DNA from: a virus
DNA length: 29,767 nt
Virus record (IMG/VR): IMGVR_UViG_3300031269_000064
Location: 1-29,767 of that record
Strand: one strand, 5' to 3'
The position numbers and the translations under genes are program-made. Positions 1-29,767 of the stretch are shown piece after piece; position 1 is the first letter of the stretch, and every line of letters begins with the position of its first letter. Under the pieces are notes generated by a model. The model had not been told where the DNA came from. It did not search any database and was given only the letters and a program-made list of their open reading frames with translations.

Positions 1-771
1 GAGCTTAGAAAACTTACGGCCTGATAGTCCGCTATACTTTAAATCCACAGGTATTAGCAGCGCATGGTTTGGCTTATAACTAATCTGAGTTAGGAAGGGG
101 TATACCTCCTCTTTTATCCACTTAAGGCCTGTAGTCTCAGTATCAAAAGACATAACCAGAGGACTCTCGGCGTTCAAAGCCCTAATCTCGTCAATATAAG
201 GCTGTAAATCATCTACCCATCTATAATCCGCCTCTTCTATGTCGGTCTTATAGTTGGTCTTGTAATTATTTTTTTTGATGCGGCCTAGGGTTTTCATATC
301 GGCATTAAATAATACCTTCTTTTCCGCTACCCTATTTACAAAACTAGGCGTTAGCATAGGCAATACCAGCCTACCATTAATTTTCCGTGCGTAACCCCGC
401 TCCTTCGTTATCTTATGCGGTTTGCCTGTTAGTTGTGTGAGGGAAGTGTTGCCTAAGCATAAGGTGATAGGGTACTCAGGTAAGGAATCTAAAGCCTCAT
501 GAAACATATCATGGTACTGCAGGATAAAATCCTTCCTACGCCTATCACTATCGTAAGCCTCTGGGGGTATGCTAGGGCATGGAGTTACAAAGTAAAAATC
601 CTTATACTTAAGCCCTATTTTCTTTGCCTCCTCTAGGAAGTAATCCATGTCATTATCGCCCATGACCTTCCTACGATTATGCAGGCTAGGGGGAGGGCTG
701 TCGCATATAACTAATATATCCCCTCTGTAATTGCCTTCAGCTCTAAAGTTTGAGGAAGCATCATTTGCCAT
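1..771 (-). CDS. DNA polymerase, N-terminal part: UDG-like domain fused to 3'-5' exonuclease (partial)
   Basis: Translating the minus strand from the ATG at 771 gives 257 uninterrupted residues that run off the left edge. Residues about 18-150 look like a uracil-DNA glycosylase fold of the family 4 kind: an opening strand LVICDSPPP, then LCLGNTSLTQLTG, a KERGY segment and LPMLTPSFV near the end. Around residue 210 comes SFDTETTGL, the ExoI motif of DnaQ-type proofreading exonucleases. This order is known from SPO1-type phage polymerases, so a family A polymerase domain is expected outside the window. The polymerase part itself is not seen. The UDG motifs are degenerate (TPS where active enzymes have HPS; no acidic residue in the first loop), so this domain is probably structural or binds DNA without catalysis. 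The start overlaps the helicase stop as TAATG, so the two are translationally coupled. Confidence 0.8.
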   Translation of the reverse strand, partial: MANDASSNFRAEGNYRGDILVICDSPPPSLHNRRKVMGDNDMDYFLEEAKKIGLKYKDFYFVTPCPSIPPEAYDSDRRRKDFILQYHDMFHEALDSLPEYPITLCLGNTSLTQLTGKPHKITKERGYARKINGRLVLPMLTPSFVNRVAEKKVLFNADMKTLGRIKKNNYKTNYKTDIEEADYRWVDDLQPYIDEIRALNAESPLVMSFDTETTGLKWIKEEVYPFLTQISYKPNHALLIPVDLKYSGLSGRKFSKL

Positions 772-2072
772 TACATATACTCTCTTTCCATGCGGTTACG
801 GGACTCAGCATTAGCGTCATCATCGTCATCTAAATTATTATGCCTTATATCCTCTAGCTCGCTAGTGGAGAAAGCATCCAAGTTCATGCGGTCAAACTTG
901 AAGTGCATAAAGTAATCTATGTCCACCTCGCCCTCCCTGTTTTTAATAACCCTCAATCGCCTAGATGATTTTTTCTGAGGCGCTAAGCCGTGAGTTATTG
1001 CCAATACCACGCTGGCTATCTGCCCTATTACATCTGTCTCTGCGATATTAGATAAATCAGGCGTGCCTTTGGTATTATTTTTGACGTTACGATTAAACTG
1101 CACGCTACTTACTACAGGAACATCCCGCGCTACCGCTAAGCCTTTTAGTTCTTCCATAGACTCCGCTATCGTTTCCCGCCGCTGCCTGTTATTGCTCTGC
1201 CTGCTAGGCTGGATTAAATACCCTGCATCAATATACACAATATCAGGCTCTATCTCCTGAACAATCACGTCAATATCTGCTGCGGTCTTTTTGAAGTTAC
1301 CTGACATAAGATGCAAGTCCTCCATATTATCGAAACCATAAATCTGGTTTTGGAATATGGGTAAGTAATTAGTAGAAATCTGCCCTGTGCGGATTAGATT
1401 AGGGCTAATACCTGTATGCAGTGCCATTAGTCGCTGTGTCATCTGCCTCTTAGTCATCTCCATGGAAACTAATAATACTTTATTGCCATCTCGCCACGCC
1501 TCATACGCTGATTTAAGCAGTACCCAAGACTTCCCTATGTTTGGTCTGCCTGCGATAATAACGACATCACCGCCATGCGCTCCTTGTGTTATAGTATCAA
1601 TTAAAGGAAATCCTAATGTTATCCCTAATAATCCCGCATCGCGTAAGGGGTTAGGCATAGATAATAAAACTTCTCGCGCCTCATCCTGCACACGCATTAA
1701 ATCATCTTGGATATTGATACTTGTGCAGGTGTGCAGCATATCGCGTAGAACGGAAACCATACCTTCTCGGTCACGTGAATCCATGGACGAGCGTAGGGAT
1801 TCATAATTATTCTGTACGCCGTTATAGACTGCTCGTATCTTACATTCCTCTAGGTAGTAGGTGTATGGCTCAGGTACTTCACCTAAACCGCCCATACCAT
1901 TAGCCTCGATAGTCTCGATATTAGGGATTACGCCGTGCTGCCTGAAGTGATTTTTGACAAACTGGTATATTCGTAGTTCATCTTCAAGGAATATATTTTC
2001 CGCTATATCTCGGAAGGCGTTTCCTTGGTTGCCCTGCATAACTGCTGATATTAAATCTAACCCTACTGTCAT
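771..2072 (-). CDS. DnaB-type replicative DNA helicase
   Basis: This 433-residue protein has the two-domain form of DnaB helicases. Residues 1-100 are a helical N-terminal domain. A RecA-like motor follows, with Walker A GRPNIGKS at about 174-181, the SMEM helix (H1a-like) after it, Walker B IVYIDAGYL near 278 and a QFNR element near 325 resembling the DnaB QLNR motif. It unwinds DNA ahead of the phage replisome as a hexameric ring. The C-terminus is acidic (a DDDDD run). The start overlaps the upstream loader gene by four bases (ATGA), and its stop overlaps the polymerase start, so all three are probably made from one message. Length is close to other phage DnaB proteins. Function is secure; the gene name is not. 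Confidence 0.93.
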   Translation of the reverse strand: MTVGLDLISAVMQGNQGNAFRDIAENIFLEDELRIYQFVKNHFRQHGVIPNIETIEANGMGGLGEVPEPYTYYLEECKIRAVYNGVQNNYESLRSSMDSRDREGMVSVLRDMLHTCTSINIQDDLMRVQDEAREVLLSMPNPLRDAGLLGITLGFPLIDTITQGAHGGDVVIIAGRPNIGKSWVLLKSAYEAWRDGNKVLLVSMEMTKRQMTQRLMALHTGISPNLIRTGQISTNYLPIFQNQIYGFDNMEDLHLMSGNFKKTAADIDVIVQEIEPDIVYIDAGYLIQPSRQSNNRQRRETIAESMEELKGLAVARDVPVVSSVQFNRNVKNNTKGTPDLSNIAETDVIGQIASVVLAITHGLAPQKKSSRRLRVIKNREGEVDIDYFMHFKFDRMNLDAFSTSELEDIRHNNLDDDDDANAESRNRMEREYM

Positions 2073-2647
2073 CGCTTTATGCCACCTTCGCTTATTGTTA
2101 TTATATCATTATGCTGCTTTAGTACGCTTACCACGTCATAAGGCCACCAACCAGTCAGTGCGTCAATGTTCTTAGCATCCGTATGCACAAAAGCTGGCCT
2201 CCTACGTGCGTATCTCTCCAATAATAAATCGTTAAAGACATAAACCTGCTCATTAGTGAATGGCGAATCCTGCCTAGATACCTTGTCGCGGTAAAAGCTC
2301 TGCAAAAAGAGTGCATCACAATTTAAGATATCTGTGTAAAAATCAGCACCGTTGGCTATTAGCTGCCTAGCAAGGCTAGAAGCCGTATAGTATTTAACGT
2401 CTACACCAAACACAAACAACGTCTTAGCCATGAGGTTTAAGCACGTTATGGCATTTTGATTGCCTACGATAGTAGCGCCTCTGCCTCTGCCCCTTACTTT
2501 GGCGCATACGTGCCGCCTGTTATGAATCCAATCAGCTATAGGCTCAGCAAAATCATAATTAGCTAGGAAGTCATTATGGTATGCGCGCGAAACTCCCGAT
2601 TCCTCTAGGCACTCAATTATTTCTGGGGTTAATTCATTTACCTGCAT
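2069..2647 (-). CDS. Degenerate DnaC/IstB-like helicase loader (putative)
   Basis: This 192-residue protein lies directly between the initiator and the DnaB helicase, the position of a helicase loader. The order of elements resembles a DnaC/IstB AAA+ domain. A strand and loop, ATIVGNQNAIT, stand where the P-loop should be. Then come a VKYYTASSLARQL segment like the V-x-Y-x-x-A-x-x-L stretch of DnaC, a CDALFLQSF strand where Walker B should be, an NDLLLERYARRRPAFVHT segment like the R-x-x-P-x-x-x-T-T-N region, and an ITI end. The Walker A lysine and the Walker B acidic pair are missing, so ATP binding is doubtful. It overlaps the initiator gene by 14 bases and the helicase by 4. The call rests on position plus weak motif resemblance; an unrelated replication accessory protein is possible. 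Confidence 0.55.
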   Translation of the reverse strand: MQVNELTPEIIECLEESGVSRAYHNDFLANYDFAEPIADWIHNRRHVCAKVRGRGRGATIVGNQNAITCLNLMAKTLFVFGVDVKYYTASSLARQLIANGADFYTDILNCDALFLQSFYRDKVSRQDSPFTNEQVYVFNDLLLERYARRRPAFVHTDAKNIDALTGWWPYDVVSVLKQHNDIITISEGGIKR

Positions 2648-4055
2648 CTGACTCCCTCTCTAATCGTCTCAGTTCATCGTAGCTCTTAGGTAGTGATGCT
2701 AGTAGCGCGTCTGTATCGCCTGAGTTTATTAGGTAGCCCTTAGAATCATACTCTCTAGGCACTGTATCTAAAGTAGTATTGCTGGCTTCGTTACTCTCCT
2801 GCTCTTTAAACTTCCTCCGTGTAGCTTCCTGTATACTCCTAGCTCGCTGTAGCGTAGCCTCGGCTGCTGCCTCTTTAGCTTCAACCTCCCGCCTATACTG
2901 CGCTACGGAATCATAACGCTGTAATTGACTATCCTGCTCTGCCTTCTCCCTATCGGCAACCTCTACGGCCTTGTCGTGTGGTATGCCATTAGCTACCATC
3001 TCCGCTATGCTCCTATCGTACTCTGGGAGCTTGTTTACGTACCTTAAGTTCTCATCCACGTGCCACGCATTAAGGAAGTGGTCATAAAACTGCGTAAGAA
3101 AGGCGATATTAGGCTGCTCAGGTGCTTTACTGCCTCCTTTGCTGCCTACCCATGCCAGATCATTCCGAACCACGCCTGACCAGTTTAAAATGCACCACTC
3201 CATAAAATCGGCAAATGTACCTTTGCGCGAATGAAACTTAGCTAGCATGGTTTTGACCTGCCCCTTGTTTTTAAACGACCAGCCAATCACTAAACGGTTA
3301 GCACCTGAATCTGGTAGTACCCTTTTCCACAGTAATTCTAAATCATACAAAGACGCTTCGCCATCCTTAGCCCTACGTTTCGTTTTAGAAATATCCTTCG
3401 CGTGTTTAACGGCTAGGTTATTTTTAACTTCTGCTAATACTTCCCTTGCAGATAACTCTGGGGAAGAACCTCCGTGCTGCGAAGCTGCACCGGATTTCTC
3501 TCTAGTTATATTTCTCTCTATCTTACTATCTTTATTATATAAGCAAAAGTTGACATAGGTAGGTAAGTCAGAATTGACATAGGTAGGTAAGTCAGAATTG
3601 ACATAGGTATGCTGGGTATTACTCTTATCCGCTACCCTGTCTTTAACTCGTTGCTCTGCTGTTTTCCGTTTTTTAGATATTGGTAATGCCATTAAATCAA
3701 TCTCCCCTACAGGCATTAGGTGGTATATTGAACTCTTACCCACCCTCTCCTGTATATCTATTATACCATATTCTTGTAGCTGCGCTAAGTACCTAACGAT
3801 AGACGAGCGACTCACGCCACCCATATTATTCGCTAGTAAGGATACGCTAGGCCAGCATTTATTCCTGCCATGCTTATCTTCGTTTAGTTTATTTGTTAGG
3901 TTAGCATAAGAGCGTAGTATGCCATATAGAACCTTGGCCGAGCCATTTAGGGGCTGGAAGGATAAGGATAACATCCACACAGGTATAGTTATAAATGTAT
4001 CAGGGTTTATATTCTGTTCTTGCGCTTCAGCGTTGGTTTTATTCTGGAAAAGCAT
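2634..4055 (-). CDS. Replication initiator with winged-helix N-terminal domain (lambda O-like role)
   Basis: Starting at the ATG at 4055 gives 473 residues. That ATG has a good ribosome site (AGGGGA, 6 bases upstream). A longer start at 4118 would add 21 residues but has only a weak AAGG. Residues about 20-115 form a winged helix of the phage replisome-organiser type: IPVWML, GSAKVLYGILRSYAN, CWPSVSLLANNMG, SRSSIVRYLAQLQEYGII and a basic wing. A linker contains TYVNSDLP repeated in tandem, encoded by 24-bp DNA repeats that look like iterons. The C-terminal half is charged and helical, with a coiled-coil-like stretch that could bind the loader encoded next. Position ahead of loader and helicase fits an initiator that melts an origin inside its own gene, as in lambda. 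Function is inferred from the domain and context. Confidence 0.72.
   Translation of the reverse strand: MLFQNKTNAEAQEQNINPDTFITIPVWMLSLSFQPLNGSAKVLYGILRSYANLTNKLNEDKHGRNKCWPSVSLLANNMGGVSRSSIVRYLAQLQEYGIIDIQERVGKSSIYHLMPVGEIDLMALPISKKRKTAEQRVKDRVADKSNTQHTYVNSDLPTYVNSDLPTYVNFCLYNKDSKIERNITREKSGAASQHGGSSPELSAREVLAEVKNNLAVKHAKDISKTKRRAKDGEASLYDLELLWKRVLPDSGANRLVIGWSFKNKGQVKTMLAKFHSRKGTFADFMEWCILNWSGVVRNDLAWVGSKGGSKAPEQPNIAFLTQFYDHFLNAWHVDENLRYVNKLPEYDRSIAEMVANGIPHDKAVEVADREKAEQDSQLQRYDSVAQYRREVEAKEAAAEATLQRARSIQEATRRKFKEQESNEASNTTLDTVPREYDSKGYLINSGDTDALLASLPKSYDELRRLERESDAGK
3498..3621. other. Candidate phage replication origin (iterons plus AT-rich tract)
   Basis: Inside the initiator gene, three copies of TTGACATAGGTA lie exactly 24 bp apart (start at 3550, 3574, 3598). 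Directly beside them, at about 3498-3548, is an AT- and pyrimidine-rich tract ending TTTATTATATAAGC. Iterons within the initiator coding sequence next to an AT-rich unwinding element is the lambda ori plan. Each repeat also contains TGAC and GTCA as an inverted pair 12 bp apart. Origin function is inference. Confidence 0.5.
3550..3609. repeat. 24-bp tandem direct repeats (2.5 copies)
   Basis: Two full 24-bp units and a 12-bp third copy (TTGACATAGGTA at 3550, 3574 and 3598). The period is a multiple of three, so the reading frame is kept and the protein carries TYVNSDLP, TYVNSDLP, TYVN. The two full units match each other base for base over the shared part, including synonymous positions. This suggests either recent duplication or DNA-level selection. 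Confidence 0.9.
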
Positions 4056-4069
4056 ACTTAATCCCCTAT

Positions 4070-4085
4070 TATTATTGCAATAATA
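4070..4085. promoter_or_regulatory. 16-bp perfect palindrome upstream of the initiator gene
   Basis: TATTATTGCAATAATA is a perfect 16-bp palindrome just upstream of the ribosome site for the ATG at 4055. It lies within the leader if transcription starts near the terminator at 4136-4172. It could be an operator for a dimeric regulator or for the initiator itself. No regulator is identified. Confidence 0.4.
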
Positions 4086-4087
4086 TC

Positions 4088-4102
4088 TAGTACATGGTAC
4101 AA
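4088..4102. promoter_or_regulatory. TAGTAC-N3-GTACAA element, copy 1
   Basis: TAGTACATGGTACAA is a near-palindrome of two hexamers separated by three bases. It lies in the leader of the replication genes, three bases from the 16-bp palindrome. The same pattern occurs at 7881-7895 and 26537-26551. It is a candidate operator or phage promoter element; no function is established. Confidence 0.45.
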
Positions 4103-4135
4103 GTAATGCAGGACGCATTTTCTTATACCTTATAT

Positions 4136-4172
4136 AAAAACCCCATGACTCGCCAAAATCATGGGGTTTTTT
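4136..4172. terminator. Bidirectional intrinsic terminator
   Basis: An 8-bp stem, CCCCATGA (4141-4148) with TCATGGGG (4159-4166), has a 10-base loop. It is flanked by AAAAA on one side and TTTTTT on the other, so it can end transcription on either strand. On the minus strand it closes the DUF1257/DUF2997 operon before the replication genes. Confidence 0.88.
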
Positions 4173-4173
4173 A

Positions 4174-4518
4174 TTATCTAAATGAGCCTTTTAGTCTGTA
4201 GTAATCTAAGACCTTAATCTCAGCTTGAGCGGCTTCGTGGTAATTGGTGAAGTAAACTTTATTATTCTTACAGAACCAATCAATAGCCATATTATCTATA
4301 CCGCACTTGTAAACCAGATAAAGGTCTAGCGCAGGCAACCCTATCATTTCCGCGTTACCGTTTAGAAATACAACTTGCCAAGCCTGATTCTCTTCATTGA
4401 AAATCATCTCAGATGCGCGTGCTATGGAAGCATTGCCAAGGCGTTTCATATTAAACCCTGCTTTATGCTCTAAGCCGCTAACCACTCCGTCAGGAGCTAT
4501 AGTTACTACTTGCTGCAT
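4174..4518 (-). CDS. Conserved-looking small protein, last gene of the DUF1257/DUF2997 operon
   Basis: This is a 114-residue soluble protein of unknown function. It starts 4 bases after the stop of the DUF2997-like gene, without an obvious ribosome site, so it is probably coupled to it. It is followed directly by the terminator at 4136-4172. The first half has alternating hydrophobic strands (VVTIAPDGVV; an IARASEMIF stretch followed by WQVVFLNG), suggesting a small beta-rich domain. The second half is helical (ALDLYLVYKCGI, HEAAQAEIKVLDYYRL). It has two cysteines, four residues from W or F, but no metal motif I can name. Its place at the end of this short operon suggests it acts with the two preceding proteins, but this is inference. 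Confidence 0.75.
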   Translation of the reverse strand: MQQVVTIAPDGVVSGLEHKAGFNMKRLGNASIARASEMIFNEENQAWQVVFLNGNAEMIGLPALDLYLVYKCGIDNMAIDWFCKNNKVYFTNYHEAAQAEIKVLDYYRLKGSFR

Positions 4519-4522
4519 GGTC

Positions 4523-4732
4523 TTAAGTCGTCATATGGTTATGCAGCGAATTACTCTCATCCTCTGCGGCATGCCAAGAGTCTTTAATCTCTCTAGTGTT
4601 CTCCCCACCGCCTCGGAATACGTGTTCGATATTGTGAGTGGCTTGCTCGCAACCCTGACCATTAAAACCATGGGCTTCAATAGTAGGGTTACCTAGGGGG
4701 TCGATTTTTACTGTAATTCGTTTATCAGACAT
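4523..4732 (-). CDS. DUF2997-like protein
   Basis: This 69-residue protein begins ITVKIDPLGNPTIEAHGFNGQGC followed by EQATHNIEHVF. That is the pattern of DUF2997: I-x-V-x-I-D-P-x-G then E-x-x-G-F-x-G-x-x-C-x-x-A-T-x-x-I-E. In cyanobacteria such proteins are found beside Ycf46-type AAA+ ATPases and DUF1257 (Ycf35) proteins, and both neighbours are present here. The biochemical role of the family is unknown. The ribosome leader, AAACGGAGAA with GGAG 7 bases from ATG, is the same as that of the DUF1257 and AAA+ genes. The polar C-terminal tail (H-rich) is beyond the family core. Confidence 0.75.
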   Translation of the reverse strand: MSDKRITVKIDPLGNPTIEAHGFNGQGCEQATHNIEHVFRGGGENTREIKDSWHAAEDESNSLHNHMTT

Positions 4733-4767
4733 AATGTTTCTCCGTTTTTATTGTATGCTTATATTAC

Positions 4768-5220
4768 CTACACGCTCAAAGTAAGGTGTACGTTTCCTTC
4801 TTCGTCTACGCTGCTGTTATCCACCATATAGCCTTGACTAATAGCTGCATTCATAGCCGCGTGCTTACTATAGTTCTGCATTAGCTGACCAATAGCGGCT
4901 TGCTGCTTACCTTCTGTAGTATTAGGCATAGGGCAGGAAGCGCCAATCTGACCGTGAACGGCATTATTCCACGCATCGAAAGCAGGTGAGTAAGTACCAT
5001 CTTCCTGCTTAACAAACGCTACATCATATTTGCAATCTGGTAGGTGTAGTACATAATCAGAGTTTTTAAGTTCATCTGACTGGCGCTGGTAATACATACG
5101 CGGAGTAGCGTTGCGGAGTAGGCTGCAATTAACGCCTTCATTCTTTAGGTCTTGTACGGCTTTCTCTAGTGCGTTTGTATCTCTGATAGGTACGCTGTTA
5201 ATGGTGGTAGTATGCGACAT
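4768..5220 (-). CDS. DUF1257 / Ycf35-like protein
   Basis: This 150-residue protein opens MSHTTTINSVPIRDTNALEKAV, matching the start of DUF1257 proteins (MSHF-x-x-I-x-T-x-I-x-D-x-x-x-L-x-x-A). Later elements also fit: YDVAFVKQEDGTYSPAFDAW in place of the usual DIGF...GTYELVAD..W; LMQNYSKHAAMNAAISQGY in place of the QRYA...A...GF stretch; and a final GNVHLTLSV strand. It is slightly longer than plastid Ycf35 because of a GQIGASCPMP insertion near residue 105. The family has no proven function, but it travels with the Ycf46 AAA+ ATPase and DUF2997, as here. A TTGACA promoter (5252-5280) and the shared AACGGAGAA leader precede it. Confidence 0.78.
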   Translation of the reverse strand: MSHTTTINSVPIRDTNALEKAVQDLKNEGVNCSLLRNATPRMYYQRQSDELKNSDYVLHLPDCKYDVAFVKQEDGTYSPAFDAWNNAVHGQIGASCPMPNTTEGKQQAAIGQLMQNYSKHAAMNAAISQGYMVDNSSVDEEGNVHLTLSV

Positions 5221-5225
5221 AATAT

Positions 5226-5236
5226 TTCTCCGTTTT
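5226..5236 (-). promoter_or_regulatory. Shared ribosome-binding leader of the Ycf46/DUF1257/DUF2997 genes
   Basis: On the minus strand AAAACGGAGAA precedes the DUF1257-like gene with GGAG exactly 7 bases before ATG. The same string, at the same distance, precedes the DUF2997-like gene (4738-4748) and the AAA+ gene (7773-7783). The gene lying between them (5277-5966) has a different leader. This ties the three translation starts together. Confidence 0.75.
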
Positions 5237-5251
5237 TTAGATTGGTGTGGT

Positions 5252-5280
5252 TAATTTAGCCTATAAAAACTTATTGTCAA
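5252..5280 (-). promoter_or_regulatory. Sigma70-type promoter for the DUF1257 operon
   Basis: On the minus strand a perfect -35 TTGACA (5280-5275) is followed 16 bases later by TAAATT (5258-5253), a 4/6 match to the -10 consensus. The -35 overlaps the stop codon of the preceding gene. The stretch TTGACAATA..TTTTT.TAG is shared with the promoter ahead of the AAA+ gene (7817-7845). Confidence 0.68.
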
Positions 5281-5966
5281 TTAAAATCTAGCTTCCTTGG
5301 GTTACGTTTAATAACTATCTCCCTGTATTCCCCGTCTACGCTTATAATCTTAGTGCTTAAGGTCGCGGGAGGGGCTTTCTCCTCTTTTAGAATCACATCT
5401 GATAATAGCATATTACGGTAGGTGTCTCTATAGTAAGTTCTTAGGTGAGGTAATTCATACTTCAGTAGCTTATCAACCTCCTCCTCGTTCAGTATATCGA
5501 AGCAACCCATAATGTAGGCACTATCCACGTTAGTGTCTTGTATGCTATCTAAAGGCAATACTAACTTACGGCAAGCCGCATCGCGTCTTACTTTTAATAT
5601 AGTATTACATTTTCGTTGGAGGGAGTGTGCGAAGGAGTCTCCGTGCTTCAGGCTGGCAAATACTTTTAAGTAAGTGCCTTCCTTCACAATAAAGTCTTTC
5701 TGATACCAGAAACCATAAGCAGGACTATCAAGCCTACTATCTACTTTTAGCTTCAGGGCTTTGAGGCGTCTGCCTTGTCCACCCGCCTCTTTAACAGAGT
5801 TACCTGCTTTAGCCGCCTCTACGCCTATAGGCGTTTCTCGTCTTGATACAGCACGCTCTTTAGGGTCTGTCTTAAACACAATAAAGCGAGCATTACCTCC
5901 GCCTGCTTTAGGGTGGTCTGTCTTACCTGATAAGCAGGTGATTGGTACGTACGGTTGATTAGTCAT
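5277..5966 (-). CDS. Hypothetical early protein
   Basis: This is a 229-residue basic soluble protein that I do not recognise. Residues 1-75 are Gly- and Lys/Arg-rich (AGGGNARF, EAGGQGRRLKALKLK) and look like a flexible nucleic-acid-binding tail. Residues 80-190 carry alternating strands and helices with aromatic patches (PAYGFWYQKDF; a C-terminal HLRTYYRDTYRNM helix). There is no catalytic signature. It lies between the AAA+ gene terminator and the DUF1257 promoter, so it forms its own short unit. The ribosome site is GAGAGG, unlike the shared leader of its neighbours, which argues against it being a core member of the AAA+/DUF1257/DUF2997 set. It could be an ssDNA-binding or host-takeover protein, but nothing proves that. 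Confidence 0.75.
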   Translation of the reverse strand: MTNQPYVPITCLSGKTDHPKAGGGNARFIVFKTDPKERAVSRRETPIGVEAAKAGNSVKEAGGQGRRLKALKLKVDSRLDSPAYGFWYQKDFIVKEGTYLKVFASLKHGDSFAHSLQRKCNTILKVRRDAACRKLVLPLDSIQDTNVDSAYIMGCFDILNEEEVDKLLKYELPHLRTYYRDTYRNMLLSDVILKEEKAPPATLSTKIISVDGEYREIVIKRNPRKLDFN

Positions 5967-5991
5967 ATTAGCTTACCTCTCTAGCTAATTA

Positions 5992-6020
5992 ATTATAAAA
6001 AAAGGGTGTAGTGTTTTTAA
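5992..6020 (-). promoter_or_regulatory. Possible promoter for the 5277-5966 gene
   Basis: A perfect TATAAT (5997-5992, minus strand) lies 26 bases upstream of the ATG at 5966. A weak -35, TTAAAA (6020-6015), sits 17 bases further up, inside the loop of the terminator at 5996-6035. The -10 is strong but the overlap with the terminator makes the call tentative. Confidence 0.35.
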
Positions 6021-6035
6021 TCTACACTACACCCT
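5996..6035 (-). terminator. Intrinsic terminator of the AAA+ ATPase gene
   Basis: A 12-bp perfect stem (AGGGTGTAGTGT, 6003-6014, with its complement at 6024-6035) and a 9-base loop are followed on the minus strand by a run of seven T. It lies 22 bases after the ATPase stop codon. Confidence 0.9.
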
Positions 6036-6057
6036 AAGTAGTGTCCTCGCGTAAACG

Positions 6058-7767
6058 CTACCCATCCATAACAGATGAATCTATAGCACGCCGTCTGCCC
6101 GCCGCCTTAGAGCGCTTACGTACTCTAGGCGATGCTGTGACGGTAGTGTCCTTGCTAGCTGGTCGTGCGTTATCTACTGCCCACGACTGCATATGCTGGA
6201 ATTGGTCTGCAAAGGCTTCTGACATAGGCTTGATATGGCCTAACTGCTCAGCAATAAGTGAGCCAGTTATCGCTGCCTTATCTTGTGTATACGCCTCTAG
6301 GATTGCCTCTTTAACGGCTGCTTCAATCTCAGCAGGTACGTAACCCTCGGAAGCATCTACGGCTGCATCAATATCATCCATGCCTTCCGTAGACTTACCT
6401 CTCTTACGTAAGTGAATATCAATAATATCCCTACGCTCCAAGGGGCTAGGTAGTGTTACCCCAAAAACCTCATCCAAGCGCCCTTTACGTAAAAACTCGC
6501 TAGGCATATTATCCGTTCGGTTAGCTGTAACCACTACGAACACAGGCGCGGTAGTTTCCTGCATCCACGTTAGTAGCGAGCCTAATACTCTAGTACCTAC
6601 GCCACTATCGTTACTGCCTCCAGTTTGAAAAGCCTTATCCGCCTCATCAATCAAAGCCACACAGGGAGCCATCGCATCAATCTCTTTTAAGGTTGTACGT
6701 ACTAAGCTTTCTGATTCACCTACTAAAGATTTAAATACGCGGCTGACATCAAACTTGATTAGAGGTATATTATTAAGCTCGGAGGCAATAGCCTTTGCTG
6801 CTAATGATTTACCTGTGCCTGATGGTCCTACTAATGCTATGCCTTTGGGCGTATCTACACCAAACTCCTGCGCATCCTCGGTAAAGCAATCCCTGCGCTT
6901 AGCAATCCACTCTTTTAAGTTCTCTAAGCCACCTACGTTAGTCATATCATCGGCTGGCATAAGCTCTAATACCTCAGACCGTTTGACAACCTCAGTTTTA
7001 GCTTTCAGTACGGCATCATTATAGTCTTCCGCGCAAAAATCTTCGTTAGTGCTATTGCTGACGGTAGCGCATGATATGGCAGTGCTAAACTCTTGTTGAG
7101 TCATTCCTGATGCAGAGGATATGATAGTATCAACATCTTCCGGAGCAAAACTAACTACACGCTCACGTATTACTTTGGCTTTTTCAGAATCCCTAGGCAG
7201 GGAGTAATAAAGCAGCTCCTCATACATGACTTTTAGTTCTTTATGCGAGGGAGGTTTAAAATCAAGAATACTAATATCGCCGCTTAACTCACTAGGTATA
7301 GTAACAGACTCAGGAGCAACGATGATTACTGTCTTATAGGTGGCAGATAGTCGTTGCGAATATTCCTTTAATAACTGCCCTACGTGCATATTATCAAACA
7401 TCTTAGGGTAGTATAATAGGGTATATACGCAGCTTTCAGGGAAGCGCTCGTTATCCGTGCTTGACTCTAGCATCTTAAGCTCTGGTCCTAGGTTTATATT
7501 ATCGTCAGCGGTAGCTGTAAAACACATATCCAGCATCACATCATCGCCTTGTCCGTCTGCAGGACTAAAGGCGCGCCATCCATTCACGCACTCCCAATAC
7601 TTAAACTCTTGGTTTTTCATGATAGCGCTTTCACGTATGGCTTCTACCGTACGATACGTCTCTTTAGTACGTACTACGATTACGCCAATAGCCGCCCTAT
7701 ATAAGGTAATAAGCTCCTGCACAAACTCGTCTTTGTGTGAAACTTCTTTATCAATTAACCCACTCAT
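6058..7767 (-). CDS. Ycf46-like AAA+ ATPase
   Basis: This 569-residue protein is a classical AAA+ ATPase with a non-catalytic N-terminal half. The AAA+ module has a GGLENLKEWIAKR lead-in typical of Ycf46, Walker A GPSGTGKS at about 313-320, Walker B VALIDEAD at about 370-377 and an SRH region around FLRKGRLDEVF near 430 with conserved arginines. The N-terminal region (residues 15-60, ELITLYRAAIGVIVVRTKETYRTVEA) resembles the degenerate N-domain of Ycf46/YjoB-like proteins. The C-terminal 45 residues are basic and disordered. In cyanobacteria and plastids Ycf46 homologues neighbour DUF1257 and DUF2997; both are encoded downstream here. The substrate is unknown; a remodelling role on a phage or host complex is inferred. 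It has its own promoter and terminator. Confidence 0.88.
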   Translation of the reverse strand: MSGLIDKEVSHKDEFVQELITLYRAAIGVIVVRTKETYRTVEAIRESAIMKNQEFKYWECVNGWRAFSPADGQGDDVMLDMCFTATADDNINLGPELKMLESSTDNERFPESCVYTLLYYPKMFDNMHVGQLLKEYSQRLSATYKTVIIVAPESVTIPSELSGDISILDFKPPSHKELKVMYEELLYYSLPRDSEKAKVIRERVVSFAPEDVDTIISSASGMTQQEFSTAISCATVSNSTNEDFCAEDYNDAVLKAKTEVVKRSEVLELMPADDMTNVGGLENLKEWIAKRRDCFTEDAQEFGVDTPKGIALVGPSGTGKSLAAKAIASELNNIPLIKFDVSRVFKSLVGESESLVRTTLKEIDAMAPCVALIDEADKAFQTGGSNDSGVGTRVLGSLLTWMQETTAPVFVVVTANRTDNMPSEFLRKGRLDEVFGVTLPSPLERRDIIDIHLRKRGKSTEGMDDIDAAVDASEGYVPAEIEAAVKEAILEAYTQDKAAITGSLIAEQLGHIKPMSEAFADQFQHMQSWAVDNARPASKDTTVTASPRVRKRSKAAGRRRAIDSSVMDG

Positions 7768-7816
7768 TTATATTCTCCGTTTTGTTAGTTCTGTGTTCTC
7801 GTTTGTTATTAGCCAT

Positions 7817-7845
7817 AAACTAACACTACAAAAATCTATTGTCAA
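7817..7845 (-). promoter_or_regulatory. Sigma70-type promoter for the AAA+ gene
   Basis: A perfect TTGACA (7845-7840) is followed after 17 bases by TAGTTT (7822-7817). A TG dinucleotide one base upstream makes it an extended -10. The spacer shares the TTGACAATA..TTTTT.TAG pattern with the promoter at 5252-5280. The predicted start lies about 40-50 bases before the ATG at 7767. Confidence 0.68.
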
Positions 7846-7880
7846 CTAAGATAAAGAAGAAAAGTGAAATTAATTACATA

Positions 7881-7895
7881 TTGTACCACGTACAA
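7881..7895. promoter_or_regulatory. TTGTAC-N3-GTACAA element, copy 2
   Basis: TTGTACCACGTACAA is a perfect inverted repeat of hexamers with a 3-base centre. It lies between the end-of-late-operon terminator and the AAA+ promoter, about 36 bp upstream of the -35. That is a natural place for an activator or operator site. It matches the elements at 4088-4102 and 26537-26551. Confidence 0.5.
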
Positions 7896-7923
7896 AAAAA
7901 GGGAGGGTAATGAATACCCTCCC
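7894..7923 (-). terminator. Intrinsic terminator at the end of the late operon
   Basis: A 9-bp stem (GGGAGGGTA, 7901-7909, with TACCCTCCC, 7915-7923) and a 5-base loop are followed on the minus strand by TTTTTTTG. It lies 31 bases after the last late gene (7955-8302) and separates it from the early module. Confidence 0.9.
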
Positions 7924-7954
7924 ATAAAGTCTTAGGGCAAGCAAAAACGGAAAA

Positions 7955-8302
7955 TTATTGCCAGTAGTAAACTAAGTTATCCGTAGCAGCGTAAGCCTTA
8001 ACCGTGAGGCTTTCAGGCGCTTGGATAGTTATTTTCTCTTTTTCGTGTACAGGGAAAGCAGCAGAACCAGCCGTCCCCGCACTAGCTGCTATAAAAGCAG
8101 TAGGCATACCAGAGGATGACTTATCGCCAAACCCTACGCTCCAGTCGCCTTTAACTGCCATAAGAGTTATGTATTTCTTACCTGAGGGCTTGACTAGGTT
8201 TGTAGCTGTAGTGCCTACTATATTAGTCATCTCATTAGGGAAAGGCAGTATATTTGCTGCCAATGCCTCTATAGGTGTTTGTCCGCCTAAATCTAAAGCC
8301 AT
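7955..8302 (-). CDS. Small beta-rich virion-associated protein (hypothetical)
   Basis: The ATG at 8302 is preceded by GGAGG, 9 bases upstream. It gives 115 residues starting MALDLGGQTPIEALAANILPFP. A longer reading from 8371 adds 23 residues but overlaps the preceding gene and has no such site. The protein is rich in short strands (KYITLMAVKGDWSVGF, KITIQAPESLTVKAYA) and Ala/Gly/Ser turns, and ends in aromatic residues (NLVYYWQ). It has no signal peptide or membrane helix. As the last gene of the late operon, directly after the esterase spike, it could be a virion decoration, a fibre tip or a spike-associated protein. I do not recognise the family. Confidence 0.72.
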   Translation of the reverse strand: MALDLGGQTPIEALAANILPFPNEMTNIVGTTATNLVKPSGKKYITLMAVKGDWSVGFGDKSSSGMPTAFIAASAGTAGSAAFPVHEKEKITIQAPESLTVKAYAATDNLVYYWQ

Positions 8303-8363
8303 ACTTAATATCCTCCAAAAAATATAATCTACCACACCTAAGTAATAAGTGCAGTAAATAGAT

Positions 8364-10223
8364 TTACCCATCTACTACTGAAATAGCGTTAGATATTTTA
8401 GTAGCTGAGCCTATGAGGTTCGCTGCTGTAACCAAGCACGTTATATCCGAGCCGTCATCGGCTATAACCTTAGAATAGGTATTCGCTGTCTCACTTACTA
8501 TCTCTAGGCCATCCCTGAACCATTGATAGGTAAATGAAGCCGCGCCTGACCACGTACCTGTGTCTGCTGTTAGAACTCCTGAAACATCGGTAGTTCCTGT
8601 AACTGCAGGGGCTATAGTATTAACAGGAGTAAATTGGAGCGCTGCTACGGCTAATCCCACAAACTCTGCTGCATCCTCATCATAATGTATGCCGTTAGGC
8701 GTGCTTTCTCGCCACGATAGGCTAGCATCCACTACGTTAGGGTCTATAAGTATAGTATTACTATCTGAAGCAACTATAGCGGCCTGCGCTGTAGTCACCA
8801 CGTCTTGATATTGGAACTCTGCATCGTTTCGTGAGTCAGGGTCTTCTACCTGAGTCTTAATCATATAAACTGGCATTGTAGGGTAGCTAAATAAAGTACG
8901 TGCATTAGTTATTAGGTCTGTCATTGCATCTTCATACTCGCCGCTACGTAGCTCAGTATCCGCATCATTAGTGCCTAAGTTAGTAGTGATTGCCTTGTAC
9001 CTAGGTACAACTCCTATAGAAGCCAAGTAAGCTTCAAATAAGGCTTTATTAGCTACTAAATCATCCCAGCTATTACTAGCGTCTCCCTCAGGTAGCCATT
9101 TAGTACTAGTAACGTCACCCGCCTTGGCTTGCTTCAGCACTAAGAATTCGTTATCGGTATCCGCTGCTCCTATACCCCATAGAGCGGTAAGCTCCGCACC
9201 GAAGCCCCACACGGTAGGATTATTGCTGATTGCTACTTGTGCGTTCTTAGGCGCTAAAGGCCTTAGCGTTGTCTCAGTATCCGTATCGCCTAATCTAGTA
9301 CCCCAGATATAACTTCTAGGTACTACTTTATTGGCATATGCTGCGTCTAGGTTAGCGATATTAACCGCACCGCCATTCATAATTGAGTCACCTATGAATA
9401 CATAAGTGTCTATCTCAGTGAGCAGGCCATAATATATACGAAGTAAGCGGGTTAAGTCTGCACGCTCTTCGGCTGTAAGTTTCCTATCAATAGCTAACCA
9501 ACCGCAGAAAATGCCCTTAGTGCTTACGCATAACCGTAAAGGGTCTGAGTGGTCATCTGTATCATACGTTATACCAGAGCCTACAAATAGACCATAGGCT
9601 TCCGCGCCATTAACCAGAATAGCTGATTCGTTTTCGGTAGAGGTAGCGGTATCTTGATTATAGCCTGATACAATACATTTTGTATCTAAAGGTAGCAGGC
9701 CATTACCTAGTTGCGTAGAGGAATCTAGGTTCATGAAGTTGCCATCACCCCTAGTAAACCAACGTATGTCCTCGTCAGGCTCAAACGCTAAGTAAGCGCC
9801 TGCATTTGAAGAGCCACTTATATTAGTATAGAAAGGGAAGCCGTTGCTGCTAGCAGTAGAGTCGGGCTTAGATATAAAGAACCACTCGCAGCCCGTACCG
9901 TCATGCAAGAAATTACGATCTCCCGCGACTCCTATCTGGTAGTTATTTTGCGAGCCTGAGCATAATGCCCCGCCCTCGCCTTCTGTCATATACGCACCAC
10001 TTTCATGAGTAAGTGGCTGACCACTAGAGCCTAGGTTGGCAATCTCTGTTATATTCGTAGTAGATAGCGTATAGTTTTGGGAGTTAGAGGCATCTACAAA
10101 ATCAAAAGGATTATAATCAGAAATTATCTGCTCTAAAACAGAGGCAGATAAAGCCGCCCTGCCTGCAAAGGAGCTGAGGGAAGTCAAAGACGTGTTAAGC
10201 CTAGAAAACATACTAAAAGACAT
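8364..10223 (-). CDS. Tail spike/fibre with SGNH-hydrolase (carbohydrate esterase) domain
   Basis: This 619-residue protein has three parts. Residues about 45-265 look like a concanavalin/LamG-type sugar-binding sandwich. Residues about 270-530 are an SGNH hydrolase: block I YVFIGDSIMNGG (catalytic Ser near 279), a TNLGTNDAD block III near 415-420 and a terminal NGIHY block near 508-512. Residues about 535-619 are an Ig-like beta domain (TYQWFRDG, SDITCLVTA). Such proteins deacetylate capsule or LPS sugars at the cell surface. The usual D-x-x-H is N-G-I-H here, so the catalytic aspartate is replaced by Asn; activity is either unusual or weakened. It follows the endolysin with a one-base TAATG overlap, so it is expressed late. 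A short hydrophobic Ser-rich N-terminus probably docks to the virion. Confidence 0.82.
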   Translation of the reverse strand: MSFSMFSRLNTSLTSLSSFAGRAALSASVLEQIISDYNPFDFVDASNSQNYTLSTTNITEIANLGSSGQPLTHESGAYMTEGEGGALCSGSQNNYQIGVAGDRNFLHDGTGCEWFFISKPDSTASSNGFPFYTNISGSSNAGAYLAFEPDEDIRWFTRGDGNFMNLDSSTQLGNGLLPLDTKCIVSGYNQDTATSTENESAILVNGAEAYGLFVGSGITYDTDDHSDPLRLCVSTKGIFCGWLAIDRKLTAEERADLTRLLRIYYGLLTEIDTYVFIGDSIMNGGAVNIANLDAAYANKVVPRSYIWGTRLGDTDTETTLRPLAPKNAQVAISNNPTVWGFGAELTALWGIGAADTDNEFLVLKQAKAGDVTSTKWLPEGDASNSWDDLVANKALFEAYLASIGVVPRYKAITTNLGTNDADTELRSGEYEDAMTDLITNARTLFSYPTMPVYMIKTQVEDPDSRNDAEFQYQDVVTTAQAAIVASDSNTILIDPNVVDASLSWRESTPNGIHYDEDAAEFVGLAVAALQFTPVNTIAPAVTGTTDVSGVLTADTGTWSGAASFTYQWFRDGLEIVSETANTYSKVIADDGSDITCLVTAANLIGSATKISNAISVVDG

Positions 10224-10873
10224 TATACCCCCAGATTACCTTTACTATCTAATTTTAGAGCCGCCCTATAATCAAACACAGGGCAACCTCGGTTAGATAC
10301 TTCATTATGACCGTGGAAAGTTACGCTACCACCATAAGCCTCATTTATTTGCTGGCATAGCGCCGTTAGCGTTTCCATCTGAGCAGAGGTAAAATCCTTA
10401 ACTACAAGCCCCTGAAGGCATATAGCGATAGTGCCTGTATTATGCCCTTTTTGCGCATCAGGATTTGACCAGAGCTTACGGCCTAGCTGTAACTCCCCAG
10501 CGAAAGTAATGAAGAAGTGATAGGCTACATCTAAAACACCATCATCCCTCTTATACCCTAAGTTTGTATGGTCGCGCTTTACAGACGCTAAATCGTATTT
10601 TGGATTGCTAGAAGCCGTGCAATGGATAAACACCCTAGAGACATCCCGAGTCGTAGGGGCTGCAAAAGTATAAGGCTGATTATTTACAATCAGCACCTTC
10701 TGTACAGAGGCAGTAGTGTGTTCGATTATGGGTTTTATTGATTCTTTTGTCTCCGTAAATATCGGAGGTGCAATTACCTTCTCCTGCTCTTGCTCCTGAG
10801 GGGCAGATGCTTTGCCAGTATTGAATAGTTGTCTCAGAAAAGCCAATAGGCTCGAAAATATCGCACGCATCAC
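10223..10873 (-). CDS. N-acetylmuramoyl-L-alanine amidase endolysin (T7-lysozyme type)
   Basis: The catalytic domain, residues about 76-210, belongs to the amidase_2 family. Zinc ligands are His84 (FIHCTAS), His189 (FHGHNEV) and Cys197 (NRGCPVFD), with Tyr118 at the position of the T7 lysozyme active-site Tyr. Arg195 stands where T7 has a catalytic Lys. It cuts the amide between N-acetylmuramic acid and L-Ala in peptidoglycan. Residues 4-17 are hydrophobic (AIFSSLLAFLRQLF), a possible membrane association or signal-anchor segment. They are followed by a low-complexity linker to residue 75. The linker lies just where the Rz1-like gene overlaps in another frame, which may explain its odd sequence. 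GTG at 10873 and ATG at 10870 are adjacent possible starts; the ATG overlaps the preceding stop (TGATG). Confidence 0.92.
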   Translation of the reverse strand: MMRAIFSSLLAFLRQLFNTGKASAPQEQEQEKVIAPPIFTETKESIKPIIEHTTASVQKVLIVNNQPYTFAAPTTRDVSRVFIHCTASSNPKYDLASVKRDHTNLGYKRDDGVLDVAYHFFITFAGELQLGRKLWSNPDAQKGHNTGTIAICLQGLVVKDFTSAQMETLTALCQQINEAYGGSVTFHGHNEVSNRGCPVFDYRAALKLDSKGNLGV

Positions 10874-11012
10874 TCACTACCTTTATGTTCTGGTTTTTTT
10901 CCATTAGGCTGCAACCAGTCGTCGCTAAGACTATCAGAATCAGATTTAATTTTATTAGCCTCTTTGACTCTTTTATTATGCTCTTCGAGGTTTCTAACAT
11001 TTGTCTCATCAC
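10680..11012 (-). CDS. Rz1-like outer-membrane spanin lipoprotein (overlapping frame)
   Basis: This 110-residue frame overlaps the 77-residue gene upstream (in +1) and the first 65 codons of the endolysin. A Lys-rich N-terminus and a hydrophobic core, LNLILIVLATTGC, end in Cys at about 34, giving a lipoprotein signal with a slightly atypical lipobox (Thr at -3). After it, SDACDIFEPIGFSE then Q...C fits the C-x-x-F/W-x-P-I-x-x-S pattern shared by many Rz1-like phage proteins. Further cysteines lie near the end. Outer-membrane spanins join an inner-membrane partner to fuse the membranes in the last step of lysis. The start is GTG at 11012 or ATG at 11009, preceded by AAGGCGGG. Embedding in neighbouring genes is typical of Rz1. 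Confidence 0.65.
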   Translation of the reverse strand: MMRQMLETSKSIIKESKRLIKLNLILIVLATTGCSLMEKNQNIKVVSDACDIFEPIGFSETTIQYWQSICPSGARAGEGNCTSDIYGDKRINKTHNRTHYCLCTEGADCK

Positions 11013-11103
11013 TACCCGCCTTTTTTAGCGTACGGATATTGAGGTAGTCAAAAATCTTAGTGACTACCTCAACTAATCCTTTTATCCAAAGTAACCAGCT
11101 CAT
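10870..11103 (-). CDS. Small lysis-cassette protein, candidate inner-membrane spanin partner
   Basis: This 77-residue protein begins MSWLLWIKGLVEVVTKIFDYL, a hydrophobic but amphipathic helix. A charged helical region follows (KAGSDETNVRNLEEHNKRVKEANK), then a polar tail (SDSLSDDWLQP). That resembles short Rz-like inner-membrane spanins, which have one N-terminal membrane helix and a periplasmic coiled coil. Its out-of-frame overlap with the Rz1-like lipoprotein supports this. The membrane helix is weak (Lys8, Glu12, Lys16, Asp19), so it may lie along the membrane. The start overlaps the holin-like gene stop (ATGA, 11100-11103) and its stop overlaps the endolysin start, so it is part of a tight lysis operon. 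Confidence 0.65.
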   Translation of the reverse strand: MSWLLWIKGLVEVVTKIFDYLNIRTLKKAGSDETNVRNLEEHNKRVKEANKIKSDSDSLSDDWLQPNGKKPEHKGSE

Positions 11104-11426
11104 TTGCTGTTCTTGGCGTTCTTGGCGTTACCCCAGTTATTAGCCCCTAAATCAATAAATAACTTACGTAGATTCCACCACGTACCGCCTTTAGTGCCTA
11201 CAGGCAGTACAGCGGCTAGCAAACCTAGGAAACCCATAAAGGCTAAAATAGGTACAGCATAGTTAGATATAAAAGGTAAGGATAATATGGTTGGTAACAG
11301 AGTAATGATGAAATCTATATTCCACGCCTCTGGCTCTGCGGCTACCTCATTTACGATTTCCTCCGCAAAAGCAAAGAAAGGCGTGAAAGCAAACATACAC
11401 AAAAGGGAAAGCCTTAAAACACTCAT
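11100..11426 (-). CDS. Holin-like membrane protein with signal sequence
   Basis: This 108-residue protein has a cleavable-looking signal sequence (LSLLCMFAFTPFFAFAEE, cut after AFA). It then has one or two hydrophobic helices (about 37-55 IDFIITLLPTILSLPFI; 60-76 PILAFMGFLGLLAAVLPV) and a polar C-terminus ending NNWGNAKNAKNSK. Small membrane proteins with an N-A-K-N tail next to spanin and endolysin genes occur in other phages, but the family name escapes me. Position directly ahead of the spanins and the endolysin makes it the best holin candidate in the window. The ribosome site is AGGAG, 7 bases from ATG. The 85 bases upstream (11427-11511) hold no clear promoter or gene. Confidence 0.65.
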   Translation of the reverse strand: MSVLRLSLLCMFAFTPFFAFAEEIVNEVAAEPEAWNIDFIITLLPTILSLPFISNYAVPILAFMGFLGLLAAVLPVGTKGGTWWNLRKLFIDLGANNWGNAKNAKNSK

Positions 11427-11511
11427 GATTAATCTCCTACTTTAATTACATACTAGCACTAAAACTCTACCATCAATCAGATTAACTGTCTAGCCTAATG
11501 AAATACCAAGC

Positions 11512-11874
11512 CTATGCCGCCAAAGGGAGTATAGCTCTAAGCATAGATGCCTCTATAGGTTTTGCTATAAATGAGTATATCTTACCTTTAGCATTAGGGG
11601 CATTAGCATACATGCTTTCAGTAGGGTGTATGCCAGACGTTAGTATGATGGGGGCGGTATTATTTATGGCTAGTATATCATCCAATAAATCGAAAGCGTT
11701 ACCTAGGTTATTACTTATATCTAGTAAGATTAGATTGGCTTCTCTAAAATCCTCAAGACACTCAACCCTAATTATAGCTACGTCTTGCTTAAGCCTAGCC
11801 ACGTTCTGCCTAAATAATAAAAAATCTGCCGTACAATCCTCTAGGTAAGCTACTTGTATCGCACTCTCACGCAC
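11512..11874 (-). CDS. Stand-alone response-regulator receiver domain (CheY-like)
   Basis: This 120-residue protein has the full receiver signature. The acidic pair is Glu12-Asp13 at the end of the first strand (VAYLEDC). Asp52 is the phospho-acceptor site, in ANLILLDIS. Thr79/Ser80 follow the fourth strand (PIILTSG). Lys105-Pro106 form the conserved K-P pair in IYSFIAKPI. There is no output domain, so it would act by protein contact, as CheY or Spo0F do. It starts with GTG, two bases after the stop of the PAS gene, with AGGGG inside that gene's end as ribosome site, so the two are co-translated. No histidine kinase is seen in the window; phosphate would have to come from a host kinase or small donor. 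A receiver in a phage lysis cassette is unusual. Confidence 0.85.
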   Translation of the reverse strand: MRESAIQVAYLEDCTADFLLFRQNVARLKQDVAIIRVECLEDFREANLILLDISNNLGNAFDLLDDILAINNTAPIILTSGIHPTESMYANAPNAKGKIYSFIAKPIEASMLRAILPLAA

Positions 11875-11876
11875 CC

Positions 11877-12389
11877 TTAAACCCCTAACGCTTTTATAAC
11901 GCCTGCTATAGTAGCCGCTATAACCGTACCTATGACGGCTATGGCCTTGCTCTTAGACGTTACGAAATCCGTTAATGATTGAGGCTCTGGGTTGAGGGTA
12001 TGCGACACTTGTTTTTCCGTATCCAGCATTATTTTTGATACAAAGAATAGGAACTCCTTTTCCGCGCTGTAAGCTCCCCTCACTAGAAGAACAACACTCA
12101 CTGTGCTTCCACTGCTGAACTCGTATGTCTTGTTCAAAAGGTATGACTCTATTATCCCAGCCATCACAAGTTTTGCGTTGTTCTCGTCTATCTCCTTTAT
12201 CGGAGGTGGTGTTATGTCCTGAAACCTCTTGCCGATTAGCTCCGCTGGAGACGCACCAACGATTGCGCAGAATTGAGGATTTACAGAGTGGAACGTGAAG
12301 TCTTTGTTTATAATAGCCGTACCCTCGAAAGAAGGATGCCAAGAAACTTCCCAAGCGATTGCGCGCTGTTCCTCTGTTAAACGATCCAC
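11877..12389 (-). CDS. PAS-domain protein with C-terminal transmembrane helix
   Basis: This 170-residue protein starts with GTG after GAGGAG (5-base spacing). Residues about 18-125 are a PAS domain: GTAIINKDFTFHSVNPQFCAIVG, then SPAELIGKRFQDITPP, the usual N-x-x-F-x-x-x-x-G and L-x-G-x-x-x-x-x-x-P signatures of sensory PAS folds, and closing strands VVLLVRG and FLFFVSKI. Residues about 148-170 form one hydrophobic helix at the very C-terminus (IAVIGTVIAATIAGVI), which would tail-anchor it in the inner membrane with the PAS domain in the cytoplasm. No kinase or cyclase domain is attached. It lies directly upstream of the receiver gene, giving a sensor-like/receiver pair next to the holin. Ligand and output are unknown. 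Confidence 0.82.
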   Translation of the reverse strand: MDRLTEEQRAIAWEVSWHPSFEGTAIINKDFTFHSVNPQFCAIVGASPAELIGKRFQDITPPPIKEIDENNAKLVMAGIIESYLLNKTYEFSSGSTVSVVLLVRGAYSAEKEFLFFVSKIMLDTEKQVSHTLNPEPQSLTDFVTSKSKAIAVIGTVIAATIAGVIKALGV

Positions 12390-12438
12390 GGTATCTCCTC
12401 AAAAACTTTATCATCCAGTGATTCCCTGACTGCATCTA

Positions 12439-13158
12439 TTATAGGAGCAGAGTACCTAATACCATTATACCTAAGGTTGTGCCGTCAATCAACCCCCTAA
12501 GACCGCCAAAAACATACTCCGCCCTCATTGTAGCATCGTATATCTCTAACTCCCCAGCCATAATCCTCTTATACTGGATGTCGTGGTATTTACGGTATAT
12601 GAGGCCTCCTAAGTAATTACTAGGCCAAGCTAAGACTAGGAATAAGGGTAGGTACTGCCACACACCTCCTAGTATTAGGCCGAAGAACACAGATAAAAAC
12701 ATATACCGAGGTAACGACCATATAACGAAGTAAATGCCCATAGCGCACTGCTTCCAATCAACCTCCCTATCCGTGCCATGAATAGTCGAAGTGTATTTGT
12801 AACCCATAATAAGATTAGCAATCTCCTTAACCCCGAAACTAAAATCTTCTTTTGATGTATCTTTTAGTTTGTGAGGGAAGCACTCCCCGCGAGAAGGTGC
12901 GTCACGTAAAATACTAAAACCAAAATTACCTACAAACAAAATAGGTAAAACCCACCACAGGCTATAAGGACTAAAATAAATTGTAGCGGGTACAACTAAT
13001 AAGAAGAAAGCGGTAGACATGATTAGGTAGGTTATAATCTTAGGCATACCTAACCAGCGGCTTTTCGTGTCAGTACCTCGCTGCCTATTAAAGATAGCCT
13101 CCAAGGCGGCATAAACTAAAACCCCTGCAGAACCGAAACCTACTATAATTTTTCTCAT
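12439..13158 (-). CDS. Polytopic inner-membrane protein (hypothetical)
   Basis: This 239-residue protein has about five hydrophobic segments: residues 4-22, 41-63, 66-86, 142-183 (long, probably two helices) and 218-239. A hydrophilic loop of about 55 residues lies between (SRGECFPHKLKDTSKEDF). It is not a standard holin by size or topology and I do not recognise the family. It heads the lysis cassette and overlaps the preceding out-of-frame fibre tail by four bases (ATGA), so its translation is probably coupled to whatever reads that frame. It could be a holin/antiholin, a superinfection-exclusion protein or a membrane partner of the tail-anchored PAS protein. The sequence does not decide between these. 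Confidence 0.7.
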   Translation of the reverse strand: MRKIIVGFGSAGVLVYAALEAIFNRQRGTDTKSRWLGMPKIITYLIMSTAFFLLVVPATIYFSPYSLWWVLPILFVGNFGFSILRDAPSRGECFPHKLKDTSKEDFSFGVKEIANLIMGYKYTSTIHGTDREVDWKQCAMGIYFVIWSLPRYMFLSVFFGLILGGVWQYLPLFLVLAWPSNYLGGLIYRKYHDIQYKRIMAGELEIYDATMRAEYVFGGLRGLIDGTTLGIMVLGTLLL

Positions 13159-13262
13159 ACTACCCTACTTACTATTAAACCTGATACGTCATCAGAGGTA
13201 TCCTTATAACAAACTAAGAAACTATTATCATCTATGCTAGCTATTACAGGCACATACCCGCT
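13155..13262 (-). pseudogene. Out-of-frame C-terminal end of the tail fibre (broken or +1 recoded)
   Basis: The fibre frame stops at TAG (13263-13261), in the context GAA TTT TAG C. Reading one base further along (+1) continues from AGC at 13262 for 35 residues: SGYVPVIASIDDNSF, then LVCYKDTSD and a GLIVSRVV end. It finishes with a TGA that overlaps the ATG of the next gene as ATGA. That coupling, and a protein-like end resembling a beta-propeller blade, show this frame was or is translated. Removing one T from the run TTTT would join the two frames, giving 773 residues. It may be a one-base indel or a programmed +1 shift on UUU-U at a stop codon. Confidence 0.6.
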
Positions 13263-15477
13263 AAAATTCTCTATTAGTAGTTAACATCATTTCAGTAGAT
13301 GAAAGCGCCCGCCCTAAAAAACGCTTAGTTTTTGCCGTAGAATAAGTACCGTTATCTGCTAAGTAGTATCGTGCTCCAGGTGTCAACCCAGTTAACCCCG
13401 TAGCCACGTTACCCTCGAAAGCGCCTCGGAAGGTTGCTCCGTCGACAGCAGCTTGCTCCGCAATCCCCACCCATTCATCGGCGTTCGTTGCTGTGTGGTT
13501 AATAGTAACAACGTGACAAGCTAAGTTCCGTGGCACGAACAAAAGCGTCCCTGATGTCAGCGCACAGGCACGAGGTCCAAGACCAGCGGTAATCGTGGAG
13601 GCTGCTATGTCGAAGCCTAGCGCGCCGTCTTCTATATAACACTTTAGAACTTGTGTACTTGTGGTTGCCGCGCCGTCCAGCGATTGAGCCACTAGGCAAA
13701 GCGCGTTGGAAGCTTCTTCATACACAAGGTCAAAGCCTCCTCCAGTTAGGGCTGTACCGTTATGGAAGGAGGCGTAACCAGAACGCGTTACGCCATAGGC
13801 AGTAAGATCAAGCACACAACCATAAAGATCCCCACCCGCTGAGTCCACACAAATAACTCCAAACTTCTTCTCCTTCGGATGGTAAGCAATGTGTACTTCA
13901 TGTAGAGCGTTATTACCTGGATTGGCTTCAATCGTGTTAAACTGATGATACTGAGCTTGAAGAGACATGTCAGCACCATCGCATGAGGCAACGTGGGCAG
14001 CCCACTTTGCAGTGGCTTTCACGAAGACAACCACGACCTTATTGTGGTAAGGGCTATAAGCGATGCTTAGGTGCTCGTTACCTGCTGATAAACTGGACGC
14101 GTCACCCGAAACGTCGAGTGTTGTACCAGAAGCGGAAAGAGACTTAATCAGAGTAACCGTCCCTTCTTCTTCCGACCAACAAGAAACGACCCGCTCATCA
14201 ACTGAGTTGTAGCAGCAGCGCACTTGGGCAACGCCATCCGCGTTTGAGTCGCTATAGTTGACAATGGACCCAACGCTAGGGGTTCCACTGGAAATGTCAA
14301 CCGCTACAGCGTGTAAATATTCTGTGACAGTACCATAAACACAAACGCAAACTTCTTCCGCTTCGTGGAAAACAGCGTCAAGACCACTAGGCCCACCGCT
14401 ACCAGTCACCGTTGTGATGGTTTCGACGGAAGCACTGAAAGTAATAACACCCGCCGAAACAGTGCCAACCTCGAAGTTTATTTCGTCGCTCGAATTGATC
14501 CAAAAAACAGCAATTTTGTTATTCACGCTGTCATAGACACCTTTGTGGTTCCCGTTTGCGGTTGAGTCACCCCCAGCATCCGCAAGCGTACCAGCATCGA
14601 AAGCAACGGTGCTACTGGACACTTCTTCGACAGTACCATCCGAACGAAGCGCAAAAACTTTGCCGCTCGCGATTGTACCACTAGCAACAACATTGCGCGA
14701 ACCTGCTCCACTGCAGTTCACTAAGGCGGAGTTCTGAATTGTGCTGTTATCTATCACCGCGTCGTCGATAGTGTTCCCTCGCCCATCAAGGTTTCTATTT
14801 AGCTCAAACAGCGGCATTCCACCAATGATTTGATACTCATTGTTCGTTCCATCAAAAGTCACTGTCACATTCACACCCGCAAATAACAACCCTACAGGTA
14901 TAGGCCGCCTATCGTAACCAAGAACTAGGGGATACGCCGTGCCACCCTCCACGGCTAATGTCGGAGTCGTGCTGGTGTTGGTACTATGTATATCAAGGTT
15001 AAATAAGACCCCGTCCACAACCGTTACGTTAGGCGTAAAATCCGCTGTGTAAGCCGTAGCTGTCCCGCCTGTGGTGATGTAATCTATGCCTTTGGTGCTG
15101 GCTGCTGCTGCGGCTATTGCTTGGTTCTTATAAGTCTCCGTAGTATTTCTGTAGGTTAAGGTAGTATCTCTATACCCTTCAGTAGAGGCTCTGATAACCT
15201 CGGTAGCATCCCGTATATCTGCCGTCTTAGCACTCCAGTGGAGGCTAGAAAAACTACCTGCATTACCTGTTATCTCGGAATCTTCGGCTTTTTCAGACCA
15301 CTCCTGCGCTAAATCCCTAGCCGCCTCAGAATCAGCAGTAGCGGTATTTACGTCATCTGCTTCTAATAAGAAATCACGCAAAGCCTCTAAAAAAGCGGTT
15401 TGGTGTCCATCATTTAGAAAACTAGTGTCGTTATAGGTATTACCCTTCATCGTTACGCTTACGCCTGAAAAAGCCAT
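13261..15477 (-). CDS. Tail fibre protein with beta-propeller-like receptor-binding core
   Basis: This 738-residue protein has four zones. Residues about 30-125 are a helical, Ala/Thr-rich stalk (AARDLAQEWSEKAEDSE, YRDTTLTYRNTTETYKNQA) of the kind found in side-tail fibres. Residues 130-215 are a beta adaptor (TPTLAVEGG, GLLFAGVNVTVTFDGTNNEYQI). Residues about 230-650 have blade-like repeats with Y-x-x-x-x-x-K-x-x-V-x-F patterns (YDSVNNKIAVFW, YSPYHNKVVVVF, YHPKEKKFGVIC), suggesting a beta-propeller. Residues 665-738 are a widespread fibre end module (GLTPGARYYLADNG, FLGRALSSTEMML). It is the likely host-recognition protein. The DNA of the blade region is clearly richer in GC than its flanks and holds three of the eight GATC and two of the three CCWGG sites in the window, so it looks recently acquired. 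The frame ends early compared with the +1 extension at 13155-13262. Confidence 0.85.
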   Translation of the reverse strand: MAFSGVSVTMKGNTYNDTSFLNDGHQTAFLEALRDFLLEADDVNTATADSEAARDLAQEWSEKAEDSEITGNAGSFSSLHWSAKTADIRDATEVIRASTEGYRDTTLTYRNTTETYKNQAIAAAAASTKGIDYITTGGTATAYTADFTPNVTVVDGVLFNLDIHSTNTSTTPTLAVEGGTAYPLVLGYDRRPIPVGLLFAGVNVTVTFDGTNNEYQIIGGMPLFELNRNLDGRGNTIDDAVIDNSTIQNSALVNCSGAGSRNVVASGTIASGKVFALRSDGTVEEVSSSTVAFDAGTLADAGGDSTANGNHKGVYDSVNNKIAVFWINSSDEINFEVGTVSAGVITFSASVETITTVTGSGGPSGLDAVFHEAEEVCVCVYGTVTEYLHAVAVDISSGTPSVGSIVNYSDSNADGVAQVRCCYNSVDERVVSCWSEEEGTVTLIKSLSASGTTLDVSGDASSLSAGNEHLSIAYSPYHNKVVVVFVKATAKWAAHVASCDGADMSLQAQYHQFNTIEANPGNNALHEVHIAYHPKEKKFGVICVDSAGGDLYGCVLDLTAYGVTRSGYASFHNGTALTGGGFDLVYEEASNALCLVAQSLDGAATTSTQVLKCYIEDGALGFDIAASTITAGLGPRACALTSGTLLFVPRNLACHVVTINHTATNADEWVGIAEQAAVDGATFRGAFEGNVATGLTGLTPGARYYLADNGTYSTAKTKRFLGRALSSTEMMLTTNREF

Positions 15478-15478
15478 C

Positions 15479-16378
15479 TTATTTCTCCTCTTCTACCGTT
15501 ATTGATGTAGAGCTAACTTTTGGGAAATTATATACTACATCATTTATTTCTGATTGACTACACATCATAGCGTTGAAGCTAGTTTCGATTGCATTATCAG
15601 GCCTAGGTATGACAACTATTTGCTTTGTCTTACCTATGCGGTTTTGTATCTGCTTAAACAAAGAACGCCAGTTTTTATTCTCTTCTTCTCTAACCTCATT
15701 AATACGGTAGGTAGCTTTACGCCTTATAGCTCTGCGGTCTTTAATAGTAGCGCCGCCTAGTGTAGTCATGCGGGGGGATGAGTCTATAGCACCCTCGCTC
15801 GAACCCCAGACAAAGTTATAAGGTAGCTGCTCGCGTGGACCTATATATATCCGGCCTAATTGGAAGTAGGCTTTACCGCTCGTGCTGTCATCAATATACA
15901 GCCTAAGATACCTACCAAAAATTACTTCATCTAATATATGGAAAGATTTTTGCGTATATGTAGATGCCTCGTCGTCATCAATCTGACCGTACCACATATG
16001 CGGCTGCTCCCATCGGCGGGATAGTGTGGAGTAAAACCGCTCCCAGAACTGAAGGCCGCCAGGGTTAGCTGTGTTAGAGTCATATATAGTATCTCCTGTC
16101 GCACCTGCCCCTGTGGTGACTAACCATCTATACGTAGATAATCGGCTAGTGTCATGATTAAAAACACCTAATAAACTAAACTCTCTCTCAGATAATAAAT
16201 CAATATCTATATAAGTATTACTAGCGTTAATGCCTGCGCTTCTATATCTAACTGACATAATATCATCCTGCAGATTAGTAACAGGCATACTACTAGCCTC
16301 ACTGCCTGCGGTCACAGTGGCTACGTCTACGTAATTATCTAACCCAAAGATTATATTGCCGTTATTTGATAAAGCCAT
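15479..16378 (-). CDS. Tail-tip protein with galactose-binding-like fold (hypothetical)
   Basis: This 299-residue protein is rich in aromatic residues and strands. It has segments like discoidin/galactose-binding sandwiches: NTYIDIDLLSEREFSLLGVF, then a YLRLYIDDSTSGKAYFQLGRIYIG stretch, typical of Y-x-R-x-x-I-x-D...FEIGRIFIG virion proteins near the tail tip. It lies between the hub-like protein (16397-18148) and the fibre, with a 1-base gap to the fibre gene. Lambda-type tails have tip proteins in this position that bind fibres. The C-terminal half (DRRAIRRKATYRIN, then a charged helix) may anchor it to the hub. No enzymatic motif is visible. Confidence 0.72.
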   Translation of the reverse strand: MALSNNGNIIFGLDNYVDVATVTAGSEASSMPVTNLQDDIMSVRYRSAGINASNTYIDIDLLSEREFSLLGVFNHDTSRLSTYRWLVTTGAGATGDTIYDSNTANPGGLQFWERFYSTLSRRWEQPHMWYGQIDDDEASTYTQKSFHILDEVIFGRYLRLYIDDSTSGKAYFQLGRIYIGPREQLPYNFVWGSSEGAIDSSPRMTTLGGATIKDRRAIRRKATYRINEVREEENKNWRSLFKQIQNRIGKTKQIVVIPRPDNAIETSFNAMMCSQSEINDVVYNFPKVSSTSITVEEEK

Positions 16379-16396
16379 TTCTAGTACCCGCTACAA

Positions 16397-18148
16397 TTAA
16401 TCATGCAAACGCCAAAGCGTAAGACGAATCTTCGTACCTTCCGTTATGTTAGGGTTGATACCTATTATCCTCATATACGCGCCATTTGACAAGTCATAAG
16501 CAGGGTAGGTCACTTTAACTACGCCCCCCAGTGATTGCTTAAAGGGGTTGGCCGTACATTCTATAGTGTAAATATCGGAAGGGTATTTATATATACCAGC
16601 ACGCCTATTAGCCTCGGCTAAAGCACCTGATTGCGTAGAAAATACTGTCTCCTCTACTACAGGCTCTTCCGCTAGCTTATAGATAGCTGCCGCGCCTGAT
16701 GCAGTAGCTTCAATACGCCTATACTCCTCGCTTATGAACTCCTTACGCTCGTCCGTAGCATTGTTATCTTCTATACCTTTAGCATTAGTAGTGTAATTTT
16801 GAGCATAGCCTAGTATTATACTGGTCACAGGGGCTTTATAGGATGTACGCTTAATACTAAAAATCTGTACCTCAGTAAGCTCTATATCCTCCCCTGAAGA
16901 AGGAGGGGCATCCAATCGTATTAGTTGGTATTTCCCTAGCCTAGTACGGCCTCCCGCCGCGCCTGCGGAGAGTAGTAGATTACTCAGTGCTGCCTCTACC
17001 TTTAGCGCAGAATTAAAATAACTTTGAACATAATCAGTATTAGGGAAATTATTAAAGCTATCTGCATCTAAATCACCTACGCTTAAGCTGCCAGAGTTAA
17101 TAAGGATATGCTGGATAATATCCGCTATGGTTTGCAGGTAAGTGCCTCCTGAGTCTTTCAGGCCTTTAATATCTGCGGTTATATTACTAACGCTAGTAGG
17201 TGCTTCTAATAACGTAAATCGCCCCTCTACTAAATCTTTTATGAATAAGTTTAGCGTATATACGCTAGTGGCATCAGGATTAGTATCCCATGCAGTAGAT
17301 ACTGTAGCTACCTTCGTAGTCCCTACATAATCAGATATGGTGCGTACCTGCCCTATTCCTGTACCCGCTACAATAATTATCTCGCATCCGATATATTCAT
17401 CGTCCGTACTGGAGGCTGAGCCAGCTAAAGTTATAGCACTTGCCGCTCCCGCACTAGCAGTACCGCCTAATACTACCTCAACATTCTGGTCGTAAACCAT
17501 TACTACGTCTTCGGACTCGCCTATGCTGCCATCATTAAACTGAAATATAAGGTTTGATGTATCGTAAATATCAGGGCGTATATTTTGGCAGAAGCCATAA
17601 GCCACAGGTATTACTTTATCCTCTAGGGCAGTATTAGGGGGGCTGGTATATGTATTCTCGCTCAGCGTTTTCTGCTGTAAGAAAACATCATTACTGCCTA
17701 CACGTATATCAATACTTCGATTCGTGTTTGTTATGCTATACTCAATATCTAGCATAACGCCTGTTATCACTTCCTCGAAATCACTATAAGGAAAATAATT
17801 AGCCCCCACTAACAAACGAAAGCTATAGCCACCCCATATATATTTTGACCTGTCTAGCCAATCAGCAAACCTACCATCGTCTGGTACAACTATCGTACCT
17901 AAATCTATCCTAGAATTACCGAAGAGGACGTTCTCAATACGCCTATTAAAACTAGGTATACTGTCTAGTACAGGCAGGAATTGCGTGTTAGCAGGCGTAT
18001 CCGTAGGCTCAGTAGCGTAGGCATCATTAGATAGGTAGAAAGTATCCACGGTATCATCGACGATATTATAGGGTGACAACTCTAGCAGGTAAGTTTTTTG
18101 GCTGTTAGTTAGGGCGAGCAGAGCATCTACAGTAGCAGGTAATCCCAT
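16397..18148 (-). CDS. Tail-tip hub/baseplate-like protein (hypothetical)
   Basis: This 583-residue protein follows the tape measure directly (2-base gap), where distal-tail or hub proteins lie. It is almost all beta. Residues 60-160 (RRIENVLFGNSRIDLGTIVV, WLDRSKYIWGGYSFRLLVG, VITGVMLDIEYSI) describe a repeated ring-like domain. Residues about 190-310 include an Ala/Ser/Thr-rich insert. The last 90 residues (LGGVVKVTYPAYDLSNGAYMRI, then a GTKIRLTLWRL end) resemble the closing barrel of phage hub proteins. Cysteines are few. It probably closes the tail tube around the tape-measure end and receives the tip protein encoded next. I cannot name an exact homologue. Confidence 0.75.
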   Translation of the reverse strand: MGLPATVDALLALTNSQKTYLLELSPYNIVDDTVDTFYLSNDAYATEPTDTPANTQFLPVLDSIPSFNRRIENVLFGNSRIDLGTIVVPDDGRFADWLDRSKYIWGGYSFRLLVGANYFPYSDFEEVITGVMLDIEYSITNTNRSIDIRVGSNDVFLQQKTLSENTYTSPPNTALEDKVIPVAYGFCQNIRPDIYDTSNLIFQFNDGSIGESEDVVMVYDQNVEVVLGGTASAGAASAITLAGSASSTDDEYIGCEIIIVAGTGIGQVRTISDYVGTTKVATVSTAWDTNPDATSVYTLNLFIKDLVEGRFTLLEAPTSVSNITADIKGLKDSGGTYLQTIADIIQHILINSGSLSVGDLDADSFNNFPNTDYVQSYFNSALKVEAALSNLLLSAGAAGGRTRLGKYQLIRLDAPPSSGEDIELTEVQIFSIKRTSYKAPVTSIILGYAQNYTTNAKGIEDNNATDERKEFISEEYRRIEATASGAAAIYKLAEEPVVEETVFSTQSGALAEANRRAGIYKYPSDIYTIECTANPFKQSLGGVVKVTYPAYDLSNGAYMRIIGINPNITEGTKIRLTLWRLHD

Positions 18149-18150
18149 AA

Positions 18151-21100
18151 TTAAGAACTCCAGACACTATTAGATTTTTCCGTGTTAGCAGCAATACGCC
18201 TTAACTGCTCCGCCCCATCATCTTTAGTAGCCGTATGCTGTGATGACTCTGCGATAGACGCTAATAGCTCTATAGTAGTATCATATTTATGCTCTAGCCG
18301 CTGCATAGCGCCTACTACTGCTGAGTTTGCTGATAACTGAGTAGTCTCAGAATTATTAAATACCTGACCACTCTGTGAGCCACGGAATATCTCTACGCCT
18401 GCTTCACCCACCATATAATCTCTGCCAATAGGCGTTCTCTTAGCCGTACCTGTACCGCGAGCAAAGCCTGTACGTCCTTCGTCCTTACCGTAGACTTGGT
18501 AATGCGCTACCGCTGTAAGCGTGCCGCCCGATGCTGCTACGGCTGCTGCTACGTCAGGGTTATTAGCTAAGTAAGATGCAGAATTGAAACTATCTCCATT
18601 AGCGAACCTACCTTCGCTAGCGCCATACTGCTGATAATGAGAATAAGCACTAGCTATTGCACCGTTATTTAATGCTGCCTGAATATCGGGATTATTGGCT
18701 AGGTAGAACGACTCATCAAACTCAGGAGCTTGGGCTGTTATACCTGCACCTGATATAGCCGCGCTAGCTTGCTGTGCTGTTACACCGCTATTCGCATTTA
18801 AGAAATAATCTAGGATAGTTTTAGTCATCGCATCTAAAGCAATAGCGTTATCGGCTAAGCCCTCGTCTACGCCACGAAGTATGCTTAATTGGTCTTGCGC
18901 TACGGCGAGTGATTGCTGCGCTACGGTCATAGCCTCAAGCTGCGCTATACCGTTAGCTTCCGCATAATCTCTAGCGTCTTCTAGGCTCTTAGTTATGTTC
19001 TCGAAATCAGTTGTGTATGTACCGCTAGAAGCGTTAAACTCTCTACTTAATTCAAGTAATTCTCTCGCGGCATCAGGCAGGGCATTTAAGGCATCCGTAT
19101 CCCCATTCATTCCCGCACTGCGTAACGACTCAAAACTACTTCTGGATTCCGTTAGCCGCTGCTGCAGCGTAAGAGGTGATAATGCCTCGTCCATATATAA
19201 GGCATCTATAGCTGCACTTATAGACTCAAAGGCGCGTGCAAACTCTTGAGCAAGCTCTCCTGCCTTATCTATTGCCTCCTCTAAATTAGTTACTAAGGTA
19301 ACTCCGTCATTAATAGCGGTAGCATCACTAAAGTACCCTAGCTGCTCAGCTAACTGCGCAAGCTGTAGCTTAAATAATTGGTCTACTTGCGTAGTATCTC
19401 CACCCACCGTAGTAGCGTTTCCGAGGTTAAGATTATACTGCTGTATGAGAGCGTCAATCTGCCCTAATGCGGGGTTTAGTATACCTGTTATTTGACTACT
19501 AATAGCCTGATTAAAATCATCTGTTAGAGCCTGTAATACTTCTCTGCGTCTGTCCTCCAGTAGAGTCAGTTTTTCAATGGTAAAGCCTAGGCGCTCTGCT
19601 GTATCTATATAACCCTCAAATACGTCATTTATTTGATTGACGCCCTGCTGCGCTTCCGTAAGCGTGTCGATTATTTTGGGGTCGAGTAATTCTTCAAAAC
19701 CAGCAATAAAGTTTATGTCTTGGATTGCCTGCTCAAAACCAGCTGTAAAGTCTACGTTCTCAAAAGCATCTAATAGGTATTGCGGTATACCATCAATATT
19801 AGCTAGTAGAGTACCCACTACGCCTTCGATAATCGATACGCCGTCAGATGCAGTACGCACCATCTCAGTGATGAAATTGTTTTCAGCATCCAGAAGGGTA
19901 ACGGTAGAGCCATCTCTGCTGCCTACCTGAACACGAACCCTAGTAAAATCAGCTATTGTACCTTGGATACTGGTTAGCGCTCCTGCCAAAGAACCACTTA
20001 CCTGCGCAAACTGAGTAGCTGCATCTCTATTCTCTTGGCTGAACTTCTTACCTTCTTGACCGCCTTGCGAGGCTATGCCGCCATCGAAGCCTGCAATACC
20101 AAACTGCGATTTATCCGAAGGCTTACCCCCGAACAAGCCGCCTAAAGCATTACCAGCAAAAGCACCTATTGCTATACCTAGTGGACCACCTATAGCGCCT
20201 AAGGCTGCAGTCAAAGCACCGCTTATAGCTAAGCCCCCAGCTACGCCACCTAAACCACCTCCTATAGTAGCGCCTATACCCCTATCGCCACCAAAAACAG
20301 CATCAGCTAATAGATTACCTGCGAAACCACCTGCTACGCCCGCAGGATTAAAAGCACCACTAGCGCCGTTGAATATCGTACCTGCTGGAGCTATAGGTCC
20401 TGCAACGCCGCTCGCTAAAGTTGTAGCCCCTGCCTGTGCTGCTGTAGTGCCTATACCGAATACACTATTACCTATAGTATCAAATACTGAGGCTACTCCA
20501 CTAGGTAGGACGCTATCCGCTGCAAGACTAAATACGTCATTTAGCTTGAATACGTCTGTTATATTAAACCCATTACCGCCGCCTAGTAAATCACCGATAC
20601 CATTAACACCACCTAAAGAGTCTACCGCACTCTGGCCTTGTGCTGTACCGCCTAGCGCGCTGCCCTGTATCGTGCTTACTATTATAGGGTTGATAGCGGC
20701 CTGTACTGCCATCTCCGCTAAGACACGTATAAAGCCAGCTTTCCAGCGCTTAAGCATATCAGAGAAACTACTATCGCCTGAGCCTACAAAAACCTCAATA
20801 GCGTCTACTAGATCGTCTTTTATAGTATCGCCTATTTCAAGGTATAGTGTTTTTATTTCTTCCAAGCGCTGCTTCTGCAGCTGATCTAACCGCTCTAATT
20901 TCTCAAGCTCTCTGTACTTAGCCCGAAGGAGAGTCTCCTCCTCCTCACCCAGCAGTACGCCTTCTTTAAGCAGGGCATTTCTCAGCTCCAGTATCTTAGC
21001 CTCACTCTCACGCAGCTCTGGGGGTATTTTTAGTAGCAGTATCTCTCTACCTACCTCACTAACAGCGTCAGTAATTAGCTTGTTCTGTTTCTTTAGTGTC

Positions 21101-23412
21101 TTTAGTGATTCTTCGCGGCTACCCCTGAGGTTGTCCTCTGCGCGCTCCAGCTTAACCACCTGCTCAATGCGGGCTTTAAGGGCTACCCCATCATCGTAGC
21201 TTAGGGTGACATTATCTTTTTGAAGCTTTTTAACCTCTTCTCGATACTTCGACTCAACACGTATAGCATCCGCAACCGCATTAGCGCGCTCCTCGCTAAC
21301 GCCTAGCGCCTCATTCATACGTTTTTGGTTTTTAATCTGCAGGTCTAGCGCGTCCGATACTTCTCTGTACTCGGCGGCTACTTGTTTAATAGTGGCTGGG
21401 TTTACAGGGGGGTTATTTATCTGTGCTTGATTCTTCGCTATCTCAGCACGTAACTCTTTAACTTTTGCTATCTGGTCGCGGTAAAAGGCATCACGCTCCT
21501 CATCACTCTTTCCAAAGAAGTTTACCGACGGGCTTAGCCTCTCCTCCATTGCCTCTCTGCGTAGTCTGGCCTCGATGAGCTGCAACTCGGCATCAGCAGC
21601 ATCAATAGTTGCCTGAGTGGATTTTCTGTGTTCTAAGATGTATGCTGCTTCCGCCGTCGCCGCTATATCGGTTGTTGAGGTCAGCTCCCCACGTACGCGC
21701 TTTAGATTTTTGATAACCTCTGAATACGAGGCTTCTGCTGATGTGGCATCATAGACTGTGTCTCGGTATTTAGTGTAGGCTAAAATAACTGCACCTATGG
21801 CTAGGCCTACTCCTCCCCCGAACACGGCCATCACGGCAACTCTCAGCTTCGCCAAAGCAGGCAATATTGATGACGCAGCTAATGTAGCGAAAGACCTAAA
21901 GCCCGCCAACATAGCGGGGATGCTGGTCAAAGAGGTTAGGGTGATAGTTTTATTTAGGCTGACAAACGCGGCAGTGAGTAGGGGCAGCGTCTTAGCCGCC
22001 AAGGGGACGAGCAGTCTTTTAAGCGCCGTCACCGCTGGGATAAGAAGCCTAGAGATGCCCACTAAGGCAAGAGCCTCAACTACTAGAGCAACTCCCTCTA
22101 CGTTCCGCTCCAAGAGCTTAGCCACGTCAGCTAAGCCAAGAAGAGCTGAGGCGATGGTCGCTGAAATACCTACGGACGCATCTAGCCTGCCTACAAAAAC
22201 GGTAAAGGTCTGAGACAGTACTGTTAAAGACTGCGTTACAGTAGCCGTGGTCTTGCCGAAGGTGTCTTTCAGTTCGTCTGATTGGGACAGTATCGCTTTG
22301 AAGAAAGCATCAGAAGTCACTTTACCGTCAAGCATCAACTTCCGTAGCTTGGCTATAGAGCCTCCAGCCTCAGCTATACCATCAGCCGCCGCCTGAGCGA
22401 TTGGGAAGGCTCCCTCAAGGATAGAGTTAAACTCCTCAGCCCTCACTACGCCTGAGCCTAGAGCTTGCGATAGCTGTAGTAGCGCCCCTGACGCGGCTGA
22501 GGCCGCACCGCCTTGGATAGCGATAGCATTACCTATTGCCTCTGTAAAGGTGTAAAGCTGCTCCTGAGACGCCCCCAGCTCTTTTGCGGCTAAGGATGCT
22601 CTCTGATATAGTTGAATGTTAGAAGCCAGCGCAGACCTAGTCCTATTCGATATGTCTAGTAACCTATCCATAGCCGCATTCACGCCAGAAGAGCCGCCTA
22701 GGGCAACGGTAAGTTTGTTGGTCATCTCAACATACTGGTTGCTTAAGGCTATTAACTTAATGAAGCCTAAGGAGAGTGCTGCTAACCCAACCGAGAATAG
22801 TGCTAGCTTCGCGCCTCCTGTCGACAATATCTGAGTCAGGTTCGTTAGGCGAGACGCTACGCCCGATAGCGGACCTAGCACCAGACTTGCTTGCTGAGCT
22901 GTACCCCTAAAAGACTCGATAAGTTTTTTGTTTTGGTCGCTTAGCTGCTTACTACTCTTTGCGGCGACAACCCTAGCGTTGGATGTCTTGCCTAAGGCTA
23001 CGGCCTGAGCATTAATAGACCGAACACCACCTACTTGCTGTTTAGCGGATACGGTGCTTTGCTGGTTATATGCTTTACTCGCGCTCGCTGCCTCGGCTTT
23101 AGCTTTCGAGTATGCTTTTAATGCCGTTACCTCAGCCTTAGTTTGCTTAACGGCCTCAGCGTGTTTTTTATTGGAGGCGGTTAATTGCTGAGTAAGTAGT
23201 TTATTAGACGCTACCGCCCTTGCTCTCGCTTTATTAGCCTGCTGTAAAGCGCTGGTCTGTGTAGCTGCGCTCTTAGCGCCTACTGCCTGCTGCTTAGCCA
23301 TCTGAGCAGTAGCCTGATTTAGTTTAGCCAAGTCGCTACTTACGTTACGAATTGCACTCCGCGCTTCATTGCGGAACTTAATTACGAACTCTAATTCACG
23401 ATTGCTACTCAT
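18151..23412 (-). CDS. Tail tape measure protein
   Basis: At 1753 residues this is the largest gene in the window. Residues 1-170 are an Ala/Gln/Lys coiled coil. Residues about 180-470 match the tape-measure N-terminal domain (TSLLGPLSGVA-type start, GALLQLSQALGSG, LMLDGKVTSDAFFKAIL). Residues 430-560 have several hydrophobic segments that could enter the host membrane. Residues 600-870 are charged coiled coil. Residues 930-1110 are Gly/Ala-rich with hydrophobic stretches. Near 1564 and 1607 lie two copies of a Y-L-A-N-N-P-D module, each ending HYQ.YG..EGR. Near 1670 is RDYMVGEAGVEIF, a common tape-measure end motif. It sets tail length and is ejected with DNA. At a common rule of 1.5 angstroms per residue the tail would be about 260 nm, although the terminal modules may not count. 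Confidence 0.95.
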   Translation of the reverse strand: MSSNRELEFVIKFRNEARSAIRNVSSDLAKLNQATAQMAKQQAVGAKSAATQTSALQQANKARARAVASNKLLTQQLTASNKKHAEAVKQTKAEVTALKAYSKAKAEAASASKAYNQQSTVSAKQQVGGVRSINAQAVALGKTSNARVVAAKSSKQLSDQNKKLIESFRGTAQQASLVLGPLSGVASRLTNLTQILSTGGAKLALFSVGLAALSLGFIKLIALSNQYVEMTNKLTVALGGSSGVNAAMDRLLDISNRTRSALASNIQLYQRASLAAKELGASQEQLYTFTEAIGNAIAIQGGAASAASGALLQLSQALGSGVVRAEEFNSILEGAFPIAQAAADGIAEAGGSIAKLRKLMLDGKVTSDAFFKAILSQSDELKDTFGKTTATVTQSLTVLSQTFTVFVGRLDASVGISATIASALLGLADVAKLLERNVEGVALVVEALALVGISRLLIPAVTALKRLLVPLAAKTLPLLTAAFVSLNKTITLTSLTSIPAMLAGFRSFATLAASSILPALAKLRVAVMAVFGGGVGLAIGAVILAYTKYRDTVYDATSAEASYSEVIKNLKRVRGELTSTTDIAATAEAAYILEHRKSTQATIDAADAELQLIEARLRREAMEERLSPSVNFFGKSDEERDAFYRDQIAKVKELRAEIAKNQAQINNPPVNPATIKQVAAEYREVSDALDLQIKNQKRMNEALGVSEERANAVADAIRVESKYREEVKKLQKDNVTLSYDDGVALKARIEQVVKLERAEDNLRGSREESLKTLKKQNKLITDAVSEVGREILLLKIPPELRESEAKILELRNALLKEGVLLGEEEETLLRAKYRELEKLERLDQLQKQRLEEIKTLYLEIGDTIKDDLVDAIEVFVGSGDSSFSDMLKRWKAGFIRVLAEMAVQAAINPIIVSTIQGSALGGTAQGQSAVDSLGGVNGIGDLLGGGNGFNITDVFKLNDVFSLAADSVLPSGVASVFDTIGNSVFGIGTTAAQAGATTLASGVAGPIAPAGTIFNGASGAFNPAGVAGGFAGNLLADAVFGGDRGIGATIGGGLGGVAGGLAISGALTAALGAIGGPLGIAIGAFAGNALGGLFGGKPSDKSQFGIAGFDGGIASQGGQEGKKFSQENRDAATQFAQVSGSLAGALTSIQGTIADFTRVRVQVGSRDGSTVTLLDAENNFITEMVRTASDGVSIIEGVVGTLLANIDGIPQYLLDAFENVDFTAGFEQAIQDINFIAGFEELLDPKIIDTLTEAQQGVNQINDVFEGYIDTAERLGFTIEKLTLLEDRRREVLQALTDDFNQAISSQITGILNPALGQIDALIQQYNLNLGNATTVGGDTTQVDQLFKLQLAQLAEQLGYFSDATAINDGVTLVTNLEEAIDKAGELAQEFARAFESISAAIDALYMDEALSPLTLQQRLTESRSSFESLRSAGMNGDTDALNALPDAARELLELSREFNASSGTYTTDFENITKSLEDARDYAEANGIAQLEAMTVAQQSLAVAQDQLSILRGVDEGLADNAIALDAMTKTILDYFLNANSGVTAQQASAAISGAGITAQAPEFDESFYLANNPDIQAALNNGAIASAYSHYQQYGASEGRFANGDSFNSASYLANNPDVAAAVAASGGTLTAVAHYQVYGKDEGRTGFARGTGTAKRTPIGRDYMVGEAGVEIFRGSQSGQVFNNSETTQLSANSAVVGAMQRLEHKYDTTIELLASIAESSQHTATKDDGAEQLRRIAANTEKSNSVWSS

Positions 23413-23429
23413 TGAACCTAAACCAAACC

Positions 23430-23813
23430 CTAGTTACCATTACCTTGCTGCATCTTATCATAGAATAAACGCTTAGTCTCGTCACGTTCTTTGAGCATAG
23501 CCTCTGCGTCGTTATTAGCAGAATCCATGATAGCCATTAATTCGATAAAGGCATTAGGCTGGTCACGCCATGTACCTGCCTCAGGAAACTCTCCCTTACT
23601 ATACCAGTTATAGAAAGTAAAAGCCTGCCCTAGGAAGGCTCCGTCATCGAGCAATGGCCTATTAGGGCATCTACCTAATTCTTCACCATCTATTGTAACC
23701 TCGTAGCCTTTTTGTGGGGGCGCGTCACACCCCCACATTCTTTTCTGCGTCGCCGTGCAGTTTTGGCATTGGCGATTAGGGAAGAGTTTAGCCGCTAGGA
23801 TTACTTGGCGGAC
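23430..23813 (-). CDS. Tail assembly chaperone, -1 frameshift extension (GT-like)
   Basis: In the -1 frame after the slippery site, translation runs on from GTC (23813) without a stop for 127 residues. The first 25 (VRQVILAAKLFPNRQCQNC onward) can be reached only by frameshifting. The rest equals the apparent 102-residue gene that would start at the ATG at 23738. A CQNC pair in the shift-only part joins Cys residues in the rest (WGCDAPP, LGRCPNRPL), a plausible zinc site spread over both parts. The ATG at 23738 has no convincing ribosome site. The fused product would be 268 residues. In lambda the GT product brings tape measure and tube subunits together, and the tape measure gene follows here at once. 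Confidence 0.82.
   Translation of the reverse strand, partial: VRQVILAAKLFPNRQCQNCTATQKRMWGCDAPPQKGYEVTIDGEELGRCPNRPLLDDGAFLGQAFTFYNWYSKGEFPEAGTWRDQPNAFIELMAIMDSANNDAEAMLKERDETKRLFYDKMQQGNGN
23714..23736 (-). other. GC-rich hairpin in the chaperone extension
   Basis: GTGGGGG (23714-23720) pairs with CCCCCAC (23730-23736) around a 9-base loop, inside coding sequence. It lies about 77 bases after the slippery site, far for a classic frameshift stimulator. It covers the bases right after the ATG at 23738 and so would hinder independent initiation there. Confidence 0.5.
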
Positions 23814-24235
23814 TTTTTTTTCTTTTCGGTTTCCACTTCGTTTATACTAAGGATTTGCTCGGCTAGCTCGATAATATCCTCAAGCTGTAGCATATCCATA
23901 GTAGCGTCATCCGCTACCACTAGGCTCTGGCCTGCTATATTACGCTTAGTAGTCTCAAAAGGTACGTCTTGGCCTTTACTATTCTGAAAATTAGACCAAC
24001 CGCGCAAACCAATACTAACAATGTCGATATTGGTTTTATTTTGCTGCACTACCGTATTAATTTCTTCGCCTTTAGCGTCCGATAAGAAGCTAGTGGATTT
24101 ATCTTTAATACTGCCTAGTACGCGGGCAGGTATAGAGCCTAAATCAAAAGTGGTTGCTCCTGCCTTACCTATATCAGGGTCGCGCTTTAAGGTATATGTC
24201 TTGGTAATTGATGTATCTAATGCTGTTACAGCCAT
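23801..24235 (-). CDS. Tail assembly chaperone, short form (G-like)
   Basis: This 144-residue protein lies between the tail tube gene and the tape measure. It ends EVETEKKKKSAK; the Lys run is encoded by the slippery A AAA AAG. The body has alternating strands and helices (KTYTLKRDPDIGKAGATTFD, then IELAEQILSINE near the end). Proteins in this position coat the tape measure before tube assembly and come in a short form and a frameshifted long form, as G and GT in lambda. The frame and spacing here match that pattern exactly. Confidence 0.85.
   Translation of the reverse strand: MAVTALDTSITKTYTLKRDPDIGKAGATTFDLGSIPARVLGSIKDKSTSFLSDAKGEEINTVVQQNKTNIDIVSIGLRGWSNFQNSKGQDVPFETTKRNIAGQSLVVADDATMDMLQLEDIIELAEQILSINEVETEKKKKSAK
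23813..23819 (-). promoter_or_regulatory. Programmed -1 ribosomal frameshift site A AAA AAG
   Basis: On the minus strand codons run GAA AAG AAA AAA AAG TCC, placing the heptamer A AAA AAG in the correct phase for tandem slippage. This is the same heptamer used by E. coli dnaX. Slipping back one base continues with GTC and an open frame of 127 codons. Frame 0 stops four codons after the site. Confidence 0.88.
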
Positions 24236-24266
24236 GCTACTACTCCTTGTTTAATTGCTTAGCGTG

Positions 24267-24476
24267 TTAATAAAAGTCTTTGTCAGCTACGTGCTTCTCT
24301 ATACAAGAGCCTACGTGTTGGTCAACAAAAGATTGAGCCGCTTGATGCGTTAGCTTTACAGCTAAAATCTCTCTATTGGCCTCTCCGTTAGGTGTAAGAT
24401 TATGCTTACGTATTACTGCGTAAACCTTAACCTTATACTTATCTGAACGGTTGCTATCTGCATCTCTACCATCCAT
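24267..24476 (-). CDS. Hypothetical small protein between tube and chaperone genes
   Basis: This is a 69-residue hydrophilic protein with a strand-rich middle (KYKVKVYAVIRKHN, EILAVKLTHQAAQSFVDQHV) and charged ends. I do not recognise it. It lies in the tail module between the hairpin after the major tail protein and the tail chaperone, with a 31-base gap to the latter. The ATG at 24476 follows AGAAAGACGAAA, a weak ribosome site, so expression may be low. It may be an accessory tail-assembly factor. Confidence 0.65.
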   Translation of the reverse strand: MDGRDADSNRSDKYKVKVYAVIRKHNLTPNGEANREILAVKLTHQAAQSFVDQHVGSCIEKHVADKDFY

Positions 24477-24486
24477 GTTTTCGTCT

Positions 24487-24529
24487 TTCTAGCTAGAATG
24501 CACCCTCACTTTCTACAGTGAAGGTGCAT
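24487..24529 (-). terminator. Hairpin plus palindrome after the major tail protein gene (attenuator-like)
   Basis: ATGCACC (24498-24504) pairs with GGTGCAT (24523-24529), and inside it TCACT pairs with AGTGA across one mismatch, with a 6-base loop. Directly downstream on the minus strand is the perfect palindrome TTCTAGCTAGAA (24487-24498). There is no T run, so complete termination is doubtful. It may limit transcription beyond the highly expressed tube gene or protect its mRNA end. Confidence 0.55.
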
Positions 24530-24542
24530 CTAAATCTATTAC

Positions 24543-25796
24543 TTAGTTAAACGCAATCTTTACTTCGTCATCTTCGCCACTAGCATTAAGCGTGACATCG
24601 TAGACACGAGTATTATTACGGTTTTGGTATGCGATGTTGGTTAGCTGCGTAGCGGGGCATACTAGGCGAATAATATTGCCTTTAGTAGTACCTACCCTAG
24701 CAGAGAAAGGCATTGACGTGCCTGCCTTCATCTTAGCCCAGAAGTCAAAGGTAGCTTCCAAGACCATTTCAGGGTCAAAAGAAACGGTAGGCTGTCTACC
24801 ACTAATGCGCGCACCTGCATAAGAATCTTGCTGATTCACATCTTCTCTCAAGTCTACCTGATTAGCTAGGTCGATAGAGAAACGTGAGGCAATAAGAGTA
24901 GCGCTGTTATTAAGGGTTAATGCAGATGACTCTACTTGCTGAGGCGATGTAGACTCATACGTGGGATTAGTTGGCATAGCAGCATCCACAGGGTCTACGT
25001 AGTTACCTGTGAAGTCAAAATTAAAGATACCGTAATCACCGCCTACTGCCTCCACATTAACTGTACCTACACAGCCTGTCATCTTATGTAGTAGACCATC
25101 GAAATAAGCGTACAGAGTAACAGAATCAAAAGACTCAGATACAGGCGTATACTCGTAACCAGCGGGAGTTAATTCTACTGTCCAGACATCTCCTACGTCA
25201 AGTGACGTACCAACCGTAGGCGTAATCTCAGCACCATTAGGTAGGGCGATAGCTGTAGAGTCCGTTACGACTACGCCTGTTACGGAGTATGCGGCTAAAT
25301 CACCTACTGCAGGAGCGGATACTGTAACCTCTGCGGTAGCCGATGCGCCGCCTGTAGTAGCAGTAATAGTTACTGTGCGCGGCAGACCGCCAGTGAAGGC
25401 TGTAGTCTTAGCGAATGTAATAGTACCTGTGTTACCATCAGCAGCAGCAGCAGTACCAATCGTACCAGAAGCACCTGTTACTTGCACTTGCTGCATACCG
25501 CAAGCACGTAGCAAATCGCCTAGGCGAGGGGATAGCGTACCATCTGTATTACCGTTTGAGCGTGCCTCATGCGCGAAACTCATTCGAGCTACCTTACGGC
25601 CTACTACGGTTGCTAGGGGCGATAGGCTGTTACGCATATTGGCATTACGGTCTAGTTGAGTAATATCAGGCGTAAATTGTGGGTCACGTACCAGAAACGA
25701 GTTATCCGCTTGAGTAGGTACGACATCAGTACCAAAGACTGCTTCAATCTTAGCTAAGATTACGCCTCTTTGAAATAGAATAGGGTTCGTTGGCAT
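24543..25796 (-). CDS. Major tail (tube) protein
   Basis: This 417-residue protein has the start (PILFQRGVILAKIEAVFGTDVVPT) and body typical of siphovirus tube proteins. It is located between the terminator gene and the chaperone and followed by a strong hairpin, as expected for an abundant product. Residues about 115-205 form a Thr/Ala/Gly-rich insert (TVTITATTGGASATAEV) that looks like an Ig-like surface domain on the tube. The core resumes with VTLYAYFDGLLHKMTGCVG and ends with VTLNASGEDDEVKIAFN. The protein polymerises into the tube through which DNA passes. Confidence 0.85.
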   Translation of the reverse strand: MPTNPILFQRGVILAKIEAVFGTDVVPTQADNSFLVRDPQFTPDITQLDRNANMRNSLSPLATVVGRKVARMSFAHEARSNGNTDGTLSPRLGDLLRACGMQQVQVTGASGTIGTAAAADGNTGTITFAKTTAFTGGLPRTVTITATTGGASATAEVTVSAPAVGDLAAYSVTGVVVTDSTAIALPNGAEITPTVGTSLDVGDVWTVELTPAGYEYTPVSESFDSVTLYAYFDGLLHKMTGCVGTVNVEAVGGDYGIFNFDFTGNYVDPVDAAMPTNPTYESTSPQQVESSALTLNNSATLIASRFSIDLANQVDLREDVNQQDSYAGARISGRQPTVSFDPEMVLEATFDFWAKMKAGTSMPFSARVGTTKGNIIRLVCPATQLTNIAYQNRNNTRVYDVTLNASGEDDEVKIAFN

Positions 25797-25826
25797 AGCT
25801 TTTTCTCCTATGTAATAAGCTTTAAA

Positions 25827-26045
25827 TTATTCTGAGGGTTTCAACACCCCATCTACTAACTGATACGTACCGCCTTTAGCTTTCAATTGCTTGGCATCTT
25901 GCGTCTCTGCTATTGTCTTAGGTAATTCTATAGCAGTAGGAACGGCTTGACTAGTATCTTCTACTACATCGGTATCCACCATAGCTTCCTTAGCCGACAC
26001 ATAGGATTTAGTCTTATCTTCGGCTGCGTTGCGTTTTCTCGTCAT
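25827..26045 (-). CDS. Small virion-operon protein (hypothetical)
   Basis: This 72-residue protein has a basic N-terminus (MTRKRNAAEDK), an acidic Val/Thr-rich middle and a GGTYQLVDGVLKPSE end. Short proteins with such a G-G-x-Y-x-L-x-D-G end occur between connector and tube genes in other phages, but without known function. The gene lies 10 bases after the tail terminator gene, with an AGGAGAGAGAC leader that is a good ribosome site. Confidence 0.7.
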   Translation of the reverse strand: MTRKRNAAEDKTKSYVSAKEAMVDTDVVEDTSQAVPTAIELPKTIAETQDAKQLKAKGGTYQLVDGVLKPSE

Positions 26046-26055
26046 GTCTCTCTCC

Positions 26056-26532
26056 TTAAATAATTAACGTGGGGTCATTCCACCTGTGGCGATAGCTTAC
26101 TTGTATCTCCACTACTCCATTAACATATGTATCACGTAAACCGTCTATATCCAATGAGTTTGATAATACCTCGGTATTCAAGGCTAAACTAACACCGTCA
26201 GTATCTACCCAGTTTCTATTATTCATAACTAGCTTCTTAAGGCCGCCTATGACTTTATTTAGGTAGGTAGACGCTTGCTCTTGGTATTCGTTTTTTAGCC
26301 AGAACTCCAAGATAACGGTCATGTTATTATCCATAATACCCATACCGCTAGCGCGCCCTGCCACAACCTCAGTACCATCTAATACGGATATACCGTTCTT
26401 TAGTAGTTTATTGGTTCTATCTAAGGGAGTACGTGCGACTTTATGCCATACTATATTATGGTCGTTCTCAGTCATCGCCTCTAATTTAATGCGTATCTCT
26501 TCTAAAATACGCTCTCTTATTGTAACGTCCAT
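26056..26532 (-). CDS. Tail terminator-like protein
   Basis: This 158-residue protein begins with a helix (TIRERILEEIRIKLEAM) followed by strands (MTVILEFWLKNEYQEQASTYLNKVIGGLKKLV) and ends VEIQVSYRHRWNDP. This is the plan of minor tail/terminator proteins (lambda gpU-like): helix, strand, a central E-Y helix and a final strand with Y-R-x-x-x-x-D/N-P. Order after the gp10-like gene and before the tube gene supports it. It would cap the tail tube and join it to the neck. It is preceded at 26537-26551 by a copy of the TAGTAC-N3-GTACAA element. Confidence 0.75.
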   Translation of the reverse strand: MDVTIRERILEEIRIKLEAMTENDHNIVWHKVARTPLDRTNKLLKNGISVLDGTEVVAGRASGMGIMDNNMTVILEFWLKNEYQEQASTYLNKVIGGLKKLVMNNRNWVDTDGVSLALNTEVLSNSLDIDGLRDTYVNGVVEIQVSYRHRWNDPTLII

Positions 26533-26536
26533 TTTA

Positions 26537-26551
26537 TAGTACCTTGTACAA
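26537..26551. promoter_or_regulatory. TAGTAC-N3-GTACAA element, copy 3
   Basis: TAGTACCTTGTACAA lies in the short gap ahead of the tail terminator gene, in the same orientation as the copy at 4088-4102. Both half-sites are identical between the two; only the 3-base centre differs. It may be an internal promoter element or operator in the structural operon, although the gap is too short to be sure it is not partly leader sequence. Confidence 0.4.
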
Positions 26552-26552
26552 T

Positions 26553-27209
26553 TTAAAAAATCTTATCTACTTCTTTAATCACGTTACTTAATAAGTAACC
26601 ACCCATATCGCCTAGCTTATCATACATACCTAATCTAGCGGGTATCTTAACTGATTTTTTAAGTAAGTATAATGGCACTATGCGGGAAGCGCGTTTTTGG
26701 AATATCATTAAACCGCTTTTAGTGGGGGCTACAAAAGTATTACTCCACTCCCTAGCACTACGCTTTTTAGGTATGCCCCTAGCGTCTAGTGCGGCTGGCA
26801 TAGGTATAGTAAGGTATTTAGCCGTTCTAGGGGTGATAGTAGCACCGTACTCATGCACCCGCATATAGTAGTTACCGCCAATGCGACCAGAAACATCCTG
26901 TATCTCGCTACCGCTCTGGACTTTTATAGATTCCATAATAGAGCGCAAACCGCCGCCACTCCTACGACTTAATGAGTCACCGCCTCTTGCACCACTATAA
27001 GGCGCGCTATGCTTAGACACTAACTCACTCTGTACTCTTTTAAGGTAACGGCCTAACTCATTGCGTAGCGTGTCAGGTATACGCTTATAGCTATCCTCTA
27101 TATGCTTATTTAAGGCTGCTACAGCACCACTAGCGTCTGAGTAACCCTTACCCCCATAATTAGCGCTAAGCTCAAGGAAACCTACCATAGGGCTAACCTG
27201 ATAAGCCAA
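26553..27209 (-). CDS. HK97 gp10-like neck/tail-completion protein
   Basis: This 218-residue protein has a helical N-terminal part (AVAALNKHIEDSYKRIPDTL, LGRYLKRVQSELV). Then comes the family signature, a VHEYGATITPRTAKYLTIPMP stretch in which H-E-Y-G leads into the surface loop and strand. A basic C-terminus follows (RIVPLYLLKKSVKIPARL). HK97 gp10-like proteins act in joining the head connector and tail. The start overlaps the adaptor gene by 17 bases, with the usual gene order. Confidence 0.85.
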   Translation of the reverse strand: MAYQVSPMVGFLELSANYGGKGYSDASGAVAALNKHIEDSYKRIPDTLRNELGRYLKRVQSELVSKHSAPYSGARGGDSLSRRSGGGLRSIMESIKVQSGSEIQDVSGRIGGNYYMRVHEYGATITPRTAKYLTIPMPAALDARGIPKKRSAREWSNTFVAPTKSGLMIFQKRASRIVPLYLLKKSVKIPARLGMYDKLGDMGGYLLSNVIKEVDKIF

Positions 27210-27870
27210 TGCGCCTATAAGGTTGCGCTAGTTTAAGAGCTTCTTGGCATAATATACCATCCTGCTTACGATACATCTTACCATCCTCGCCTTTAGCAGA
27301 CATAACGCCAAACGATTGAGTATTTAATTTATCGAATAAGAAATAGGATTGAGCTAGGCAAGCCAACTTTAAGTCCTCAGGAGCAGAGGCCGATAAGGTA
27401 GTAGGGCTTCCTGCGCTGGCATAGCCCCCTGTATAGCTTACTTGGAAACCTCTAGGGGTTTTGCTAGTAGCAAAAAGAATAACTACTTTCCCCGCCTCCG
27501 CATCCACGTAATAAGACTCACTATCCGCCGCTGCTACGTCATCCCATTTACGGTTTGGTTCGTACTTTAATACAAAGCTAGCGCCCTGATTCACTGGTTT
27601 AGATTTTAGCAGAAGCACTTGATGGGTAACTTGACTATAATAACCATCCCTATTCATGCCTATTAAGTCTAAAACAGGTTTATTATTGTCTCTTGCGGGG
27701 AAATATTCAATCCTAGCTGATTCCTCAAACTTCTGATTAGTAAACTGCTCTAGCTGCTTCGTAGATTGTGCTGTTATCTCAGCTATCTGGTCATCGTAAT
27801 CAGTTATACTATCACGGATTGATAAGTATCTTTTAAACTCCAGAAGAGTAATTAACGGTACAGTAGCCAC
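27193..27870 (-). CDS. Head-tail adaptor (HK97 gp6/SPP1 gp15-like)
   Basis: This 225-residue protein opens with the helical start typical of connector adaptors (LITLLEFKRYLSIRDSITDYDDQIAEITAQSTKQLEQFTNQKF): an L-x-E-x-K-x-Y-L start, D-D-x-I, and helix ending at F-T. It then has beta elements (RIEYFPARDNNKPVLDL, GFQVSYTGGYA) and a closing helix with LKLACLAQSYFLF. Adaptors of this family form a ring under the portal. The gene is coupled to the gp10-like gene downstream. Confidence 0.83.
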   Translation of the reverse strand: MATVPLITLLEFKRYLSIRDSITDYDDQIAEITAQSTKQLEQFTNQKFEESARIEYFPARDNNKPVLDLIGMNRDGYYSQVTHQVLLLKSKPVNQGASFVLKYEPNRKWDDVAAADSESYYVDAEAGKVVILFATSKTPRGFQVSYTGGYASAGSPTTLSASAPEDLKLACLAQSYFLFDKLNTQSFGVMSAKGEDGKMYRKQDGILCQEALKLAQPYRRIGLSG

Positions 27871-27888
27871 AGCTTAGTCTCCTAGGAA

Positions 27889-27914
27889 TAGGGGCGGGTA
27901 TTATCCCACCCCTA
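27889..27914 (-). other. GC-rich hairpin between adaptor and upstream gene
   Basis: TAGGGG-c-GGG (27889-27898) pairs with CCC-a-CCCCTA (27905-27914) around a 6-base loop, in the 53-base gap after the 27924-28343 gene. It lacks a T run on the minus strand. It may be an mRNA-stability or attenuation hairpin like those at 24487-24529 and 29150-29177. Confidence 0.55.
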
Positions 27915-27923
27915 TATGTTTAC

Positions 27924-28343
27924 TTAAGAAGCGCGGTTACGTGTACGGCTTGTAGGCGCATCGCCTTCTGTTTTCTTCGTCTTAGTTTTCGGGGCTGCTT
28001 TCTTCGAGGTAGCTGCCTTACGTGAAGACGCGGGGCTTCGGGTATTGCGGTTACGTCTACTATCTAATTCACGTTGCTTCTCTGCGGCCTTAGCCTCTGC
28101 TAAATCCTCGGCATTATCTATAGCCTCGAATACAAACTTGCACCGCTCCTCAACCTCAACATACGAGCCTTCTTGGTCTTTGGCTTGGTACTTAAGCCTA
28201 TCTACCGCGTACTCTTCCATATACTCTTTAGTGTGCGTATCTACAATACGTGGCTCATCGAAACGATAAGTTACGCCCTCTAATACGTAGACGAGTCCAC
28301 GTTTTAGGGTTGCTTGATATTGGTCTATTACAGATTCAGTCAT
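27924..28343 (-). CDS. Hypothetical protein with basic C-terminal tail
   Basis: This 139-residue protein has a folded half (residues 1-85: TLKRGLVYVLEGVTYRFDEPRIV, then YMEEYAVDRLKYQ and a helix to AEKQ). The tail, from about residue 90, is very rich in Lys, Arg, Ser and Thr (SSRKAATSKKAAPKTKTKK). Such tails bind DNA or lie disordered inside capsids. It sits between the capsid-associated repeat protein and the adaptor. It may be an internal head or connector-associated protein, but the family is not recognised. Confidence 0.72.
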   Translation of the reverse strand: MTESVIDQYQATLKRGLVYVLEGVTYRFDEPRIVDTHTKEYMEEYAVDRLKYQAKDQEGSYVEVEERCKFVFEAIDNAEDLAEAKAAEKQRELDSRRNRNTRSPASSRKAATSKKAAPKTKTKKTEGDAPTSRTRNRAS

Positions 28344-28380
28344 AGTTGGCTACCTCCTATAAGAATTGCCAGTTAAAAAA

Positions 28381-29103
28381 TTATACCGCGATTACCCTAG
28401 GGTATGCGTTATTGCCTGTCACGTCAGTAATACCCTCGGCTAGAGTAGCTACGGCATTACGTAGTTTGGTTAGGATAGCTTCGCCATCTGTACCTTCTAC
28501 ACCACTAAGAGAAGTACCATCCACGCCAGCGCCAGAAGCAGCAGCTAGGACGGCAACGGTAGGTTGGAAAAGCCCACCTGAGTTATCTACGATAGCAGAT
28601 AATCCTGCAGCAGTACGTACCTTATTAGCGCCTGCAATTAGCGTAGCAATAGCGTTTTTATATGTAGTTACTAGGTCGTTAGTACCCGCGAAAGCCAGAC
28701 CACCACTAGAGTCGCCTGTTACTTCTGTCAAAGCATCGGATATAGCTGCGATAGTGCCTGCGCCGTTAGTACCGCCGCCGCTATAAGTATAGCCTAGCGT
28801 AACGCCTGTAGCAGTAGCTACACCCTCTAGCTTAGCCTGTACCGTACGTAGCGCATTTTTAACCTTCGCTAGCTCGGCATCAAAACCTGCTTTAGGTGTT
28901 AAATCTGTGCCTGTGACTGTAAACGCTGTAACAGTACCTACTGCAGCTACTACACCACTACCAGACGTACCGCCTGAGTTATCAGTAAGGTCAGCTACAG
29001 CAGCGCCTTTAGTTAAGGCTGCATCCTGTGCGAGAACGCGAACCACCTCATGCAGTGCAGTACCATCAAGTACAACACCGCCTTTTGCAATAGAGACTGT
29101 CAT
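28381..29103 (-). CDS. Three-fold repetitive protein next to the major capsid gene (possible head decoration)
   Basis: This 240-residue protein is Ala/Gly/Thr/Val-rich with no membrane helix. It is built of about three units. Each has an N-A-[LIV]-x-T-[LV] helix (KNALRTVQAKLEG, KNAIATLIAGANK, RNAVATLAEGITD) followed by a D-N/D-S-G-G loop (LTDNSGGTSG, VTGDSSGGLAF, IVDNSGGLF) and Thr/Val-rich strands. It lies directly downstream of the major capsid gene, after a strong hairpin, the usual location of head decoration or head-fibre proteins. The ribosome site is AAGGAACACTG (GGA about 7 bases from ATG at 29103). The role is inferred from position and repeats. Confidence 0.75.
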   Translation of the reverse strand: MTVSIAKGGVVLDGTALHEVVRVLAQDAALTKGAAVADLTDNSGGTSGSGVVAAVGTVTAFTVTGTDLTPKAGFDAELAKVKNALRTVQAKLEGVATATGVTLGYTYSGGGTNGAGTIAAISDALTEVTGDSSGGLAFAGTNDLVTTYKNAIATLIAGANKVRTAAGLSAIVDNSGGLFQPTVAVLAAASGAGVDGTSLSGVEGTDGEAILTKLRNAVATLAEGITDVTGNNAYPRVIAV

Positions 29104-29149
29104 AATCAGTGTTCCTTTGTCTTTATATGTTTAATCGTAAGTAAAGTAG

Positions 29150-29177
29150 TCGGGGGTAGTTTTTACACCACCCCCGA
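29150..29177 (-). terminator. Hairpin after the major capsid gene
   Basis: TCGGGGGT (29150-29157) and ACCCCCGA (29170-29177) form a perfect 8-bp stem with a 12-base loop, 6 bases after the capsid stop codon. On the minus strand the following bases are CTACTTTACTTAC, not a clean T run, so it is a partial terminator or mRNA-protecting hairpin. Confidence 0.6.
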
Positions 29178-29183
29178 TAAGCA

Positions 29184-29767
29184 CTAACCGATGTTAGTAA
29201 CTTTAACTACTGCATTCTCTTCCTCAAACTGCGTAGCTACGCGAGAAGTAAGAACAATAATAACCTCACGGCTGCTAATGTCTCTATCAGTCTCAATACG
29301 TACGTTACGCTGAATACCAAAGATGACGTTTGCTGGATTAACAAAAATCATATTCGTATCAGGCATCATAGCGATACCGCGAAGAGGTACGCCAAACACA
29401 GAAAGAGGTGCATCACCTGCTAGAGTTGCATCGCCTAGATTACCGCCTTGGCGAGACGATACTGCCAAACGATAATCCTGCTCTACGTCATGCGAAGTAT
29501 AGAAGCGCATGGCGCGCTTATTGCGACGGTAACGAGTAGGCAGTGCCTTAATGGCGTTACTAAACACAGAAGGAGCAATACCAGCATTGGCGGCATCTAC
29601 TGTATTAGTGGTGGTAAGCTCTAGCATACCTTCCATAAGGCCTAGGTAAGTATCGTCAGAAGCGGTATCGCCTTGTACGATAAGCTCTTCTAGGTCTAAT
29701 GCTGCACGCTCTGCGATAAGCTGTATAAGGGTATTCTCCATCGAGCCGCGCTCAATGTTATCTTCCA
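29184..29767 (-). CDS. Major capsid protein, HK97 fold (C-terminal part)
   Basis: The frame is open to the right edge, so the start lies outside the window. About 194 residues are visible, beginning with E-D-N-I-E-R-G just before an internal Met at 29741. The sequence reads LIAERAALDLEELIVQGDTAS, the spine-helix end common to HK97-type capsid proteins. It continues with YRRNKRAMRFYTSHDVEQDYRLAVSSRQGG, DAPLSVFGVPLRGIAMMP, FVNPANVIFGIQRNVRIETDRDI and a final VTSRVATQFEEENAVVKV-type strand. It forms the icosahedral shell. Protease, portal and terminase genes are expected to the right. Confidence 0.93.
   Translation of the reverse strand, partial: EDNIERGSMENTLIQLIAERAALDLEELIVQGDTASDDTYLGLMEGMLELTTTNTVDAANAGIAPSVFSNAIKALPTRYRRNKRAMRFYTSHDVEQDYRLAVSSRQGGNLGDATLAGDAPLSVFGVPLRGIAMMPDTNMIFVNPANVIFGIQRNVRIETDRDISSREVIIVLTSRVATQFEEENAVVKVTNIG

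Follow-up and report, generated by a model that had tools for sequence, protein, structure and literature searches.

Gene content and order of the locus

Two short genes, encoding a PAS protein and a stand-alone CheY-like receiver, lie next to each other ahead of the lysis genes of a tailed phage, which is represented by a fragment of 29,767 bases in an IMG/VR virus record (the whole fragment is hereafter called the window). On the minus strand, the genes follow in the order 738-aa tail-region protein, 239-aa membrane protein, PAS protein, receiver, 108-aa holin-like protein, 77-aa protein, spanin-like lipoprotein and amidase. The PAS gene (11877–12389, minus strand, 170 aa) and the receiver gene (11512–11874, minus strand, 120 aa) are real open reading frames with two bases between them, in agreement with the original prediction. 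Both start with GTG, are preceded by plausible ribosome sites (GAGGAGATACC-GTG and AGGGGTTTAAGG-GTG) and display a codon use typical of phages.

The location of the pair ahead of holin-like, spanin-like and amidase genes, which had also been proposed, was borne out, with the refinement that the next gene starts 85 bp past the receiver gene. This gene (11100–11426, minus strand) encodes a 108-aa membrane protein, considered holin-like from its signal-like N-terminus and hydrophobic helices (sequence and hydropathy), and has no family match in Pfam or PHROG. The following 77-aa protein (10870–11103, minus strand) is a possible i-spanin, as judged from its reading frame and position. The 110-aa o-spanin-like lipoprotein (10680–11012, minus strand) carries a LATTGC lipobox and matches the Rz-like spanin family PHROG 1275 (3.9e-4); its reading frame overlaps with those of the 77-aa protein and the amidase. 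The 216-aa N-acetylmuramoyl-L-alanine amidase, the endolysin (10223–10873, minus strand), is supported by Pfam Amidase_2 (8.6e-12) and PHROG 822 (6.7e-27). Directly upstream of the PAS gene, an orphan 239-aa membrane protein with about four hydrophobic helices by hydropathy (12439–13158, minus strand) has no match in Pfam or PHROG. This multi-helix protein heads the lysis block and could belong to the same module.

Between the amidase and an AAA-ATPase gene, positions 8364–10223 encode a GDSL/SGNH-esterase protein with a C-terminal Ig-like stretch, which matches virion decoration proteins. The AAA-ATPase (6058–7767) has matches in the Rhizobium phages L338C and RHph_I4, Aeromonas phage HJ05, Rhodobacter phage RcTiptonus and Agrobacterium phage JP1, and the genes for tail, lysis, ATPase and replication are arranged in the same general order in the window and in these phages. 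The genomes of the nearest relatives are mostly 80–110 kb long. By comparison with them, the complete genome is probably near 100 kb and about two-thirds of it are probably missing from the fragment. Promoter and terminator scans returned no signal clearly exceeding chance, and a PADLOC search of the window proteins for defence systems returned no match.

Domain structure of the PAS protein and the receiver

The PAS domain spans approximately residues 20–123 of the 170-aa protein. It is matched by Pfam PAS_4 (3.6e-7) and PAS_9 (1.6e-6), both over their gathering cut-offs, and by TIGR00229 (7.6e-8), while the AlphaFold2 model displays a PAS fold for which the Foldseek matches are PAS structures. 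A single C-terminal hydrophobic helix at residues 150–168 (11886–11942, minus strand; Kyte-Doolittle 2.2) would serve as membrane anchor. The model places a helix at residues 139–168 with low confidence, which is usual for an isolated membrane helix. The PAS domain and C-terminal membrane helix described in the original prediction were both recovered by these analyses.

In FixL, a conserved histidine of the F-helix region ligates haem. No histidine is present at residues 60–110 of the window PAS protein, which therefore has no FixL-type proximal haem ligand, and the earlier idea that it senses energy or redox state found no direct support. A LOV or haem-PAS identity was considered and likewise gained no support. 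Matches on plasmids belong to cyclases and S-box proteins with ordinary PAS domains; because they are spread over many taxa, they do not reveal the host or the origin of the PAS gene.

The receiver is divergent. Its match to Pfam PF00072 (E 0.011, 16.3 bits) is under the cut-off of 30.2 bits, and helices alpha2 and alpha4 are short in the model. The AlphaFold model, computed with the window receiver and 16 other receivers as input, nevertheless displays the canonical (beta-alpha)5 fold (pLDDT 88.9, pTM 0.84), and the Foldseek top list consists throughout of response regulators and other receiver proteins. Over residues 8–116 it is 31% identical to the C-terminal receiver of a cyanobacterial protein, and the alignment keeps the acidic pair, the phospho-acceptor and the lysine in register. 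Taken together, the model, the Foldseek matches and this alignment identify the predicted product of 11512–11874 as a receiver of 120 aa that lacks an output domain, and structure prediction thus upheld the proposed fold.

Of the five catalytic residues originally assigned, Glu12, Asp13, Asp52 and Lys105 were confirmed and Thr79 is in doubt. D13, D52 and K105 are invariant in the 17-receiver alignment, so that Asp52 is conserved in every receiver aligned, a set that contains no diverged orthologues of the pair. A BLASTP alignment with L153 pairs T79 with a threonine, whereas a phmmer alignment with T. maritima CheY pairs S80 with a serine. As the two alignments disagree, the switch hydroxyl may be that of Ser80 instead of Thr79.

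The scan of genome contigs that yielded the cyanobacterial receiver also gave two Bacteroidales matches, which were spurious, the protein being a different one with one short peptide in common. An assignment to the cREC domains of jumbo-phage NAD+ conflict systems (PMC7824862) was rejected since the window receiver retains the classical catalytic residues; in addition, no NAD-processing enzyme was found among the proteins scanned.

Sensor and receiver genes near lysis genes in other phages

A tblastn search with the PAS protein, the receiver and the upstream 239-aa membrane protein found no match among the 50,697 phage records of INPHARED. When IMG/VR was scanned with these three proteins and a 583-aa protein, the sole match was contig 3300031216_000070, with 100% identity to the window across 21,322 bp. 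It is therefore the same genotype, provides no evolutionary information and allows no dN/dS estimate. In these collections, the pair itself was found outside the window only in this identical contig. Sensor or receiver genes were found beside lysis genes in other phages, as described below.

An IMG/VR scan with a PAS core motif returned 54 stretches. In most of them, a gene for a membrane PAS histidine kinase (about 410 aa) is directly followed by one for a stand-alone receiver (about 145 aa). A further scan with a conserved receiver motif, pooled and deduplicated, yielded at least 116 distinct loci. Among the matches listed, 109 of the 116 loci encode the kinase and 103 a coiled-coil protein bearing two hydrophobic helices; all three genes are contiguous in 83, and in 46 the kinase and receiver genes share 4 bases. 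Near-invariant features are the H-box of the kinase, the aspartate and lysine of the receiver, and the third protein's membrane segment. Such trios (for example L018:3601-5800 and L025:1556-3786, with at least 114 other viral loci) are widespread and strongly conserved in uncultured viruses.

Proximity to lysis genes was assessed with nine lysis-gene seeds. An endolysin or holin family gene lies within 4 kb of at least 53 of the 116 trio loci among the matches listed; in the other 63 of those listed no lysis gene was recognised within this distance, the contigs often being short and the seed set small. The density of lysis genes is about 1 per 10 kb inside 4 kb and zero past 6 kb. This fall-off is partly built in, because the seeds came from trio neighbourhoods, but the co-occurrence is not. 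No INPHARED record matched the trio receiver, and it was not found in 395 sampled Bacteroidota genomes in a search that had no positive control and so shows little.

The trio resembles the window pair in that a membrane PAS protein is directly followed by a stand-alone receiver and then by a membrane protein, often amid lysis genes. It differs by its full kinase, its FHLVFEDACSLL-motif receiver family and its coiled-coil third protein: the window PAS protein has no fused kinase domain, and the window receiver is 14–19% identical to trio receivers and devoid of the FHLVFEDACSLL motif. With no kinase, another receiver family and another third gene, the window pair is, on sequence comparison, outside the trio family and best described as a kinase-less analogue.

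Closer to the window, among 50 contigs sharing the AAA-ATPase, PAS_9 was found in one other contig and receivers in two, elsewhere. The PAS_9 carrier (L073, IMGVR_UViG_3300022555_000027) encodes a 284-aa PAS protein (L073:6608-7462) with an N-terminal membrane helix and no kinase. The gene has a tail fibre on one side and heads the lysis block on the other, a run comprising a dNMP-kinase-like protein, a 93-aa protein, an endolysin and small membrane and lipoprotein genes. Thus, in two related phages, a membrane-anchored and kinase-less PAS protein is located at the lysis block. The L073 protein differs from that of the window by its N-terminal anchor, by the lack of an adjoining receiver and by its similarity to FixL (NCBIfam 1e-15, PDB FixL 7e-13), the haem histidine being retained in the alignment. 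From its sequence, this FixL-like protein is a possible oxygen sensor within a lysis cassette. The phage that carries it, G006, also encodes a histidine kinase adjoining an HTH-receiver gene about 60 kb from the PAS gene; this kinase and regulator are located at L148:1462-3308, or about 82–84 kb in G006. In a more distant relative, G029, a 490-aa receiver-kinase-receiver hybrid (L268:7663-9443) is encoded directly past tail-like genes and a 107-aa gene, with a lipoprotein gene next; the 107-aa product, which has no family match, is called holin-like from its size and hydrophobicity.

Foldseek searches against viral structures pointed to a cultured phage, Alteromonas phage V22. In the paper on this phage (vB_AmeM_PT11-V22), the CheY-like CDS-30 is listed as a signalling auxiliary gene, and lysis is not mentioned for it in the available portion of the text (PMC7289586). 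Its product gp30 (MN877442) is a 149-aa stand-alone receiver (PF00072, 3.5e-22). Upstream of gp30 are a papain-like amidase, gp28, and a small protein, while the gp30 gene overlaps by 32 bases that of an Rz-like spanin, gp31 (L270:5750-6578), beyond which are a two-helix membrane protein, gp32, and, further on, a DUF5675 gene. Like the window receiver, gp30 is thus a stand-alone CheY-like protein encoded inside a lysis gene block. In contrast with it, gp30 has no adjoining PAS gene and a strong Pfam match, and the two receivers are not specifically related.

Staphylococcus LytSR consists of an integral-membrane kinase and a regulator with a LytTR DNA-binding domain. Through this two-component system, bacteria regulate holin-like genes in response to membrane potential (PMC5717393). 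LytSR with CidAB/LrgAB is similar to the window pair in placing holin-like genes under two-component control by a membrane-state signal, but it is cellular and not phage-encoded, and the window receiver has no LytTR output. In vibriophage VP882, the PAS protein VqmA governs the decision to lyse (PMC8284805). However, VqmA is a fusion of PAS and DNA-binding domains that activates the antirepressor gene qtip, and not a membrane PAS protein within a lysis cassette. Clostridioides phage phiCDHM1 encodes AgrC without a response regulator, with the agr genes adjoining the endolysin gene (PMC3901668). This is also a partial two-component system near a lysis gene, but one with a kinase and no receiver, among peptide quorum-sensing genes. 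In Yersinia entomophaga, a PhoB-like regulator controls a phage-like lysis cassette (PMC10101115). A search of the open-access literature returned no account in which sensor or receiver genes form part of phage lysis cassettes; within that literature, the linkage to lysis appears to be undescribed.

Proposed lysis control and possible alternative roles of the pair

Our preferred reading, which we hold tentatively and at somewhat less than an even chance, is that the pair serves to tune lysis and that host kinases or acetyl phosphate charge the receiver. The module would consist of a sensor and a switch, kinase-less as far as the genome is sequenced, within the late or lysis operon. The PAS domain would be located at the inner membrane, on its cytoplasmic side and next to the holin, and the receiver would take its phosphoryl group from host histidine kinases or acetyl phosphate. 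Depending on whether it is phosphorylated, the receiver could then differ in how it binds the PAS protein or a membrane protein of the lysis machinery, and the physiological state of the host would thereby advance or delay lysis. Such a mode of action would resemble that of the trio, with no membership in it. Sensor or receiver genes have appeared independently among the lysis genes of several phage groups, which makes the idea of lysis control likelier than it would be from the window alone, and suggests that some phages wire host signalling into when to lyse. A broader version is possible but rather doubtful: several unrelated lineages would have independently wired receivers and membrane PAS proteins into lysis cassettes, so that the triggering of holins or spanins reads host oxygen, redox, energy or phosphorelay state, and the window pair would be a minimal form that borrows host kinases.

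Lysis timing has mostly been described as an intrinsic holin clock. If lysis tuning is correct, a sensor and a phospho-switch would make this timing regulated and responsive to physiology, and phage receivers currently annotated as generic auxiliary genes would acquire a testable role. V22, being cultured, offers a system in which a role in lysis can be tested directly.

Several points count against lysis tuning. No homologous pair was found outside the one identical contig, the window receiver is not specifically related to the trio receivers, and 63 of the 116 trio loci listed have no recognised lysis gene within 4 kb. Junctions between tail and lysis genes are, moreover, common cargo sites, where position alone need not imply lysis control. 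The pair could accordingly be host-modulating cargo that acts on host signalling or metabolism and sits between tail and lysis genes by chance, with no role in lysis timing. We regard this as possible, although on the unlikely side. The tail-to-lysis interval is highly variable among relatives, and the few PAS_9 and receiver genes among the 50 ATPase-related contigs mark them as accessory. Against this, sensor or receiver genes are co-directional with the lysis genes, some overlapping or touching them, in several unrelated lineages, and random cargo would be expected to occupy other hot-spots as well.

The original prediction had also raised the drainage of phosphate from a host pathway. As a sink or decoy, an abundant late receiver would drain a host kinase and silence an envelope-stress or cell-cycle phosphorelay, while the PAS protein would localise the receiver or block a host PAS kinase by heterodimerising with it. 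A stand-alone receiver that retains its catalytic residues, with no output domain and no phage kinase in the fragment, is compatible with such a role. We consider it improbable: no specific host kinase is linked to the receiver, and the kinase that accompanies the receiver in nearly all listed trio loci favours signalling over draining in analogous systems.

No HATPase_c domain was detected within the 29.8-kb fragment. The earlier statement that no kinase is present therefore holds only for this fragment of an incompletely sequenced genome, and the true partner kinase of a split sensor could be encoded in the unsequenced part. G006, with a PAS gene in its lysis cassette and a distant histidine kinase/HTH-receiver pair, provides a precedent, but HATPase_c was unmatched in 15 of 17 related records (the window and its identical twin not counted), and we view such a split as quite improbable. 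That the pair is the decaying remnant of a PAS-kinase/receiver operon, as the absent kinase domains and the receiver score under the Pfam cut-off might indicate, is very improbable: neither reading frame is disrupted, each has a ribosome site and phage-like codon use, and no catalytic residue has been lost.
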